DNA from: a bacterium
Lineage (GTDB): Bacteria; Zhuqueibacterota; Zhuqueibacteria; Residuimicrobiales; Oceaniaggregativiventaceae
Direction: 5' to 3'
Length of the DNA: 61,973 nt
Assembly: GCA_029565675.1 (NCBI GenBank)
Contig: JAKQNP010000033.1
Location: forward strand, 1 to 61,973
Of the stretch, positions 1 to 61,973 are shown one piece after another. A model generated the notes under the pieces. That model saw only the letters and a list, made by a program, of their open reading frames with translations. It ran no database searches and was not told the origin of the DNA. The number at the start of each line of letters is the position of its first letter. Within the stretch, counting starts at the first letter, position 1. Both the position numbers and the translations under genes were made by a program.

Positions 1-226
1 ACCGACTACTCAGAAAAACGTAAGCATGCGGGCAATGAACGCCCATGCGATATTGTCACAATATTGATGTTGTAGATTGCATGTTTATGTGTCACAGAGC
101 TAAAATTATTTTGGGTTACATTTTATTTTGAGGCAACGGGACAACGGGTTTTGTGGGCGCAAGGAGTATGGGATGCTAGGTTCAGGCGTTCAGCGGGCAA
201 TGAGGGCATGGCTGGAGATATCAAGA

Positions 227-826
227 TCAACGGATTTCGGTATTTCGACCGGGGATCTGGTACTCTCTGATTTTTCTGCGCAGCTCAGCGTCTTTAATCT
301 CTACACAAAGACTTGCCTGGCGATAGTTATCGCTGACGCGATAGAGGCTGCCGCAAAAATCAACCCGTTTTCGATTGTCGGTTTCCAGGATATAATTGCC
401 GGCTTTATCGGGAATGAAAGTCAGACAAGCATCCGTGTAGCGGCTGAAGCAAACCGTGATTTTGAGCGGCCCCGGGAAAATCGGGTTGCCAAAGATCTCG
501 AGCAACGGTTCATAACCAATATTCGCGGCAACCCCGGGGGTATTTCTCTGCAATCGTATCACTTCGCTGTCATTGCCTCGATAGATCAACAGGCCAAGGT
601 TCTTGTTGACTTTTTTTATGGTCAGATTGATCTTCCCGGTCAGTGTCAAGTCTTCAGTCAGGTAAAACCTCATCTGTGACAGCTCTTGCGGTGTCAGACG
701 GTGATCTTTGATGAGTTTTTCCGTGACGGGGAAAAGGGAGGAGTGATACCTGGGCCCTGTGTGGCAGGATAGGTTCTGCATGGCCAATAGGGTGATGAGT
801 ATGGGAAGCGCAAAGTTAGTTTTCAT
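227..826 (-). CDS. putative lipoprotein, unknown function
   Basis: I do not recognise a family. The 199-residue protein starts with a hydrophobic segment and a plausible lipobox (NLSC, Cys at about residue 21), so it is probably lipid-anchored in the envelope. The rest is soluble, with several short beta-prone stretches and four further cysteines in the C-terminal half (around ITVCF, DACLTF, DFCG, SLCVE), which could form disulfides in the periplasm. The start is the ATG at 826 ahead of the signal sequence; its ribosome binding site is weak. It stands alone: the next gene on the same strand (hydC) ends about 570 bases upstream, with a mobile repeat in between. Plus-strand open frames across it look like antisense shadows. 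Confidence 0.6.
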   Translation of the reverse strand: MKTNFALPILITLLAMQNLSCHTGPRYHSSLFPVTEKLIKDHRLTPQELSQMRFYLTEDLTLTGKINLTIKKVNKNLGLLIYRGNDSEVIRLQRNTPGVAANIGYEPLLEIFGNPIFPGPLKITVCFSRYTDACLTFIPDKAGNYILETDNRKRVDFCGSLYRVSDNYRQASLCVEIKDAELRRKIREYQIPGRNTEIR

Positions 827-1396
827 ATCACTGCTTATCCGATTTTATCTGCCATCAGCCGTTTGGACAAAACTCGAATTCTGGGTTGACAGAATAGCAA
901 AACCGATCCGGCAATATCTTGCTGTTTGTGTCCTGTTATAACTGCCCTCAGCGCATTGCGTTCCGATTGTTTTTGGCTGATCGGACGCGGAATGCCGAAT
1001 TGAGAACAAATGAAATCAACTGCTTAAATATACCAATCCTGTGAGGATTTGCAATAGAAATATTCATGCGCAGATTCGGTGTTAACCGAATCAATTAACA
1101 TTCAATCGCTTATTCTTGATGCGGTTGAGAAAAGGGCACTTTTCACCCAACATGCTTCGCCATCAGATTGATTTTCTTTAAGATCCGGTGCTGCGCACCG
1201 AATCCGGGCATAATGGACTTTTTGCAGACAATCGGCAAAATCCCCTTGCAGCGGGAGCAGGGCGTTTTGGGGCTTGGTTCTTCTGCCTGTGAGCAGAATG
1301 GGCATCTGGTGCGCAACAGAGCGCAGAGTTGGCTTTTTTTGTTTTGGCAATCGCATCGCCGGTCCGGCAACAGTGTCAGCATTCGCGCGAAATCGA
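827..1396. other. intergenic region with a MITE copy
   Basis: This 570-base region separates the lipoprotein gene from the end of hydC. It contains one complete copy of the 140-bp miniature element (1069-1208). Otherwise I see no convincing gene. Short open frames across 1100-1420 run through the repeat and do not look coding. No clear intrinsic terminator for the hydrogenase operon is visible. Confidence 0.6.
1069..1208 (+). repeat. MITE-like element, copy 1
   Basis: This 140-bp element matches the copies at 39378-39517 (same orientation) and 59478-59617 (opposite orientation) over its whole length with few differences. Its left end reads CGCAGATTCGGTG and its right end CACCGAATCCGGG, so the ends form imperfect terminal inverted repeats. 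Each end is also a small palindrome: GATTCGGTGTTAACCGAATC on the left and CCGGTGCTGCGCACCG on the right. A short internal hairpin, GAAAAG/CTTTTC, lies in the middle. The flanking 5-mers (TCATG and CATAA) are not identical, so any target duplication has decayed. It has no coding capacity. Confidence 0.85.
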
Positions 1397-1894
1397 TCAG
1401 TCTATGGCAGCCGCTTTGACGCTGTTGAGCAATTCGGGCACTTGTTTGGCGGTTACTTTGCTGTAGATCTTGTCATTGATGGTGACCACGGGTGCAAGGG
1501 CGCACACACCCAGACAGCGGCTGCTCTCCAAAGAAAAGAGGCCGTCCGGAGTGGTTTCGCCCAATTCGATCCCGAGTTCGGTGCGAAAGGCGTCCAGCAC
1601 CTTGTCAGCGCCTTTGACGAAACAAGCGGTGCCCAGACAGATGGATATGGAAAACTTTCCACGCGGCTGCAGGCGGAAAAAATGGTAAAAGGTGGACACG
1701 CCGCTGATGATTGAAGTCGGGATTTGCATATGCTGGGCCACTTGATCCATGTGGGCCTGGCTGAGATAGCCGTAGCGCTGCTGGATTTTGTGCAACACGG
1801 CGATCAGATAACTCTTTGGATGTTCCTTTTGCAGGCAGGCGTCCATAAAAGCGATGGTTTCGCTATCGAGATGCTGATTGGACTCGGCGCTCAT
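1397..1894 (-). CDS. hydC: NADH-dependent [FeFe] hydrogenase, NuoE-like subunit HydC
   Basis: This 165-residue protein is the small [2Fe-2S] subunit of a trimeric NADH-linked [FeFe] hydrogenase. The N-terminal half is the NuoE-type helical domain (PKSYLIAVLHKIQQRYGYLS). The C-terminal half is the thioredoxin-like [2Fe-2S] fold with the expected four cysteines in a C-x4-C (CLGTAC) plus C-x3-C (CLGVC) pattern. In this family the subunit passes electrons between the HydB flavin site and the rest of the complex. Its ATG overlaps the stop codon of hydA (TAATG), so the two are translationally coupled. It is the last gene of the operon, whereas in many known operons the NuoE-like gene comes first. 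Confidence 0.92.
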   Translation of the reverse strand: MSAESNQHLDSETIAFMDACLQKEHPKSYLIAVLHKIQQRYGYLSQAHMDQVAQHMQIPTSIISGVSTFYHFFRLQPRGKFSISICLGTACFVKGADKVLDAFRTELGIELGETTPDGLFSLESSRCLGVCALAPVVTINDKIYSKVTAKQVPELLNSVKAAAID

Positions 1895-3648
1895 TATTTA
1901 ATCCCTCTCGGTTCGCGTGGTGTATACGTGGTATGCAGCAGTTCATGGGCTCGATGGCTGCCGGGTTGCTCGAGATAGTCCTGGTAGAGTTTTTCGATGA
2001 ACGGATTGCGATGGGCAACGCGAATGGCTTTGGCTTCATCGATTCGGTAAAGTGCTTTGGCGCGCAACCTGGCGATTTCCGGATCCAGAACGTAATGATT
2101 GTCAGGCGGATAGGGTTGCCCGCCGCCGGCGATACAGCCGCCGGGACAAGCCATCAATTCAATCAAATGGTAAGTTTTTTCGCCTTTCTTCACCCGCTCG
2201 AGAATGGTTTTGGCATTGTTCAAGCCATTGGCGACCGCCACATTCAAGGTGCGACCGGCGATTTCGATGCTCGCTTCCTTGAGACCCTTTACTTCCCGCA
2301 CCTGGTCAAAGTTGAGCTCGGTGAGCGGCTTGCCGGTGAGTTTTTCAGCGGCGGTGCGCAGAGCGGCTTCCATCACCCCGCCGGTTGTGCCGAACAGGTC
2401 AGCGGCGCCGGTCGAAAAACCGAGCGGCGCATCGAATTCCCCCTCTGGCAGCATGGTAAAGTTGATGCCATAGGATTTGATCATCCAGATGAATTCACGG
2501 GTGGTGAGCACCGCATCGGTATAGGGATAGCCGTCTGCGCTGCAATGTTCGCTGCGTTCGGCTTCGAACTTTTTTGCGGTGCAGGGCATGATGGCCACGA
2601 CAAAGATATCTTTCGCGTTCCGTCCGGTTTTTTCGGCATAGTAGGTTTTCAACAGAACCGACAACATGGACATGGGTGAGCGGCAGGTGGAGGCGAACGG
2701 GATCATTTCAGGATAAAAGTGTTCCATGAATTTGATCCAACCCGAAGAGCAGGATGTCAACAGAGGCAAACGGTCATTTTTTTCCAACCGCTTGATCAGC
2801 TCGTTTGCTTCTTCGACGATGGTCAAATCGGCGCCGAAATTGGTATCGAACACGGCCTCGAAACCGAGCCGGTGCAGGGCGGTGACGGTTTGTCCGGTCA
2901 TTGGCGTGCCGGGTGCCAGCCCAAATCCTTCTCCGATAGCAGCACGGATGGAGGGTGCGATTTGCGCCACCACGTGTTTGCTCGGATCGGCCAGAGCGGC
3001 CCAGACGCGGTCGGTGGAGTTGTTTTCCAGAAACGCTGCAACCGGGCAGACATTGATGCATTGACCGCAAGCAATACAGACCGAGTCGGCCATGCCCTGT
3101 TCATAGGCCGGGGCGACGACGGTTTCGACTCCGCGGTAGAGTTGGCTGAGATTGGTGACTCCCTGCACTTCGGCACAAACGCGCACGCATCGGCGGCAGA
3201 GGATGCACTTTTCCGCATCGCGGATGACCGCCAGGCTCGATTTTTCGATTTCGTGGCGTTTGCGTTTGCCCTCAAACAATCGATCCCGCACGCCCATGGC
3301 ATAGGCCAGATTTTGCAGTTCGCAGTTGCCGTCGCGTTCACAGATCTGGCATTCGCGCGGATGGTTGTCGAGGATCAGTTCGATCAGATCTCGGCGCGCC
3401 TGGCGGATTTCCGGCGAATTGGTGCGGACGCGCATGCCCTCACGGACCGGAGTGGCGCAGGACGGCACAAAGTTGCGGCTTCCGTCTACCTCGACGATAC
3501 AGATGCGGCACGCGCCTTCGATGGACAAGTCCGGATGATAACAAAGACGCGGAATTTTGATCCCCAATTTTTCCGCGGCCTGCAGAATGGTGGTGTCTTG
3601 CGACACGCTTAGCGCTTGATCGTCGATTGTCAGATTGATCTCTTTCAT
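1894..3648 (-). CDS. hydA: NADH-dependent [FeFe] hydrogenase catalytic subunit HydA
   Basis: This is the catalytic hydrogenase subunit, about 584 residues, cytoplasmic. Order: plant-type [2Fe-2S] domain (Cys36, 47, 50, 64), His-Cys [4Fe-4S] site (His96, Cys100, 103, 109), two [4Fe-4S] clusters (CILCRRC-VRVC and CIACGQC-INVCP, residues 148-201), then the H-cluster domain. Motif L2 is MPCTAKKFE (about 355-363) and L3 is ELMACPGGCIAGGGQP, both canonical. Motif L1 reads TSCSSGW (298-304), where monomeric enzymes have TSCCPGW, and the following helix reads SPMSM instead of SPQQM. There is no C-terminal [2Fe-2S] domain. I chose the ATG at 3648 (MKEINLTI) because it has a good ribosome binding site (AGGAAAAGAG); the longer reading would run into hydB. 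Maturases HydEFG are not in the window. Confidence 0.93.
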   Translation of the reverse strand: MKEINLTIDDQALSVSQDTTILQAAEKLGIKIPRLCYHPDLSIEGACRICIVEVDGSRNFVPSCATPVREGMRVRTNSPEIRQARRDLIELILDNHPRECQICERDGNCELQNLAYAMGVRDRLFEGKRKRHEIEKSSLAVIRDAEKCILCRRCVRVCAEVQGVTNLSQLYRGVETVVAPAYEQGMADSVCIACGQCINVCPVAAFLENNSTDRVWAALADPSKHVVAQIAPSIRAAIGEGFGLAPGTPMTGQTVTALHRLGFEAVFDTNFGADLTIVEEANELIKRLEKNDRLPLLTSCSSGWIKFMEHFYPEMIPFASTCRSPMSMLSVLLKTYYAEKTGRNAKDIFVVAIMPCTAKKFEAERSEHCSADGYPYTDAVLTTREFIWMIKSYGINFTMLPEGEFDAPLGFSTGAADLFGTTGGVMEAALRTAAEKLTGKPLTELNFDQVREVKGLKEASIEIAGRTLNVAVANGLNNAKTILERVKKGEKTYHLIELMACPGGCIAGGGQPYPPDNHYVLDPEIARLRAKALYRIDEAKAIRVAHRNPFIEKLYQDYLEQPGSHRAHELLHTTYTPREPRGIK

Positions 3649-3724
3649 TCGCTCTTTTCCTGTTTGGCTGATATCCCGTCTGTTGTTCGGCTTTGGCGCG
3701 TCGCTTTCAAAGTTCGGATTCCTT

Positions 3725-5908
3725 TCAGGTGCGCCGGACGGCGTCGAATTTGCATACATTGTAACATTCGCTGCACTTGATGCAGCGGCTCTGGTCGATC
3801 ACATGCGGCTGCCGGGCAGCGCCGGCGATGCAAGAGACCGGGCAGCGCCGGGCGCACAGGGTGCAGCCCGTACATTTGTCAATGTCGATTTCGTAGCGGA
3901 TGAGCTGGGTGCATTTGTGCGCCGGACAGCGCTTGTCGCGGATGTGGATAATGAACTCTTCGGTAAAATTTTCCAGTGCGCTCAGAACCGGATTGGGGGC
4001 AGTCTGGCCGAGGCCGCACAGCGAAGTTTTTTGGATCAGCTTGCCCAAACGGCGAAGCTTGTCGAGATCGGCCATTTCCCCTTTGCCCTGTGTGATGCGC
4101 TCGAGGATTTCCAGCATTCGCAAGGTGCCCTCGCGGCAAGGCACACATTTGCCGCAAGATTCGCTCTGGGTGAATTCGAGAAAGAATTTGGATGTGGCGA
4201 CCATGCAATCCTCGTCGTCGAGCACGATCATGCCGCCGGATCCCATGATGGAACCGATTTCCGACAGGGTTTCATATTCCACCATCGTATCCAGGCGATC
4301 GGCCGGGATGCAGCCTCCGGACGGCCCGCCGGTCTGCACTGCTTTCAGAGTGTGTCCTTCGCGCAGGCCGCCGCCGATATCGAAAATGATATCACGCAGC
4401 CTCGTGCCCATCGGCACCTCGACCAGACCGGTGTTGAGAACTTTGCCGGCCAGGGCAAAAACCTTGGTGCCGCGGCTGTTCTTGGTGCCGATGCGGCTGA
4501 ACCAGTCGGCGCCATAGAGCATGATCGTCGGTACATTGGCCCAGGTTTCGACATTGTTGATAACCGTGGGGTGCCCCCACAAGCCCGATTGAGTGGGATA
4601 GGGGGGCCGGATGCGCGGCTGGCCGCGTTTGCCCTCGATCGAATAAATCAACGCGGTTTCCTCACCGCAGACAAAAGCGCCAGCTCCCAAACGAATTTCG
4701 ATGTCGAAATTTAAGCCCGAATCGAGGATGTTCTTGCCGAGCAGGCGGTGCTTGTGCGCAGTGGCAATCGCTTTTTCCAGGCGCTCGATCGCCAGGGGAT
4801 ATTCAGCGCGGATATAGATATATCCCTGACGGGCGCCGACCGCGACCGCACCGATGGTCATCCCTTCGAGAACGATGAAAGGATCACCTTCCAGCGCGCT
4901 GCGGTCCATGAACGCCCCGGGATCCCCTTCGTCGGCGTTGCAGACCACGTAGCGGATCGGATCATCGGTATAAGTCACGGCGTTGATCCATTTCTGGCCG
5001 GTGGGAAACCCGCCGCCGCCGCGTCCGCGCAGTCCGGATTTGAGAATCGTCTGACGCACCGCATCCGGATCGTTGGTTTCCAGCACCTGTGCCAGAGCCT
5101 CGTAACCTTTGTTGAGGACATACTCCGGCAGACTTTCCGGATCGATCAAGCCGCTGTTGCGCAAGGTTAAACGGGTTTGTTTGTTAAAGAACGCCACGTC
5201 GCCGTACATCGAAAAGAACTGTTCGGTGATAAAATCGGTGTGATAGCGATGCTTGACGTTGACCTGATGGTCAACAAAATGCGATTTGACGATTTCGTCG
5301 AGATCCTCTTCGGTTTCGAACCGGTAAAGGGTGCGTTCCGGGAAAACCATCATCACATGTTGCTTGCCGACTTTTTCCTTTGGACACAAACCCAGACAGC
5401 CGCTATGAAAAATCCGCACCAGATCTTCCGCAATATTGTGAGAACACAACAGCCGCTTGAGCATCTCTTCTGAATCCTGCGCATTCTCGTGACTGCAGCG
5501 ATGCGATGAACACATGGTCACCACATAGCTGTAAAGAGTGTCGGTCTTTTTGTCCAGGATCAGGTTGGGAATCGGTTTGCCGCCGATCACATGGTGCTGG
5601 AAAATTTCCTGTACTTTGTTGGGCGTGACCTGTTCGTATTTGATCGGGATCTGTCCTGGGAAAAAAACACCGACGATCGGTTCGCGGGCGCAGCGGCCTG
5701 TGCAGCCGGTCTGCTTGAGCAGGATGTCCTGGCGGCCGCTCGCCCTGATCAATTTGTCGAACTCTTGCCTGACTTGATCGGCTCCGGCGGCATTTTCACA
5801 GGTCGCGGATCCGACCTGGACGATGATTTTTTGCTTGTCGCCCCGAGCAGTGCGCTCCTGGTCAAATTGGCGATAGAGCGTTTTATAGAAAGCTAGCGCC
5901 TGACCCAT
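3725..5908 (-). CDS. hydB: NADH-dependent [FeFe] hydrogenase, NuoF-like flavoprotein HydB, with two N-terminal [2Fe-2S] domains
   Basis: This 727-residue protein is the NADH- and FMN-binding subunit. The core (about 240-620) is NuoF-like, with the glycine-rich [13 protein letters not shown] loop, [13 protein letters not shown], and the [12 protein letters not shown] cluster motif. The C-terminus is a two-[4Fe-4S] ferredoxin ([12 protein letters not shown] and [11 protein letters not shown]). Unusually there are two thioredoxin-like [2Fe-2S] domains in front. The first has Cys37, 69 and 73 only. The second has the full set, Cys133 and 138 (CSSHRC) plus Cys171 and 175 (CLGLC). The start at 5908 (MGQALAF) has a GAGGAA ribosome binding site; a longer reading to 6004 looks untranslated. 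It is the first gene of the operon, 76 bases ahead of hydA, so the order is B-A-C. Confidence 0.92.
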
Positions 5909-6123
5909 TTTGCGTTCCTCATGCAGTGCGGATGTACGGATCTGTGATTTGTGAGAATTGGCTTTTAAGGCCGGAGAATGCGAAGAGCGAATCGCCCACA
6001 ACAACCTTCAACAACGCAAGATAATTAAAACATCTTTTCAGGTCAAACAATTTATACCGCGCCAGAGCAGATCTGAGGCGTTTTGAGAAGTTGATTCGGG
6101 GCGCAACAACGATCGTCCGCCGG

Positions 6124-7659
6124 TTATTTTTTTCGTGCAGGCTGCTTTTGCAGCATCTTGCGAACCATCTCCGTGATGCTGCGGAAATCCATCTTGCCGC
6201 TGCCCATTTTTGGCAGTTCCGGGATGATCACAAATTGTTTTGGCATCGCCAGCGGCGGCAGCTTTTGGCTCATCTGTTTCACGATCTCTTTTTCATTGAT
6301 TTTTCCGGTGACTGCAGCGACGATTCGGGCCCCTTTGAGCGAATCCGGCACTTCCACGACACAGCAGGAGATACCCTCGGGCAATAGCCCTTCGAGTACG
6401 GTTTCGGTGCGTACCAGTGAGATCATTTCGCCGCCGACTTTGATAAAGCGCTTGAGACGGCCGCGATGCCAGAGATAACCTTCGTCATCGATAACGCCCA
6501 TATCGCCGGTATCGTACCAGCCGTCTTTGATGCGGAGTGTGGTTTCTTCGATATCGTCGAAATAACCCTTCATGACCAAATCGCCTTTGACCATGATTTT
6601 GCCTTCCGTGTTCGGCGGCAAATCCTTGCCAGTGGCGATGTCGGCAATCTTGACACTCACGCCGGGCAGAGTCTTGCCGATGCTGCCAGGACGGTTGGCT
6701 TCCAGCGTGTTGACCGAGACGACCGGACTGGTTTCGGTTGTCCCGTAACCCTCGAGCAATTCGATATGGTGTTTTTGCCAATAGGCATCCCGCAGCCAGT
6801 CCGGGCATTTATCCGCGCCGGCGACCATCAACCGCACCGAATCAAAATCGCCCGGCTGTGCCTCGCGCACATAACCGCCGAAAAAGATGGGGGTGGCGGC
6901 GATCATGGTGACCTTTTCTTCGCGCATAAAACCGGGGATTTTCTTATAGTCCAGGGGGCTGGCATGGGTGACAGCGGTCATCCCCAGGGTGAGCGGCAAC
7001 CAAAAATTGGTGGTATAGCCGAAAACATGAAACAGAGGCAGAATCGACATGATCGCGTCATCGCTGCTCAGATGGAAGGTGGTGACAATGTCGTTGACGT
7101 TCGCACCGATGTTGCGATGGGTGAGCTGAACCCCTTTGGGGTCTTTTTCGCTGCCAGAGGTAAAAAGAATGACCACATTGTCGTCAATATCGGATTTTGG
7201 CAATGCGCGGATGATCAAATCAGCCGGCAACTTGCTGCGCAGCGCCGCGCTCAGTTTGTCGGCAGTGGTGATCTGCTGCATGATGTCTTCGATAAAGATC
7301 ATGCCCGGCACCAGCCGACAGCGGATTTTTTCCACCAGCGCTCGGGAAGCGATGATGGTTTTAAAGCCGCACATGTTTTGGGCATATTCGGCATTCTCGG
7401 CTGCACCGGTGGAATAGTTGATCATCACAGGTACCTTGCCGGCCATGATAACGCCAAGAGTGGTGAGCATGGCGCCGGCGGAGGTTGGAACCATAACGCC
7501 CAAAAACCCTTCGCGATATTTACTGAACTTTTTTGCCAGGATCAATGCAGCGATCAACGCTTTGCCATAGGTGACATTTTTTTCTGTGGTCTTATCGATG
7601 ATCGCATATTTTACCGCATGTTTTTTGGCTGTTCGGATGAATTCGTGATGAAGAATCAT
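6124..7659 (-). CDS. AMP-forming acyl-[acyl-carrier-protein] synthetase / acyl-CoA synthetase
   Basis: A 511-residue ANL-superfamily adenylating enzyme. The P-loop motif is FTSGSEKDPKGVQLTHRN (about 167-184). The GYGTTETSP motif, the YDTGDMG motif and the C-terminal catalytic lysine motif PKMGSGKMDFR are all present. The sequence resembles the acyl-ACP synthetase half of Aas, which activates fatty acids with ATP for transfer to ACP or phospholipid, but a fatty acyl-CoA ligase role is possible. There is no membrane acyltransferase domain attached. The start ATG at 7659 has a GGAGAAAAG ribosome binding site. It lies 215 bases upstream of hydB on the same strand. Whether the two are co-transcribed is unclear, and a functional link to the hydrogenase is not evident. 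Confidence 0.85.
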   Translation of the reverse strand: MILHHEFIRTAKKHAVKYAIIDKTTEKNVTYGKALIAALILAKKFSKYREGFLGVMVPTSAGAMLTTLGVIMAGKVPVMINYSTGAAENAEYAQNMCGFKTIIASRALVEKIRCRLVPGMIFIEDIMQQITTADKLSAALRSKLPADLIIRALPKSDIDDNVVILFTSGSEKDPKGVQLTHRNIGANVNDIVTTFHLSSDDAIMSILPLFHVFGYTTNFWLPLTLGMTAVTHASPLDYKKIPGFMREEKVTMIAATPIFFGGYVREAQPGDFDSVRLMVAGADKCPDWLRDAYWQKHHIELLEGYGTTETSPVVSVNTLEANRPGSIGKTLPGVSVKIADIATGKDLPPNTEGKIMVKGDLVMKGYFDDIEETTLRIKDGWYDTGDMGVIDDEGYLWHRGRLKRFIKVGGEMISLVRTETVLEGLLPEGISCCVVEVPDSLKGARIVAAVTGKINEKEIVKQMSQKLPPLAMPKQFVIIPELPKMGSGKMDFRSITEMVRKMLQKQPARKK

Positions 7660-8135
7660 GACTTTTCTCCAGCTTGGTTTCTATCGGTTGGCAAGAATCT
7701 GCGGACAAGGTATTGCCAAATGAATTGAAGGCAAAATGAACAGGATTCAGAAAACTTACAAAATAATTGCCTGCAATGCAAAAGAAAAGTGATCATTCGA
7801 TTATTTTTTTCTCACCCGCCGGGCATGGCCGTCTGCCGGGGTAATCAATGGTTTTCCTGTTTTTCTGAAAATTTATCTTGCATTGTAAGGTGTTATTGGA
7901 CATTTTTAATTGTGGATTGATGTTCATTCCTTGCCAAACACTCCTCTCCCCATTGCTGGAATTTTTAACATGGAGCGACTCACCCTGTCTAATCCTGATG
8001 GAACCATTCAGTCTTGCATGTTCTTGAAGTTAAGTCCGGATTCGGCGGCAATCGAAACAAATACCTATCATTCTGCATCGATCCCTGGCCATCGGATAGG
8101 AGATGCCGCTGTCGTGCGAAATTGGAGGTGTTGTG
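7660..8135. other. divergent intergenic region
   Basis: About 475 bases lie between the divergent acyl-ACP synthetase (minus) and the protease-inhibitor operon (plus). It must hold promoters for both, but I see no element close enough to a known consensus to name. It includes AT-rich tracts near 7790-7810 and 7855-7910. The short plus-strand open frame at 7910-8188 overlaps the inhibitor gene start and has no good ribosome binding site, so I do not call it. Confidence 0.5.
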
Positions 8136-8516
8136 ATGAGCAAATTCGCCGCATTGTTTTTTCTGATCCCGGCTTTGATGATTTGTGAGCAGCAAGAGAT
8201 GCCGACCTGCCTGCAAAAAACTGACGCGGAAAAAACCGTTGCCATGAGCGTCCACCAGGAGTTTGAAGTGCAACTTGCGAGCAACCCAACCACCGGATAT
8301 CGCTGGAGCTGGATTGCAGCGGACAGCGCGATTCTGCAGATGAAAAAACGAGAGTACCGATCTGAATCGGAATTGGTTGGTGGCGGCGGCAACGAGCGGT
8401 TTTTGTTTGCCGCCGTCAGCCCGGGCAAAACCGACCTGATTCTGGTCTATCACCGGCCGTGGGAAAAACCTCTCGCGCCGGTCGATTCTTTTATCGTGCA
8501 CATTGTGGTTAAATAG
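8136..8516 (+). CDS. chagasin-family (I42) cysteine protease inhibitor
   Basis: A 126-residue secreted protein of the chagasin/I42 family, small immunoglobulin-like proteins that block papain-family cysteine proteases by inserting three loops into the active site. All three loop motifs are visible: NPTTGY (50-55), the glycine-rich GGGGNERF loop (82-89) and RPWE (107-110). The N-terminus is hydrophobic, with a possible but non-ideal lipobox (LMIC, Cys17), so it is exported and may be lipid-anchored. The start at 8136 follows a strong GGAGGT site; an upstream in-frame ATG at 8103 lacks one. The next gene, 11 bases downstream, encodes a papain-type protease, which is the obvious partner. Confidence 0.88.
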   Translation: MSKFAALFFLIPALMICEQQEMPTCLQKTDAEKTVAMSVHQEFEVQLASNPTTGYRWSWIAADSAILQMKKREYRSESELVGGGGNERFLFAAVSPGKTDLILVYHRPWEKPLAPVDSFIVHIVVK

Positions 8517-8527
8517 GGAGGCAGGAG

Positions 8528-9469
8528 ATGAACAAACATGCATGGATTTTGCTGGTGTTGGTCCTGGGCTTGCTGACCATCAGCCAGCAAAGCGATCGAG
8601 GTTCGACGGATGAGCCTGTGGCACAACGGTTGTCGCGGCTGCAGAGTGAAATCGAAAAGCGCAGCTCTTCCTTCACCGTGAGCGATAATCCGGCGATGCA
8701 GATTCCCCTTAATAAGCTTTGCGGATTTCGCGCCCCGGATGGCTGGCAACAACGAGCTGTCGAGATCAACATCGCCACCAGCCAACCTCCGACTCTGCGC
8801 ACTGCCTTGGCGGCCTTGCCGGCGAAATGGGACTGGCGCGCCGAAAACGGCGTTACCCGGATCAAGAACCAGGGTGCTTGCGGCAGTTGTTGGGCTTTTG
8901 CCACAGTCGGCAGTTTTGAATCGCTGCTCTTGATTAAACAAAGCCTGGATGTCGATCTGTCCGAGCAGTTTCTTGTCTCCTGCAACGACAACGGCTGGGG
9001 CTGTGACGGCGGTTTTTGGGCGCATGCGATGTTGATGAGTCCAGGCGCCGTGCTTGAGACGGATTTCCCCTATGCGGCAGCCGATCTCGCCTGTGGCGGG
9101 CCCTACACTTACCCCTACCAGTTGAACAATTGGAGTTACGTCGACGGTGACAGCGATATACCCAGCGACGAAGATCTCAAACAAGCCATCTACAGCTATG
9201 GCCCGGTTTGCGCGGCCGTCTATGTGGGCGACTATTTTCAGGGCTACTCAAGCGGCGTGTTCGACATCGAAGAGTCCAGGCCTTCTGGTTTTCTCTGTGC
9301 AGGCGCACCGAAACCCCCCAATCATGCAATCATGCTCGTGGGATGGGACGATTCGCAAAACGCCTGGATTTTGAAAAACAGCTGGGGCGAAGGGTGGGGA
9401 CTCGACGGCTATATGCTGATTGAATATGGCATCAACCAGGTCGGCTATGCAGCGGTGGTGGCGTACTGA
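8528..9469 (+). CDS. papain-family (C1) cysteine protease, secreted
   Basis: A 313-residue cysteine protease. The order is signal peptide (1-20), a short propeptide-like stretch (to about 95), then the mature C1A domain. The catalytic set is complete: the oxyanion Gln115 and nucleophile Cys121 in the QGACGSCWAF block, His266 in NHAIMLVGWD, and Asn284 in KNSWGEGWG. Further cysteines (SCNDNGWGCDGG) fit the disulfides of the fold. The propeptide is too short to be a classical I29 domain, so control by the neighbouring inhibitor is plausible. The start follows GGAGGCAGGAG, 11 bases after the inhibitor stop, so the two form an operon. The target may be extracellular protein for nutrition; this is inference. 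Confidence 0.93.
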   Translation: MNKHAWILLVLVLGLLTISQQSDRGSTDEPVAQRLSRLQSEIEKRSSSFTVSDNPAMQIPLNKLCGFRAPDGWQQRAVEINIATSQPPTLRTALAALPAKWDWRAENGVTRIKNQGACGSCWAFATVGSFESLLLIKQSLDVDLSEQFLVSCNDNGWGCDGGFWAHAMLMSPGAVLETDFPYAAADLACGGPYTYPYQLNNWSYVDGDSDIPSDEDLKQAIYSYGPVCAAVYVGDYFQGYSSGVFDIEESRPSGFLCAGAPKPPNHAIMLVGWDDSQNAWILKNSWGEGWGLDGYMLIEYGINQVGYAAVVAY

Positions 9470-9650
9470 TCCCCATTAACCAGCAGTGAAATCATTCGCG
9501 GCCACTGTTCGGCAAAGCACCAATAGCTCTGGTGCCAAAGCCCGGGCAAGGCAATTTGCTCTTGCCGGGATCCATGATCTCAGGTTTGTGGTAAAACAAT
9601 GCTGGTTCATCATTTAAACGGCGATTTGGACGGGCTTTGTTCTAGTGTTC

Positions 9651-11432
9651 CTAGTCCATCCGCACGATCTTGCCGGCGCCGCTGAAATCCAAAATCATCT
9701 TTTCCCCGCCGTGACGGATTTCCAGCTTTTGACTGCCAAGCTCGGCCTGCAAAAACGGGCCGTGGAAAAAACCATAATCGGCAAAATCGACCACCTCGCC
9801 ATTCAGCAAGCGGTCGCCGGCAAAAGAGAAAGTCATGACATCACCCGCCGGAGTGGTATAGCTGACCAGCCCGGTTTCGTTGAAGGTGTCGTGTACCGGG
9901 GTGGTGCGGCGCATGACTGCCTTGAATTCATTCAAGTCGGCAAAATTTTGAGCCTGTTCGACTTGCACCACGCAGCCGTTGCGCAGAGCATCGCTGCGCA
10001 GGCGGAAGCCGTGTTCCTCTTCCAACCATCGATACGGCTGCAGCGGATAAAAGGCGATAAAGGTTTGGTCGCTGCGGCAAAAAATCCAGCCAGAATCATC
10101 CTCTTCACGTGCCTGCAAATCGCGTGGAAAAAATCCGTCCACGTGCGGATAAAGCGCGCCGGTCGGGATTTCATACAAGACAATGATCGCATTGCGGTGC
10201 TGAAAGGTTTTCTCATAGGGCGAACTGCTCGCCCACTTGCCCTCATCGGCGTAATAGGTATGGGCATTGATGACCTGATCGGTGGAGAATTTCATCTCTT
10301 CAGGAAAAAACATGCCCATATCTTCCTGACCGACAAATGGATGGACAGTGAAGAGGGTGCCGTAACGGCTGGATCCGACAAAACTGACGTCCCAGGTGTG
10401 TTGCTGGATCGGTTGCAGCACCGCACCGCCCATCATCGAGCCAAGGGCAAAATCCTTGCACATATAGGTGGTCTTGTAAACCCGCGGATTGCGTTCGTTG
10501 CCGAGGCGCAGAACATGGCGGACCCGTTTGGTCTCATAGTGCACATAAGGCTTTTCCCTGTCGGTGCCTATGCGGTAGAGGATTTCCGGCAGGATGAAAT
10601 CGCTCAACGCGGCTGGCAAAAAGATCGAGTTGAACATCGGTTCATCGGTCTGTGCGAAAAAGAGCCAACCCCAATAATTCATTTCCGATGCGGGGTGGCG
10701 TTTGAGGATCAAGCGATCGGGATACTCGCGGCTGTGCGCGCCGGTGTAGACGCCTTGCAGGTGCTCGACTCCGTAATCGGCGATGAGCCACAGAAGAATA
10801 CCGTGGATTTTTTCCTTGAGAACCGGATCCTCGGTGAATTGGTACAGGCCGAACAGACCGGAGAGAAAGACCGCATGATAAGTGGGTGAATCGAATTCGC
10901 CCTGCCCGATGGTGGTGGTCAGGCGCAGCCAATCCTCGAACCAGCCCTCTGCTTCGCGGCGGTTTTCCGCAGCGGATTTGCCGGTGAACCACTTGTCAGC
11001 CGGCAGATCGGCAAAAGCCTGCGCAGCCAGATAGAGACCGGTATAGTACAGGGTTAGATGGTTTTCGGTGTCGCCGCGATAGAAATTAGCGTTGCCCAGG
11101 AGCTCGCGCACGCTGTTGCGCGTTTCGATCGGCAACCACTCTTCAGCTGTGCAATAGCCGATCATGAGCCGATAAAAATGAAACATGCTCAACGGGGTGC
11201 CGGCAGCTTCATCGAGCAGATCCTGGAACATTTGCAGGCCGTTTTCCCGGTTTTCGCCGTGCACAATGCGGCTGGCGGCGATCAAAAAATTCCTTTGGCT
11301 GGTGGTGTCGGCCCAGTTCATGATCAGCTCACAGCGTTCCTGATAGGCGCTGGTGATCGGGCTTGTGGCTTTGCTGCAAGCCGCTCCCCATCCGATCAGA
11401 AAGGCACAGCCGAGCAACATGAGATGACGCAT
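9651..11432 (-). CDS. lipoprotein of about 593 residues, possibly an alpha/alpha-toroid polysaccharide lyase or hydrolase
   Basis: I do not recognise the family with confidence. The ATG at 11432 gives a clear lipoprotein signal (MRHLMLLGCAFLIGWGAAC, Cys19) and has a GGAGGG site; an upstream extension would overlap the previous gene. The N-terminal half is rich in helical, aromatic segments (FYRLMIGYC, LTLYYTGLYLAAQAF, YHAVFLSGLFGLYQF), as in toroidal lyases and glycosidases. The C-terminal half is beta-rich with many Trp, Tyr and His residues, like the sandwich domain of heparinase- or alginate-lyase-type enzymes. It follows the BNR-repeat gene by 19 bases in the same direction, and a heparinase II/III gene sits 12 kb away, so a role in polysaccharide breakdown is plausible but unproven. 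Confidence 0.6.
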   Translation of the reverse strand: MRHLMLLGCAFLIGWGAACSKATSPITSAYQERCELIMNWADTTSQRNFLIAASRIVHGENRENGLQMFQDLLDEAAGTPLSMFHFYRLMIGYCTAEEWLPIETRNSVRELLGNANFYRGDTENHLTLYYTGLYLAAQAFADLPADKWFTGKSAAENRREAEGWFEDWLRLTTTIGQGEFDSPTYHAVFLSGLFGLYQFTEDPVLKEKIHGILLWLIADYGVEHLQGVYTGAHSREYPDRLILKRHPASEMNYWGWLFFAQTDEPMFNSIFLPAALSDFILPEILYRIGTDREKPYVHYETKRVRHVLRLGNERNPRVYKTTYMCKDFALGSMMGGAVLQPIQQHTWDVSFVGSSRYGTLFTVHPFVGQEDMGMFFPEEMKFSTDQVINAHTYYADEGKWASSSPYEKTFQHRNAIIVLYEIPTGALYPHVDGFFPRDLQAREEDDSGWIFCRSDQTFIAFYPLQPYRWLEEEHGFRLRSDALRNGCVVQVEQAQNFADLNEFKAVMRRTTPVHDTFNETGLVSYTTPAGDVMTFSFAGDRLLNGEVVDFADYGFFHGPFLQAELGSQKLEIRHGGEKMILDFSGAGKIVRMD

Positions 11433-11451
11433 ATCAGACCCTCCTTTCGAG

Positions 11452-12483
11452 TCAGGGTTGAGCGGTGAAGGATTGGTCGGCCAGCCAGTGGAAATCCCAA
11501 ACCTCGCTGTTTTGTAGACCGGAAAATTCCCAGGAATCGCCGCCGTCGCGGCTGCGCCAGACACCAAAGCCGAGGGTGCCGGCATAGAGAGTTTGCGGGT
11601 CCTGCGGGTCTGCGGTCATTGCGTGAACTGAGCAAGAGGGTAAGCCTTTGTTGACGGCTTTCCAGGTTTGTCCCAGATCGCGACTGCGATAAACCCCGCC
11701 GCGATAGGTGCCGCAGAACAGGGTTTGCGGTTCGCCGGGGACAAAGCAGAATGCATAGATCGTGGGGTGGTGCAAGCCTCTGTTCACCGCTTGCCAGCTC
11801 TTGCCGCGATCGGTCGACATAAAAAGGCCGTCGTTTTCAGTGCCGGCGACAAGGATCGCCGAATTCTGCGGATGTTGATGCAAGGTGCGGATGCCTTTGC
11901 CGAGCAAGCCGATTGGCTTCCACGATTCTCCGGCATTTTGACTGCGATGGACACCCGCTTCGGTAGCGCAGAACAACAGTTGGGCATTATCCGGATCGAT
12001 CAGCAAGGCCGAGGTGAAAGTGCTGATGAGGCCACGATTGCGCTGTGACCAGGTTTGACCTCCATCTGTCGACTTGTAGATGCCGTAGGCGGTTGCCGTA
12101 TAGATAATGCGGGGATCGGTCGGATGGATGGCGGTTTTCAGACACTCGGTGATCTCCCAGCCGGTGGCGATGCGCCAGGATGCGCCGCTGTTATCCGAGA
12201 TCAACACGCCGTTGCCGCAGGCCTGGCAGAGCAAAATCTCGCCGTCGGTCAATCGCCGGGCGCTGACCGAGAAAAACTTGCCATACGGCCAGCCCAGGTG
12301 GTCCCATGTCTCTCCTTTGTCATGGGTGACGAACAAACCTGCTGCCGGGTGGCTGATGCCGGGGTGACGATAGTCGCGGGTCGCGCGAGTGACCGCATAC
12401 AGGACCGGCGGCGCAGCCCATATCTGCCCGATCAAACCCGGCCAAAGGCAGAGCAGGGCGATGAGAAAATTTCGAATATGCAT
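11452..12483 (-). CDS. secreted BNR/Asp-box repeat beta-propeller protein
   Basis: A roughly 343-residue exported protein: signal peptide ending near IWAA, then seven Asp-box-like repeats of the S-x-D-x-G-x-x-W type (DKGETW, DNSGASW, DGGQTW, NAGESW, DRGKSW, DLGQTW, DGGDSW), spaced about 45 residues apart. Such repeats form sialidase- or Ycf48-like beta-propellers. No sialidase catalytic residues are evident, so a binding or assembly role is as likely as a hydrolase role. The double ATG at 12486/12483 follows AGGAGG; the second has the better spacing. It is the first gene of a pair with the lyase-like lipoprotein downstream. Confidence 0.8.
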   Translation of the reverse strand: MHIRNFLIALLCLWPGLIGQIWAAPPVLYAVTRATRDYRHPGISHPAAGLFVTHDKGETWDHLGWPYGKFFSVSARRLTDGEILLCQACGNGVLISDNSGASWRIATGWEITECLKTAIHPTDPRIIYTATAYGIYKSTDGGQTWSQRNRGLISTFTSALLIDPDNAQLLFCATEAGVHRSQNAGESWKPIGLLGKGIRTLHQHPQNSAILVAGTENDGLFMSTDRGKSWQAVNRGLHHPTIYAFCFVPGEPQTLFCGTYRGGVYRSRDLGQTWKAVNKGLPSCSVHAMTADPQDPQTLYAGTLGFGVWRSRDGGDSWEFSGLQNSEVWDFHWLADQSFTAQP

Positions 12484-12535
12484 CATTTTCCTCCTGGGGT
12501 GCGTATAGGCGAATCGCTTTTTGTCGGATTGCTCT

Positions 12536-13543
12536 CTATTTTAGGCCGAGATAGAGGTCGCGTCCGGCAGTCAAGGCGCGCATCTTGCGATCCGCGATGC
12601 TGCGTTTGAGCATCCAGAAACCGCAATCCGGATGAACCCATTTGATCCGTCCCGGACCGATTGTTTTTTCAGCGGTATCGATGCGGCGGGCGATCTCTTC
12701 GGCGCTCTCGATATGATTGACCTTGATGTCCACCACCCCCAGACCGATGGCAAGACGCGAATCGATTTCTTTAAGAACCGACAAATCGTCCACAGGCCGA
12801 TGGGCCAGTTCAAGGATCAGGTGGTGGCAGTGCAGAGAATTCAGAAAATCGATCAGTTGCCGCCAGTGGCCGGATTGAATGGTCTGGCCGCCATAGTTGC
12901 CGAAACAGAGATGCACTGCTCTTTCGACATCTATTGCGTCGAGCACTCGATTGATTGCCTGGGCGGCCAGCGGCGCATCGGCCGGATTGCCCGGGATGTT
13001 GGCTTCATCGACCTGGACGCAGGCACACGGCAGGCTGCGCACCTGGTCAGCCAGAACCTCAGCCAGAGCCATCACCAAAACGGCAAAGTCGCCATAATGG
13101 TGATCGATCAGGGTGCGGGCCAGCATGTAGGGGCTGGTGATGGTGAATTTGAACGGGCCGCCGCTGACCTCTGCTGCTCGCTCGCAATCCGCCAAAAGAT
13201 TCAACCGGCCTTCGCCGACAGGATTTTCCACCACTCCGGCGGGCTTGCGGCGAAAACGCATTGGATCGGCTGCGCGAAAGTCTTCATATTCCCGACGGCT
13301 GACCCAGGGTCGAATACCCTGCATGGCAGCAATAAAATAGTCGATCATGCCGTTGGTGTCGGGATGGTTGATGTCGAAGCGATAGAGCTCGCCGTCGGTC
13401 GGCAGATCGATGCCGGCCTGGCGCTGGGTGTCGAATACCACTCGTGTGGCATCGATCAAGGCTTCTTCGCTTGGACGGGCCGCAAGCCACTCCGGCACCG
13501 GATAGGATCCCACCGTCGTGGTTTGGATGGAAGGTGTCGGCAT
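12536..13543 (-). CDS. MetE C-terminal-domain-like methyltransferase
   Basis: A 335-residue single-domain relative of the cobalamin-independent methionine synthase catalytic domain, a zinc enzyme transferring methyl groups to a thiol. It begins with the typical TTTVGSYPVP segment. The predicted zinc ligands are His and Cys in VHLCFGN, Glu in LILELAHRP and Cys in VHPDCGFWML, matching the His-Cys-Glu-Cys set of MetE. It lacks the MetE N-terminal folate-binding half, so the methyl donor and acceptor are probably different, as in core-MetE or other UroD/MetE-like proteins. The start follows AAGGAGT. It lies 43 bases downstream of the ROK gene on the same strand and so probably belongs to the catabolic locus. 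Confidence 0.82.
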   Translation of the reverse strand: MPTPSIQTTTVGSYPVPEWLAARPSEEALIDATRVVFDTQRQAGIDLPTDGELYRFDINHPDTNGMIDYFIAAMQGIRPWVSRREYEDFRAADPMRFRRKPAGVVENPVGEGRLNLLADCERAAEVSGGPFKFTITSPYMLARTLIDHHYGDFAVLVMALAEVLADQVRSLPCACVQVDEANIPGNPADAPLAAQAINRVLDAIDVERAVHLCFGNYGGQTIQSGHWRQLIDFLNSLHCHHLILELAHRPVDDLSVLKEIDSRLAIGLGVVDIKVNHIESAEEIARRIDTAEKTIGPGRIKWVHPDCGFWMLKRSIADRKMRALTAGRDLYLGLK

Positions 13544-13586
13544 CTGTCACTCCTTGTCATCATCGCCGGATCGCCGGCTGGTTGTG

Positions 13587-14453
13587 TTACCGTTGGCCTG
13601 GCGTAAAACCGTGCAGGGCAAGAGCTATTGCTCCCAGCAGGGCTGTTTCATATCCCAGGTGGCTCAAACGAACCTGGGGAACCGGGACGATTTTCAGATT
13701 ATCGGTCATGACCTGCCGCGCTTTGGCGATAAATTCTTCGCCGCCGCCGACCGCCACGCCGCCGCCGAGGACAATCACATCGGGTGCGCAAATCGCCGCG
13801 ATATTGCGCAAAGCTTGACCAAGGTTGTGGCTGACCTCTTCCCATTCGTCGTCCGTCAGTTCTTCGGCGGGTTTTTGATAGATGCGGCGAATGCCGTTGC
13901 CCGAGACCAGCGCCTCGAGACAGCCTTGCGCGCCGCATTCGCACACCACCCGCTCCGGATATCGGCAGTGAAACGGAATGCTCTGGTGTCCCACTTCTGG
14001 GTGTTCACCGTTTTTACCTCGATAGATTTCGCCGTCGATCAGAAAACCTCCGCCTATACCCGTGCTGATGGTCATATAGAGAAACCTGGAGGCTCTTTCG
14101 CCGCCGAAGGTGAATTCGCCGAGCGCCGCGACATTGGTGTCCACATCGACAAAAAAGGGGCATCCCCAGCGCTTTTCCATGATTTCTTTCAGCGGCATGT
14201 TGCGCCATTCGGGTTGATGCAGCGGAGAAACCACTCCGGTCTGCCAGTCCAGAGGACCGCCGATAGCTGCGCCCATACCGATCAGCGGTTCGCTCCCTGC
14301 CACCTGGGCGATCATATCGTTGAGCAACTCGATGCCTTGCGCAAGATTTTCCGGTGTCGGGTATTTGATCCGCGCAAGAATCCTTCCTTTCTCATCAGCT
14401 GAGGCGACCAAGAACTTTGTGCCGCCGATATCAAGCCCAACGGTGCGCGCCAT
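13587..14453 (-). CDS. ROK-family sugar kinase
   Basis: A 288-residue ROK protein (repressor/ORF/kinase family). It has the phosphate-1 motif DIGGTKF near the N-terminus, the catalytic-type Asp in DVDTNVAALGE, STGIGGG, and the zinc-binding ROK signature (EVGHQSIPFH... CECGAQGCLE). There is no N-terminal DNA-binding domain, so it is a kinase rather than a repressor, probably for glucose, N-acetylmannosamine, glucosamine or a related sugar; the substrate cannot be read from the sequence. Its position beside lyases, symporters and an aminotransferase suggests it phosphorylates a sugar released by the locus. The start follows GGAGAGG. Confidence 0.88.
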   Translation of the reverse strand: MARTVGLDIGGTKFLVASADEKGRILARIKYPTPENLAQGIELLNDMIAQVAGSEPLIGMGAAIGGPLDWQTGVVSPLHQPEWRNMPLKEIMEKRWGCPFFVDVDTNVAALGEFTFGGERASRFLYMTISTGIGGGFLIDGEIYRGKNGEHPEVGHQSIPFHCRYPERVVCECGAQGCLEALVSGNGIRRIYQKPAEELTDDEWEEVSHNLGQALRNIAAICAPDVIVLGGGVAVGGGEEFIAKARQVMTDNLKIVPVPQVRLSHLGYETALLGAIALALHGFTPGQR

Positions 14454-14763
14454 TTGCCTCTCCTGGTTTCATTTGTTTTGTGGCAACCGAATCTGAATGT
14501 CAAGCTAGAGTTATCAAAGTAATGAAATTTGTCTTTTTAGCCAAACGATTTTCGCTCTTGCGCCGGGCGATCGGTTGACTGCCGCGTTTGGTGGGCGGCT
14601 GAATTAGGGTGTTGATTTTCAGGATAATCTTGTTATCTTTTGTAATTGCTCTATTGCCACGGCGAACACCGGAAAATAATCGTCTTTGGGGAGTGAGGCC
14701 GGCTCTGTTCGATGACTTTTAACTGTGTCGAGATACATTCCATGATGGATGAGAGGTGAGGTT
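14454..14763. other. divergent intergenic region
   Basis: About 310 bases lie between the divergent ROK and aminotransferase genes. It should hold both promoters. A weak plus-strand candidate is TTGATT near 14613 followed by TTATCT, with a spacing shorter than ideal. I see no clear operator, riboswitch or terminator. Confidence 0.4.
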
Positions 14764-15966
14764 ATGACCCCGAAAAATCGCAAACACTATGAACGCGCTT
14801 TGCAGATCATTCCCTGGGCCACGCAGACCAATGCCAAACGGCTCAATGCCGGATGCCAGGAGACAATGCCGCCGTTCATCAAACGGGCGGATGGTTGTCG
14901 CATGTGGGATTTGGATGACAAGGAATACATCGATTTTCGATCTTCTCTGGGACCCATTCTTCTCGGTTATCGCCATCCGGCGGTTGAGCAAGCGGTGCGC
15001 GCCCAAATGGAGAACGGTGTGCTCTTCAGCATGGCCAGCCCGCTTGAGCTGGAGACCGCCGAAGCGATCATCGAAAACGTGCCCTGGCTTGAACAAGTTC
15101 GGTTCATGAAGACCGGCGCCGACGCCTGCAGTTGTTGTGTGCGTCTGGCGCGTGCCTACAACGGCCGCGATCATATCGTGTCGATAGGTTATCACGGTTA
15201 TCACGATCAATTTGCCTATATGTGGCCCAACAACGGGGTGCCAAAAGAATGGGCCAAGTACGTTCACGATATTGCCTATGGCGATTGCGCAGCGGTTGAG
15301 CGCATCTTTGCCCGCAACGGCAATAAAATCTCCGCAGTGATCACCGAGCCCTACAACTGGATGGAAATTCCAGGAGATGATTTTCTCCGAATTTTGCGAC
15401 GAGAATGCGACCGCCACGGCAGCCTGCTGATTTATGACGAGATTCTCACCGGATTTCGCCTGGCCCGCGGCGGAGCCCAGGAGTACTTTGGCATCACTCC
15501 GGATCTCTCTGCTTTTGCCAAAGCCATGGCCAACGGCTATCCGCTTTCGGCCTATGGCGGCAAAAAAAACATCATGCAGCAGCTGGAAAAAACCATTCTG
15601 ACCATCACGCACGGCGGCGAAACTCTGTCGCTGGCTGCCTGTTTGGCGGTCATGCAAGTGATCAAAAACGAGCCGGTCCACGAACACATCCGGGCAATGG
15701 GGAAGCGGCTGAAAGACGGCTGGAATGAGATCATCCGCGAGACCGGGGTGCTTGCGCATTGCGGCGGCGTCGAGCAGATGCCATTCTTCCATTTCGACTT
15801 CGCTGATCCCCAAGAGAATGCCGCCTGGCGCGATCGGCTTTTTACCCGGTTATACGGCCGCGGAGTTTTTGCCAATGACCGCTGGATCATGATGTATGCC
15901 CACCAGGCCGATGATATCAATTATACTCTGGAGCAATTTCGCCTCAGCTTGAAAGAGATGTGCTGA
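14764..15966 (+). CDS. class III PLP-dependent aminotransferase / glutamate-1-semialdehyde aminomutase-like
   Basis: A 400-residue PLP enzyme of the class III aminotransferase family. The region FVRFMKTGADACSCCVRLARAY-type substrate/PLP loop, IYDEILTGFR with the PLP-pairing Asp, and the lysine in AFAKAMANGYPLSAYGGKK (Schiff-base Lys after SAFAK) are present. The length fits HemL-like proteins, but the catabolic neighbours and the absence of other haem genes argue for an aminotransferase or aminomutase acting on an amino sugar acid or amino ketone. The ATG at 14764 follows GAGGTGAGG; an earlier in-frame ATG at 14749 has no good site. The tandem amidohydrolase gene starts 39 bases downstream and is probably co-transcribed. 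Confidence 0.82.
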   Translation: MTPKNRKHYERALQIIPWATQTNAKRLNAGCQETMPPFIKRADGCRMWDLDDKEYIDFRSSLGPILLGYRHPAVEQAVRAQMENGVLFSMASPLELETAEAIIENVPWLEQVRFMKTGADACSCCVRLARAYNGRDHIVSIGYHGYHDQFAYMWPNNGVPKEWAKYVHDIAYGDCAAVERIFARNGNKISAVITEPYNWMEIPGDDFLRILRRECDRHGSLLIYDEILTGFRLARGGAQEYFGITPDLSAFAKAMANGYPLSAYGGKKNIMQQLEKTILTITHGGETLSLAACLAVMQVIKNEPVHEHIRAMGKRLKDGWNEIIRETGVLAHCGGVEQMPFFHFDFADPQENAAWRDRLFTRLYGRGVFANDRWIMMYAHQADDINYTLEQFRLSLKEMC

Positions 15967-16005
15967 ACCGCTCAACTGCTTTGTATTAAAACTCGGGATG
16001 GGATT

Positions 16006-17640
16006 ATGGTTGACGTTACTGAAGACAGGATTTGCTATTTCGACTGTTATGCCGCTATCGGCCCGCTGCCACAGCGCGACCCCTGGTCGATTTGGAGTGC
16101 TGAACAGATCTTGGCGGCGCTGCGGCGCTGTTACATCGATGCTGCGCTGGTCTACTCGCCGCTTGCACATGCGGTTCATCCCCAGGTTGGAAATCCGCTG
16201 ATTTCGGAAATCTGCGCCAAAGAACCCTGCCTCTATCCTTGCTGGGTCGGGATGCCGGCTGCCACCGGCGAGGTTTCTCCGCCGAAAAAGTTTGTTGCCG
16301 AGATGGATCAGGCCGGCGTCAATGCGCTCAAACTTTTTCCGCGCTATCATACCTATCCTGTCGATTCATTGCATACGAGAGAATTGTTGGAGGCCCTCGA
16401 AGATGCCGGCAAACTGGTTATCTTCGACGCCGGTCAATACGGCGATGCTGTGCAGATCAGCTGGCCTGAAATCGCCTGGGTGTGTGAGGCGTTTCCTCAT
16501 CTGCATGTTTTGCTGCACGGTGTCCGCTGGGAAGCCACCCGCACCCTGGCGCCAATGATGGACCGCTATGAAAATCTCTATATCGAATTTTCCAATTACC
16601 AGGGCAATCGGATGCTCGAATTTTATTGCCAACGCATCGGCTCGAACCGGTTGTTGTTCGGCAGCGAGCTGCCGGCCAAGAGTCCGGGAGCAGCGCGTTC
16701 CTACATCGATTACGCCGAGATCAGCGCGGAGGAAAAAAAAGCGATCGCCGGCGGCAATTTGCTGCGTCTGCTCAACGCGGCTTGGCCTGAAAAAACAGCG
16801 GCGGAATTTCCTGCAGACGCGATTTCTGGCCGCGCATTGCAGGGATTGCCGATCGATGATATGGAAGTGATCGATGCCCATGCCCATATCGTGCAGAAAG
16901 GCGGGCGCGGCGCGGCGATGGTGGCCATGAACGAAGCAGACGCTGAAGCGGTTGTGCGCCGCAATCGCCGTTTGGGCGTGCAGCGCACTTGTGTCAGCGC
17001 CTGGACCGCCATCTGGAGCGATCACGAACTCGGCAATCGCGATACCTTGCAGGCGATGAAGGAACTGCCCGGCGAAATCGTCGGCTATGCCGCGATCAAT
17101 CCGCTCTATGTGCAGGATTGGCAGCAAACGCTGGTCTATTATCACCAGCTGTGCGGTTTTACCGGAATGAAGCCCTATTATCCGCGCTGGCGGATTCCTT
17201 ATAACGATCCGTTATTCGATCCCTGGTATGAATATGGGAATCGCCATCACCTCTTTTGCCTGTTGCATGCTTCGGACAATTTTACCGTCGAAGTGCGCGA
17301 TCTGGCCGCCCGATTTCCCGATATCAACTTTTTGCTTGCCCATAGCGGCGCCAGCTGGACCGCGGCGCGCAGTCAAACGGCACTGGCAAAAGAATTTCCC
17401 AACGTCTTTCTCGAAATAACGTATACATCGGTCCTTGAAGGTGTGATCGAGTATATGGTGCATGAGGTTGGCTCGGAACGGGTCTTGTATGGCTCGGATG
17501 CGCCCATGCGCGACCCCTGTCCGCAGTTTGGTTGGGTGGCATTCGCTGATTTGTCTGAAGAGGAAAAACGAAACATCCTGGGCCGCAATATGGCCCGTAT
17601 TCTGGCTCGCGTTCAGCTTCCCGGCCATTCTCAGCGCTGA
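16006..17640 (+). CDS. tandem amidohydrolase-2 fusion, N-terminal half degenerate
   Basis: A 544-residue protein made of two amidohydrolase-2-type TIM barrels in tandem. The C-terminal copy (about 285-540) keeps the metal and catalytic residues: His292 and His294 in IDAHAHI, His421 in LLHASDN, His446 in LLAHSG and Asp498 in YGSDAP. The N-terminal copy (1-275) follows the same layout but has lost them: FDCYAAIG in place of the D-x-H-x-H start, LLHG in place of AHxG, and FGSELP in place of GSDAP. It therefore looks like a pseudo-enzyme domain fused to an active one. The family performs hydrolysis or non-oxidative decarboxylation of ring or amide substrates. The 3' end overlaps the convergent UroD-like gene by 10 bases. 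Confidence 0.82.
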   Translation: MVDVTEDRICYFDCYAAIGPLPQRDPWSIWSAEQILAALRRCYIDAALVYSPLAHAVHPQVGNPLISEICAKEPCLYPCWVGMPAATGEVSPPKKFVAEMDQAGVNALKLFPRYHTYPVDSLHTRELLEALEDAGKLVIFDAGQYGDAVQISWPEIAWVCEAFPHLHVLLHGVRWEATRTLAPMMDRYENLYIEFSNYQGNRMLEFYCQRIGSNRLLFGSELPAKSPGAARSYIDYAEISAEEKKAIAGGNLLRLLNAAWPEKTAAEFPADAISGRALQGLPIDDMEVIDAHAHIVQKGGRGAAMVAMNEADAEAVVRRNRRLGVQRTCVSAWTAIWSDHELGNRDTLQAMKELPGEIVGYAAINPLYVQDWQQTLVYYHQLCGFTGMKPYYPRWRIPYNDPLFDPWYEYGNRHHLFCLLHASDNFTVEVRDLAARFPDINFLLAHSGASWTAARSQTALAKEFPNVFLEITYTSVLEGVIEYMVHEVGSERVLYGSDAPMRDPCPQFGWVAFADLSEEEKRNILGRNMARILARVQLPGHSQR

Positions 17641-18710
17641 TGGCGGCGACGCCAATCGGCTGCGCGGTCAAAAATTTCTACGCGGCTTAATCCAGCCTCA
17701 TCGTAAAGCGCAAAGATGTTTTCATCCGGCGTTTCCGGCGGGATCGTATGCGACGCGGCGAGGATATAGCCGCCGCCGTCTGCACCCAGGGTTTCGATCA
17801 GATGGGCAGTTGCTCGCCGTACATCCTGCGGAGTGCCGTTCGGTAGGTTGTCCTGCGTGTCCACACCGCCCATGAAAGTCAAGTGGCGGCCGAAATCGCG
17901 TTTTAAACGCTCGGGCTCCATGCCGGGACAATTGGTCTGGATGGGGTTGAGCACATCGATGCCGATCTCGATCAGATCGGGAATGATTTCGGCGATGGCA
18001 CCGCAGCTGTGATACGCGACCGGCAACTGGTGAGCTTTGCCCACCGCCGCGACCCGGGCGAGATGCGGTTTAATAGCCTGCCGCCACACCGCCGGGCTCA
18101 TCATCATCGCTTGCTGCGAAGCGACGTCATCGCCGGTCCACAGCCAATCCAGCGGAAAGCGCGCACAGGCTTTTTCTGCCAAATCGACGCTAAAATCGCC
18201 GCAGCGGGCCAACAGCTCGCCGGAAGCGGTGAGCAGATCGAGCAAAGCGTTTTCCATGCCGCGCAAGCGAAAACTCATTTCAAAAACACAGGGAGAAACA
18301 TCGCAACCGATAAAATGCGTTTTGCTGGCGGCCACCGCTGGAATCATGTTCTGCAATAAAGAGTCCTGTTTCGCAGTCGGAAAGCGGTAAGCGGCGATCT
18401 CTTCCGGATCGGCGTCGATCAGCGGATAATGGATGATTTGGTTAAAGGCGCCCTGTTTTTCCCACACAATGCCCCAGCTATCGCGATGGCGTTCGCCGTC
18501 CTGTTCATGGACGATGCCCTCCATCGCATAGTTGTTGTTGACCCAGGCTTGTTTGACATCGTTGCCCATCACCTCCGCCACCGCGGCGGGCTCGATGTCG
18601 AGCAGCTCGGCCAAATGACGGGTGGTTTGCGGTTGAAACCACATAAAAATCGGAATGCGGTCGGTCGGCTGCCGCTGCAAGGCGGCCTTGACCCGCTCTT
18701 TGCCGGTCAT
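17631..18710 (-). CDS. uroporphyrinogen decarboxylase-family protein (methyltransferase-like)
   Basis: A 359-residue member of the UroD superfamily (PF01208). It begins with MTGKERVKAALQRQPTDRIP, the standard opening of the non-haem branch. The C-terminal half has VAYHSCGAI with His and Cys, NPIQTNCPGM and TFMGGVDTQ. This branch includes corrinoid-dependent methyltransferases such as MtaA and CmuA, which use a zinc-bound thiol, so a methyl transfer or demethylation role fits better than haem synthesis. No corrinoid protein is encoded in the window. The start at 18710 has a GGGAGAA site. It is convergent with the amidohydrolase gene and divergent from the symporter gene. Confidence 0.82.
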   Translation of the reverse strand: MTGKERVKAALQRQPTDRIPIFMWFQPQTTRHLAELLDIEPAAVAEVMGNDVKQAWVNNNYAMEGIVHEQDGERHRDSWGIVWEKQGAFNQIIHYPLIDADPEEIAAYRFPTAKQDSLLQNMIPAVAASKTHFIGCDVSPCVFEMSFRLRGMENALLDLLTASGELLARCGDFSVDLAEKACARFPLDWLWTGDDVASQQAMMMSPAVWRQAIKPHLARVAAVGKAHQLPVAYHSCGAIAEIIPDLIEIGIDVLNPIQTNCPGMEPERLKRDFGRHLTFMGGVDTQDNLPNGTPQDVRRATAHLIETLGADGGGYILAASHTIPPETPDENIFALYDEAGLSRVEIFDRAADWRRRHQR

Positions 18711-18879
18711 CTTGTCGTTCTCCCTAATTCAACAGTTCTTTGCTGCGGTTCAGTATACACAGAAATTGAGTTTTAATCCAGAGAATTGTTTGTTTTTGTT
18801 CTGTTCCGGCGTTCTCGAGTTTTCACTTGACGATACCCAATGACCCGATATCACCCCTTCCCCAGGTTAGGAGAGAACT

Positions 18880-20985
18880 ATGGTAATTTTAGGGCTGCAT
18901 GTGATCGACTGGCTGGTATTGGTTGCCTATCTAGTCGGCATGATCTACATCGGCAAATGGGCGAGCAACAAGATCAAAAACACCACCGATTTCTATCAAG
19001 GGGGACGCAGTTTCGGCAAGATCTTGTTCACCTTTCTCAATTTCGGCAATATCACCAATGCCGACCAGGCAACCGGCGTGTCGCGCGAAATCTATCGTCA
19101 GGGTCTGTCAGGCTTGTGGTTTCAGAATCTTGTTCTTTTTCTCACCCCTTTTTATTGGTTTGCCGCGGTTCTGCAGCGGCGGACGCGCTATATGGCACCG
19201 GGCGATATCTATCTGCACCGCTTTCAAAGTCCGTTTCTTGCCGGTCTGTTTGCGATCTATATCCTGCTGGTCGCCATTTACGGCGGTTCGATGGGATTCA
19301 TGTTGACCGGAAAAACCATGAAAGCGTTGATGGTCAAGCCGGAAAGCGCTTACACGATTGAGGATCGCGCTTCAGTCGACGGGTATCAGCGATTCCGCGA
19401 ACTGGAAGGCAAACAGGTCTACACGCCGCTCACCGCCGAGGAGAAAACCGAATTCACCCTTTTGCAGGAACGGATGAATCGCGGCGATCTCGAGCCCTAC
19501 AAATCGTATGTGAATATAAATATGTTTTATTTTATCTACGCTGGCATCGTCGGGATTTATACCATTTTGGGCGGGCTCTTTGCTGCCGTGGTCACTGATG
19601 TGGTGCAGGGTTTGCTGATTGTTTTTCTTTCTCTGGCGCTGATCCCCATGGGGCTCTCCAGGCTTGGCGGCTTTGAGGGCTTGCATCGCGCAGTGCCGGA
19701 TCACATGTTTCAGCTCTTTGGCTCGGCCAGCGACAGTGAATACACCTGGTATTTTGTCATGTCCATGGTGGTGATCAATCTGATCGGCCTGGCACCCCGC
19801 AGTTTTACGATCGGCGGTTCAGCGCGCGATGACAAGTCCGCCCGTATCGGTATGGTGACTGGAGCATTTGCCAAACGGTTTTTGATGATCGGCTGGGCTT
19901 TGACCGGCCTGATCGCCCTCGGACTTTATCAGGGACATCTGGCTGACCCGACGATGATCTGGGGCCACATGACCCGCGATCTGCTCGGAGTGGGTTTTAT
20001 CGGCATGATGATCGCCGCCATTCTCGCCGCCAACATGTCCACCATTGATGCCCAGAGCCTGGAATGGGCGGCTGCTTTCAGCAAAAACATCCTTCTGCCG
20101 CTGCGGCCGAAGGTGTCGGAAAAAAGGCAGATTTTTGCCGGTCGGATCGTAATTTTTATCGTTTTGCTCGCCTCGATCTTTTTTGCCAATCGAGTGGATG
20201 ACATTTTTGTCATGTTTAAATATGTGCTTTCGATCGGCACCATCATCGGTCCGCCGCTGTGGCTGGTCTATTTTTGGCGCCGCCTCACCACCAAGGCGGT
20301 CGTGGTGCAGATGATCCTGACCATGTTTACCACGGTCATCATTCCCAACGTGGTGCCGACTTTTGATGGAATGCGCACCCATCCGCTGCTGACCCAACAA
20401 ACGCCGGAACGGGTTGTCATCGAGCAGGTGCAGGCGACCCCAGACGATGTCAGGAATGGTTATGCTGAATACGAATCGCAGTGGATCGACAAGCGAACCG
20501 TGGTACCGTCCACGGCGATTTTTTATGAGCAAGTGGTGCGCGAAAATCCGGATGATCTGAACTCGCCACTGGTCGGCAAAGGTGCTTTCCGCAATCAGCT
20601 CTACTACTTTCATCTATTGGGCGTACCGCTGCAAAAGCTGAGCAAGCCGCAGCTGGCGACTCTGTCGTTTGTATTTGACATCATTTTTCCATTTTTGCTC
20701 CTGTTCGGTGTCAGCCTGGTGACCAGGCGAAATGACAAACGCGTGCTGAACGAGTTTTATGGCGCGGTTCATACGCCGGCGGTCGCTGATCTTGAGGAGG
20801 ATGCGCGTCTGGTTCGCGATTCCATCGAACACCCGGAAAAAGTCGAACAGCGCAAGCTTTTTCCCGGAACCGACTGGGAGTTCTGGAAACCTGACCGTTG
20901 GGATATCTGGGGTTTTATCGCCTGTTGTGCTCTTGTTGGTGTGATCATCCTGCTCTATATCGTCATCATGGGCATCGGCGCGTGA
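18880..20985 (+). CDS. sodium:solute symporter (SSS family)
   Basis: A 701-residue membrane transporter of the SSS family. It opens with LHVIDWLVLVAYLVGMIYIGKWAS and has at least a dozen hydrophobic segments. The segment FLNFGNITNADQATGVSREIY resembles the unwound TM1 region of these carriers. It is longer than usual because of two soluble insertions, one of about 60 residues (roughly 150-210, charged) and a second of over 100 residues (roughly 500-610). It probably brings the product of the extracellular enzymes into the cell with sodium. The nitrilase-family gene follows after 13 bases and is co-transcribed. The start follows GGAGAGAACT. Confidence 0.88.
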   Translation: MVILGLHVIDWLVLVAYLVGMIYIGKWASNKIKNTTDFYQGGRSFGKILFTFLNFGNITNADQATGVSREIYRQGLSGLWFQNLVLFLTPFYWFAAVLQRRTRYMAPGDIYLHRFQSPFLAGLFAIYILLVAIYGGSMGFMLTGKTMKALMVKPESAYTIEDRASVDGYQRFRELEGKQVYTPLTAEEKTEFTLLQERMNRGDLEPYKSYVNINMFYFIYAGIVGIYTILGGLFAAVVTDVVQGLLIVFLSLALIPMGLSRLGGFEGLHRAVPDHMFQLFGSASDSEYTWYFVMSMVVINLIGLAPRSFTIGGSARDDKSARIGMVTGAFAKRFLMIGWALTGLIALGLYQGHLADPTMIWGHMTRDLLGVGFIGMMIAAILAANMSTIDAQSLEWAAAFSKNILLPLRPKVSEKRQIFAGRIVIFIVLLASIFFANRVDDIFVMFKYVLSIGTIIGPPLWLVYFWRRLTTKAVVVQMILTMFTTVIIPNVVPTFDGMRTHPLLTQQTPERVVIEQVQATPDDVRNGYAEYESQWIDKRTVVPSTAIFYEQVVRENPDDLNSPLVGKGAFRNQLYYFHLLGVPLQKLSKPQLATLSFVFDIIFPFLLLFGVSLVTRRNDKRVLNEFYGAVHTPAVADLEEDARLVRDSIEHPEKVEQRKLFPGTDWEFWKPDRWDIWGFIACCALVGVIILLYIVIMGIGA

Positions 20986-20998
20986 AAAGGAGAAACCG

Positions 20999-21805
20999 AT
21001 GCAAAGTCTCAAAATTGCTTGTGGCCAATTTGCTCCGCAACCGGGAGATAAAACGGCCAATCTCGAAAAAATCTTCCACCTGGCCCAAAGCGCTGCAGGA
21101 TCAGGCTGCCAGGTGATTGTTTTCCCGGAGTTGGCGACAACCGGATATCTCGCTGCGCGGCTGCTGCGGGATCTGGTCGAACCTCTGAGCGGACCGACTG
21201 TGCAACAGCTGCAATCGATTGCTTCTGAATCCGGCATCGGTGTGGTGTGCGGGTTGGCTGAGCTCGACGATCGGAGCGGCGCGCGCCACAACAGCGCCGT
21301 GGCCATCGACTGCCATGGCTGCTTGCTGGGCGTTTACCGCAAAATTCATCTCTGGGCCAGCGAAAAGGAGTGGGCAATGCCGGGGGTTGAGTTTCCGTTG
21401 TTCGATTTCGGCGGGTTTCGGGCAGTGAGCTGGATTTGTTATGATACCCGGTTTCCGGAGCTCGGCCGGCTGGCACGGCAATCGAATGCCGATGTGGCGC
21501 TGGTGTCGACCGCCTGGCTGGGCCAGGAATGGGAGTGGGACGTGGCCTTGCGCGGCCGGGCAATGGACAACCAGGTTGCCGTCGCCGGAGCCGACCTGGT
21601 CGGCGTGGAAAAAGAGTTCCCCTGCCACGGCTACAGCCGCATTGTTGCAGCGGACGGCCATCTGCTGGCGGCGATGGAACCGGGCAGCGAAGGCGTGCTG
21701 GTCGCAGAAATCGATTTTACGGAGCAGATCCGGCTGCGCCAGGAAATACCTCTATGGCAGGACAGGCAGCCCGACCTCTATCGGCGACTCGGTTCAGAAC
21801 TCTGA
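20999..21805 (+). CDS. carbon-nitrogen hydrolase (nitrilase superfamily)
   Basis: A 268-residue cytoplasmic amidase-type enzyme. The catalytic triad is complete: Glu44 in FPELATTGY, Lys115 in YRKIHLW and Cys147 in ICYDTRFPE. The family hydrolyses nitriles, amides, carbamoyl groups or omega-amides; the substrate is not readable. It follows the symporter by 13 bases with an AAAGGAGAAACC site, so it may act on the imported compound. The 3' end overlaps the convergent symporter gene by 12 bases. Confidence 0.9.
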   Translation: MQSLKIACGQFAPQPGDKTANLEKIFHLAQSAAGSGCQVIVFPELATTGYLAARLLRDLVEPLSGPTVQQLQSIASESGIGVVCGLAELDDRSGARHNSAVAIDCHGCLLGVYRKIHLWASEKEWAMPGVEFPLFDFGGFRAVSWICYDTRFPELGRLARQSNADVALVSTAWLGQEWEWDVALRGRAMDNQVAVAGADLVGVEKEFPCHGYSRIVAADGHLLAAMEPGSEGVLVAEIDFTEQIRLRQEIPLWQDRQPDLYRRLGSEL

Positions 21806-23743
21806 GCCATGTTGCCGGTTCTGCTGCCAACCGGCCAGTAAAAACACCAAACCGATAAAGAAAAGCACTGCGCTGATGCCGATGTTGACGCCGATTTTGC
21901 TGCGCGCCTCCGGTGCAAGCAAGATCAGCAGCGTCAGCGCAGCGAACCCCATCGAAACCGCACCGACCATCGGAAACACACTCACCTCTTTTCGTCCCTT
22001 TAGCACCTCGTTCTGCAAATCGATCGGCGTTTCCAGTTTGGTGAAAAAAGCGGTCAGCTCGGGTTGGGCGCGGTCGATTTCGACAGCGCTCAGGCGGGCA
22101 AAACCGCTCAAAAGCGCACCAAAACCCAGCGCCGAGAGCACAGCCCAAAACGGCGCTGAGAGCAAAGGGATCGAACCGCGCAGCCAGGAAAAAAAGAACG
22201 GCCAATCCAGCCCGCCGCGATCATTGAAGCTGATGAATCCGGCAGCCAGCAGAACGGCAAAGCCGCAAGCCGCGCCATAAAGCACACCCGGCGAGCGGCG
22301 ATAAAGGCGCGCCAGCGGCAACGATGTATAGATGAAGAAAAGGGTGACGGCGATGGTCAGCAGATATTGCGGGCCCAATGACAGACCGAGGAGAAATCGC
22401 GCCACCGATGCCATCAGTGTGCCGGCCAGAATCGAGCTCATGGCCGACCAGCGCGACATGGCTTTGCTCAGAATACCGAGCAACAGCGGCACAGCGATCG
22501 GCACTCCGGTCAAACCGAAAAAGATGTTGCTGAAGGTAAAAATCCCATAAGAGCTGTGGATGATGGTCAAGGCCATCGCGATGGCGATTGCCGCAAGCAC
22601 CAAAATGAGGAGGCGGCCGATCCGCAAAATCTGCCGGTCGCTTGCCTGTGGATTAAGGATATTTTTATAAATGTCCACCGAAAGGATCGATGAGACTGTG
22701 TTCCAGACGCTGTCGAGCGCTGACATCGAAGCCGCCATCATGGCTGAGAGAAAAAGACCGATCACGCCGGCGGGCATGTAGCGCAGAACCACGGCGATAT
22801 AGACATTTTCATCGGGTTTGCCGATTTGGCCGAAATGCGGCAAAAGAGAAATGTCCGGCCACAGGATTCTGCCCACCAACGGTGGTACACCAAATAGGAT
22901 CGGCCCGGACATGAACAAGGCAAAGGCCATCCAGCCGACTTTGCGCGCCGCTTTTTCATCTTTGACACTGTAAAAACGCTGGGCTTTATCGCCCACGGCG
23001 TTGCCGAAGACTTTGGAGGCGAAAAAGCCGATAAGGTACCAGTGCGTATATACGGTCTTGTCGCGGATGACATGGTGAAATTCGAGCGGCGGTACTTTGC
23101 GGGCGAAATCGAACACTGAACCCACCTCGCCGGCAGTGAAACAGACCACCACCAGCACTGAGCAGACGGCAAAAAGAATAAGAAATTGTACGACATCGGT
23201 CACACAGACCGCCCACAATCCGCCGGAGAGGGTATAGAACACCACGATGATGCCAAAGACCACGATCATGGCATCGATGGCAAATGCGCTGTCCGGAAAG
23301 AGTGTCGGTGCACAGATTTTGCTCAACGAGGCGAGATGGTGCGCCGGCCAATAGATCAGGCTGAGCGAGAGCAGGATGCTGAGCAAGAGCTGGGTGCTCT
23401 TGTTGAAACGCGTCTGCACATACTCGACCGGCGATGTCACGCGGGTGCGCCGCCAGCGCTCTGCCGAGAGCTGAAATCCGATATAAAATCCCAATGGCTG
23501 CACCAAAAAATAGAGCACGCCGAACCAGCCGGTGTTATAGGCAAAACTCGCTGCTCCGGTGAACATCCAGGCTGAAAATGAAGTCATATAGAGCGAAATG
23601 CCCGCCGCCCACCAGGGAATCAGATTGCCGCCGATAAAAAAATCTTTGCTGTTCTTCATAAAACGCGAAAAATAAACGCCGATCAACAGTATGAGAATGA
23701 GATAGACGGCGATCACGACCACATCAACCGGCAGAACTCCCAT
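21794..23743 (-). CDS. sodium:solute symporter (SSS family), second copy
   Basis: A second SSS-family transporter of about 649 residues, closer to the sodium/sugar (SGLT-like) branch. Hydrophobic segments begin at VVVIAVYLILILLIGVYF and continue to the C-terminus, with the typical SKDFFIGGNLIPWWAAGISLY, TSFSAWMFTGAASFAYNTG and ALDSVWNTVSSILSVD motifs. It is not a close duplicate of the symporter at 18880, so the locus may import two substrates. I chose the ATG at 23743 (MGVLPVDVV), spaced properly behind GAGGAG; in-frame starts at 23749 and 23779 are less well placed. It follows the heparinase-like gene by about 70 bases on the same strand and is probably in its operon. Confidence 0.88.
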   Translation of the reverse strand: MGVLPVDVVVIAVYLILILLIGVYFSRFMKNSKDFFIGGNLIPWWAAGISLYMTSFSAWMFTGAASFAYNTGWFGVLYFLVQPLGFYIGFQLSAERWRRTRVTSPVEYVQTRFNKSTQLLLSILLSLSLIYWPAHHLASLSKICAPTLFPDSAFAIDAMIVVFGIIVVFYTLSGGLWAVCVTDVVQFLILFAVCSVLVVVCFTAGEVGSVFDFARKVPPLEFHHVIRDKTVYTHWYLIGFFASKVFGNAVGDKAQRFYSVKDEKAARKVGWMAFALFMSGPILFGVPPLVGRILWPDISLLPHFGQIGKPDENVYIAVVLRYMPAGVIGLFLSAMMAASMSALDSVWNTVSSILSVDIYKNILNPQASDRQILRIGRLLILVLAAIAIAMALTIIHSSYGIFTFSNIFFGLTGVPIAVPLLLGILSKAMSRWSAMSSILAGTLMASVARFLLGLSLGPQYLLTIAVTLFFIYTSLPLARLYRRSPGVLYGAACGFAVLLAAGFISFNDRGGLDWPFFFSWLRGSIPLLSAPFWAVLSALGFGALLSGFARLSAVEIDRAQPELTAFFTKLETPIDLQNEVLKGRKEVSVFPMVGAVSMGFAALTLLILLAPEARSKIGVNIGISAVLFFIGLVFLLAGWQQNRQHGSEF

Positions 23744-23812
23744 AACCATCTCCTCGATTTGCGCGATTCCGGGCCGCAAAGGTTATGTCCTGTTGCAGTC
23801 ATTCGGCACCAA

Positions 23813-25780
23813 TCAACGAAGGCGAAAGGTGTATTCACCCCGCAATTTATTATTTTTGGCGCGAAAGACCAGCCGGAAGACATGGTCACCCCAGTTCTTT
23901 TGCAATTGCCCGTCGTCGACAGCGATTCGTTCGGCTTTAAAGGAAAAAAGATCAGCCGGATAGAGCAGTTCGGCAGCAAGTGTTTGCTCGGTTCCGGCAT
24001 GCGGGATGCCGGTCAGCTCGATGACGCCGGGTCTGATCTCTGCGGCTGAAAGAGCGGTCATCAGATTGACGGTGAACGGTTCCCGCCATTGCGCCAGTTC
24101 ATAGCGTTCGATCAACTGCACCTCGCGGCCGCGCAACAAGCGGATGCGGCGCTTCCAGGTTTTCACTGCCGCCGAATCCGGATAGGCGCCGGCGATATCG
24201 AGCGTCAATTCAGCTCCATTTGTGTCAACAAAATACCGGACATCTCTGGCGGCAAACCGTTGCCCCTCTTTTTGCATCACGCCGTTGATGGTCGGCAGGT
24301 TGTGATAGCCCGATTGCATGGTCCAGATTTTATAGCGATCGGGGCTGAAAGTCTGTCTGGTATAGGTGCCGACGCCGATGTCGATGAGAAGCGGCAAACC
24401 GTTGCGGTAGACGATAAAAGATCCGACATCGTTGTGATTGTGGTTTTCGGCATTGTGTCCGCCCTTGGCGGCAAGAAAGAATCCCTCAGCCGATCCGGCT
24501 TTCGAGCGAGCGGTCATGACCTGGATGTCCGGCAGCCAAACGTCCGCGAGATGCGGCTGTGCCGGGGGATGTTGCATGAGTTCACTTGCGGTGAGGAGGG
24601 CCGGCAAGAGCCGCGGCAGACGGCCGAATTGCGCGGCTAGCGCGCCTTGTCCAAAATTCTGTTGTCTGGCAAGGTGGGCGGCGAAGGCCGTCAGCTGCGG
24701 ATCTTCGACGGCCTTGCCGAATCGATAGACCAGCGATGGATCGTGGCTGATCTGCGGGGCAGCGTCGGCAAAGTTGATAAAGAAATCGGCATCGATGTGG
24801 GCATTGGCGATAAAACGGGCCATGTTGCGGATCAGGGGATCGCTAAAGACGTCGATGCCGCCGTCGGTGGCGTTGTGGAGCAAGTCCAGACAGTCGAAGA
24901 GCGATGCCGCGGCGCGACCCCAATACGTCGGGCCCTCATCGCAACCGCCGTCGGCGTGATAGCTCTGGATAAAGCGATCCAGGGTGAGCAGGCTTTTGTG
25001 AACCGCAGCCGCGCGACGCGCCGGCTCGGGCTCTATGAGGAGAACTACAGCCAGATAATTGGAATTGATCCAGGGATTCCAGTTGTTGACCGCTTCTTCG
25101 CCAAAGCCCATCCACCAGAAATCGGTCTGATCGAGAATGGGAGTGATGATGCGGCGGTCGAGTTCGTAAGCGATGCGCCGGCGCAGCAAGGGCGAAACTG
25201 TGTCGAGACGGTTATGGAGCAGATAATCGGTCCAGGCGAGGAGCGCGCCGGTCTCGGCGGTGAACAAGTCCACGGTCGGTTCGCTGATGTCTGGCAATCC
25301 ATAACCTGCTTTTTGCATGCTGAGATGCGCCGGTACTCCCCAGTCAGATTCTTCGCAGATAGACCAGATCGCGTCGGCGATGGGATCGAGAAAGCGGCTG
25401 CGGCCTTCCAGAACCTCGGCCAGCACCATTTCAGCCAAAATTTCCCGCCGCCTGAAAGACCGCTGCTCGAAATTGGCACGATTGCCGTTGCGCACGAATT
25501 CGAGTGTCAGGGTGGCGGGCAAAGCAGGCCATTCAGCGCCCAGGTTTTCGCTTCCCTCCTCGATGTGCGCCTGGATGAGCGCGGCCGGCACGAGGGCATG
25601 CCATTGCTGTCGCTCGTCGATGGTGGGAAAGGGGCGCCATTCCCCGTGTTCAGGCAACAATTCAACGAGTTTTTCCAAAGGAAAAGCTTCAGCGAGCAGA
25701 ATGCGGTCGGATTGGGCGGCTGACAACGTGGCGGAAATCAGCGCGATGAAAACGGCGGGAACCAAGAGGGATTTGCACAT
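23813..25780 (-). CDS. heparinase II/III-family polysaccharide lyase
   Basis: A 655-residue exported enzyme. Signal peptide (1-22, ending SAAQ), then an alpha/alpha-toroid domain (about 90-400) with HADGGCDEGPTYWGR, then a beta-sandwich domain starting near the hallmark segment GGHNAENHNHNDVGSF, which carries the histidines conserved in heparinase II/III lyases. Such enzymes cleave uronate-containing polysaccharides (heparin, heparan, alginate oligomers) by beta-elimination. The start at 25780 has a CAGGAGA site. It lies between the SixA gene (27 bases upstream) and the second symporter, so all three may be one operon. Confidence 0.87.
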   Translation of the reverse strand: MCKSLLVPAVFIALISATLSAAQSDRILLAEAFPLEKLVELLPEHGEWRPFPTIDERQQWHALVPAALIQAHIEEGSENLGAEWPALPATLTLEFVRNGNRANFEQRSFRRREILAEMVLAEVLEGRSRFLDPIADAIWSICEESDWGVPAHLSMQKAGYGLPDISEPTVDLFTAETGALLAWTDYLLHNRLDTVSPLLRRRIAYELDRRIITPILDQTDFWWMGFGEEAVNNWNPWINSNYLAVVLLIEPEPARRAAAVHKSLLTLDRFIQSYHADGGCDEGPTYWGRAAASLFDCLDLLHNATDGGIDVFSDPLIRNMARFIANAHIDADFFINFADAAPQISHDPSLVYRFGKAVEDPQLTAFAAHLARQQNFGQGALAAQFGRLPRLLPALLTASELMQHPPAQPHLADVWLPDIQVMTARSKAGSAEGFFLAAKGGHNAENHNHNDVGSFIVYRNGLPLLIDIGVGTYTRQTFSPDRYKIWTMQSGYHNLPTINGVMQKEGQRFAARDVRYFVDTNGAELTLDIAGAYPDSAAVKTWKRRIRLLRGREVQLIERYELAQWREPFTVNLMTALSAAEIRPGVIELTGIPHAGTEQTLAAELLYPADLFSFKAERIAVDDGQLQKNWGDHVFRLVFRAKNNKLRGEYTFRLR

Positions 25781-25807
25781 ATTGTCTCCTGCAGTTTTAC
25801 AAAGTGA

Positions 25808-26314
25808 TCAGGTTGCATCGCCGAACAGCTGCTTGGGCAGATAGAGTTCCCGCAAGGCGGCGCAGCGCGGTTTGGCGGCCGTCCAGCGGTCGATCTGCAG
25901 GTCGAGAACCGCCACTGCGCAGGTGGGCAGGTTATCGACAGCTGCCGCCGTCAACGCGACGACCAGGTCGGTGATTCCCGGATTGTGGCCGATGAGAAAA
26001 ACCGTGTTCCATTCGTCGTTGAGTTCTTGCAGCAGATCCAGCAAGTTTAGCCAATTGCTGCCATAGATGTCGCTGCGGATATCGATGATCGAGTCGGAAA
26101 GATTGAGGGCTTGTCGAATCGGTGCAAGGGTTTTGCGGGTTCGTTTGGCCGGGCTGCAAAGCACCCGGTCGGGTTGTGCGCCTTTGGCCGCCAAAAAGCG
26201 GCCCATCAGCGGCGCATCGCGCTTGCCGCGCCTGTTCAGAGGACGATCGATGTCGGCGGCATGCTCGTCGCTCCAACTGGATTTGGCGTGACGGATCAAA
26301 TAAAGGGTTTTCAT
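25808..26314 (-). CDS. SixA-like phosphohistidine phosphatase / histidine phosphatase family
   Basis: A 168-residue protein with the RHG-type motif LIRHAKSSWSD at the N-terminus and the second histidine in FLIGHNPGITDL. It belongs to the histidine phosphatase superfamily, SixA branch, small enzymes that remove phosphate from protein histidines or small molecules. The start follows GGGAGGCC. It lies 27 bases before the heparinase-like gene. Its target is unknown. Confidence 0.87.
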   Translation of the reverse strand: MKTLYLIRHAKSSWSDEHAADIDRPLNRRGKRDAPLMGRFLAAKGAQPDRVLCSPAKRTRKTLAPIRQALNLSDSIIDIRSDIYGSNWLNLLDLLQELNDEWNTVFLIGHNPGITDLVVALTAAAVDNLPTCAVAVLDLQIDRWTAAKPRCAALRELYLPKQLFGDAT

Positions 26315-26408
26315 CCCGGCCTCCCTGATCTGTTAAATCGCTTCCGCAACAACCATCTCAATAGTATAACGATGTAAGGCGATCGGATCAAGACGAAAGT
26401 TGCTCTGC

Positions 26409-26438
26409 AAAAAAAAATCCCCCGAATCGGGGGATTTT
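26409..26438 (-). terminator. intrinsic terminator of the helicase gene
   Basis: Read on the minus strand, a stem of ATCCCCC with GGGGGAT around a five-base loop is followed by nine T residues (the A-run at 26409-26417). It lies 55 bases after the stop of the DEAD-box helicase gene, which ends at 26493. On the plus strand the trailing T-run is only four bases, so it acts mainly in the minus direction. Confidence 0.85.
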
Positions 26439-26492
26439 ATCAGATTTGGAGCAAAGTATTATTGGCGGTGCGGACAGGGGAGATAAGGGTGT

Positions 26493-27719
26493 TTATCTCA
26501 CTGTTGCCGGCCGCTGCCGTCTTGGCCACCACGAACGGCGATCTGTGGCCAGGGGAGTGATTTCCTCGATCGGCGGGCGCGGTGAAGGTGCCGAAACTTT
26601 TTGTGAGAGAGTTTCGATCGTTTGACGCGGCAGGCGTTCGCCCATGATTTTTTCCAAGCTGTGCACCATGGCATTGTCAGCCGGTGTGGTGAAGGTGAAG
26701 GCGCTGCCGCGGCGTTCGGCGCGGCCGGTGCGGCCGATGCGATGGATAAAGGCATCGGCGGTGTCCGGCATATCATAGTTGATCACATGCGAAATGGTGT
26801 CCACATCCAGACCGCGGGCGGCGATGTCCGTGGCAACCATGATCTGATATTTGCCTTTGCGAAATCCCTCCAGCGCAGCCTGGCGCTGTTGCTGAGTTCG
26901 GTCGCTGTGCAGACTGGTGACGAGAAATCCGCTGCGGCCGATTTGCTGCGCCAGACGCTGCGCCCGATAACGGGTGCGCGCAAAGATCAGCACCGATTCG
27001 GTCGGTGTGCGCTTGAGCAGAGTCAGCAGCAAAGAGGTTTTTTTCTCCTGGCTTACCGGGAAGAGCGCGTGCTGGACCGTGTGTACCGGCCGGCTCAGTC
27101 CCAGGGTTACCCGTTTCGGTTTAGACAGCGCTTGCGCCGCCAGCTTTTCGATTTCTGCCGGAAAGGTGGCCGAAAACAACAGCGTCTGCCTTTGCTTGGG
27201 CACATGCTGCAGAATTTTTCGCACCGACGGCAAAAAGCCCATGTCGAGCATTCGATCGGCCTCATCGAGCACCAGCCAACGCAGGCCGGACAAATCGACG
27301 TGGCCCTGATCCATCAGGTCGAGCAATCGGCCGGGACAGGCAACGAGGATTTCCACTCCGCTGCGCAAGGCCTGAATCTGCGGTCGGCTGCTGACACCGC
27401 CATAAATGGTGGCGCTGCGCAACCGCGTGCCGTTGCCGAGCATTCCGATCGCCTGGTGGATTTGTTCGGCCAATTCGCGGGTCGGTGTGAGAATCAGCGC
27501 CTGGTTTTTCTGTCGCTTCTGAACCTGCAAGAGCTGGTGCAGGATTGGCAGCACATAGGCAGCAGTTTTGCCCGTGCCGGTTTGCGCGGTGCCGATGAGA
27601 TCGTGGCCGGCGAGGATCTGCGGGATGGCTTGCGCCTGTACCGGAGTCGCTTCTTTGAATCCGGCGTTTTGGATTCCTCTTTCAAGACGGGAATCTAGAT
27701 TGAATTGATTAAAGTTCAT
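26493..27719 (-). CDS. rhlE: DEAD-box RNA helicase, RhlE-like
   Basis: A 408-residue ATP-dependent RNA helicase. Motifs in order: Q motif (FKEATPVQAQAIP), Walker A AQTGTGKT, PTRELAEQ, the DEAD box as LDEADRM, SAT, then ARGLDVDTISHVINYD and HRIGRTGRAERRG. The C-terminal tail is short and basic, as in RhlE proteins that act in ribosome assembly or RNA turnover. The start at 27719 has an AAGGAAAACGT site. It appears monocistronic, with an intrinsic terminator behind it. The gene symbol rests on family resemblance. Confidence 0.9.
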   Translation of the reverse strand: MNFNQFNLDSRLERGIQNAGFKEATPVQAQAIPQILAGHDLIGTAQTGTGKTAAYVLPILHQLLQVQKRQKNQALILTPTRELAEQIHQAIGMLGNGTRLRSATIYGGVSSRPQIQALRSGVEILVACPGRLLDLMDQGHVDLSGLRWLVLDEADRMLDMGFLPSVRKILQHVPKQRQTLLFSATFPAEIEKLAAQALSKPKRVTLGLSRPVHTVQHALFPVSQEKKTSLLLTLLKRTPTESVLIFARTRYRAQRLAQQIGRSGFLVTSLHSDRTQQQRQAALEGFRKGKYQIMVATDIAARGLDVDTISHVINYDMPDTADAFIHRIGRTGRAERRGSAFTFTTPADNAMVHSLEKIMGERLPRQTIETLSQKVSAPSPRPPIEEITPLATDRRSWWPRRQRPATVR

Positions 27720-28168
27720 ACGTTTTCCTTGTATGGGGTAGATCCTGGATTCGGCGCACAGTGCCAGATAACCAAAAATCGAAGGGACACCATCGCACGG
27801 CGTATGGAGAGCCTATTGCTCAACCAGGCCGGCGAAACGATTCGTTGTTTGGCGATGGACGCAGCTGTGTGCAATCCAGAAAACGGTTGGATGTCAGAGA
27901 TGATATGAAAGATGGAATGTATTCGGCCGCGGCTGGACGCCGCTGCTTGTGGGCGGGTCGAGGTAACCGATCGTTCAACATCGTGTTTTCAACAACAGCC
28001 TGTAGGCTGTTGTTGAAATGACATCGCATTGATTTGCTTCCTTGATGCCGGCGTCCGAACCGCCTGTGGGGTGGACGCCGGCATCGAAACAAATGTAGTG
28101 AGTTTTATTCAATAATCCAAACACTATCTTTATCACCGGGCTTTTATTTTCGGCAAGGAAAATTTTCC
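27720..28168. other. intergenic region rich in hairpins
   Basis: About 450 bases between the helicase start and the end of the CotH gene. It holds a near-perfect palindrome (27987-28018) and a second hairpin with 13-bp arms at 28044-28056 and 28073-28085 (GATGCCGGCGTCC and its complement). Near 27746-27772 is a stretch resembling one end of the MITE family (GGATTCGGCGCACAGTGCC), too diverged to call a copy. The two short plus-strand open frames here (27705 and 27761) have no support. Confidence 0.6.
27987..28018. repeat. near-perfect 32-bp palindrome
   Basis: Two 15-base arms (TTTCAACAACAGCCT and its exact complement) are separated by only two bases. It has no T-tract on either side, so it is not a standard intrinsic terminator. 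It lies 150 bases after the stop of the CotH gene on the minus strand and could protect the transcript 3' end or be a REP-like unit. Confidence 0.75.
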
Positions 28169-31117
28169 CTATTTCAGCAACAGCAGTTTGCTGCGCTGTA
28201 CGGTTTGGCCGGTGACCAGTTGGACAAAATAGACACCGCTGGCCAGTTGCGATCCGCCAAAATCGAATCGATGTTCACCGGCTGAGAGGGGGCCGTTGGC
28301 GATGACGGCGACCCTTTTCCCCTGCACATCAAAGACCGCCAGGTCGATGGTTGCCTCGCTGGACAGCCGTACGACGAGAGTGGTGTTCGCGTTGAACGGA
28401 TTGGGATAGCCCGGCAGCAGTCGGGTTTGCGTGGGCAATACAGGATCGCGATCGTATACAGCAGTTGCCGCGCCATTGTTGCTCGCCCCAGGTGTAGGGG
28501 AAATGAAATAGCGCATGTTTTCGCTGCCGTCAGGGAATCGACCACAGGAGAGGTTCTGCTGCTGGGCGGGAAAGGTCAGCTTGTCGATGGCCTGAAAGCC
28601 CTCCTCCGCCGATGCGAACAGACCGATCTGTTCGCCGTCGCCGCTGAGTTTGATGTCGACGTGCAGGACGCCGTTTTGCGGTTCCTTGTCCGCCCACAAC
28701 AACAAAAATTCGTGCGGCGGGATGGTGGTCGAATCAGGCGCGGTGGTCGGGATCTGCCAAAGACCGGGTTCGTCCAGGTTGTCGGTGATCCACAGACCGC
28801 CGACATCGATGGGATAATCAGCGGCGTTGTAAAGCTCGATCCAATCTTCCCATTTTCCCGACGGAGCCTGGTTGACCGATGTGTTGAGGGCGAGGAATTC
28901 GTTGATCAGCAAACCTTCATAACCAAACCCTGAGACCGGCTCGAAGTTGGCAGTCAATTGCGCATGGGTGCTCAAAACAAGGGTGATCGAGCTGCTCTCT
29001 TCTGTCGAGGCCCCTTGCCAGCCGGTGAACCGGTAACCGGCAGCAGGAACGGCTTTGCAGAGCAGCGGTGTGTCGCGAAAAAAACGTCCGGAAAAACTGG
29101 TTTTGGGTATTTCAACGCCTTCGACAAAGATTTTGCCGCCGTTGGGATCGTTGCTGGCGATCCGCAGACGGGCAACCCCCGGCAATTCGAAAGCCGCCGC
29201 CAGGTGGCCAAACATCACGTCTCTGCGCTGACGGGCGAATTCACGGGTGATCTCCAACTGGGATTCCCAGGTGGCGCCAAAAGAGAGCGAGGTCGGCCAT
29301 TTGGCTTTGTGACGCGGAATCTCGGGCGCCAGTTGGGCAGCCAGGCTGTCGATGATGGCCAGAACCCGTTGTGGTTCGAATGTGGTGTTGATGTGGCTGG
29401 CAAAGCGCTGCACAAAACGCGTTCTAAACTCCTGGTTGCGCAACAGCATTCGGATCAACAGCGTCGACCACTCGGGATTGGCATAGTAGGTCTGCACGCC
29501 GGAAGTGACCAGGTCAAGGGTGTTGCTGTCGTACTGCCCCATCGAATGTGCACCGAAGCTCAGATCGACATCGAAGAGGATCCAGCGCCATTTGTGGTTA
29601 TCGCCCTGTTCGCGCCAGAATTTGATGTTGCCGCCGGGCCAGTCGATGTTGGCGCAATAGATCTCGGTGATCATATAATTGATATACTCGTCGATGTCCA
29701 TTTTTTCGCAGACAGCCGCGTAGTGTTCGTCCTGGCTGAGGTCATGGGACTTGACATAGTTGATCAATTCGGTGTAATGGATGGCAGAACCCTCATGGAC
29801 TGTGCCGTTGTCGGAAACGATATCGATACGATCGGGGTCGAGGCCATGGTTGTAAGCCACATAGTGCTCGTTGTGCTTTTCCCGGATGCCATGGATTCCC
29901 CAATATTCGCCGTTGAGAAAAACAACAGCCGGTTGATAGGCTTGCCAGTCGATGTCCATGCGGTCTTTGACCAGATTGTGGATCATACCGTCGCGGAACA
30001 GGGTGCGATACCAATCCTGGCCGCTGTTGCGCAGCAGGATGTTGTTGTATTGATTGATGTTTTTGTCCGGGAAAATCGGGTATTGGATGAGCGACGGGCC
30101 ATATTCGCTGCGCGCGTAAAAGGCCAGGGTTTTTTGCGGGTATTTGCGTGTGCAGCCGCCGCCAATTTTCATGCCGCAGTCGAGCTGAAAGCCGGATTTT
30201 CCATCGACCCGCAAATACTCGATATTGGCCGGCCGTTCCCAGTCCTGGTTCCAGTTGTGCGGTGTGCTGCTGCAGTATCCCGGGATGCCGTTGGTTCCTT
30301 CGACATAGATGCCGATTTCATCATCCCACAAATTGTCCGGGTCTGTAACCACCGAAACGACCGGCAGATGCATCGGTTCGTCGAGCAAATAGGTCCGTGT
30401 TGCGATGGGAGAGGAGCGATAGCCATGACCAAAGCAAGCCGCGCGCACAATAGCGGTGGCGGTGATGGGGATCGGTCCGCTGTAGGCCGGCGATTGCAGG
30501 GTGGGCAGGGATCCATCCAGTGTGTAGCGCACCGACGAGGCCAACGGATCGCCGACCAGTTCGATCTGCAGAGTACCGCTGTAAAAGCCGCTGGCCGGAG
30601 AAAGTTGCGGCATGGTCAGAATGCCTTTGGAAAAACCGCCTGTGTTTGGCGCACCGGGGGTGGGGGGATCGAAATAAAAGCCCCATTCTCCGCCGTCGGG
30701 ATAGCGGCCATACGAGATGTCCGTCGGCTGTGCGGCAAACGTCAGCGAGTCGATCCACACTCCTTTGGAATCGGACAAACCGATCTGTTCGCCGTCCTTC
30801 GACAGGGCAAAATTTGTATGCAGACCGCTGTCCTGGTTGTCGGCCCAGATCAGCAGATGCGATTTGGCCGCTATCGCTGTGTTGCCGGGGATTTGCCATT
30901 TGAAAGGATTGCTCAATTTGTCCGAAAGATGCCAACCGCCGATTTGGACGGTTGAATCCTGCGGATTGTACAGCTCCAGCCAATCGGAGTCTCCGGTTTT
31001 ATCGGTTGAGGTGAGGAATTCATTGATGACGATGAGCGGTTGAGCTTGCACCGCCCGATTGGCGCCGATGAACAGAAGAGTGGCGGTAATGAGGAACTTT
31101 GCAAAATGATTTGTCAT
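28169..31117 (-). CDS. secreted CotH-family protein with lamin-tail domains and C-terminal sorting tail
   Basis: A 982-residue exported multidomain protein. Order: signal peptide (1-25); lamin-tail domain starting VINEFLTSTDKTGDSDWLEL; a chitobiase/hexosaminidase C-terminal-like domain (YTLDGSLPTLQSPAYSGPI); a CotH kinase-like domain from LPVVSVVTDPDNLWDD through GIREKHNEHYV and WRWILFDVDLSFG; an InlB-type repeat (GYRFTGWQGASTEE); a second lamin-tail domain (LLINEFLALNTSV); and a C-terminal sorting domain with GYPNPFNANTTL. CotH proteins are atypical secreted protein kinases in spore formers and fungi; here the active-site assignment is uncertain. The tail implies export and attachment at the surface. 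A paralogue lies at 39558. Confidence 0.87.
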   Translation of the reverse strand: MTNHFAKFLITATLLFIGANRAVQAQPLIVINEFLTSTDKTGDSDWLELYNPQDSTVQIGGWHLSDKLSNPFKWQIPGNTAIAAKSHLLIWADNQDSGLHTNFALSKDGEQIGLSDSKGVWIDSLTFAAQPTDISYGRYPDGGEWGFYFDPPTPGAPNTGGFSKGILTMPQLSPASGFYSGTLQIELVGDPLASSVRYTLDGSLPTLQSPAYSGPIPITATAIVRAACFGHGYRSSPIATRTYLLDEPMHLPVVSVVTDPDNLWDDEIGIYVEGTNGIPGYCSSTPHNWNQDWERPANIEYLRVDGKSGFQLDCGMKIGGGCTRKYPQKTLAFYARSEYGPSLIQYPIFPDKNINQYNNILLRNSGQDWYRTLFRDGMIHNLVKDRMDIDWQAYQPAVVFLNGEYWGIHGIREKHNEHYVAYNHGLDPDRIDIVSDNGTVHEGSAIHYTELINYVKSHDLSQDEHYAAVCEKMDIDEYINYMITEIYCANIDWPGGNIKFWREQGDNHKWRWILFDVDLSFGAHSMGQYDSNTLDLVTSGVQTYYANPEWSTLLIRMLLRNQEFRTRFVQRFASHINTTFEPQRVLAIIDSLAAQLAPEIPRHKAKWPTSLSFGATWESQLEITREFARQRRDVMFGHLAAAFELPGVARLRIASNDPNGGKIFVEGVEIPKTSFSGRFFRDTPLLCKAVPAAGYRFTGWQGASTEESSSITLVLSTHAQLTANFEPVSGFGYEGLLINEFLALNTSVNQAPSGKWEDWIELYNAADYPIDVGGLWITDNLDEPGLWQIPTTAPDSTTIPPHEFLLLWADKEPQNGVLHVDIKLSGDGEQIGLFASAEEGFQAIDKLTFPAQQQNLSCGRFPDGSENMRYFISPTPGASNNGAATAVYDRDPVLPTQTRLLPGYPNPFNANTTLVVRLSSEATIDLAVFDVQGKRVAVIANGPLSAGEHRFDFGGSQLASGVYFVQLVTGQTVQRSKLLLLK

Positions 31118-31201
31118 GACGGCTTACCTTGTTTTTGTTTCAGGCTAAAGAGTGGTTAGGAAATGGGTGCGGCTTGTCGAACTGTCAAGCGGCATTTTGG
31201 G

Positions 31202-31807
31202 TCAGCGCAAAACCTCGACCACCCGGTCGATGCTGCGCCGGCTCAGGATCATCAAACTGTGCAGCGGGATGCCAACCTTGATCGATTGTCCGATAGGCAG
31301 AATCGCATTTGCAGGGGGTCGAACGACCAGATCCCACGGGCTCCACAGAGAAACCGGATCGAGACTCTCCAGCATATGCACATCGCTGTTCAGGTCTTTG
31401 AGAAATGCGCTGCCGGGCCGCATCTGTCTGCCGCCGGTGTTGGGCAGAAATCTGGCGGTGCGGCTGCCCAGATGCGGAGAAGAGATGGTGATCAGCCGGC
31501 GGGTCCGCTGCAGGCCGCCAAGCCGCTGGAGATAGTAGCGCGCCACCAGGCCGCCCATGCTGAAGCCGATCAGATCGATGCGCTGGTCGGCCGGGATCTT
31601 TTGCTCTACATCGATCTTGAGCTGTTGCGCCAATCGATCGAGCCCCGGACGAGCGCTGTTGGGGCGAAGACGAACCGCATGAGCAGTCCAACCTGCTTCC
31701 TTCAGGCGATGAGCCAGACGGAAAAAGATCAGCGGGGAATCGAAGAGGCCGTGCACCAGCACGGCGATTCGGGCATTGCTATCATTTTCAGCAGTTGTCC
31801 GGTCCAT
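31202..31807 (-). CDS. alpha/beta-hydrolase, lipase-like
   Basis: A 201-residue alpha/beta-hydrolase. The oxyanion segment VLVHGLFDSP is followed by the nucleophile elbow GFSMGG (Ser about 86), an acid candidate in SPWDLVV and a histidine in PLHSLMIL near the C-terminus. The small size and the LVARYYLQRLGG stretch resemble triacylglycerol lipase/PGAP1-like or LipA-like esterases. No signal peptide is seen, so it acts in the cytoplasm or leaves by another route. Its ribosome binding site is weak. It lies 84 bases upstream of the CotH gene on the same strand. Confidence 0.8.
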   Translation of the reverse strand: MDRTTAENDSNARIAVLVHGLFDSPLIFFRLAHRLKEAGWTAHAVRLRPNSARPGLDRLAQQLKIDVEQKIPADQRIDLIGFSMGGLVARYYLQRLGGLQRTRRLITISSPHLGSRTARFLPNTGGRQMRPGSAFLKDLNSDVHMLESLDPVSLWSPWDLVVRPPANAILPIGQSIKVGIPLHSLMILSRRSIDRVVEVLR

Positions 31808-32301
31808 CGAGAATGTTTCGCTGTATTTTTTGTGTTGCGCTTGATCATAACCAATTTAAAGAATTTAATCGAATATGCCAAGAACTATTGGCAACCCTTT
31901 TGTTCTTCTTTCCCACTTTGAACTTGGCACCTTTTTCCTTTTGGCTTTTTCCTTTTTTTCCGCCTCCGGCTCTGCCTTGCGCTCGGTTTTTCACATTTTT
32001 TGCGGATTGATGGCGAATTGCGTCTTGGTGGGATCGAGCGTTTCCACAGGCGCAAGGCAGGATCCTTCGGCGGCGTCGCGCGCCTCCTCTGCCGCAAGAG
32101 CGGCGGCCTGCGGGGTCGCGCTCCGCTGAATTTTATGAGGCGGGTTGTGCGGCTTGGGTCGTTTCGTTTGCGGCGTCGGGTTCCAGGGTGTTCCGCAATG
32201 GGGTCTTGATAAGGAGATCATGGCAACAAGGCTGCATTCTCCGCTGGATTGCATTCCTACGCGCTTTAACGTGGCACAGACGGGCTCGAGATCTCTATCT
32301 A
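31808..32301. other. intergenic region, no gene recognised
   Basis: About 490 bases. A minus-strand open frame (31991-32254, 87 codons) and a Lys/Arg-rich one (31885-32097) exist, but composition is biased and neither has a convincing start or family. It may be a decayed gene. Long runs of T and C around 31920-31965 on the plus strand make the region low in complexity. Confidence 0.4.
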
Positions 32302-32940
32302 TCAGGGTTTGCGCAGCCCCGCTTCATTGGCACCCTGCAGCCCGGCCAGGTAGGCGCGTTCATCGACCATTGCCAGGCCGGCGATCATTTTGGGTGTCAG
32401 CAAAAAGCGCCTTTGGATCTGATCCAGGCGATCGGCGATTTTTTCCAGATGGGTGTCGCTGGTCATCCAATCGAATTTGTCGAAGGCGTTGAGATTGAGC
32501 GGCATCGTGTAGCCGCGCAGGGTTTTCTCGCGGGCGAGGTTGTAATATTGCTCGAAATAGGACAACACCAATTCCCTCAGGGTTCGAAAGATCGGCTCGC
32601 GGTAGCGCAATCCGACAAAGTTGGATTTGGCAACAGCTCCCCAACAGCCGTCTTGTTTGTACAGGGCGAGGAGATGGTCGTCGTCGCGGTCATTGGGGAG
32701 CATCTCCAGGATTACCGGCGGATAGCCGATTTGTCGCAACGCCGCAGCGGCGAACAGGGCGCCGTCGAAACAATGGGCGACCCGTTGGCGCAGCACCTGC
32801 AACGGGCAGCGATAGATCGATTCCGAACTGTATCGCACGGAATCAAGAAAAGCTTGAATCCCGGCCGGAGAATTCAGGCTCGATAGAAGTTGCTGTTCTG
32901 GATGATCCAGGGCATTAAAAAAAGAATCGAACGAATCCAT
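32302..32940 (-). CDS. transglutaminase-like cysteine protein
   Basis: A 212-residue protein with a transglutaminase/protease-like core. The likely triad is Cys in RVAHCFDGALFAAAALRQ, His in DDDHLLALYK, and Asn or a nearby acid in GAVAKSN. This circularly spaced C-H-D/N pattern is typical of bacterial transglutaminase-like proteins, many of which are hydrolases. No signal peptide is present. I chose the ATG at 32940 (MDSFDSFF), placed behind AGGAG; the upstream GTG/ATG reading lacks a site. It stands between a methyltransferase gene and an intergenic gap, with no clear partner. Confidence 0.7.
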   Translation of the reverse strand: MDSFDSFFNALDHPEQQLLSSLNSPAGIQAFLDSVRYSSESIYRCPLQVLRQRVAHCFDGALFAAAALRQIGYPPVILEMLPNDRDDDHLLALYKQDGCWGAVAKSNFVGLRYREPIFRTLRELVLSYFEQYYNLAREKTLRGYTMPLNLNAFDKFDWMTSDTHLEKIADRLDQIQRRFLLTPKMIAGLAMVDERAYLAGLQGANEAGLRKP

Positions 32941-33001
32941 GCAGGCTCCTGCTTCCGTCTTGTACCGGTCCAATTTCTTTGCTGATCTGATCTTGCCGCT
33001 A

Positions 33002-33802
33002 TTATTCGGCTTTTTCTGCTACAAAGATCAATTCCCCTGGGTAAATGTGACCGTAGGGATTCTTGTTGTAATCGGCGTAGAGCTGCTTGACTGCAAATCC
33101 GCTTCGCACCAGCAGGTGCTCTGCTTCGAAGCGAAAGAGGTATCTCATCTGAAAGGCATGCACCAGGCGTTCCTGCCGCCCGTCCGGATGCGTGACAGTG
33201 TAGATCAACTCACTGTGGTTGATCTGGTTGAAAGGGTCCCGCGAAACCAGCTTGTGGCGGCGGATCACCCGTCGGCTGTCTGGCATGGTGAATTCGGGCT
33301 CATCGCCAGTTTCCTTGCCGAGCATATCATTCGTTAAATACGTTAATGACGGGTTGAAAAGATCGAGTATGAGTCGGCCGCCTTTGGCCAGATGGCGATG
33401 AATGCAAGCCAGGCATGACAACTGGTCTTCAACGGTGGTCAGATGCTGGAAAGGGCGAAACGGGATGGTCACCAGATCAAATGTTTGCGAAAGCGCAAAA
33501 TTGCGCATATCGGCCTGCACCAGTTGCACTCGGGATTGCACTTCTTCAGGCTCACCTTTGAGCTGTCGCCGGCAGACCTCCAGCATCGGGGAAGACAAAT
33601 CGAGACCGGTAATGTTGATGCCGGCTCTGGCCGTGGGGATCAAGATGCGGCCGGTGCCGCAGCCGATTTCGAGAACCGGCCCGCGCGATTCTCTTGCCGC
33701 TTCGACGTAAAAAGCCGTATCTGTACGCTCGCGGTAGAGGGTGACATGATCGTAGAAATCGGCGATAAAGGTATAGGTGTCGTATCCGCCGGCGCCGTTC
33801 AT
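33002..33802 (-). CDS. class I SAM-dependent methyltransferase
   Basis: A 266-residue methyltransferase. The SAM-binding motif I is VLEIGCGTGRILIPTARAG (about 46-64), followed by GLDLSSPML (motif post-I) and LVQADMRNF. The C-terminal half is beta-rich (HSELIYTVTHPDGRQERLVHAFQMRYLF). It belongs to the broad methyltransferase-11/25 type; the substrate is unknown. The start at 33802 follows AAGGACAG. It is 61 bases upstream of the transglutaminase-like gene on the same strand. Confidence 0.85.
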   Translation of the reverse strand: MNGAGGYDTYTFIADFYDHVTLYRERTDTAFYVEAARESRGPVLEIGCGTGRILIPTARAGINITGLDLSSPMLEVCRRQLKGEPEEVQSRVQLVQADMRNFALSQTFDLVTIPFRPFQHLTTVEDQLSCLACIHRHLAKGGRLILDLFNPSLTYLTNDMLGKETGDEPEFTMPDSRRVIRRHKLVSRDPFNQINHSELIYTVTHPDGRQERLVHAFQMRYLFRFEAEHLLVRSGFAVKQLYADYNKNPYGHIYPGELIFVAEKAE

Positions 33803-33874
33803 GCAGCTGTCCTTTCACTCGAAAGAATTTTCAATCTGATCCAACCCTTTCCGAACCTGGGTCAGGAAAGACCA

Positions 33875-33905
33875 TCAGCGGTGTCCCAACGCGGGACACC
33901 GCTGA
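33875..33905. repeat. GGTGTCC-type palindrome
   Basis: A perfect inverted repeat with 13-base arms (TCAGCGGTGTCCC and its complement) around a five-base loop. It sits just after the stop of the VIT/vWA pseudogene but has no T-run. Related palindromes with the core GGTGTCC lie at 51959-51979 and 58616-58640. Confidence 0.6.
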
Positions 33906-33913
33906 ATTTGATC

Positions 33914-35591
33914 CTATTTCATCAATACCAGTTTTAAGGTGTGTTGTTTTGCCCCGGCACGAACGACGAAAAAGAAAGTTCCGCTCGCGACGTCCTGGCC
34001 GCTGTCATTCTTGCCATTCCAGATGAATCGATAGTTGTCTTTTTCTATGTTTTCCGCGGGATCAAACGTGCGAACCACCTGGCCCAACATGTTGTAAATT
34101 CGGAATGACAGTTCTTCGTTATTCCACAAGTCCGGAAGTGATATTTCTATGGTTACCTGGTTGTTGAAGGGATTCGGATACGCTGTGAAAAGGGTGTCGT
34201 CTTGAGCCGAATCGAACAGATCCTCGACCCCGACCAGCTCCGATTCGTCCATGCAGTTGTAACAAACCTCGCCTCCTCTTGAAGGTTCGAGACACAAAAA
34301 GGCGGAATAAATCGACAGCACCCGTTCATCGAGGCTGTAAAACACGATTTCGTTGATGACATCATTTGTTTGCGCTTGTGATTCCAAAGACTGGATAGTG
34401 TTGCCTGCCCAGGCTTCTTGCGCCAAGCTGTCGGCTTGTTCGACGGACTGTTCATCCAGGGTGTTTTTATGGGCAAAGTATTCGGATTCATAGAGGCCGC
34501 TGGTTTCGATGACAAAGGGGAAAGAACCGCGATATTTGCCTATTTGCAGGATCGGCTTGTTCAAGTAGGCTGTTCTTCTTTGCTCATCCAGATTGTACCG
34601 GCCATAGCAAGAGCCGTTTTCCAGGCGGGTGTACAGATCGAATGAGCTCATGAATCCGTGTACGGAACTCAAGGTGGTGGCGAGCAGTTCCGGCAAGGTG
34701 TAGGGCCCGGAACGGATGTTGTAATAATTTCCGGCGGTCAATCTGGATATATTCGTATAAAGATATTCATTGCCCAAATAATACCGCCCTCCGACCAGAT
34801 AATGGGAATAGTCATTGTTTTGGTAATCGGCAATAAGAATAGGGATTTTGTTATCCATCAAGGCCAATAAATCGTCGATCAATTGATTGGCGACCTTGTA
34901 ATCTCCGACTTGATCCGAACTCGAGATCAGGACAATGCTGCTGTTGTTGCCATTGTTGATTACAAAATCGATGCCGTTTGCCAGCAGCGCCGGCAAATTG
35001 CTGTAAGGCGAAATCGGATGATCCTGCAACTCAGCGAATGTCTGTTCAATGGTCGCCGAATCGGCCGGCAACCAGGTGTCGCTTGCCCGCACGATGTTCA
35101 ATCGAGAAAAGATGAGATTGAACGAGTCTTTTTCAGTAAAATTCAAAAGCAGTGCGCTTTTTGCGGCATTCAACAGTTGATCCTGTGGAAAGGTACAATT
35201 GACGGCGTCATAATCGATGAGCACGACGGCTGACGATATCTTCATAAATGGCCTCAGCAGTCCACTTGTCCATGATTTTTCCGCGAATGATCTCCTCGCC
35301 AATCCAGAGCCATGAATCGTGCACCACCGAATTTTTCGGCAAATCAAAAAAGAATTCAACTTCCAGGGAATCTGCGCTGCCCCCGTACCAGCCGCGCGCA
35401 GAGAAAGTCAAATAAAGGCCGATTTCCATATAGATACCTACTGGCCTTACGGAAATCGCTGCCTTTTCGATCGTGCCCTGATTTATATTCCAACCCCTTG
35501 GATCTCGCACCGTCAAGTAATCATAGGCGCTGACAAGGTTGGAAAAAAGCAGAATTCCCGCCACCATGAGCATCTTGGTTTTTCCGAACAT
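33914..35591 (-). pseudogene. broken VIT/vWA-type secreted protein with sorting tail
   Basis: Two out-of-frame pieces make up one decayed gene. The 5' piece (35591 to 35208) starts after AGGAGGTTGTT, has a signal peptide (ending VSAYD) and about the first 95 residues of a VIT domain (ending KWTAEAIYEDIVSRR), then shifts frame and stops. The 3' piece, in another frame from about 35240 to 33914, begins abruptly inside a vWA-like domain (SSAVVLIDYDAVN, then EKDSFNLIFSRLNIV), continues to AYPNPFNNQVTIEISLP and ends in a sorting domain. The rest of the VIT domain and the VIT-vWA linker are missing, so an internal deletion with a frameshift is the likely cause. The vWA metal site is also atypical (DYDAVN instead of DxSxS). 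An intact member would be exported and surface-attached. Confidence 0.75.
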
Positions 35592-35639
35592 AACAACCTC
35601 CTGGGAATATGCAATCAGATCCAACACCCTTACCGGGTG

Positions 35640-36113
35640 TTATGATCTTTCCGTCCAATTGCGCAATTCCCGTTTGATTCTTTCTTCGATCTTTTTGCCG
35701 ATCTCTTCCCACTCCCTATCCTTGTTTTCGGTGTCGTCGAGCCAATTCTTGATGCCGATGCGCACTTTTTCTTCGACCTGCTTGCCGATTTCTTCCCATT
35801 CTTTTTCTTTTTTAGCTTTGCAGGTCCATTTTTTCTGCATCGAATGTTGCACTTTGCCATGCCCCACGCTGATGAGAATTCCCAGGATAAAGCCGAAATC
35901 ATACCAGCTGCCGCTGTTGTTGACCTCGTAGACGGCGACCTTGTCGGTGAACAGACTGATGACAAAGGTGATGATGACGATCAGGCCATGCCACAGGCCG
36001 GCCCAGAACCCGGCACTTTTTTCGAGAAACATTTCATGGTTCGGCGCGCAGCCGGCGAAAAGGAGCGTTGCTGCTGCCGCTGCAAACCAGATGACATTCT
36101 GTTTCGACTTCAT
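35640..36113 (-). CDS. lipoprotein with charged coiled C-terminus
   Basis: A 157-residue protein with a lipoprotein signal (LLFAGCAPNHEMF, Cys at about 22) and two further hydrophobic segments (WHGLIVIITFVISLF and FGFILGILISVG). The C-terminal 60 residues are highly charged, with two repeats of the type KEWEEIGKQVEEKVRIGIKN and REWEEIGKKIEERIKRELRN, probably helical or coiled-coil. Its function is unknown. Its ATG overlaps the stop codon of the CYTH gene (ATGA), with a GGAGGTGAAAG site inside that gene, so translation is coupled. The VIT pseudogene starts 48 bases further on. Confidence 0.75.
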   Translation of the reverse strand: MKSKQNVIWFAAAAATLLFAGCAPNHEMFLEKSAGFWAGLWHGLIVIITFVISLFTDKVAVYEVNNSGSWYDFGFILGILISVGHGKVQHSMQKKWTCKAKKEKEWEEIGKQVEEKVRIGIKNWLDDTENKDREWEEIGKKIEERIKRELRNWTERS

Positions 36114-36709
36114 CTTTCACCTCCATTCACAGGTTTTTCATTCGGGAACCAGGCCGGGTCAATCGCAGATTCCCCGCCGCTGTCCCTGCAGTTTGGCGCT
36201 GCCTCTTGCAGCAAATCGATATACGCTCCTTCGATGAGTTGATCATCGCTGATGCCCAGCCTTTCCATGAGATCCCGCGCGACTGCTTTGCCTGTTTCGG
36301 CCGATTCGCCGTCGGCCAGCACCACTTCCAACTCGATAAAATCGCCCAACCCTTCCACCCGATCGAGGTGGATCCGGGTTCTCCCGGCGAGGAAGAGGGT
36401 GCGCTTTTTGCGCACCCGCCCGGTTTTGCCAAGTGCCAGCGACAGCACCCTGGCCAGCGCGTCAGGATCGGGGGTGGGATAAATGAGGTAGAACGATTCT
36501 TTCGGCCCGCGCTGATCGGTGCGCCGATAAAAGATGAGCTGGCCTGCATCAGGCGCCAGGATGCGGAGTTTCAAGCGGCCGTTCGGACAGGCAAAGAAAA
36601 TGTCGTCCTGGAATATTTCGCACGGCCCCTGATCAGCCAGCGCCGCAGCTTTCGGCAACAGCGCATCGATGCTTGCTATGCGGGCCTTGATTTCGATGTT
36701 GCTTGCCAT
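36110..36709 (-). CDS. CYTH-domain protein (class IV adenylate cyclase / triphosphatase type)
   Basis: A 199-residue CYTH-fold protein. It begins with the family's EIEIKA-like motif (NIEIKARI). Further conserved charged positions follow: RLKLRIL, LIFYRRTDQ, VRKKRTLFLAGRTRIHLDRVEGLGDFIELEVVL. This layout matches the CyaB/class IV cyclase-like branch, whose members act on ATP, inorganic triphosphate or thiamine triphosphate with divalent metal; which reaction applies is not certain. The start follows GGAGACTAGCG. It is translationally coupled to the downstream lipoprotein gene. Confidence 0.85.
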   Translation of the reverse strand: MASNIEIKARIASIDALLPKAAALADQGPCEIFQDDIFFACPNGRLKLRILAPDAGQLIFYRRTDQRGPKESFYLIYPTPDPDALARVLSLALGKTGRVRKKRTLFLAGRTRIHLDRVEGLGDFIELEVVLADGESAETGKAVARDLMERLGISDDQLIEGAYIDLLQEAAPNCRDSGGESAIDPAWFPNEKPVNGGER

Positions 36710-36801
36710 CGCTAGTCTCCGAGCCGGGTGGAGATGAAGCGAAGCTGTGAGTGCACCGCTAAACGTAACACTGCTGGGATTATAAATTGGCGTCGCTGTC
36801 G

Positions 36802-37242
36802 TTACTTGTTCGTGCCTCGTTGTGGTTTGCCAGGGTTGGGCGGGAAATGGGGGTTGGCCTCACCACAAGTTAGACACTTTTCTCGATGGACGCAAACCAA
36901 ATTTCCGCATTGCGGGCATCTCCATTTGATCTCTTCAGCTGCAACAAAAGCAGACAAGCCAATTTCCGCGATGGAGCGAAAATTCTCGATCGCGCTTTCG
37001 CCGTACTTGAACCGGTAGCGTTTGTCCAGATCCTTTAGGCGTTTGCAGGGATATCGCGGGCATTCGCTGCACAACAGCCGGTCGTTGCCGTTTTTTTCGG
37101 GACAGGTTTTGATGCGGCAAACCGTGCAATAATGTGTTTTGGCTCCGGAGCTGTTGCACCCGCTGCAGGTTTTCTTGCTGCGCTGAAAGCCCCAACATAG
37201 CGCACAATTAAGCCCGCAGGGAGCGATGCTTTGGCTGTTCAT
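36802..37242 (-). CDS. DUF3795-type cysteine-rich protein
   Basis: A 146-residue cysteine-rich protein. The N-terminus (IAPCGLNCALCWGFQ) and the following CSGCN, CTVC-RIKTCPEK and CSECPRYPCKRLKDLDKRY are characteristic of the DUF3795 family, probably binding zinc or an iron-sulfur cluster. A C-terminal zinc ribbon (CPQCG ... CLTCG) is added. No function is established for the family. It lies between the CYTH gene and the GxGYxYP gene on the same strand, 22 bases after the latter's stop on the map. Confidence 0.75.
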   Translation of the reverse strand: MNSQSIAPCGLNCALCWGFQRSKKTCSGCNSSGAKTHYCTVCRIKTCPEKNGNDRLLCSECPRYPCKRLKDLDKRYRFKYGESAIENFRSIAEIGLSAFVAAEEIKWRCPQCGNLVCVHREKCLTCGEANPHFPPNPGKPQRGTNK

Positions 37243-37263
37243 TTAATCAGGTTCTTTTCGCAA

Positions 37264-39321
37264 TTATCTGCCTTGATAATAATTTTCTTTAAAGGTCGGA
37301 TTCTCGCCCGCCATTTTGAGAAAGATGTCGAGAGGAACCACCTCGATGTTTTCACCCAACTGGTCGCAGATCGATTTGATCCGCTCCACGGCGCTCGATT
37401 CCCTTACATGGACCAGGAGGAAATAGGGGAGCTCGGAATTGATCAGCGCCAGCTCTTCCAGATCGGCGACGACTTCCTCTTCCGGTTTTTCCGCAGCCAG
37501 GTAATAATCATAGGAGATAAACGGTCTCTTGTCGCGGATCGTAAAGGTGTTCGATGCCCGGTAGCCGTTGATAAAACCGATGGCGTCCGGCATGTTTTCG
37601 TAATACATGTCGACGATTTCTTTGGGCAGATTGTTGTCGCAGGTTTCGGTGCCGCCTTCCGAATAATCCATGATCTCGAAGACATTGAGGTCGAGCTTTT
37701 TCATCAAGTCGGCCGCCCGGGCGATCTCTTTGGGCAGCCATTTTTTCGGAAAGGCCTTGGGATACATGTAAGACGAGCCGGAGAGACAGCCGATAAAATA
37801 GTCGTTCGGGGTCGCCTGCGCATAATAGTACTCGAGCATGGCCGGAGAAAGGGATTCGAACTTCATGGTCACTTCCCAGGCATAGGGAATCGAGCCCCGC
37901 CCGGGTTTCAGCCAGGCACCGATGCCGAGGCCGTCGGTCTGCACAAGCGCCAGATAGACCTTTTTTTCGGGAATGTACTGCTGCCCCGGCACGATGTTGT
38001 GGTTGTTCTTGTAGGTAAAATCGGGCGAAACAGGCACGTGGATCAAGAAACTGGTGTTGGGCATGGTGTTGAGCGCATCTGAAGTCAGAGCATAGGACGA
38101 CAACAGGGTGATCGCCTGCTCTTCCAGGTCCTTCTTGTATGAGTGCCAACCCCAGACCTGCCCCATGGGATTCATCTCTGCCAACAGAGCGTTGCTCAGC
38201 TGGAATTCCAGCGTGTCGGTGGGCCGGCACGACAGGTCCGAACAGAACCCTTTGTTCATCATGCCGTAATCGGCGCAGGCGGGCATGAGAGCGGTGCCGT
38301 GGACGCCGCCGAGCCAGACGATCACGTCCTTTGAACAGCGCTGCCAGTATTCCTCTTTGGCCCAGGAATAGATCTCGAAATCCGATTTGCCGACAAACTT
38401 GCCGCGGAAATCCTCGATCTCCGGCAAGCCGATTTCTTTGACCAACGGCAGCAGGTCTTCGGTGATGATGATGCCCTTTTCCAGACCGGCGAGGGTATAG
38501 GCCACGATGGCCGATGTGCGAACGTTTTTGTCCCACACGATATAGCCCTTGATCTGGTCTTTAAAAAGTGTCAAACCCTGTTCCAGTGACTGCAATTTGG
38601 TAAAAGAAAAATTCTTTTTGTTCACCAAAAAGTTGGCCAGGTCTTCGGTATAGTTGAACGGATACTCGGGGCCAAACGTAAAATAGAGCAGGGGCTTTTT
38701 TTCGTTGACGACGCCCTGCAGGGAAATCCAGCAGGCGTGTTCAGGCAATTTGGAAAAAATATCCCAATCGTCGGCCATCTTGTAAAGGTAAGCATTGTTT
38801 TCATCGAAGCGTTTAAAGAGAAAATTCATTTCCGGCCCTTTTTGCCGGGTCGAGCGGGCGATGGTGCAGGTCAGCAGATCTTTGGTGGGCGATAGTTGAT
38901 AGCGATAAATCATCTGTCCCTGCTTTTTGCCCTGTGAGGAGATGTATTCGTACTTTTCGGTGACCTGCAACGATCGATCGTTTTGCCAGGTAGCGGTCAC
39001 GGTCTTTTTTGCGCCCAGCGGCAACCGCAAGCCCATGTGGATATTGCTCGCAAAGGTGCCATCCATGATTTCGATCGAATTGGGTTTGCCGTCGGTGGTG
39101 AACGCCAATCGCTCCTCGTATTTTCGTTTTGGGCCCATTTTGGTGACAATCACCGCGTCATTCTGGTTGATCTCGATATCCAGCGTCAGGTCTTGATAGT
39201 AATCGAGGAAAGAGCTTTTCTTGTTGATCATTTTCCATTTGCCGCTCAGATCGGTGTTTTGGGCAAAAACCATTGTCGCCGCCAGCAACAAGAGCGCGAT
39301 TGCAGTGATCAGCTTGTTCAT
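37264..39321 (-). CDS. secreted GxGYxYP-family protein
   Basis: A 685-residue exported protein with a clean signal peptide (MNKLITAIALLLLAATMVFAQ). The first 160 residues are beta-rich (lipocalin-like: LSGKWKMINKKSSF, VTATWQNDRSLQVTEKYEY). The rest matches the putative glycoside-hydrolase-like GxGYxYP family, with the segment GCLSGSSYMYPKAFP corresponding to the family's name motif and LALVQTDGLGIGAW before it. The enzymatic role is not established. The start follows GGAGAGAC. A MITE copy lies 56 bases upstream, between this gene and the second CotH gene, and could carry promoter or terminator signals. Confidence 0.78.
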   Translation of the reverse strand: MNKLITAIALLLLAATMVFAQNTDLSGKWKMINKKSSFLDYYQDLTLDIEINQNDAVIVTKMGPKRKYEERLAFTTDGKPNSIEIMDGTFASNIHMGLRLPLGAKKTVTATWQNDRSLQVTEKYEYISSQGKKQGQMIYRYQLSPTKDLLTCTIARSTRQKGPEMNFLFKRFDENNAYLYKMADDWDIFSKLPEHACWISLQGVVNEKKPLLYFTFGPEYPFNYTEDLANFLVNKKNFSFTKLQSLEQGLTLFKDQIKGYIVWDKNVRTSAIVAYTLAGLEKGIIITEDLLPLVKEIGLPEIEDFRGKFVGKSDFEIYSWAKEEYWQRCSKDVIVWLGGVHGTALMPACADYGMMNKGFCSDLSCRPTDTLEFQLSNALLAEMNPMGQVWGWHSYKKDLEEQAITLLSSYALTSDALNTMPNTSFLIHVPVSPDFTYKNNHNIVPGQQYIPEKKVYLALVQTDGLGIGAWLKPGRGSIPYAWEVTMKFESLSPAMLEYYYAQATPNDYFIGCLSGSSYMYPKAFPKKWLPKEIARAADLMKKLDLNVFEIMDYSEGGTETCDNNLPKEIVDMYYENMPDAIGFINGYRASNTFTIRDKRPFISYDYYLAAEKPEEEVVADLEELALINSELPYFLLVHVRESSAVERIKSICDQLGENIEVVPLDIFLKMAGENPTFKENYYQGR

Positions 39322-39377
39322 TTTGTCTCTCCAGCTTGGTCATAATAAAAATTTTTGTCGTTTCTGCACGACATACA

Positions 39378-39517
39378 CCCAGATTCGGTGTTAACCGAAT
39401 CAAAAAACATTCAATCGCTTATTTTTGATGCGGTTGAGAAAAGGGCACTTTTCACCCAACATGCTTTGCCATCAGATTGATTTTCTTTAAGATATGGTGC
39501 TGCGCACTGAATCCGGG
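39378..39517 (+). repeat. MITE-like element, copy 2, with 5-bp target duplication
   Basis: A complete 140-bp copy with the left end CCCAGATTCGGTG and right end CACTGAATCCGGG. It is flanked by a perfect direct repeat ATACA (39373-39377 and 39518-39522), the signature of transposition with a 5-bp staggered cut. It is in the same orientation as the copy at 1069. It sits in the gap between the second CotH gene (ending 39558) and the start of the GxGYxYP gene. Confidence 0.92.
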
Positions 39518-39557
39518 ATACAGGATAGAACGCGCACAGTACCGGCAGATGCGCGTT

Positions 39558-42023
39558 CTATCGCATCAAAATGAGTTTTTTGTTCTGCACATCATGGCCC
39601 GCCTGCAAGCGACAAAAGTAGACGCCGCCCGGCAATCCCTTTGTGTCCCAATGCACCGAATGCATCCCAGCCGTCATGGTTTCCGAGATCAGGGTGATCA
39701 CTTCCCGACCGAGCAGGTCGTAGATTCTGAGGTCGACCCGGTCAGTTTTGGCAAGAGCGAACCGAATGGTGGTCGAGGGATTGCAGGGATTGGGATAATT
39801 CTGCAGCAGCGCCAGCCTTTCCGGCACAGCCTGCTGAGAATCCGTTTCTTGCAGGCCGCTGCTGATCGCGGAGAACACCGCGTTTACGGTAGTGGCTCTC
39901 GACACCGACAGGGTTATCGCTGAATCAGCGGAAACGACCGCACCGCTCCAACCGTCGAATCGAAAGCCTGGATCCGGAGCGGCGGCCAGGTGAACGGGAT
40001 TGTTGATGAAATAGACGCCCGACCACGGCAGCTCGGCCGCTGTAAACGAGAGCGAATTCAATTTGATGATGCCGCCCGGAGTGGACTGCAGGGTAATCCT
40101 GCCGTCGAGACCGCATTTGAAGAAATCGCGGACAAAACCGCGCACATGGGTTGGCCGCTCCTTGGCGAACGAAATCATGCGCTGAATATGGCTGGTCGCC
40201 GTCTGTTCGCCAATTCCCCAATGCTGCCTGTGGCGGCCGATATCGTGGGCAAGGTGATCTGCCATTTGATTGATGATACCGACCACGCGGTTGCTGGCAA
40301 AATTTGTGTTGAGCAGATCGGCAATGAGGTTGATGAACTGGTTTTTGATTTTGGGGTTTTCGACCAGCTTGCGCGGCAGCAGGGTGGACCACGGCGGATT
40401 GGAGCCGGGGCGGGTTTCGATGCCCGACAGGAGATAGGTCAGATGGTTTTCAGCCTGGCCGTTGGTTTCATAGAGATTGAAACCGAAATCGACATCAAAC
40501 AGGATCCATCGCCATTTACCTGTGGCGCTGCGCTCACGCCAGTATTTGATGTTGTTGGCCGGCCAATCCTGGCTGTTGTAATAGACCTCGGCGGCAAAAT
40601 ACAACAGGCATTCGTCCAGGTCGATCATTTGGCGGATAAAATCATACGCTGCATCGGTCGTCATGTCTTGCGTGGAAATCATGTCGATCAATTGCTGATA
40701 GTGTTGGGTGTCGCCGTGGATGACTTGTCTGTTGTCCTCCAGCATGTCGATATTGTCGGGATCCACGCCGTGGCGATGAGCGACATAGTGTTCATTGATC
40801 TTTTCACGGAGGTTGTAGATGCCCCAGTACTGGCCGTTGATAAAAGCGACCGCCGGCCGATACTCCAGATAATCGATGTCCAGGTCCTGCACCAGGGTCT
40901 GCATCATGGCGTCACGGAAATGGGTATAGTAAAAATCATTGCCCGAGTTGCGCAGGACGAATGCTTTATAGGTGGTCAGCTCGAGATCCGGGAAGAGCGG
41001 ATATTCGACCAGTGAAACACCATAGTCGTTCTTGAACTTGACTGCAATGGATTTTTGCGGGTAGGAGCGGGTGTAGGCGCCATAGATGGCGATGCCGCAA
41101 TTTTCAGAAAAGCCCAGATTCTTGTTTTCATCGAAAAACTCGACATGCGCCGGCCGTTCCCAATCCATCCAAAAGTTGGCGCCGTAATTGGGCGCCGCGG
41201 GTGTCCAGCCGGGGCCGTCGGCATAGATGCCAGTGTGATAGTCGAAGAGATTGTCGGGATCGGTCGAGAGGGAGATCACCGGCAAGGCCGGATTTTCAGC
41301 GATCAGAAAGGTGCGGTGAACGGTCGGTGACGGCTGATGATCGGTTTTCACGCTGACCGCCTTGAGCACCGATGTTTTGCCGATGGTGATCGGGCCTGTG
41401 TAGCGCATGGAACTGGAATCCGGATCGCTGCCGTCAAGGGTATAGAAAATGGGCTGTCCATTTGCAGCCAGTTCAACGTCGAGCGGCGAAGCATAGAAAC
41501 CGGCGGAGCGGGAAACCGTCACGGGAGCGGCGTAAGGCAACACGATCTTGCCGGTATTGGCTGTACCCGGTGTCGGGCTTTGAAAAATCCAGGACGATGC
41601 GCCGTCGCTGACTCGTCCGTAAGCGATATCGGGCTCGGATGCCGGCAAATCGACGCGATCCACGGTTGCACCGGTTGCATCGGTCAACACAAGGGTTTCG
41701 CCGGAGGCGCTGACCTTGAAATTGGTATGCCAATAGACATCTTTTTTGTTTTTATCGGAAGCAAAAACGAGGAGGTGTTCTCCCGGCCCCAAAACACCTC
41801 GGCCAAACCGCCATTTCCGGACTCTGGGGTCGTCGCTGAGGCCATAGCCTTCCAGCTGCACCTGCGCAGTGCCGATGTTGACCAATTCGATATAATCCGA
41901 GCTGTTGCCGTCTTCATCCTCGATGGTCGCCTGGTTGGAGGCCAGGATTTCGTTGATGACCAAGCTCTGTGAAACAGCAAGACAGGGAAACATGAGAAGC
42001 AGAAGCAGACCAGCTTTTTGCAT
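39558..42023 (-). CDS. secreted CotH-family protein with lamin-tail domain and sorting tail, second copy
   Basis: A paralogue of the protein at 28169, about 821 residues. Order: signal peptide (MQKAGLLLLLMFPCLAVSQ), lamin-tail domain (LVINEILASNQATIEDEDGN), chitobiase C-terminal-like domain (YTLDGSDPDSSSMRYTGPI), CotH domain (LPVISLSTDPDNLFDYHTG through GIYNLREKINEHYVAHRHG and WRWILFDVDFGF), InlB-type repeat (GFRFDGWSGAVVSADS), and a sorting domain with NYPNPCNPSTTIRFAL. It lacks the second lamin-tail domain of the first copy. I prefer the ATG at 42023; a GTG three codons upstream sits too close to the GGAGGT site. Function as for the first copy. Confidence 0.87.
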   Translation of the reverse strand: MQKAGLLLLLMFPCLAVSQSLVINEILASNQATIEDEDGNSSDYIELVNIGTAQVQLEGYGLSDDPRVRKWRFGRGVLGPGEHLLVFASDKNKKDVYWHTNFKVSASGETLVLTDATGATVDRVDLPASEPDIAYGRVSDGASSWIFQSPTPGTANTGKIVLPYAAPVTVSRSAGFYASPLDVELAANGQPIFYTLDGSDPDSSSMRYTGPITIGKTSVLKAVSVKTDHQPSPTVHRTFLIAENPALPVISLSTDPDNLFDYHTGIYADGPGWTPAAPNYGANFWMDWERPAHVEFFDENKNLGFSENCGIAIYGAYTRSYPQKSIAVKFKNDYGVSLVEYPLFPDLELTTYKAFVLRNSGNDFYYTHFRDAMMQTLVQDLDIDYLEYRPAVAFINGQYWGIYNLREKINEHYVAHRHGVDPDNIDMLEDNRQVIHGDTQHYQQLIDMISTQDMTTDAAYDFIRQMIDLDECLLYFAAEVYYNSQDWPANNIKYWRERSATGKWRWILFDVDFGFNLYETNGQAENHLTYLLSGIETRPGSNPPWSTLLPRKLVENPKIKNQFINLIADLLNTNFASNRVVGIINQMADHLAHDIGRHRQHWGIGEQTATSHIQRMISFAKERPTHVRGFVRDFFKCGLDGRITLQSTPGGIIKLNSLSFTAAELPWSGVYFINNPVHLAAAPDPGFRFDGWSGAVVSADSAITLSVSRATTVNAVFSAISSGLQETDSQQAVPERLALLQNYPNPCNPSTTIRFALAKTDRVDLRIYDLLGREVITLISETMTAGMHSVHWDTKGLPGGVYFCRLQAGHDVQNKKLILMR

Positions 42024-42143
42024 TCTAATCACTCACCTCCGGATATCGACTCGATCGCTGTTCAAGCTGCTGGATCAAAGTCGCAACAACCCATTTCAAA
42101 CACGTTTTTTGGGCATCATCTTAAAAAGCCGATTTGCTCTCTC

Positions 42144-44237
42144 TCACCGGGTGCGCAGCATCTTGAGCAGGTAGATGTACTCCAGAGTCAGCATTTTCGC
42201 TTTTTGTTCATTGGTCACCCCCGAGCCGTGCCCGCCTTCGGTGTTTTCGAAATAGTAAAAGGGGTGTCCTTGCGCCTCCATCTTGGCCGCCATTTTGCGC
42301 GCATGGCCGGGATGGACCCGATCGTCGCGGGTCGTGGTGGTGAAAAAGACCCTGGGATAGCGCTTGTCGGCAATGAGATTTTGATAGGGCGAATATTTGC
42401 TGATGAAAGCCCACTCCTCCGGCAGGTCGGGATTGCCGTACTCTCCCATCCAGCTGGCGCCGGCCAGCAGTTTGTTGTAACGCTGCATATCCAGCAAGGG
42501 CACAGAACAGATCACGGCGTTGAAGAGGTCAGGCCTCTGGGTAAAAGCCACCCCGACCAACAGTCCGCCGTTGCTTCCCCCCTGGATGCCGAGGTGGCGG
42601 GGAGAAGTGATTTTGCGCCGGATCAGATCCTCGGCGATGGCGATAAAATCATCAAAAGCCCGTTGCCGGTTCTCCTTGAGAGCGGCCTGGTGCCACCTGG
42701 GGCCGAACTCGCCGCCGCCGCGGATGTTGGCCACGACATAGACGCCGCCTTTTTCCAGCCACGCCAGACCGTTTGTTGGTGAGTAGATGGGTCGCCTGGC
42801 GATCTCGAAACCGCCGTAGCCGTTGAGCAGAGTCGGATTGGCGCCGTTCATTTTGGCTTTTTTCGGGCGGACAACGAAATAGGGTATTTTCGTGCCATCT
42901 TTGGAGGCGACCTCGAACTGTTCCACCAGCAAGTCAGCGCCGGCAAAAAAATGCGGCAGGCTCTTGACCTTGTCGATTTTTTTGCCGTTGGCCGGGACAT
43001 AATAGAGCGAGGTCGGCGTCAGATAATTGGTAAAGGTGAAGAAATAATGATCGGAGAGATGGTCTGTGGCTGCCAGACTGATAGAGCCCAAATCAGGGGC
43101 AGCGACTTTCTCGCTGATCCAGCGGCCGTCTTGCAAGGTGTAGCGAAACAATTCGCTCACCACATTGGTCAACTTGAGGAGGAGCAAAGCGTTTCGGGTC
43201 GTGGCCACCTCCTCCAGGCTCGAGCGTTCATCGGGTTCGAAAATGACCGCAAAACTGCGCTCGCCCATCAGGAATTGGTCATAGTCGATGCTGATAAGAG
43301 AGCCCTGTCTCAGGGTTGTGCCGCCGATTGCCCAGTCGGATTTCAGATGGACCAGCATCTGGTTTTTAAAAAACCCATAGAATTGCGCATCGTCCGGAAT
43401 GTCCAATTTGACGAGTTTTTCGTTCTCCAGCACGAATGACCAGCTGGTGAAAAAGGTTATGCGGCGGGTAATGACGATGTATTGCCGTTCCGGCGTATTA
43501 ATCAATCCTCCCCCTGCCCGCACGTCGCTTTCCCGCCCTTCATAGAGGGTGCGGGCGCCGTTCAGCGGAGTGTCGCGGTGCCAGATCTTGACGATGCGCG
43601 GATAGCCGGATGTCGTGGTGCTCGCGGGGCCGAAATCGGTCGATACCAGCAACGTGTTGCGGTTGACCCAGGCGACGCTTCCTTTGGCCTGCGGTACAAA
43701 GAAACCGTTTTCGACAAATGTCTTTTTCACCAGATCGAATTCCCGCATTTCGACGGCGTCGCTGCCGCCGCGGGAGAGATAGACCATGCAGAGATCATAT
43801 GCCGGATAGAGCAAGGTGGCGCCTTTGAAGGCCCACTTTTCGCCTTCCCGGCGGCTGAGTTCATCGATGTCGAGCACGGTTTCCCAGTCCGGAGTCGCGC
43901 TGAAATAATCGGCGAGCAAAGTGCGCCTCCAGATGCCGCGCGGATGGGTTTCATCCTGCCAAAAATTATAGGCATAATCGCCGATCAGCGAGGGATAGGC
44001 AATGCGCTCCTTGCTGTTCAGCACTTGCAGGATCTTTTGGTTGAGCGGTTGATAGTCGGGATGCTTTTCCAACTCGGCAACCGTGGCGCTGCTTTTCGCC
44101 TTGACCCATTCGAGAGCCTTCTGGTCCTCGACCTCCTCCAGCCATAAAAAGGGATCGCTTTCCTCCTGGCCGAGCAGCGGGGAGACATCTAAAAGAAAGA
44201 ACAAGGCTAGAACTGCAAAAACGGCAAACATTTTCAT
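42144..44237 (-). CDS. prolyl oligopeptidase family serine peptidase (S9A)
   Basis: A peptidase of about 697 residues. An N-terminal signal sequence (VFAVLALFFLLDVSPLLGQ) predicts export. The seven-bladed propeller region follows, then the catalytic domain with Ser in GGSNGGLLVG, Asp in TRDDRVHPGHARKM and His in EGGHGSGV. It cleaves after proline in short peptides, probably in the periplasm as part of peptide scavenging. I chose the ATG at 44237 (MKMFAVF), with GGGAAG upstream; the longer reading adds a basic extension without support. The hypothetical gene at 44325 is 87 bases upstream on the same strand. Confidence 0.9.
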   Translation of the reverse strand: MKMFAVFAVLALFFLLDVSPLLGQEESDPFLWLEEVEDQKALEWVKAKSSATVAELEKHPDYQPLNQKILQVLNSKERIAYPSLIGDYAYNFWQDETHPRGIWRRTLLADYFSATPDWETVLDIDELSRREGEKWAFKGATLLYPAYDLCMVYLSRGGSDAVEMREFDLVKKTFVENGFFVPQAKGSVAWVNRNTLLVSTDFGPASTTTSGYPRIVKIWHRDTPLNGARTLYEGRESDVRAGGGLINTPERQYIVITRRITFFTSWSFVLENEKLVKLDIPDDAQFYGFFKNQMLVHLKSDWAIGGTTLRQGSLISIDYDQFLMGERSFAVIFEPDERSSLEEVATTRNALLLLKLTNVVSELFRYTLQDGRWISEKVAAPDLGSISLAATDHLSDHYFFTFTNYLTPTSLYYVPANGKKIDKVKSLPHFFAGADLLVEQFEVASKDGTKIPYFVVRPKKAKMNGANPTLLNGYGGFEIARRPIYSPTNGLAWLEKGGVYVVANIRGGGEFGPRWHQAALKENRQRAFDDFIAIAEDLIRRKITSPRHLGIQGGSNGGLLVGVAFTQRPDLFNAVICSVPLLDMQRYNKLLAGASWMGEYGNPDLPEEWAFISKYSPYQNLIADKRYPRVFFTTTTRDDRVHPGHARKMAAKMEAQGHPFYYFENTEGGHGSGVTNEQKAKMLTLEYIYLLKMLRTR

Positions 44238-44324
44238 CTTTTTCTTCCCATAGAATGATCGGTTGACTGGTTTGCTGTGCAGGTCGGTTCTGCAGAGTTT
44301 TTTATTTGACAATCTGGTTGACAC

Positions 44325-44771
44325 TCAGGCCTTCTGCAGGTATGGCAGCATTTTTTCGTACAATGGTTCCTTGACAATGAAGGTGGCCAGCGGCGGATCG
44401 CCCACTTTTAAGCGCACTGCGCGCTGCCAGGTTATCGTTGCTCTCTGCGGCGTTCCGATGTCGGTCCAGGGGATCAATACCGCCTCGTATCGGCTGAGGG
44501 AGGGTTTGACGTGCAAGTACAGCCCCTCCTGGCTGAGCCAGATATCGACGATGTTCTTGTAATGCACTGCACCGATGGCAACCGACTGTTTCTTAAAGTT
44601 TTCGCCTTGCGGAGCAGCAGCGGTCTGATACACCTTGCGCAGCTTGTCGAGGCCGCTCGTGCGGCTGAAAAGTTTGCAAAGCAACAATGAAAAGCCAAAC
44701 ACGAAAGAGATCAGTGCTGCAACCAACAGCATAGAAAATAGACCACCCGAAACCATCAGCTGATGGTTCAT
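44325..44771 (-). CDS. membrane-anchored hypothetical protein
   Basis: A 148-residue protein I do not recognise. It has one transmembrane segment near the N-terminus (LFSMLLVAALISFVFGFSLLL) and a soluble domain of about 110 residues with beta-prone segments (VDIWLSQEGLYLHVKPS, AVLIPWTDIG, ATITWQRAVRLKVG), which resembles small PH-like or DUF-type membrane proteins. It is followed by the peptidase gene on the same strand. Confidence 0.65.
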   Translation of the reverse strand: MNHQLMVSGGLFSMLLVAALISFVFGFSLLLCKLFSRTSGLDKLRKVYQTAAAPQGENFKKQSVAIGAVHYKNIVDIWLSQEGLYLHVKPSLSRYEAVLIPWTDIGTPQRATITWQRAVRLKVGDPPLATFIVKEPLYEKMLPYLQKA

Positions 44772-45157
44772 TTCTTCGCTCCTGCCCGCCTATCGGTTAA
44801 TCGAGTCAGAGCCTTATGGTGACCATTCTGATGAAATTGTCGCTGGCCGAGAGTTTGTATCTTGTTCTGCATATGCCGGGAGGTTTTGGTAAACTTTTTC
44901 TTGCATGACCAAGCGCCCAACACCTGCCGAGGATCAGCTGCTGTTGACTGAAGATTCATCGGGTGTGCTGGCATAAAATAATGTTACTCATTGTGTTTAA
45001 TAAATGCAAGAACATTCAGGCCTGTTCGCCGTCGAGAGGGGCGTTCTGATTCGTTCAATATCGCCGGCCAACAAAAAGCCCTGCTGGTGCAGGGCTTTTT
45101 GTCGACTTTCGATTTGGATTGGGTCATTCCGCGGTGAGCGGGGTGGCAAACCAGAGC
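44772..45157. other. intergenic region with terminator
   Basis: About 385 bases between two minus-strand genes. It contains the intrinsic terminator at 45072-45101, and the remainder should hold the promoter for the gene at 44325. No coding region is convincing. Confidence 0.5.
45072..45101 (-). terminator. bidirectional intrinsic terminator
   Basis: A stem of AAAAAGCCCTGC with GCAGGGCTTTTT around a four-base loop. The T-runs on both strands make it able to stop transcription in either direction. It lies 57 bases after the stop of the Lys/Glu-rich secreted protein gene, which it most likely terminates. Confidence 0.9.
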
Positions 45158-45904
45158 CTATTTCCAGAACTGCCACCATTTTTTGGCCTGCGCGGCTTTT
45201 TGCCTTTCCAGCTCCTCCTGAGCCGCTGCATCCGCCCTTACCTTATCCGTATGGCGCCTGTCGATCTCGGCCTCGATCTGGGTCGAGAGGGCATCGCCCC
45301 GCAGTCCTTCGTCGAGTTTCTGCTGGACGAAATCGGCCATGGGCGCAGTTTCAATGCCCTGCCTGGCGCCACGGGCCATGGCGCGGGTGGCGGCTTGAAT
45401 CTCACTGCCGTGGAGACCCCGGTCCAGGCCTTTTTCGACGACCCTGTTGACTTCTTCGACAGGAATGCCCGCTTTCGCTCCTTCTTCCAGGGCAACGCAG
45501 GCGCTGTCCATCTTCGCTTTGCTCAGTTTTTTGCCTTTTTTGCTCCTGGCGCGCATCTTCTCCTTGGCTTGCTTTACATCTTCCTGCCATTTGCTTTTGC
45601 TCGCCTCGTCCCAGTTTTCCCAGCCAGGCGGGACGTCGCTCTCCCAGCCCTCTTTTTTCCCTTTTCCCCATCCAGCAGGCGGTTCTTCATCGGGTTTGCC
45701 TTTTTCGAGCTGGCCCCGACCAGGTTGCCCAGGCTTGCCCTTTTGGCCCTGGACTTCGCTCACCTGGCCTTTTTGCTCACTTTGCTGCTCCTCGGTCGGT
45801 TTGCCCTTTTTGCCCTTTCCCTGCCCCTGCGCGAGCAGGGGGGAGGTGGAAACGAGCAGACCGGCGATAACCGCCAGTCCCAACACCATTTTGATTTTGT
45901 GCAT
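45158..45904 (-). CDS. secreted Lys/Glu/Gly-rich low-complexity protein
   Basis: A 248-residue protein with a signal peptide (MHKIKMVLGLAVIAGLLVST, cleaved after LLAQ). Residues 26-90 are low complexity, built from G, K, Q, E and P (GQGKGKKGKPTEEQQSEQKG). A Trp-containing stretch follows (PPAGWGKGKKEGWESDVPPGWENW), then a helical, charged domain to the C-terminus ending KKWWQFWK. No family is recognised. The composition suggests an unstructured linker plus a helical domain in the envelope. It is monocistronic, with a strong terminator behind it. Confidence 0.75.
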   Translation of the reverse strand: MHKIKMVLGLAVIAGLLVSTSPLLAQGQGKGKKGKPTEEQQSEQKGQVSEVQGQKGKPGQPGRGQLEKGKPDEEPPAGWGKGKKEGWESDVPPGWENWDEASKSKWQEDVKQAKEKMRARSKKGKKLSKAKMDSACVALEEGAKAGIPVEEVNRVVEKGLDRGLHGSEIQAATRAMARGARQGIETAPMADFVQQKLDEGLRGDALSTQIEAEIDRRHTDKVRADAAAQEELERQKAAQAKKWWQFWK

Positions 45905-46215
45905 CTATTTTTCTCCCCTTTTGTGAACCGATTGTTCGGTTGCAGTGATTTGAAAAGCTTGCTGATCTTGTCCGAAATCGCAAGTCCGCTTCGTCCACGA
46001 CTGGGGGCAAGGCGTAACCTCCAGCCTGGCTAAAAAGGTGATCCCCACACCGGCTTTGCTTTTGATTTTTTCAATCCTGGGCCCAAACCGGGCTTTCTCA
46101 AATGACAAGATAGCATCCTGGCTTCAATATAGGTTTTCGCGAACTTGCGATCAAGTTTTTTGTCAAAAGTACAACCGAAGAGGACAAGGCACAATGCAGA
46201 GATCGGCTGATTCCC
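45905..46215. other. intergenic region, nothing recognised
   Basis: About 310 bases between the RR-phosphatase gene and the secreted-protein gene, both on the minus strand. It presumably holds the promoter of the latter. I see no hairpin with a T-tract, repeat or gene. Confidence 0.4.
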
Positions 46216-47382
46216 CTATCTGCCGAAATAGCGCAACGCCAGACAAGTCATGTCGTCCGATTGTTCCTGCGCGCCGGCAAAGGCCTGCACCTCTTCGATC
46301 ACATGGTCCACCAGTTCATTGAGCGGCTTGCCAGCGTGTGTTTGCAGGGCTGCCTCGGTCCTTTCTTCCCCGAACATGTCATCCCCGGTGTTCATCGCCT
46401 CGGTGATGCCGTCGGTTACCAGGAACAGAGTCTCCCCGGGTTGGAGCATGACGACGCTGGACTCGTATTCGAGATTTTTCAGGGATCCGAGGAAAAGCCC
46501 GCCGCAATTGTCGAGCAGACGCACCTGCCCATCTTTGCCGATGATATAGGGCGGATTATGGCCACCGCTGCAATACTCGAACGAACCGTTGCGCGTGTCA
46601 AAGATGCCGTAAAAAACCGTGACAAACATCGAAGGCAGGCTTTCGTCGACGAGGATGGTGTTGACGCTCTCGAGGCAAGAGTCGGGGGGGATGCCTTTGA
46701 GGGCCGTGGCCTTGAGCAGGGTCTTGCTCACCGCCATGAACATCGCCGCAGGAATACCCTTGCCTGAGACGTCCCCGATAATCACGCCGACGCGCGCTTT
46801 GTCGATCTGGAAAAAGTCGTACAGGTCACCGCCGACCTCCCGGGCCGGGATCATCTTCGCATAGATATCGAACTCTTTGCGGTCGGGGAAAGGGGGAAAA
46901 ACCTTGGGCAGGATCGAAGTCTGTATCTCGGTGGCAATGCCGAGCTCATGCTTGATGAACATCAGCTGATCGCGCGACTGTATCGCCTCTTTGAGTACCC
47001 GCAGGTCATGCAGCGACTTGTTGATGGTGATCTCGAGGTCGTTGAGGTCGATGGGTTTGATGATAAAATCGAAAGCGCCGCGATTCATCGCCGTGCGGAT
47101 GTTTTCGATATCTCCGTAAGCGGAGACGATGACCGAGCGAAGAAGAGGATTGTCCTGTTCCTTGATGCGATTCAACAGGGTGAGGCCGTCCATTTCCGGC
47201 ATGTTGATATCGGTCAGGACCAGATCGATCGCATCGTCTTCTGCCAGGCGCTCGAGAGCCTGGACGCCGTTGCCGGCGAACTGAAAGGCAAAAATTCCAT
47301 CGCGTATCTGCTTGCGAAATTTTTGCAGGATGAGTTGCTCCAGATCCGGTTCATCATCCACGACCAGGATTCTTGCGGGCAT
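46216..47382 (-). CDS. response regulator fused to PP2C (RsbU/SpoIIE-type) serine phosphatase
   Basis: A 388-residue two-domain signalling protein. The receiver domain (1-125) has the acidic pocket DDE, the phosphoacceptor Asp in LVLTDINMPEMDG, and the Thr/Ser-Lys pair in SAYGD ... IKPID. A short coiled linker leads to a PP2C/SpoIIE phosphatase (about 165-385) with metal ligands in REVGGDLYDFF, IGDVSGKGIPAAMFM and the C-terminal EQSDDMTCLAL. Such proteins dephosphorylate anti-sigma antagonists in partner-switching cascades. It lies 22 bases downstream of the kinase and has a CAGGAGAAAAA site, so it is the third gene of the operon. No anti-sigma or antagonist gene is in the window. Confidence 0.92.
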   Translation of the reverse strand: MPARILVVDDEPDLEQLILQKFRKQIRDGIFAFQFAGNGVQALERLAEDDAIDLVLTDINMPEMDGLTLLNRIKEQDNPLLRSVIVSAYGDIENIRTAMNRGAFDFIIKPIDLNDLEITINKSLHDLRVLKEAIQSRDQLMFIKHELGIATEIQTSILPKVFPPFPDRKEFDIYAKMIPAREVGGDLYDFFQIDKARVGVIIGDVSGKGIPAAMFMAVSKTLLKATALKGIPPDSCLESVNTILVDESLPSMFVTVFYGIFDTRNGSFEYCSGGHNPPYIIGKDGQVRLLDNCGGLFLGSLKNLEYESSVVMLQPGETLFLVTDGITEAMNTGDDMFGEERTEAALQTHAGKPLNELVDHVIEEVQAFAGAQEQSDDMTCLALRYFGR

Positions 47383-47404
47383 ATTTTTCTCCTGAGAACG
47401 GGCT

Positions 47405-50400
47405 TTATTTGGGCAATTGGATTATAAATTCTGCAAACTGGCCTTCCTCGGATTCAAAATACAATTGACCGCCATGCTGATGCACGATGACATCATAACT
47501 GATCGACAGGCCCAGGCCTGTGCCTTTGCCGGGCGGTTTGGTGGTGAAAAAGGGGGTGAAGAGCTTTTCCCTGATGGCAACCGGAATCCCGTTGCCGTTG
47601 TCGCGGATGCGCACCTCGATCAGGTTCTGCAGGCTTCGGGTTTTGACCGACAGCGTGGGTGAAAACTCGCCGTTTTGTTCCTGTTTTTTGCGATGCGCCT
47701 CGTAGCAGCCGTTGCTGATGATGTTGAGAAAGACGCGGCTGACGTCCTGCGGGACGATACTCAATTTGCCGACCGCGGGATCAAAATCGGTTTCGATCTT
47801 GATGTTGAAGCTGCTGTCCTGGGCGCGCATGCCGTGGTAGGCCAGATTGATGTCTTCGGCCAGCACGGCATTGATGTCGGTTGGCTGGCGCTCGTCCGAT
47901 TTGCCGCGGGAATGCTGCAGCATGCTCTTGACGATGCTGTCCGCCCGTTTGCCGTGTTCGATGATTTTGGCGGCATTCTGCTGCAGGGTATCCAGTATCT
48001 CCATGGTCTCTGAATTTTTCGCCTTTTCCCCCTGGCCCAAGTCTGTGATCAGAACCTCCCGCAATTCGGCGACCAGGTCTGTGATGAGTTCGGCAAAATT
48101 GTTGACAAAGTTGAGGGGATTCTTGATCTCATGGGCGATGCCGGCGGTGAGGGCGCCGAGAGCGGCCAGTTTGGATTGCGTGACCAGTTTTTCCTGCGTA
48201 TTCTTGAGATCGGCAAGCAGCTCATTTACCCGGTGGTAGGCATCGGCGTTTTCGAGGGCGATGGCGCTGTAGATGGCCAGGTTGCGCAGCATATTGAGAT
48301 GGTAATCGGTATAGCTGTTTTTCTTGAAACTCTGGGCGGTGATGACGCCGATGCGCTTATCCTTGTAGGTCAGCGGCAGGTAAAGGATGGACTCGGGATT
48401 TTCGCCGGCGACAGGAGCCTGCAGCTGTTGGATATAGGCGCTGAAATCCCTGGCATAATCGTTGATGATCACATCTTGCTGGTTTTTGTAACACCAGACC
48501 GCCAGACGGTTCTCGTCTGAGAGCGACAGCGAATAGGGCGGCAGGAGCTCATTTTTCTCCGTCGTGCCGGGGAAATCGAGGGTCTGCTTTTCTGCATTGA
48601 AGAGGCCGATGCCGAAGACAGAAGCATCCATCAGCTGATTGACGTTTTGATAGATGGTATGGATGATATTGCCGATCGAAAGGGTCGCGGTGATTTCGCG
48701 GCCGATCAGGCTGAGCTGCTCGACGTTGTTTTTCTGCTCCTGAATCTCGGCTGTGCGCTCCTGGACGATCTTTTCCAGCGCCCGGCTGCGCTCCACCAGC
48801 TGCCGGGTGCGGGCACGGATCAGTCCAAAAATCAATCCGCCGGCGCAAAGCAGATAGAACGCCCATGCCCACCAGGTATTGTACCAGGCAGGGGTGATGG
48901 TAAACGCATAGAGATCCTCGCTGCTCTCCTGCTGAAAAATATTGCGCGCCTGGACGCGGAAGCGGTATTTGTCGGCGGGAAGATTGGTATAGTCGCGCCG
49001 GGTGTCGCGGCTCCAGGCCGACCAACCGGCATCGAATCCCTCAAGCCGGGTGCGGAACGAGTTGGCGCGCGGATTGAGATAGGACGAGGCGGAAAAATCG
49101 AAACGCAGGGCATTGCCGCGAAACGGAAAGCGCTGTGCCGCCGGATCGTGCAGACGATGGCCGGGCAGCGCCGCGCCGTAATAGACGACCGAATCGCCGG
49201 CCATGACGACGCGGCGGATGATTGCCGGAAAGTCGCTCAGCTGGGATTGATCTTGATTCGGCGCGAAACGGATCACATTGTTCGCCGTACCGTACCAGAC
49301 GACGCCGTTGCTCTCCGGATAGATCGTATTGATCACTTCATCGGAGAAGCGAGCCAATTGGGCTTTTTCCAGTTTGTATTGGCTGTCCGGCAGTTTTTTA
49401 TAGACGGCCGATTCTTTTCCCAGATTGATCCACAGATTGCCATGGCCATCCGCAACGATGATGCTTTCATCCGGATTTCGCCCCAGGCCCATCTCATTAA
49501 AAAATGGATCGGGTAAGAAGCGGTTTTGCGCCGGGTCGAACTGGTAAACTCCTTTTTTTGTGCAAAATACGGGACGGCCGCCAGGCTTGAAGAATACCGC
49601 CCCGCCCGGCGGCAATCCATGTTGCGTTCCAAATTTTTCAATAACTGGATCCAGCAACCGCTCCGCGTTAAACGTCAGCCGGATCACACCGCTATCCATG
49701 GTTCCCAGCCAGACCACGCCGGGTTCAGCCTCGACAGCCATCCGGATATATTCGTGTATGCCTGCAATACGGCCGATGCGAACGAGTCGATGGGGACTGG
49801 AGGCATCATAGCGCAGCAGATCGACTCCCAGGTTTGTGCCCGCCACTACTGCCTGATGGGCCATGCTCAAATCGCACATACACAATATCGGCCTTGACAA
49901 ATCCTCGACCGGCAAGGCCATGGAAGCTGTTTTGCCGTGAATGCGATAGACGCCCTGGTTGACAGTGACAAATAATTCATTGTTGATCTCGTGAAAAAAG
50001 AAAGATTGGGAGAGACCGACAATTCCGGGCACCAGTTTAAACGCACCATCGCTGTCATCGAGATAATAGACTCCATCGTTGGCCGCAATATAGAGGATGC
50101 CCTGATATCTGCGAAAATCGGAAGGGCCGGTGCCTCCGGGGATGGAGTACTCTGAAAATGGCGAGTCGTATTCGAGCACCGCCACACCCCCATCCATGCC
50201 CACCCAGAGATTTCTCTGCTGGTCCAGGAACAGACAACTCACGGTATTGGACAAGAAACTGCTGGATTGGGTAAAATGCTGCACGAGCCTGCCGTGTCTG
50301 TCGATGATGACCAGTCCGTTGGCCATGGTGCCCAGGGCGAAACAGCTGTCCGGGGTGACCACGCCGGCATAGAGAGTGCCATCTGCAATCAAACGATCGG

Positions 50401-51145
50401 CGTCGCTTGGCCATGGACGGAAAATGCTGCCGTCCCAGTCGAAGAGACCGCGGCTAAAGGTGCCGACCAGGTAGTGTCCTTTTTTGCCCGGGAAAGGCAG
50501 CATGACATGGATGCGGTCATTGGCGAATTGCTCACCTCCCTGCAGAACGACCAGCGAATCGTTCACCATTTTCATCAGGCCGATTCCATACTGCTGCACA
50601 TAGAGCGTCTGATCGACCCAAAAGGTATAGCCGAACGTATCCTGCGGCCGCCAGACATCGACCGTCCAGATCCCGGCGGCGGGGCTTGATTCGGGCGGAT
50701 GAAAGCGAAAGAGTCTTTCGTTTGTCTGAAAATAGACTCCTGCCGGCGTGGCATACACCGACCAGACATAATTGAAAAGCCGGTCCTCGGGTGGGATAAA
50801 TTCCAAAAGCGAGCGGTATTGCATCTCGCCGCGCTCGTCTGCCTCGAGGTAGCCCAGCATGCCGGAGGAGCCGGCATAAATTCTGCCATTTTCGTCTTTG
50901 CAGAGAGACCTGCCAAAGGAGTGGTTGGCATTGGTGATCAGCCGCCAGTTCGTCCCGTCGAACTCCTGGATGCCGTATCCGTCGCCGATGTACATGACAC
51001 CCCGGTCATCCTGTTCGATCGACCAGAATTGTGTGTGGCCGCCGAACTCCTTGCTTGGGTAAGCGGTCATGAAAGGCATGCCGGTTTCAGCGGCGCAGGC
51101 GGCCGAACACAGCAGCAAGAGGATCAGAAGGCGGCTTCTAGTCAT
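47405..51145 (-). CDS. propeller-type sensor histidine kinase (Reg_prop, Y_Y_Y, GAF, HisKA, HATPase)
   Basis: A large sensor of about 1246 residues. Order: signal peptide ([18 protein letters not shown]); a periplasmic region of about 700 residues with Reg_prop propeller repeats ([36 protein letters not shown]); a Y_Y_Y domain ([16 protein letters not shown]); one transmembrane helix ([19 protein letters not shown]); a coiled linker; a GAF domain; HisKA with the phospho-His in [12 protein letters not shown]; and a HATPase with DNGNGIP and [11 protein letters not shown]. It has no fused receiver or AraC domain, unlike hybrid HTCS regulators. The ATG at 51145 overlaps the upstream regulator's stop by eight bases, behind AAGGAGGCGG. 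The ligand is unknown. Confidence 0.9.
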
Positions 51146-51518
51146 CGACCGCCTCCTTGAAGAGCTCATTTTTGATTTGCACAAAATCTATAGGCTTGGT
51201 ATAGTAGTTGTCCGCTCCGGATGCCATGGCATCCTCGTAGTACTGGTTGCTGTAAGCGGTGATCATGGCGACCTTGATACCGGGGAAATCCTGCTTGACC
51301 GCCTTGAGCAACTGCAGGCCGTTCATACCGGGCATATTGATATCAGAGAGGATCAGCACGACCGCCGGGGGTTGACGCATGGCTTGCAGCTGCTGCAAGG
51401 CTTGCTCACCGGAAAGGGCAAAAGAGAAATCGACTTGCTGTTGGCGGATCTCTTTGCGGAAATGCTGACGGAAGAGCAACTCCACATCCTGCTCGTCATC
51501 GACGACCATCACCTTCAT
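51138..51518 (-). CDS. single-domain response regulator
   Basis: A 126-residue CheY-like receiver with no output domain. DDE near the N-terminus, Asp in LILSDINMPGMNG (phosphoacceptor), Thr in MITAYS and Lys in YTKPID are present. Its 3' end overlaps the kinase gene by eight bases (GATGACTAG), so expression is coupled. It is the first gene of the three-gene operon; it could pass phosphate to, or compete with, the receiver-phosphatase at the operon's end. The start follows GAGGAGTGGAAC. Confidence 0.9.
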   Translation of the reverse strand: MKVMVVDDEQDVELLFRQHFRKEIRQQQVDFSFALSGEQALQQLQAMRQPPAVVLILSDINMPGMNGLQLLKAVKQDFPGIKVAMITAYSNQYYEDAMASGADNYYTKPIDFVQIKNELFKEAVDD

Positions 51519-51981
51519 GTTCCACTCCTCAGACTACTCCAGAATACCCCCTACACAAGAGCGCATAACCTCGATTCGGTGCGCAGCACCGGATCTTACA
51601 GAAATTCAATCTAATCTCACTACAAAAAGGGTGAAAAATGCCCTTTTCGCAACCGCATAAAGAATGAGCGATTGATATGTATAAATTGAAATTATCTAAA
51701 CCTCGGATAATAAACAAGGAGAATCGAAAGAATTGTTGTCCGTGCAGGAATGATGGCGATCGCGGTACCATTTCATCGGAAGGCGCACGGTTTCTACTGG
51801 TGTGTTGGACTGCTGCCGCTTTCTGTCCGTGGTGAGCGTGCACGGGGATGTTGGCCGCCTGGTGGTTCGACAGATAGGCCTGGTCGATTCGGACTGTTTA
51901 GCTTTTTTCCTTGACTCCTATAAAACAAAATATTATCTATCAGTGTGATCCGTAGAATCCCGTCCCCAGACGGGACACCAA
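51519..51981. other. intergenic region with decayed MITE copy
   Basis: About 460 bases between the divergent signalling operon and a small plus-strand open frame. It contains the decayed fourth MITE copy (51569-51708) and a short hairpin with the GGTGTCC core at 51959-51979. I see no other gene. The operon promoter should lie near the right-hand part of the element. Confidence 0.5.
51569..51708 (-). repeat. MITE-like element, copy 4, decayed
   Basis: It matches the element in the same orientation as copy 3: GATTCGGTGCGCAGCACCGG at the left palindrome, then GTGAAAAATGCCCTTTTCGC in the middle, then GAATGAGCGATTGA. The right terminal palindrome is no longer recognisable. The end coordinate is estimated from the 140-bp length of the intact copies. 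It is the oldest or most damaged of the four. Confidence 0.7.
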
Positions 51982-52233
51982 ATGGAAAATCACAAAGCAA
52001 GAGGCCGGATACTCAGTGGCAAAGGCGGGATAAGCAAAGAGATCATTTTAAAATGGAGTACTGAAGATATCTATGAACTGGAGCGATGGGATAACAGGAT
52101 CAAAGTGAAGAAGACCATGCCGATGTTTGCAGAACACAAAAAGAAGTATCCGATAGAGAAGCAGACAGGCATGAATATTTCCGATAGCATGAAGATCATG
52201 TCATTGACGTATATAGAGATAGCAAGAGGTTAA
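51982..52233 (+). CDS. small hypothetical protein, doubtful
   Basis: An 83-residue open frame with no recognised family. It is lysine-rich and soluble, without a signal peptide or membrane segment. Its ATG lies right after the small GGTGTCC-type hairpin and has no clear ribosome binding site. The open frame ends 11 bases before the flavin reductase start, which would fit a two-gene operon, or it may simply be upstream non-coding sequence. I give it low confidence. Confidence 0.35.
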   Translation: MENHKARGRILSGKGGISKEIILKWSTEDIYELERWDNRIKVKKTMPMFAEHKKKYPIEKQTGMNISDSMKIMSLTYIEIARG

Positions 52234-52244
52234 TCCAGGTAAAC

Positions 52245-52793
52245 ATGAAAAAGTTGCAACTCGGCAAAGTGTTCACACTTTTGGAATCTGGCCCGGCAGT
52301 CTTCGTCACGACCAACGATGGCGAAAAAGACAATGTCATGACCATCTCCTGGACCATGGTGCTGGACTTTGCCCCGCTATTTGCCATAACCACCGGACCA
52401 TGGAACCATTCCTATGCCGCACTTCGAAAAACCAAAGAGTGCGTAATCTCGATTCCCACGGTGGACCTGATCGATAAAATCGTCGGTGTGGGAACCTGTT
52501 CCGGCGCGGACACGGACAAATTTGAAAAGTTTGGGCTAACCCCTGTAAAGGGCAAGCAGGTTCGTGCGCCGCTTATTCGGGAGTGCCTGGCAAATATCGA
52601 ATGCAGAGTTGTCGATATCATCAGAAAGCACAACATCATCGTGCTGGAAGGTGTGGCCGCATACGTTGATGACTCCCGAAAAGAGAAGAGAACCCTTCAC
52701 GCCGTCGGGGACGGCACCTTTATCGTGGATGGGCGGAAGATTGACAGAAGGAAAATGATGCGGTCCAAGATTCCAGCCGGGGTTTGGTTTTGA
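52245..52793 (+). CDS. flavin reductase-like, FMN-binding split-barrel protein
   Basis: A 182-residue flavin reductase-like protein. The FMN-binding split-barrel segments are visible: AVFVTTNDGEKDNVMTISWTMVLDFAPLFAI in the first half and TKECVISIPTVDLIDKI and GTCSGADTDKFEKFGLTPVKG in the second. Proteins of this type bind FMN and act as reductases or small flavin oxidoreductases, common in anaerobes. The ribosome binding site is modest (CAGG, nine bases before the ATG). A partner is not evident. Confidence 0.85.
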   Translation: MKKLQLGKVFTLLESGPAVFVTTNDGEKDNVMTISWTMVLDFAPLFAITTGPWNHSYAALRKTKECVISIPTVDLIDKIVGVGTCSGADTDKFEKFGLTPVKGKQVRAPLIRECLANIECRVVDIIRKHNIIVLEGVAAYVDDSRKEKRTLHAVGDGTFIVDGRKIDRRKMMRSKIPAGVWF

Positions 52794-52893
52794 ACAGGGC
52801 AAGGCAGCATTGTGTTTTATCCATTCTTCCAAAGTGAGGGATCCTGTTCTTTCCCTGTCGTTCACTTGTGCGGCGGCTGATCGCCGCAGCCGG

Positions 52894-53601
52894 CTATTTG
52901 GCCATCGCCTGGGCTTTCAATTCTTTCGGCATTTTTTCGATCGCATACCGCAGGGCGGTTCTCGGCATGGTCGCCTTATGAGCGAAGACATAGTCAAAGA
53001 CCTTTTGCTGATGCGCCTGACTGGCGGCTTTCAGCATCCAGCCGTACCCTTTTTGCACAAGGTCCTCTGTATCCAGAAGAAGGCTGTCAGCGATTTCAAA
53101 AATATCCCTAAGAAACTTGCCTTCCCGGGCAGGGATAATCAGGGAGACTGCCGCCGCTCGCCGCAGCCAGGGATCGGGTGATTGCGACCAGGTTTTCAGC
53201 CGGGACACACAGCTCGGGTACATCACCACAAAGGAGCCGATGGTATGATTGCACAGCGTATCGCAGGAAGCCCAGTTATCGACATACTCGTGCAGCCATC
53301 TTTCGAAAATATCCAGGTCCGCCGACTCAAACCGGTTTCGCAAGGCGTATGACCAATCGCAGGCGATAAACGACTCTTCCAGAAATCCGGATCGCCACAG
53401 TTCGTCGCAGAGCGCGAACACCTGCGTTTTACTCTGCCCTTTGATCTCTTGAAAAAAGGATTTCGCGATCTTGCTGACCTGTGCGGCCTTGATGCCGTGC
53501 AGCTGTACCGGTTCTTTGAAAAATGTGGTGCCGGTCGCCCGGGTTTTCTCATCCGCTTTCTGTTCAAGCGTTTGCCGGATTCTTTTGATGATAGCGGACA
53601 T
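52894..53601 (-). CDS. DNA alkylation repair protein (AlkD-like)
   Basis: A 235-residue all-helical HEAT-like repeat protein of the DNA alkylation repair (AlkC/AlkD) family. Recognisable segments are KEPVQLHGIKAAQVSKIAKSFF near the N-terminus, WDELWRSGFLEE-type (CDELWRSGFLEESFIACDWSY), DNWASCDTLCNHTIGSF, WLRRAAAVSLIIPAREG and VQKGYGWMLKAAS. The family removes alkylated bases by glycosylase action without base flipping. I chose the ATG at 53601 (MSAIIKRIR); an upstream extension to 53790 would run through intergenic sequence. Confidence 0.88.
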   Translation of the reverse strand: MSAIIKRIRQTLEQKADEKTRATGTTFFKEPVQLHGIKAAQVSKIAKSFFQEIKGQSKTQVFALCDELWRSGFLEESFIACDWSYALRNRFESADLDIFERWLHEYVDNWASCDTLCNHTIGSFVVMYPSCVSRLKTWSQSPDPWLRRAAAVSLIIPAREGKFLRDIFEIADSLLLDTEDLVQKGYGWMLKAASQAHQQKVFDYVFAHKATMPRTALRYAIEKMPKELKAQAMAK

Positions 53602-53710
53602 GCTTTGGTCTCTTGAATCAGTGGTTATGCAGTGCGGTCGCGGCTGTCGATGCAAGGGCAGCCGTGGTTCTCTGCTGGTCTGGGTCCTCTGCGCGATATC
53701 GATTTCCGTT

Positions 53711-54352
53711 TTACAATTTAAAGCCCAGCCCGATCCCCATGGCGCTTGGGTGGATGAACAATTCGATCTGATCTTTCTGCCGTCCTTCAAAATCGGTTTG
53801 CATGCGCATGAATTTGATATCCAGGTTGAGCAGCATGTGGTAAGTCAGCGGCCAGTCCACACCCAGTTGGAGAATCGGTCCTGCGCTGGGGGAGAGCTTT
53901 TTGCTGTTCAACTCGCCGCTTTTTTCCCAAAACAGGGTGTAATTCAAACCTGCACCGACATAGGGATGCCACTTGCGCAGCGGGGGGTGATACTGCAACA
54001 ACAGATGAACGGGCAGCAGTTCGACGGATCCCAGACTCTCCTCTTGCTCCGGACCCATCCAGTCCACTTCGCGCGATTCATGAGCCAGATTCAGCTCCAT
54101 GGCCAGCGCAGAGGTGATCGGCCGGCGCAGGCTGACTTCCAGGTGAATGGAGCTGTAGACTTTGTAGCCCTCCGGTTCAGAGGAATGGGAAAGGCCGGTA
54201 ATGGATAATCGCGTGAAAAAGCTCGAAGAGAGGGCAGGTTCGGTGTTTTGGGCCGCTAAATCGGGCGCCCCTGCCAAAAGCAAGATGAGTGCCAGCAGGC
54301 TGAAGGTCCAGGCTGTTGAGGATGCAGAAGAAAACGGCAAACGGGTTTTCAC
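53711..54352 (-). CDS. outer-membrane beta-barrel protein, OmpW-like
   Basis: A 213-residue exported protein with a signal peptide ending at LAAQ. The mature part has alternating beta strands (YSSIHLEVSLRRPI, LLPVHLLLQYHP, WHPYVGAGLNYTLFW, PILQLGVDWPLTYHMLLNLDIKFMRM) and ends GIGLGFKL with a terminal aromatic pattern typical of outer-membrane insertion. The WHPYVGAGLNYT segment and the spacing match OmpW-family barrels, thought to carry small hydrophobic molecules. It is convergent with no gene and lies 109 bases upstream of the alkylation repair start. Confidence 0.82.
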   Translation of the reverse strand: MKTRLPFSSASSTAWTFSLLALILLLAGAPDLAAQNTEPALSSSFFTRLSITGLSHSSEPEGYKVYSSIHLEVSLRRPITSALAMELNLAHESREVDWMGPEQEESLGSVELLPVHLLLQYHPPLRKWHPYVGAGLNYTLFWEKSGELNSKKLSPSAGPILQLGVDWPLTYHMLLNLDIKFMRMQTDFEGRQKDQIELFIHPSAMGIGLGFKL

Positions 54353-54589
54353 GACGCTCTCCTTATGTCAATGGGTGTCTATAATTTTACAGGATTGGCA
54401 TGCGAAAAAGCAGCCACGGGACCACGATCGCGGCAGCGGCTGTTTTGCCAGAAATCGATCGGCCGACAGGCTCTCTTTTTGCTTCCGACTTGGAACGATA
54501 TTAGACAATCACGATATGAAAATCAAATTAAAATTAGAAAATCGAACAGCCGCTTCAATCAGTCAGTGCGGCGAAAGTTGGAGCAGGTA

Positions 54590-55042
54590 ATGAAAATTGC
54601 ACTAGCGATAGACATATTTCGCAAACCCGAACAAGTATTTCCCTGGGTGGCCGAGCCAGAAAGGGCAATGTGTTGGCAGAAAGGTGTAAAAGGGGGAGAA
54701 ATACTGAAAGAGACACCAGAAAAGGTGGGGACAACGTTCAGGGAAGAGATAGCAGAAAATGGAAATAGCCTGGTGATGCAGGGGGAAATCACTGACTATA
54801 TCCCGGACCAGTTGATATCGTTTCATCTGGAAAGCAAAATACACAAGGTTGACGTCAGTTATTCAATCGTATGGAATAATAACAGATCGACATTCGCAGT
54901 GAAGACAACAATTCACTGGAAATTTCCGATAAATGTTGTTAGTCTGGTAATGGGTCGGAAAATACGGGGAGGCATTGTACATCAGACAGAATCCGAGTTG
55001 GCGGAATTGAAGCGTCTCTGTGAGGCAAGTAGGCCAAATTAG
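54590..55042 (+). CDS. SRPBCC-family (START-like) protein
   Basis: A 150-residue SRPBCC/polyketide cyclase-type ligand-binding protein. The first strand is IALAIDIFRKPEQVFPWVAEPERAMCWQKGV, followed by GTTFREEIAENG and YIPDQLISFHLESKIHKVDVSYSIVW, as in the fold. The function is not predictable; most members bind small hydrophobic ligands. I chose the ATG at 54590 because GGAGCAG precedes it; the upstream extension to 54365 overlaps the divergent OmpW-like gene's start region and lacks a site. Confidence 0.75.
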   Translation: MKIALAIDIFRKPEQVFPWVAEPERAMCWQKGVKGGEILKETPEKVGTTFREEIAENGNSLVMQGEITDYIPDQLISFHLESKIHKVDVSYSIVWNNNRSTFAVKTTIHWKFPINVVSLVMGRKIRGGIVHQTESELAELKRLCEASRPN

Positions 55043-55287
55043 CAAAGCCTATCATAGTGGGTGCGGTGTTCCGATCGCGAGCGTCAACATCAGCCGTCTG
55101 GCCGATCCATTGCGACCTGCAAATCAGCTCGTTCCTGCAAATAGAGCTCGATCGCTTTTTGAATATGGAAAGATATGCAGCAAAGTGCTATCTGTCCCTC
55201 CTGCGCTTGTTCCGTGCCTCTGGGCCATATCAGTTGTATCTTCAACCACAGCGGTAGCTGCGCCAGATCGGACCCGACCCGTTCTTT

Positions 55288-55623
55288 TTACTTGATCAGC
55301 ATGGCCTTGTGTATGGCCCGAAAGCTATCGGCTGTCATCTCGATGATATAGATTCCGGTTGATAACCGGGAGGCATCCCACGGTATGGTGTAGGTACCCC
55401 CGGTCTGTCGTTCATCCACCAGAACGGCGCGGACGGCTCCGGTGATATCCAGAACCCTCAACCGGACCTGTGATTCATGTGCCAGAGAGTAAGAGCACCT
55501 GGTGGTTGCGTTAAACGGATTGGGGAAGTTGCTGTGCAAGGAGAAGACGCGGCAGTTGCCTGGCCGCTCTGTATTCACATCGGCTGGCACCGAGAATTCG
55601 GCAGAATTCGGGGTCGGACCAAA
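55288..55623 (-). pseudogene. orphan C-terminal sorting-domain fragment
   Basis: An open frame of 112 codons encodes only the tail of a secreted protein: FSLHSNFPNPFNATTRCSYSLA, then VRLRVLDITGAVRAVL and STGIYIIEMTADSFRAIHKAMLIK, the classical Por/FlgD-like sorting domain. A stop (TAA) lies immediately upstream in frame and the expected large N-terminal protein is absent. It is a remnant of a deleted gene, not a functional protein. Confidence 0.7.
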
Positions 55624-56068
55624 TTAATTCGCTGTTATTCAATAGATTGCACCTCCTTTTTTGCCGAAAAAGGGGCTTAGCAACCATTTTTTAAGCCTGC
55701 AAATGGCTTCTAAGGAGCAAGACAAGGATTTCGACACGTGTTTGCGCAATCCGACTCTCCGGCCGGGCGATGCCCAGAGCGGTTGTGCGCAAGAAAACGG
55801 GGCGATAAAGGCAGGTTCTATCCGTGATGTGAGCTCTTCAAAAAAACAAGTTATTTTATATATTGCGCATTTCGACATTTTATGCTTTATTGTTTCAACC
55901 TGTCTATTTATTCAGGAGCGGAGGTTGGTTCAATGGAGGTAATGGTTCTGTTGGGGGAGTGAATAGGAGAGCTCATGAGCAGGACACTGGCGACTGCTGT
56001 ATCTGTCAGCCGACAAGCTTATTAAGTCCTGACCGAATCTGTTCAAACCAGTAAGGAGATTTTCCGCA
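55624..56068. other. intergenic region, no gene recognised
   Basis: About 445 bases before the methyltransferase gene. It includes an imperfect inverted repeat around 55740-55795 (TTGCGCAATCCG against GTTGTGCGCAAG) with a GC-rich loop, of unknown meaning. Plus-strand open frames at 55661 and 55863 lack signals and I do not call them. Confidence 0.4.
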
Positions 56069-56815
56069 GTGGACATCCCACGGATCTTCAACATCACTGA
56101 AAGTGCTCACCGCATCCACAACCCGTTCACACCCGAAAAGTTCGCCACTCTCGGCGCGGCGCTGCGCCTGCAATCGGGAGCCCGAGTGCTTGACCTCGGC
56201 AGCGGTTCGGGGGAGATGCTGTGCACCTGGGCGCGTGATCACGGCATCACCGGCACCGGCGTCGATATGAGCCGGTTGTTCAGCGAACAAGCGAAACTCC
56301 GTGCTCAAGAACTCGGCGTCGCCGATCGAGTCAAGTTCATCCACGGCGATGCTGCCGGCTATGTTTCTGACAAAAAGGTCGATGTGGCAGCCTGTGTCGG
56401 TGCCACCTGGATCGGCGGTGGCGTCGCCGGCACGATCGAGCTGCTGGCGCGAAGCCTGCGCCCCGGCGGGATCATCCTCATCGGCGAGCCCTACTGGCGG
56501 CAGTTGCCGCCGACGGAAGATATTGCCAGGGGGTGCCTTGCCAAGTCGATCTCGGACTATCTCATGCTTCCGGAACTGCTCGCGTCTTTCGGCCTTCTCG
56601 GCTACGACGTCGTTGAAATGGTTCTGGCCGACCAGGACGGCTGGGATCGATACGAGGCGGCCAAATGGCTCACCATGCGCCGATGGCTTGCAGCCAATCC
56701 GGACGACGAGTTGGCCAATGAGGTTCGAGCCCAACTGACCTCGGAACCCGGGCGCTATGCCGCCTACACGCGTGAATTTCTGGGCTGGGGGGTGTTCGCG
56801 TTGATGCCGCGGTGA
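56069..56815 (+). CDS. SAM-dependent methyltransferase
   Basis: A 248-residue class I methyltransferase. Motif I is VLDLGSGSGEMLCTWARDHG (about 35-54), followed by GTGVDMSRLFSEQAK, VKFIHGDAAGYV and the catalytic-region segment RPGGIILIGEPYWRQLP. It resembles the SAM methyltransferase-11/25 group; the substrate is not known. It starts at a GTG, ten bases after GGAG. Its GC-rich codon use differs from the AT-rich cassettes further right. The ADP-ribosylglycohydrolase gene follows 47 bases downstream. Confidence 0.87.
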   Translation: MDIPRIFNITESAHRIHNPFTPEKFATLGAALRLQSGARVLDLGSGSGEMLCTWARDHGITGTGVDMSRLFSEQAKLRAQELGVADRVKFIHGDAAGYVSDKKVDVAACVGATWIGGGVAGTIELLARSLRPGGIILIGEPYWRQLPPTEDIARGCLAKSISDYLMLPELLASFGLLGYDVVEMVLADQDGWDRYEAAKWLTMRRWLAANPDDELANEVRAQLTSEPGRYAAYTREFLGWGVFALMPR

Positions 56816-56862
56816 TGCGTTAGCGCACCCGGCTTAAGACAGACTTTGGTTGAAAGGAAAAG

Positions 56863-58182
56863 ATGTCCTATCCCAAAATCCCTGATTTCAAGCAGCTCAC
56901 GGAGGAGCTGACTCTCTATGCTCAGCTCAAGTCCGAGTATGGTGCGAAAGGGGTATCAGAGCCTCTGACGAAGGCGGCAAAGGCGTTGCGGTCCGCTCTG
57001 ACAGAACTCAAGCGACTCCCAATTGATCCAGCCCTCGCGAAACAGGAGCCCGATGATCTTGAACAGATTCGAGCTCTTCGACCTCCGGGACCCCGGCGGA
57101 TGTGGAACACTTTCGACAAGCAGGTTTACCGCGACCGACTCGAAGGGGCGCTGCTCGGCAGAATGGCGGGCTGCATACTCGGCGCTCCGGTGGAATTCTG
57201 GTCGATCGACAAGATGAAGGCGCTCGCCGACGACAACGGCGACGAATTCCCGCCCACCGATTACTGGTCCGGCGTCCCGGACCCGCAGGAAAAGCGCTAC
57301 CAGATGAGCAGGCGCGCAGAGTATACGCGAAGCGGAATGAAGGGGGTTCCAGTCGATGACGACCTTATCTACACGCTTCTCGGATTGTTGATCGCGGAGG
57401 AGCACGGCCCTGACTTTTCGATCGCCGATGTGGGACGGACGTGGCTCAAGTACCTGCCCTATGCCTGCACAGCAGAGGACGTGGCACTCAAGAACCTGAT
57501 GAAAGGCATCCCGGCGAGCCGTGCCGGCGCGACGAACAACCCCTATTGTGAGTGGATCGGCGCATCCATCCGGGCCGATCCCTGGGGATACCTGGCGCCC
57601 GGATGGCCCGAACGCGCGGCGGCGATGGCGTATGCAGACGCTTATATCAGTCACCGCCGGCAGGGGATCTATGGGGAGATGTTCTTCGCCTCCGCCATTG
57701 CTGCTGCATTTGCCGAAGACGATCCGGTCAGGGCTTTGCGAATCGGGCTGACGGAAATCCCGAAAAACTGCGCCTTTGCCAAAGCCGTGCGTTGGGCCCT
57801 GCGAGTTTCACCCGACATCAAGGACTATCGGCAGGCGCGGATTGCCATGGACGAGAAGTTCAAGGGCATGCACCCCACCCATGCGATCAACAACGCCTGT
57901 CTCACGATCTGGGGGATCACCATTGGGGGCAAGGACTTGACAAGGGTCATCGGCGAGACGGTTGCCATGGGAATGGACAACGACTGCACAGCTGCCACGG
58001 CCGGCAGCATCGTCGGAGCCGTCATCGGCAAGAAGAACATACCGGAGCACTGGTACAGGAGCTTTGACAACACGATCCACTCGTATCTGATCGCTAAGAA
58101 ACGCTTCTCGATTGCCGGCGTGCTTCGCCGGTTTGAAAAACAGGCAGCCATCGTCCACAGCCAACCACCGGATCCGAGTTGA
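56863..58182 (+). CDS. ADP-ribosylglycohydrolase (DraG-like) family protein
   Basis: A 439-residue protein of the ADP-ribosylglycohydrolase family. After an N-terminal helical extension (1-90) comes YRDRLEGALLGRMAGCILGAPVE, then the metal-binding GVPVDDDLIYTLLGL and near the C-terminus MDNDCTAATAGSIVGAVIG, both typical. The family removes ADP-ribose from arginine or other groups on proteins, or acts on related nucleoside conjugates. The start at 56863 follows a GAAAGGAAAAG site. It is co-directional with the methyltransferase upstream. No ADP-ribosyltransferase is in the window. Confidence 0.87.
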   Translation: MSYPKIPDFKQLTEELTLYAQLKSEYGAKGVSEPLTKAAKALRSALTELKRLPIDPALAKQEPDDLEQIRALRPPGPRRMWNTFDKQVYRDRLEGALLGRMAGCILGAPVEFWSIDKMKALADDNGDEFPPTDYWSGVPDPQEKRYQMSRRAEYTRSGMKGVPVDDDLIYTLLGLLIAEEHGPDFSIADVGRTWLKYLPYACTAEDVALKNLMKGIPASRAGATNNPYCEWIGASIRADPWGYLAPGWPERAAAMAYADAYISHRRQGIYGEMFFASAIAAAFAEDDPVRALRIGLTEIPKNCAFAKAVRWALRVSPDIKDYRQARIAMDEKFKGMHPTHAINNACLTIWGITIGGKDLTRVIGETVAMGMDNDCTAATAGSIVGAVIGKKNIPEHWYRSFDNTIHSYLIAKKRFSIAGVLRRFEKQAAIVHSQPPDPS

Positions 58183-58235
58183 GTGACTTTGCTAACCGGA
58201 ATACCGAGCTTTTCCTTTGTCAAACAAAGATCGAA

Positions 58236-58412
58236 TTATTCGATTTGATCGCCGGCTCTTTTTTTCAGGCTAAACTGATGGATATTCTGATACGCCTGCC
58301 CCATCGCTATCTGGATATCGCCGGTCGTCAGATTGTAAACAGAAGACCAAATCGTCCTGTCCTGGGCAACGCTTTGCAGGAGGGGCATGGCCTCGACCGG
58401 CTGCACCCCAAT
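58236..58412 (-). pseudogene. C-terminal remnant of a linear amide C-N hydrolase-type protein
   Basis: The minus frame reads about 58 codons with TIWSSVYNLTTGDIQIAMG followed by QAYQNIHQFSLKK, resembling the C-terminal end of acyl-CoA:6-APA acyltransferase or choloylglycine hydrolase-family proteins. A stop lies directly upstream in frame and there is no N-terminal part. The assignment is by resemblance of one segment, so it is tentative. Confidence 0.4.
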
Positions 58413-58615
58413 TCATCTGACCTCTTTTTTATTTTTGAAGAGTAATCAAATGCAAATTTGCCCGGAGTAAAATAAAAAAGGTCATGAATTGAATAATGAC
58501 ATCGCCAACAAAACCCTTGTCTGCAGCAATTTTTATCCTCATCGTCTTGCTGAGGTTCTATCGAAAAATAAACGATAACTATTTGCGCAAGAAAATGATT
58601 TTTATCTTGATTCTG

Positions 58616-58640
58616 CTGGTGTCCGATTACCGGACACCAG
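58616..58640. repeat. GGTGTCC-type palindrome
   Basis: Ten-base perfect arms (CTGGTGTCCG and its complement) around a five-base loop. The core matches palindromes at 33875-33905 and 51959-51979. It lies between the degraded remnant and the AbrB promoter. Confidence 0.6.
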
Positions 58641-58682
58641 TGGATTTTCCGTTGAATGTAACGTTAGCGTGCTCGATTTCTA

Positions 58683-58732
58683 TTGACACTTTTCAATAAT
58701 ATCCTTATAATCTTACTGGTAAGAATATAAGG
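58683..58732 (+). promoter_or_regulatory. sigma-70 promoter with overlapping operator for the AbrB/PIN pair
   Basis: TTGACA (58683-58688) and TATAAT (58706-58711) are separated by exactly 17 bases, a perfect consensus promoter. A 30-base inverted repeat (58703-58732) covers the -10 box and continues to the ribosome binding site. Its arms are CCTTATAATCTTAC and GTAAGAATATAAGG, with one mismatched position and two central bases. This is the position expected for autoregulation by the AbrB-type antitoxin. The ribosome binding site AAGGAGG follows directly. Confidence 0.85.
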
Positions 58733-58743
58733 AGGAGAATATC

Positions 58744-59001
58744 ATGTCAACGATAGAAACGACAAAAATGTCCTCAAAAGGCCAGGTTGTTATTCCGGAA
58801 ACCATTCGTAAGAAACTCGGTCTCAAAGCCGGATCCCAATTCATTGTTGTCGGTGACAGAGATGTGGTCATTCTCAAGTCAATCGAACCGCCTTCGATGA
58901 ACGAGTTTGATGAAATACTTGACAAGGCCAGAACACAGGCGCGTATGGTCGGCTTATCAGAGTCCGATATTCATGAAGCGATAAAAAAAGCCAGGGGATA
59001 A
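58744..59001 (+). CDS. AbrB/MazE/SpoVT-type antitoxin
   Basis: An 85-residue DNA-binding protein of the swapped-hairpin AbrB family. The N-terminal domain TTKMSSKGQVVIPETIRKKLGLKAGSQFIVV contains the standard KGQVVIP signature. The C-terminal half, ending SESDIHEAIKKARG, is the toxin-neutralising part. In such pairs the protein represses its own promoter alone or with the toxin; the overlapping inverted repeat upstream fits this. The PIN toxin gene starts two bases after its stop. The start follows AAGGAGGAGAATATC. Confidence 0.92.
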   Translation: MSTIETTKMSSKGQVVIPETIRKKLGLKAGSQFIVVGDRDVVILKSIEPPSMNEFDEILDKARTQARMVGLSESDIHEAIKKARG

Positions 59002-59003
59002 AA

Positions 59004-59408
59004 TTGAGGATCGTACTGGATACCAATGTTCTGATTTCAGCCATTTTTTTCTCCGGTCCGCCTTATAAAATTTTGAAAGCCTGGAAAGAAAAGCATATCC
59101 AGTTTATCATTCCTGCAGAAATTTTTGACGAATATGTTCGCGTCGCTGAAAATCTGTCACGTCAACATGCAGAAATTGATATTTCTGAAATATTGAATCT
59201 TATTGCCATGCATTCAGAAATCGTTCAACCAGTTGTCATGAAAACACAGGTATGTTAGGACAGAGATGATGATAAATTTATCGCCTTTGCGTTATCGGGA
59301 GAGGTTGATGTGATTGTCAGCGGTGACAATCACTTGCTTGCATTAAATGGATTCAAAGGAATTAAAATCATAAAGCCGAAATCGTTCTTCAAGGAGTATT
59401 TATCATAG
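59004..59408 (+). pseudogene. PIN-domain toxin with in-frame amber stop
   Basis: A PIN-family RNase toxin (PIN_3 type, vapC-like), interrupted. It starts at a TTG and reads MRIVLDTNVLISAIFFSGPP with the first acidic residue Asp6, then a Glu in IFDEYVRV. Codon 85 is TAG (59256-59258), inside the conserved VC-x-DxDDDKF motif. Beyond it the same frame stays open as DRDDDKFIAFALSG and VIVSGDNHLL to a final stop at 59408, keeping the remaining acidic residues. A single nonsense change is the simplest reading, so the toxin is probably inactive. The alternative is UAG readthrough or an assembly error. The antitoxin remains intact. Confidence 0.85.
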
Positions 59409-59410
59409 CA

Positions 59411-59637
59411 TGCTAACCAGCGTATGCACCGGATGCCGCCCTTGCAGCCCAATCCCCCCGCAACGGCACTGGTGATACCCGGATTCGGTGCGCAGCACCG
59501 GATCTTAAAGAAAATCAATCTGATGGCAAAGCATGTTGGGTGAAAAGTGCCCTTTTCTCAACCGAATCAAGAATAAGCGATTGAATGTTTTTTGATTCGG
59601 TTAACACTGAATCTGGGTGATACGCAAGACGTTATGC
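59411..59637 (+). other. integron attC site 1, interrupted by MITE copy 3
   Basis: The left arm, GCTAACC then GCGTATGCACCGGATGCCG (59412-59438), pairs imperfectly with the complement of the right arm, GCGTATCACCAGTGCCG, which ends at GTTATGC (59631-59637). A 140-bp MITE lies inside the right arm, with the duplicated TGATA. Removing the element and one duplicate gives an 82-bp attC. The extra A after CGG in the left arm is the extrahelical base seen in all four sites. It belongs to the AbrB/PIN cassette and its recombination point is the G/TT in GTTATGC. Confidence 0.75.
59478..59617 (-). repeat. MITE-like element, copy 3, with 5-bp target duplication
   Basis: A complete 140-bp copy in the opposite orientation to copies 1 and 2, with left end CCCGGATTCGGTG and right end CACTGAATCTGGG. 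Perfect direct repeats TGATA flank it (59473-59477 and 59618-59622). It is inserted in an integron attC site. It contains a short open frame on the minus strand that is shared with the other copies and is not coding. Confidence 0.93.
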
Positions 59638-59649
59638 ACTGGAGAACAT

Positions 59650-59997
59650 ATGATCATTAAGCACGAAGAAATCGAACCAATCGAATTTGATAAACTTGAA
59701 ATTATCGATTATACAGCAGGGCAAGACAGTAGCTCCTCGTTTGCTGAGATTACAGTCCCTATAGGTGTAAGTCATAAAATTTCTTGGTCGAATCGTTCAG
59801 ACAAATACTACTATATTAGCAGGGGGAATGTAAATTTCACCGTAGATGAAGAATCATACTACCTTACACCCGGTGATGTATGCATCATCCCAAAAGGACA
59901 TCGTTTCAGTTACAAAAATACCGGTTCGACTGAGGCTGTATTAATTTTAGTTCATACGCCAAGTTTTAGATTAGAATATGAAGTGTTTGTGGAATAG
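59650..59997 (+). CDS. cupin-domain protein (cassette gene)
   Basis: A 115-residue single-domain cupin. It has a jelly-roll pattern with SHKISWSNRSDKYYYISRGNVNFTVDEE and the second motif PGDVCIIPKGHRFSYKN. The first cupin motif lacks the usual HxH histidines, so metal binding is uncertain. It starts at the ATG after GGAGAACAT, 13 bases after the GTTATGC recombination point, and is followed directly by attC site 2. It is therefore the gene of one integron cassette. No promoter is seen, so expression would depend on upstream cassettes or the array promoter. Confidence 0.87.
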   Translation: MIIKHEEIEPIEFDKLEIIDYTAGQDSSSSFAEITVPIGVSHKISWSNRSDKYYYISRGNVNFTVDEESYYLTPGDVCIIPKGHRFSYKNTGSTEAVLILVHTPSFRLEYEVFVE

Positions 59998-59998
59998 T

Positions 59999-60072
59999 GC
60001 ACAACAATGCAAATTAGCACGGATGCAAATTCCGCTGCGCTCCATTTGCACCGGTTATTTGTGGTGTTATAC
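59999..60072 (+). other. integron attC site 2
   Basis: A 74-base site directly after the cupin stop, ending at GTTATAC (60066-60072), the R' core. The left arm starts GCACAAC. The arm segment CGGATGCAAAT on the left pairs with the complement of the right arm, CGGTGCAAAT, except for an unpaired A after CGG. It ends the cupin cassette and opens the next one. Confidence 0.78.
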
Positions 60073-60119
60073 TTGGTAATAGTGAATCACATGCATATAG
60101 AGTTCGGGGAAATAGTTAA

Positions 60120-60718
60120 ATGATCTACTCTTTCTCTAAAAATCAGATCAGCTTGGCAGTATTGTTGATTTTATCGGTTATAGCCAATCCTGTTTTTGGC
60201 TGGGCGAATGAAGAATCATCTTCTTGGTTTAGTATTTTATTGGGCGTTAATCCTGATAATTTTAAAAAAGATAGAAACGCAAATGGTTCTGGTCTCACGA
60301 TAGGTTTGATCTATTCACGCCAGAGATTATTTAAAGATATGATAACGTTCCGAATACTGCGTTCGGCTGAAGTGGGATTTGTTCCTATCGCTGATACTAA
60401 TTATCCTTATGAATCTTTAAACGAAGTTTCTCTTTTATATGGAAGATTCATCAGCCATAAAAATATCCACATATCGGGATCCATTGGGCAAGTTTCGTTG
60501 CTGGAATTAATCGTGGAAAATGGATCGGAACAATAGGGATAGAATCCTATGAATGTGAAAGATTACCGTACTATAGTATTGGAATACCGGTTGCATTTCA
60601 AATAAACTCAAATGCATCAGGATCTTGTGGTATAGGTCTTCAACTGTTTGGGAATTACAATAGAAAACAACCAATTTTTGGACTTGCATTCTTGATCAAA
60701 TTCGGCAAGCAAAAATAG
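60120..60718 (+). pseudogene. outer-membrane-type protein with one-base deletion (cassette gene)
   Basis: A signal-peptide-bearing protein of unknown family. The first 122 codons (signal ending VFGWA, then SRQRLFKDMITFRILRSAEV and EVSLLYGRFISHKNIHISGS) are read from an ATG at 60120. At the GGG codon at 60486-60488 the frame shifts. One added G restores a continuous frame, with GASFVAGINRGKWIGTIGI at the junction and LFGNYNRKQPIFGLAFLIKF near the end, to a stop at 60718. The repaired protein of about 199 residues has the alternating beta pattern and aromatic ending of a small outer-membrane barrel. It is the single gene of its cassette. Confidence 0.8.
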
Positions 60719-60743
60719 GTTCCCATGCTCAATCAATAATGAG

Positions 60744-60840
60744 GTATAACGTATTGCTTCAGCGGATTGAAACGCTGGAAAATTTAAATTTGACGGCAAG
60801 TTCAGCAAAAGCGTTTCAACCGCTGAATATGGTGTTATGA
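60744..60840 (+). other. integron attC site 3
   Basis: The clearest of the four sites, 97 bases. It starts GTATAAC (R'') and ends GTTATGA (R'). The left arm CAGCGGATTGAAACGC pairs with the complement of the right arm, CAGCGGTTGAAACGC, with a single unpaired A after CGG. The central loop is AT-rich. It closes the cassette of the frameshifted outer-membrane protein. Confidence 0.88.
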
Positions 60841-60898
60841 TCACTCATTTGAGCAGGCCAGGTTATCCTGAATATGTGGATGAGTTGAGGTAATTCTT

Positions 60899-61213
60899 TC
60901 AGGCGAGGGCGATGATACCGGCGAGTTCCTGGCGGCTTGTTCCCAGTACGAGCAGGGATTTGATGAGAAGATCGATAGATACCGACGGATCGCCGGCTTC
61001 CATTTTGGCTACGCGGGACTGATTGGATTTTAAAATCCTTGCAAGTTGTATCTGTGTCAGCTCCTTTTCGAGTCTGCGTTTTTTGAGATTTTGGCCGAGT
61101 GTGAGCTTGAGTTCGATATAGGCCGTTTCGTCATCGGTGAGGCCGAGAAAGTCCTGGGTTGAGCCAACAATCCAACCCTGATCTTTTAATTTCTTTGTTT
61201 TGGCTTTATCCAT
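60899..61213 (-). CDS. HigA-type XRE-family antitoxin (cassette gene)
   Basis: A 104-residue DNA-binding protein with a helix-turn-helix (LTLGQNLKKRRLEKELTQIQ, then ILKSNQSRVAKMEAG) of the XRE type. It lies 22 bases downstream of the toxin gene, the toxin-first order typical of HigBA. I chose the ATG at 61213 (MDKAKTKK); a longer reading overlaps the toxin gene. It neutralises the toxin and likely represses the pair's promoter. The gene runs opposite to the attC orientation, as is common for cassettes with their own promoter. Confidence 0.9.
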   Translation of the reverse strand: MDKAKTKKLKDQGWIVGSTQDFLGLTDDETAYIELKLTLGQNLKKRRLEKELTQIQLARILKSNQSRVAKMEAGDPSVSIDLLIKSLLVLGTSRQELAGIIALA

Positions 61214-61235
61214 GATTGATTCCCTGTATTCAACG

Positions 61236-61568
61236 TTAAATAGAACCATAAAACTTGATTCGGTTTTGACAAAGTTCGATGATCTGTTTGGGTGTTCTGG
61301 CCGTTTTTTTATCAAAGACATGTAAGATGACGATCGCGTCCGGATCGATTCTGTAGACGATTCGCCAGGTCACCTTTTTATCATTGATACGCAATTCGTA
61401 GCATCGGGGTCCGATGATTGGCATGGGGCGGGCGTGCGGCAGGATCAGAGTCTCGCCCAGCTGGAGTTTTCGCAGCAAAAAGCCGGCTTCGAGGCGCGCA
61501 CCCGGTGAAAATGGCGGTGATTTGAGCTCGCCATGCAACCAGACAAGTGGTTTGTCATCAGAACTCAT
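61236..61568 (-). CDS. HigB-type (RelE/Gp49-like) toxin (cassette gene)
   Basis: A 110-residue toxin of the RelE superfamily, Gp49-like/HigB branch. Typical segments are ELRINDKKVTWRIVYRIDPDAIVILHVFDKKTARTPKQII with conserved Lys/Arg and Tyr residues that cleave ribosome-bound mRNA. The antitoxin gene follows after 22 bases. It lies entirely between attC sites 3 and 4 and is read on the opposite strand to the cassette orientation. Confidence 0.92.
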   Translation of the reverse strand: MSSDDKPLVWLHGELKSPPFSPGARLEAGFLLRKLQLGETLILPHARPMPIIGPRCYELRINDKKVTWRIVYRIDPDAIVILHVFDKKTARTPKQIIELCQNRIKFYGSI

Positions 61569-61577
61569 GTTTTTAAT

Positions 61578-61605
61578 TTATGTCAGATTAGACATAAAAG
61601 CAAGA
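61578..61605 (-). promoter_or_regulatory. promoter and operator of the HigBA cassette
   Basis: On the minus strand TTGCTT (-35) and TAAATT (-10) are separated by 17 bases. A perfect inverted repeat, TTATGTC and GACATAA with a six-base spacer (61578-61597), overlaps the spacer and -10 box. This is a plausible binding site for the HigA antitoxin. It lies just upstream of the toxin start at 61568. Confidence 0.65.
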
Positions 61606-61657
61606 AGCTTTTTTTGTTTCTTACTGTATGGTACTATACTGTTTGCGCTACAATGGA

Positions 61658-61779
61658 TCATAACAATCGTGTCGAGCGGATGGCCATGATCTCGTTGCTT
61701 ACTAGATTTTTATTCGGTACTAAAACTGTTGGCTTTTCGGATATAATTAAGTGGCCACCGCTCACACGCATCGTTATGT
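61658..61779 (+). other. integron attC site 4
   Basis: A 122-base site starting TCATAAC and ending GTTATGT (61773-61779). The left arm GTGTCGAGCGGATGGCC pairs with the complement of the right arm, GTGTGAGCGGTGGCC, with an unpaired A after CGG and few other mismatches. It ends the HigBA cassette and begins the cassette that contains the RelE gene at the window edge. Confidence 0.87.
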
Positions 61780-61801
61780 GGTAGATTCTGTGGGCAGGAA
61801 A

Positions 61802-61973
61802 TTATCGATAGGCATCTTTTCGGTGGGAAATGCGCAAGATGAGAACGGTATCATGGCGGAGGGTGAAAATAACCCGGTACGGTCCGATCCGATATTTTCG
61901 CAGGCCCTTAAACTTACCTGTCAGCAGGGGGACCTTATCGGCTTTTTCAATGAGTTCGGATTCGATTTTTTCG
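61802..61973 (-). CDS. RelE/ParE-type toxin, partial
   Basis: The last 172 bases encode the C-terminal 56 residues of a RelE-superfamily toxin on the minus strand. It reads from KIESELIEKADKVPLLTGKF through LRKYRIGPYRVIFTLRHD to ILRISHRKDAYR and a stop at 61802-61804. The RKYRIGPYRVIF and HRKDAYR segments are hallmarks of RelE. The start lies beyond the right edge. It falls directly after attC site 4, so it is part of the next cassette and again runs opposite to the cassette direction. Confidence 0.88.
   Translation of the reverse strand, partial: EKIESELIEKADKVPLLTGKFKGLRKYRIGPYRVIFTLRHDTVLILRISHRKDAYR

Follow-up and report, generated by a model that had tools for sequence, protein, structure and literature searches.

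In staphylococci, the papain-fold cysteine protease staphopain (family C47) is adjoined by the gene of its own inhibitor, staphostatin (family I57), and in Streptococcus pyogenes the cysteine protease SpeB is adjacent to, and co-transcribed with, the small specific self-protection inhibitor Spi (PMC3462683). In Bacteroides, staphostatin-like inhibitor genes stop 12–14 bases upstream of some C10 protease genes; there the inhibitor is exported, maybe as a lipoprotein, and the protease keeps its propeptide (PMC3462683). Chagasins (family I42) are a different kind of inhibitor. In Trypanosoma cruzi, chagasin controls the organism's own C1A enzyme, cruzipain, and the binding mode of chagasins on C1A proteases is known from published complexes (PMC7863939). 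Among bacteria, Cip1 of Pseudomonas syringae is a secreted chagasin with NPTTG, GxGG, and RPW motifs that inhibits papain with a Ki of ~ 4 nM; most chagasin-bearing Pseudomonas genomes are without a C1A protease, and the role of most bacterial chagasins had not been elucidated as of 2016 (PMC5014320). A recent, broad survey of papain-family enzymes makes no mention of chagasin and leaves multidomain prokaryotic members unanalysed (PMC10380794).

The window, i.e., the whole stretch of DNA that was analysed (61,973 nucleotides), carries an I42 inhibitor gene directly followed by a papain-type protease gene. An earlier note on this DNA had described an inhibitor with all three binding loops lying 11 bases upstream of a C1A protease, and both Pfam and the sequence confirm this description. 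The features of the inhibitor gene and of the gap behind it are listed below, the ribosome-binding sites, the gap, and the signal sequence of the inhibitor being read from the sequence:

8124–8128, + strand: GGAGG, ribosome-binding site of the inhibitor gene
8136..8516, + strand: chagasin-family (I42) inhibitor gene, 126 aa, ATG at 8136, stop TAG at 8514–8516
N-terminus of the 126-aa I42 inhibitor: hydrophobic signal sequence
8184..8186, + strand: Cys17 of the inhibitor, at the end of the signal sequence; Cys in 9/10 aligned inhibitors
8283..8297, + strand: binding loop L2, NPTTG; N, P, T, and G invariant in the inhibitor alignment
8379..8390, + strand: binding loop L4, GGGG (GxGG type); GAPG in most relatives
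8454..8462, + strand: binding loop L6, RPW; R invariant and W in ≥ 90% of the inhibitor alignment
8517..8527, + strand: intergenic gap of 11 bases with GGGAGG, ribosome-binding site of the protease gene

The inhibitor matches the Pfam model Inhibitor_I42 (PF09394) with an E-value of 1.1e−22 and 80.6 bits (cut-off 27.2), and it was assigned to the chagasins on the basis of this score together with the presence of all three loops (NPTTG, GxGG, and RPW/F). The nearest solved structures found with phmmer were a bacterial ICP (2wgn, E 1e−13) and chagasin (E 9e−11), while the predicted I42 domain of a fused relative (locus L132, discussed below) is mostly beta. No relatives of the inhibitor were found in viral contigs. 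The Cys at the end of the signal sequence hints at a possible lipid anchor behind a non-canonical lipobox: the residue preceding it is I, R, M, T, or A in the inhibitors of the phylum (window and loci L004–L014), and such an anchor is uncertain because this residue is mostly not A, G, or S. Such a near-invariant Cys could mean that the phylum tolerates a relaxed lipobox, or it may have another cause.

The inhibitor and protease genes share the + strand, with − strand genes on either side, and therefore make up a two-gene unit of their own. The GGGAGG of the protease starts immediately after the stop codon of the inhibitor, and the spacing suggests that the two genes are co-transcribed; a scan for promoters and terminators at the locus returned counts at background level only. 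The whole genome contains one I42 gene and two C1A genes. As for the surroundings, the − strand gene at 3725–5908 encodes a NuoF-like subunit with NADH-binding (51K), SLBB, and ferredoxin domains and a thioredoxin-like 2Fe-2S N-terminus, as in NADH-dependent hydrogenases, and the − strand gene at 9654–11429, which is convergent with the protease gene, encodes a protein of ~ 590 aa without a Pfam match.

The protease gene is composed of the following parts:

8528..9469, + strand: C1A papain-type cysteine protease gene, 313 aa, ATG at 8528, stop at 9467–9469
8528..8584, + strand: signal peptide (~ residues 1–19), probably for Sec export; pattern common to all family members
8585..8815, + strand: propeptide (~ residues 20–96, ~ 77 aa), kept in paired and unpaired relatives
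8717..8725, + strand: propeptide motif Leu64-Cys65-Gly66, invariant in the alignment and aligned with the LCG of procathepsin B (1pbh)
8816..9466, + strand: mature catalytic domain (Gln115, Cys121, His266, Asn284), based on Pfam, alignments, and the predicted structure

The match to Pfam Peptidase_C1 (PF00112) has an E-value of 6.3e−48 and 164.2 bits, the PDB matches of the protease are cathepsin H/L, and its model shows a papain-like fold (VIA-align Z 20–23 against procathepsins). Gln115, Cys121, His266, and Asn284 are invariant across the family alignments, in agreement with the earlier description of a secreted enzyme with a full catalytic set.

The propeptide had also been called unusually short, which is correct relative to the cathepsin L (I29) type, because the first part of that type is missing, but not relative to the cathepsin B type, given its ~ 77 conserved residues. 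Its consensus is F.V..A...LCG...W, with F49, V51, A56, L64, C65, G66, W73, and A77 invariant in eight aligned paired relatives, and a profile built from the paired proteins finds it in 59/62 non-fused proteins from many phyla, related proteases with no inhibitor nearby. One genome (G016) encodes a protease of the same clade, propeptide included, and no I42 gene at all. When the propeptide profile was compared with all PDB chains, the best protease match was procathepsin B (1pbh), in register along the stretch TWQAGHN...LCG...LPASFD and weak (E 0.083). No I29/ERFNIN match was found for the full protease (E ≤ 0.01) or for five propeptides of the family (E ≤ 10), and no Pfam Propeptide_C1 match for five family members; the matches of the propeptide to DUF6689 and ribosomal L10 in Pfam, and to L10 in the PDB, were judged to be due to chance. 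The whole precursor of the window protease was predicted with a pLDDT of 74 and a pTM of 0.77, and the model (residues 28–313 or similar) superposes on procathepsins K, L, H, B, and X, its best 27 structural matches all being zymogens or pro-forms. Judged from this superposition, the window propeptide is, as modelled, of the zymogen type and would work like a cathepsin propeptide; no family membership is claimed for it. Its invariant Cys65 (8720–8722), within the LCG motif, may be compared with procathepsin X (1deu), in which, going by its PDB title, a covalent link joins the proregion and the active-site cysteine.

These observations bear on the proposal, put forward in the earlier note, that the chagasin does the propeptide's job in this pair and silences the protease during export. 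The ~ 77-aa propeptide does go without a Pfam I29 or Propeptide_C1 match, and in fused relatives the I42 domain occupies the propeptide's place. For the window pair, however, the idea had to be abandoned as very improbable: the eight invariant positions, LCG among them, lie well before the mature start, the propeptide is common to unpaired proteases and is procathepsin B-like in register, the model superposes on procathepsins, and G016 has the protease without any I42. That the propeptide would be too short to work was rejected on the same conservation, distribution, and superposition. Replacement does seem to apply to the fused relatives in other phyla, none of which (0/19) has a propeptide.

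The neighbourhood of I42 genes was surveyed in the phylum of the window, where I42 is present in 13 of 82 genomes and is followed directly downstream, on the same strand, by a C1A gene in 11 of these 13, which belong to several families. Relatives include Caldithrix sp. and candidate division KSB1. In genome G011, the I42 and C1A genes each lie at a contig start, as a split pair would, and G010 has a lone I42 gene and no proper C1A in the genome. Past the pair, the window and the compared relatives have no genes in common, and the spacing ranges from 11 bases in the window, the tightest, to ~ 39–157 in the other pairs; as the flanks differ and the spacing varies, it is the pair itself whose linkage is conserved. 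The paired proteases form a clade (support 100/99), and identities to the window protease are 50–60%. Co-occurrence in other genomes, the absence of which the earlier note had named as a refutation, was thus found across the phylum, and this conserved unit makes the protease very probably the partner that the inhibitor would bind.

A second combination was found in genome G068 (L222:1057–3304), one of the 11, where the I42 gene overlaps the reading frame of a different C1A lineage. This protease combines a CGCCW active site with a C-terminal tail (NYPNPFNP...LKVYDITGREV) like the sorting domains of type IX secretion, and it lacks the LCG propeptide motif. As I42 is here paired with a distinct C1A, the pairing arose at least two times in the phylum. 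Mere chance adjacency of two unrelated exported proteins, which the rarity of I42-C1A neighbours in two other sampled phyla might suggest, is contradicted by the survey (11/13 in the phylum, several families, altered spacing and flanks, plus the fusions described below) and retains next to no probability.

Outside the phylum, separate I42 genes mostly stand by themselves. The Chloroflexota sample has I42 in 38/201 genomes, and among its best-scoring loci a C1A gene lies within 1.5 kb in 2 of ~ 29, both on the opposite strand; in the sample of the Methanosarcina phylum I42 is present in 84/197 genomes, with no C1A gene within that distance among the best loci. The statement that bacterial chagasins are usually partnerless therefore stands, as most I42 genes sampled from bacteria and archaea lack a C1A neighbour. 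The pair is also not obligate, since I42 occurs without C1A (G010 and most Chloroflexota or Halobacteriota-type archaeal loci) and the paired type of protease occurs without I42 (G016). Adjacent separate genes with the inhibitor downstream of C1A were found in Methanosarcina, Methanosaeta, and Aminicenantes, and in Microcoleus a C1A gene is closely preceded by a triple I42 gene (L128:2852–3982). At the Chloroflexota loci L174, L181, and L236, I42 and C1A are on opposite strands, ~ 10–130 bases apart. Tandem chagasin proteins carry three I42 domains (the Microcoleus protein), four (L226:3946–5457), or two each (L232:1620–2906 and L228:2621–3727).

The two families were also found joined in one polypeptide. 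A scan for protease relatives in a single genome of each species, followed by a profile search of the loci, gave 19 single proteins with an I42 domain N-terminal to the C1A domain, mostly from Chloroflexota and also from Thermodesulfobacteriota, Myxococcota, and Pseudomonadota:

Fusion loci with I42 ahead of C1A and without a propeptide: L077, L080–L082, L085, L090, L092, L093, L095
Further fusion loci of this kind: L096, L107, L111, L113, L117, L122, L127, L132

A short linker leads from I42 to the start of the mature enzyme, with the exception of L082, which has a long insert. Fusions and pairs alike retain the inhibitory I42 loops. A propeptide is present in none of the 19 fused proteins vs. 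59 of the 62 non-fused ones (Fisher p ~ 1e−15), a p-value that is generous because the non-fused set was ranked by a query that included the propeptide, favouring members that bear one, while the absence in all fused proteins is unaffected by this. Within the Chloroflexota sample, fusions occur in four genomes (G083, G110, G251, and G265), and the remaining long I42 frames are tandem inhibitors without C1A. L092 additionally has a separate I42 gene, 4 bases upstream of its fused one.

The fusion at L132 (Anaerolineae) was predicted with 17 homologues, with a mean pLDDT of 85.7, a pTM of 0.82, and a floppy linker at residues 125–142. According to our calculation, a freely placed I42 domain would limit the pTM to at most ~ 0.66, and a value of 0.82 needs this domain to be placed relative to the protease within an expected error of ~ 4 Å; the prediction therefore fixes the inhibitor domain in place on the enzyme. 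The VIA-align rows for this model cover the protease domain, not the I42 fold, and it is by analogy with the known chagasin complexes (PMC7863939) that the I42 loops would enter the active site. In our judgement, chagasin has rather probably replaced the usual C1A propeptide in Chloroflexota and several other phyla, giving a zymogen that is silenced in cis and would be activated by cutting the linker; the operon of the window would be the trans counterpart, with propeptide and chagasin together.

Fusion and repeated linkage are classical signs of two domains acting on each other, and they also weigh against the main rival, namely that the inhibitor is aimed at foreign papain-type enzymes, from predators, competitors, or hosts, and lies beside the protease only because both act outside the cell. 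Cip1 sets a precedent, as it inhibits tomato immune proteases and most Pseudomonas have no C1A (PMC5014320), and the many I42 genes without a C1A neighbour would fit as well; set against the conserved linkage across the phylum, the second independent pairing in G068, and the cis fusions with C1A, a foreign target appears rather unlikely for the window inhibitor. A pair of toxin and immunity protein, with a protease directed at neighbouring cells and an inhibitor that shields kin, is quite improbable: it would suit an exported enzyme of small size next to an inhibitor that may be held at the membrane, and solo inhibitors could be immunity-only relics, but the protease, which starts with a plain signal peptide followed by a propeptide, has no delivery domain, adhesin, or toxin-type N-terminus, and at 50–60% identity to the window protein it is well conserved, unlike fast-changing toxins.

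The best explanation for what was observed, i.e., the two genes, the intact loops and catalytic residues, the linkage in the phylum, the conserved propeptide, and the fusions elsewhere, is a double control of the protease by a propeptide in cis and a chagasin in trans that would protect the envelope of the producer, to which we assign a probability of roughly two in three. The inhibitor gene comes first, so the inhibitor would be produced as, or before, the protease is, and it would be exported and perhaps held at the membrane. With signal sequences on both proteins, they may be expected to meet outside the cytoplasm. The protease would be exported as a zymogen, with the conserved propeptide along the active-site cleft, and once the propeptide is removed, free inhibitor would cap any protease still within the envelope via NPTTG, GxGG, and RPW. 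Such capping of internal protease would spare the producer's own proteins for as long as the enzyme has neither left nor outnumbered the inhibitor.

The conserved pair and the fusions point to a concrete endogenous target for bacterial chagasins and make their role a question that can be tested with two small proteins, and the fusions would amount to a new zymogen design in which a competitive inhibitor is borrowed as a propeptide. An earlier report of a bacterial I42-C1A pair or fusion was not found in the literature searched, mostly papers available without subscription, and domain databases may list the architecture uncommented.

Protease-inhibitor gene pairs are already known (staphopain, SpeB, and the C10 proteases of Bacteroides), but they consist of other protease and inhibitor families. 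In contrast to the staphostatin systems, the window inhibitor is a chagasin (matching only I42 in Pfam) and the protease belongs to C1A, not to C47 or C10; staphylococcal staphostatins act in the cytoplasm, whereas the window inhibitor has a signal sequence. SpeB, unlike the window protease, is a C10 enzyme, and Spi, which is thought to act in the cytoplasm, is not known to be a chagasin. Cip1 shares secretion and the three motifs with the window inhibitor but targets proteases of the host plant, in a genus in which most genomes lack C1A. The window protease resembles procathepsin B in having a short propeptide with an LCG-type motif on a C1A enzyme, and procathepsins B and X in its predicted zymogen fold; these are eukaryotic, however, the likeness in propeptide sequence is weak (E 0.08), and the Pfam propeptide model is unmatched. 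The families involved are those of chagasin and cruzipain, but the protozoan chagasins have no signal peptide (PMC5014320), and compared with that system, an exported bacterial I42-C1A gene pair together with cis fusions is a new arrangement.

Follow-up and report, generated by a model that had tools for sequence, protein, structure and literature searches.

Does the run of small, unrelated genes at the right end of the window (the whole 61,973-nucleotide stretch of DNA analyzed here, contig C43) represent an integron cassette array, and, if so, where is its integrase? CALINs, as described in the cited sections of two reports, consist of two or more attC sites spaced by less than 4 kb, without an intI gene, and are thought to be degraded integrons (PMC9024848, PMC9668308). 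The array fits this definition: it has no intI, and four sites, three of which stand above background by covariance model, lie within 2.4 kb. Based on its sequence, the array is very probably a CALIN, i.e., attC-bearing cassettes fixed in the chromosome with no integrase nearby or, judging from the assembly, anywhere in the host genome.

The four attC sites are all on the plus strand and delimit four cassettes, encoding AbrB/PIN (A), a cupin (B), an envelope protein (C), and HigBA (D), followed by a fifth, encoding RelE (E), that is cut by the contig end. The putative left boundary, or crossover, of cassette A is a GTTAGCG on the plus strand (58663 to 58669), and a terminator-like hairpin (58612 to 58644, plus strand) lies immediately to its left. 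This boundary has no recognizable attI or attC; left of 59411, the hairpin search and covariance model R2 (matches above 5 bits) revealed no attC-type hairpin ahead of the first cassette. Within cassette A, a sigma-70 promoter, TTGACA-17-TATAAT (58683 to 58711, plus strand), matches the consensus at 12 of 12 positions; it is the sole such site among the 14 promoter-like ones found in the region, where 9.1 are expected, and its boxes are also readable in the homolog in the family mate G012. The promoter precedes genes for an AbrB/MazE-type antitoxin (58744 to 59001, plus strand) and a PIN-domain toxin (TIGR00305; 59004 to 59408, plus strand), the latter broken by an in-frame stop at 59256 to 59258. 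Cassette B encodes a small cupin protein (59650 to 59997, plus strand), for which plasmid searches returned eight distant records, and cassette C a putative exported or envelope protein (60120 to 60718, plus strand), which had no match in these searches and no family match. The cassette C gene is the second broken gene of the array, with a frameshift near 60500 that was read by eye and without a homolog for comparison. Cassette D carries a HigA-like HTH antitoxin (60899 to 61207) and a Gp49/HigB-like toxin (61236 to 61568), and cassette E a RelE/ParE-family toxin (61802 to 61973) truncated at the contig end. These three genes are on the minus strand; the first-pass annotation had each gene or gene pair in the orientation of its attC, which is incorrect for cassettes D and E. 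Rfam gave no match at the gathering threshold.

The sites themselves are attC1 (59411 to 59637), attC2 (59999 to 60072), attC3 (60744 to 60840), and attC4 (61658 to 61779), and their previously proposed starts proved exact. The R'' boxes read TGCTAAC (59411), GCACAAC (59999), GTATAAC (60744), and TCATAAC (61658), the R' boxes GTTATGC (59631), GTTATAC (60066), GTTATGA (60834), and GTTATGT (61773), and all four sites fold into attC-like hairpins. They have the attC architecture (R''/R' boxes with AAC...GTT, an unpaired spacer, L''/L' arms, an extrahelical base, and a variable loop), attC1 fully so only once an insert is removed. Three of these four sites, like 9 of the 10 listed sites from order mates, have an extrahelical A at position 23. 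Covariance model R1 was built from seven attC sites from other genomes of the order, excluding the host genome; it scored attC4 at 41.0 bits (E = 3e-9), attC1 at 20.2 bits (0.003), and attC2, marginally, at 15.5 bits (0.064), while missing attC3 and scoring an unrelated stretch (16627 to 16659) at 16.0 bits (0.048). R1 has a length weakness, in that attC4 was found with default filters and missed with filters off. Model R2 comprises 14 attC sites, including attC4; arms were aligned in place of whole attC sites, which MAFFT misaligned. With default filters, R2 scored attC4 at 59.8, attC2 at 30.9, and attC1 at 27.8 bits and did not find attC3, the unrelated stretch at 16627 reaching 16.5 bits; with filters off and restricted to 58183 to 61973, the four sites ranked first, all on the plus strand, at 59.8, 30.9, 27.7, and 16.0 bits. 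Thus, attC3 scores no higher by model than one background stretch, and we regard it as an attC on account of its strong hairpin, its position, and a cassette boundary that coincides with its GTT.

Chance hairpins, or terminators separating unrelated genes, are an extremely unlikely explanation of the sites. With a custom hairpin score, none of 200 dinucleotide-shuffled versions of the region reached the values of attC3 (32.7) and attC4 (31.8), two of 200 reached that of attC2 (25.9), and window positions 1 to 58182 gave no hits of at least 26.5; however, 50 kb of Escherichia coli DNA gave four such hits, and the hairpin score alone is therefore unspecific. This lack of specificity and the background-level model score of attC3 are what favor a chance origin. 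Against it stand the R1 and R2 scores of attC4, attC1, and attC2, 145 kb of control DNA in which R2 with default filters gave no match at E ≤ 10, the extrahelical A, and homology blocks with ends at GTT. The chance-hairpin reading is refuted for the whole array. Covariance scores below threshold at all four sites, which had been named beforehand as counting against an integron, were not obtained: three sites are above background and one is weak.

attC1 is 227 nt rather than 82 nt long because a 140-bp MITE (59478 to 59617, plus strand) is inserted in it, flanked by a 5-bp duplication, TGATA. The insert is short and has terminal inverted repeats, a target duplication, about 40 copies in the genome, and no transposase gene; a MITE-free homolog of attC1 is present in G012. 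Using DNA parameters, predicted bottom-strand pairing of attC1 dropped upon MITE insertion from 0.64 to 0.12 (R), from 0.97 to 0.17 (L), and from 0.98 to 0.81 (inner stem), and the MITE spared the outer arms no better than control inserts did (mean L of 0.21 for 100 shuffled inserts and 0.39 for 100 random window inserts). Using RNA parameters, the outer arms remained paired with the MITE present (R 0.96, L 0.97), in agreement with the RNA minimum-energy fold, and the inner stem dropped from 1.00 to 0.06. Under either parameter set, the attC1 hairpin is predicted to be partly lost through the MITE. The first-pass annotation had overlooked the MITE as well as the broken PIN and envelope frames.

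Matches to array DNA occur in 10 of the 21 other genomes of the order. In the sibling species G014, a homolog of cassette D (window positions 60834 to 61776, 86% identity, on G014:C240) starts and ends at GTT crossovers among different neighbors; upstream lie another attC and genes of the RhuM and Fic families, and downstream a protein of the secreted type (Por_Secre_tail). The cassette E homolog on G014:C276 begins at the same GTT, with no attC hairpin before it, and the G014 copy of attC4 has lost its left half. Because homology begins at a GTT crossover with other neighbors, we conclude that cassettes D and E move, or moved, as units: relative to G014, cassette D is GTT-bounded at both ends and cassette E at its left end. 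The left end of cassette A comes close to this pattern, in that homology to G012 (86%) begins at 58665, directly after a position where G012 has CC instead of GT and thus no GTT. Cassette A homologs followed by an attC are also present on G016:C6 and G002:C30. The same cassettes in different surroundings are the opposite of the invariant gene order that would have spoken against the first-pass reading.

Because all four attC sites are on the plus strand, intI and attI are expected to their left, inside the window. None is there; in agreement with the first-pass annotation, contig C43 has no IntI match (TIGR02249, PF00589, E ≤ 0.001). Instead of an intI beside an attI and the first cassette, the left flank consists of the hairpin and a chromosomal ADP-ribosylglycohydrolase gene 89 to 90% identical to the G014 copy. 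Accordingly, the absence of the integrase is not a contig-end artifact, and of the two options proposed earlier, a CALIN or the tail of an array begun elsewhere, the former is supported rather than the latter.

Genome-wide, the only IntI in the host assembly is on C48, a 3.5-kb contig (485.9 bits at a cut-off of 265; next best match, 84.5). The array would then be part of a complete chromosomal integron if a working intI were located on C48 or in an assembly gap, which we consider very unlikely. C48 does encode a full IntI and, upstream of intI at the contig end, has a GTTAGGAG motif and a gene start, both read by eye; complete integrons exist in the order, as in G016, where intI (C6:483091 to 484035, minus strand) has plus-strand attC sites to its right; and the host assembly, in 64 contigs, has a completeness of 95.1%, so that intI could lie in a gap. 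However, the side expected to carry intI is occupied by the chromosomal glycohydrolase gene, and the family mates G012, G013, and G014 have no IntI at E ≤ 1e-60. Moreover, the ComM fragment on C48 is 73% identical to that of two Arenimonas genomes but 51% identical to the host's other ComM, on C25, and 47 to 60% identical to those of other order and class genomes, i.e., as distant as the C25 protein. In the tree, the C48 IntI is sister to 27 gammaproteobacterial rows (99/90); because an IntI from the host phylum (G076) branches next outside this group, the tree by itself is no proof of a foreign origin of C48. Considering the Lysobacteraceae-like ComM together with the tree position, we regard it as very unlikely that the C48 integrase belongs to the host, and C48 looks like Lysobacteraceae contamination. 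A tblastn comparison of the other two C48 genes with integrase loci gave no match and carries no information. The genome-wide search suggested previously thus yields one integrase on a foreign-looking contig and no native IntI, and automated annotation of this host as having a complete integron would probably be wrong.

The host genome contains further attC sites, two on C4 around a HigB/HTH cassette and others on C31 and C62; because these contigs and C43 carry MITE copies, they are native. attC matches are found in 16 of 22 genomes of the order and in all four of the host family, while a native IntI was found in none of these four; IntI exceeds the cut-off in 34 of 81 other genomes of the phylum. 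Could cassettes still be mobile, single ones entering chromosomal attG-like sites through a neighbor's integrase in trans and forming arrays without a resident integron? The scattered attC sites on four contigs, their presence in a family in which no native IntI was found, and left ends (58663 and cassette E on G014:C276) that have a GTT without a preceding attC hairpin point in this direction, as does cassette insertion at attG sites, which is described in the cited part of PMC12901181 with reference to Loot et al. 2024. However, ancestral integrase loss and chromosomal rearrangement would give the same picture, and the search for an empty site was negative: the 480-bp stretch to the left of 58663 is unmatched at E ≤ 1e-6 in the other 21 genomes of the order. 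In G014, the glycohydrolase is followed by an Ldh_2 gene; this gene did not lead to an empty site or the right end of the array, because in G000 it is located on C2 next to a large repeat protein, with no R2 match. Overall, ongoing mobility in trans is unlikely. It is rather improbable, too, that the whole family keeps and exchanges cassettes, mostly toxin-antitoxin pairs, without an integrase of its own, with IntI acting in trans from other cells and cassettes landing in ordinary chromosomal sites and attCs, some being permanently locked by the resident MITE splitting their attC.

The array is a genuine, decaying CALIN, an element of a known type from a bacterial group that has been little studied. 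We suggest that the cassettes were inserted in the past through recombination of the folded attC bottom strand by an IntI tyrosine recombinase that has since been lost or that came from another cell. The decay is seen in the resident MITE that moved into one arm of attC1, in the two broken genes, and in the loss of the left half of attC4 in the sibling. Self-addiction could allow the toxin-antitoxin cassettes, of which A has a consensus promoter of its own, to persist. Sedentary chromosomal integrons of Xanthomonas and Vibrio have attC architecture, toxin-antitoxin cassettes, intI, attI, and long arrays; the present array shares the attC sites and toxin-antitoxin cassettes but has four unlike attC sites and no intI. 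It differs from usual CALINs in the MITE inside one attC and the reversed last two cassettes. As far as the cited portion describes it, the CALIN of Halorhodospira halochloris (PMC7923331) is similar in being rich in toxin-antitoxin genes, in a genome without any intI, and in having mobile elements in or beside it and a frameshifted toxin gene; its elements, however, are group II introns and an IS200/605 element rather than a 140-bp MITE in an attC arm. MITEs and integron cassettes also occur together in a Tn402-like integron of Acinetobacter johnsonii, in which, according to the cited part of the report, MITEs cut both integron ends (PMC3934969), whereas here one MITE lies within an attC.

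Known integrons are over-represented in Proteobacteria, according to the cited section of PMC9024848, and the literature searched contained no integron report for the host's group. With widespread attC sites and integrases of its own, this group joins the integron map. The locus also offers two clean cases, namely one cassette common to two congeneric species in different surroundings and a MITE-split attC for which a MITE-free relative is available.

The array at the right end of the window contains four attC sites, whose R'' boxes the first-pass annotation had placed exactly to the base at 59411, 59999, 60744 and 61658. R' boxes of the form GTTATNN lie at 59631, 60066, 60834 and 61773, and the single strand of each site folds into an attC-like hairpin. 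Using a covariance model (R1) built from seven attCs of three order-mates (G016, G009 and G020) and none from the host genome, we recovered attC4 (41.0 bits; E-value 3e-9), attC1 (20.2 bits; 0.003) and attC2 (15.5 bits; 0.064) in the window and missed attC3; the E-values of these models are rough. A second model (R2; 14 attCs, including attC4 and four from other contigs of the host genome) detected attC4, attC2 and attC1 in the window with default filters (59.8, 30.9 and 27.8 bits, respectively), again not attC3. With filters off and the search confined to 58183-61973, the four sites were the top four matches, all on the + strand (59.8, 30.9, 27.7 and, for attC3, 16.0 bits). An unrelated stretch at 16627-16659 scored 16.0 bits with R1 (E-value 0.048) and 16.5 bits with R2 under default filters, under which R2 had no match at E ≤ 10 in 145,277 bases of control DNA, including 50 kb from Escherichia coli. 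By a simple hairpin score, attC3 (32.7) and attC4 (31.8) ranked highest, and a value of 31 was reached in none of 200 shuffles; by itself this score proves little, because the value of attC2 was equalled in 2 of 200 shuffles and 50 kb of E. coli DNA gave four matches of at least 26.5. Covariance detection, proposed as the check on all four sites, thus recovers attC4, attC1 and attC2 with both models (attC2 marginally with R1) and attC3 only weakly, with R2 and its filters off; neither model carries the assignment of attC3 as an attC, which rests instead on its hairpin, its position and the fact that a cassette boundary falls at its GTT.

The window is all of contig C43 of the host genome (4.43 Mb in 64 contigs; completeness 95.1%, contamination 1.13%), and this contig is native to the host because it carries copies of a miniature element (MITE; see below) and homology to a sibling genome. 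In this sibling (G014), a member of the host's genus with 89-90% identity in the flanking gene, a homolog of cassette D (86% identity; contig C240) matches the window from the GTTATGA of attC3 to the GTTA of attC4. There, the preceding attC (63.1 bits) differs from that of the window, and the neighbours are also unlike those in the window, the cassette standing between RhuM and Fic-family genes and a gene for a Por_Secre_tail protein; the attC4 copy lacks 27 nt of the left arm, and the toxin gene aligns with an 11-bp gap. The homolog of cassette E on G014 contig C276 begins at the same GTT, and its other end is a site resembling attC4 (25.2 bits), just before which lies a diverged MITE copy, recognised by both of its ends. 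Of the other 21 genomes of the order, 10 had matches to the array DNA, in some cases confined to a portion of one gene, and an R2 match at E < 0.05 lay near the homolog in 6 of 18 distinct places (20 loci examined). Related genomes thus show variation and not the invariant set of genes that, by the annotation, would have refuted the array.

All attCs point to the + strand and, therefore, intI and attI are expected to the left of the array. This is the layout in the order-mate G016, in which intI (−) lies at C6:483091-484035 and the attCs (+) at 486944-498278. On this side of the array in the window, a chromosomal gene is followed by a terminator-like hairpin and, at 58663, by GTTAGCG. Consistent with the annotation, no IntI adjoins the array; since the expected side falls inside the window, the missing integrase is a biological feature and not an artefact of the contig end. 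A search of the bin with TIGR02249 identified one true IntI (485.9 bits; cut-off 265; every other match at most 84.5 bits), on the 3,499-base contig C48. This contig (L017, 1-3499) encodes a ComM fragment, a Band 7 protein, a GFA protein and IntI, and ends in a GTTAGGAG motif and the start of a gene. For the ComM fragment, the first gene, identity is 73% with two genomes found by way of Arenimonas loci, 56-70% with seven others found by way of Xanthomonadales loci, 51% with the ComM on host contig C25 and 47-60% with other order and class genomes (18 of 19 matched; G014 gave no match). In a 59-row IntI tree (every third of the best 80 of 180 gammaproteobacterial loci, 31 rows from the host phylum, and C48), C48 is sister to the 27 gammaproteobacterial rows (99/90). 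The host could also have acquired C48 by recent transfer, and the tree alone is not decisive on its origin because G076, from the host phylum, branches next outside. As two unrelated genes agree and the host has another ComM, we read C48 as probably a contaminant from a Lysobacteraceae-like source.

attC1 is 227 nt long because it contains a MITE of 140 bp (59478-59617), which has terminal inverted repeats and is flanked by TGATA, a target duplication of 5 bp. When 40 of 151 candidates were scored, the host genome had at least 43 matches, at least 39 of which span 134 or more of the 140 positions with an identity of 81-100%, and duplications of 5-6 bp flank many of the 30 copies read. The family, of about 140 bp and about 40 copies in the host, also has matches in G014 (C84 and C276). 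Within the window, copies lie at 1071-1208 (−), 39378-39517 (−), about 51573-51645 (+, partial) and 59478-59617 (+). In the family relative G012, the equivalent cassette end lacks the MITE and aligns across the joined flanks; its R'' box is decayed. With the MITE in place, folding with DNA parameters loses the outer arms (L pairing from 0.97 to 0.17) and keeps the inner stem, and folding with RNA parameters keeps the arms and loses the inner stem (from 1.00 to 0.06). Because both parameter sets lose part of the hairpin, these models suggest that the insertion has probably impaired attC1; cassettes A and B would then be tied to each other.

The annotation had all genes in attC orientation. This holds for cassette A, which encodes an AbrB-type antitoxin and a PIN toxin, for B, which encodes a cupin, and for C, with its putative envelope protein; the HTH antitoxin and Gp49/HigB-like toxin genes of cassette D and the RelE/ParE toxin gene of cassette E, which is truncated at the contig end, run opposite to the attCs. 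The PIN frame of cassette A has an in-frame stop; among the copies matched in six relatives (loci L231 and L233-L237), two have an open frame throughout (G001 and G020) and four are broken by stops or frameshifts (G002, G007, G016 and G019). The envelope frame of cassette C appears by eye to shift near 60500. Cassette A also contains a sigma-70 consensus promoter (12 of 12 positions; 58683-58711), both boxes of which are readable in the G012 copy.

IS1111-attC elements are mobile elements known at integron sites. So are group IIC-attC introns (PMC7923331), and MITEs at both ends of one integron have been described (PMC3934969). The array fits the CALIN class (PMC9024848, PMC9668308), of which a toxin-antitoxin-rich example is described in Halorhodospira halochloris, in a genome without intI (PMC7923331). 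Among open-licence papers, we found none on integrons or attCs in KSB1, Calditrichota, Zixibacteria or Latescibacterota and none on integrons with 'candidate phyla', which is weak evidence of absence.

Host contigs C4, C62 and C31 also carry attCs, and C49 and C5 have weaker matches. On C4 (43792-44617; L152 8793-9618), two attCs enclose one HigB/HTH cassette, scoring 70 and 71 bits with R2, for which they were part of the training set, and 50 and 44 bits with R1, for which they were not; to its left, on the other strand, lie a ParE-type toxin and a Phd/YefM-type antitoxin gene. On C31, a lone attC (L154 5986-6060) lies some 1.7 kb downstream of genes for a phage-type tyrosine recombinase and an HTH_17 protein; by eye, the loop of this attC resembles that of attC2. 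With up to 150 candidates scored per genome, R2 matches at E ≤ 0.001 occur in at least 16 of 22 order genomes, and in at least 12 of the 18 that gave R2 no sequence. IntI exceeds the cut-off in 7 of the 22 genomes of the order and in 35 of the 82 of the phylum; C48, to which the contamination check was confined, is included in each count. In the host's family, all four genomes have attC matches and, C48 apart, none has IntI at E ≤ 1e-60. G007 has an intact IntI between chromosomal genes (C455; L141 14391-15392), an integrase-only locus where R2 matched nothing over 18 kb. In G015, 16 attC matches lie on 15 contigs, three within 210 bases of a contig start, and are perhaps one long array broken by assembly.
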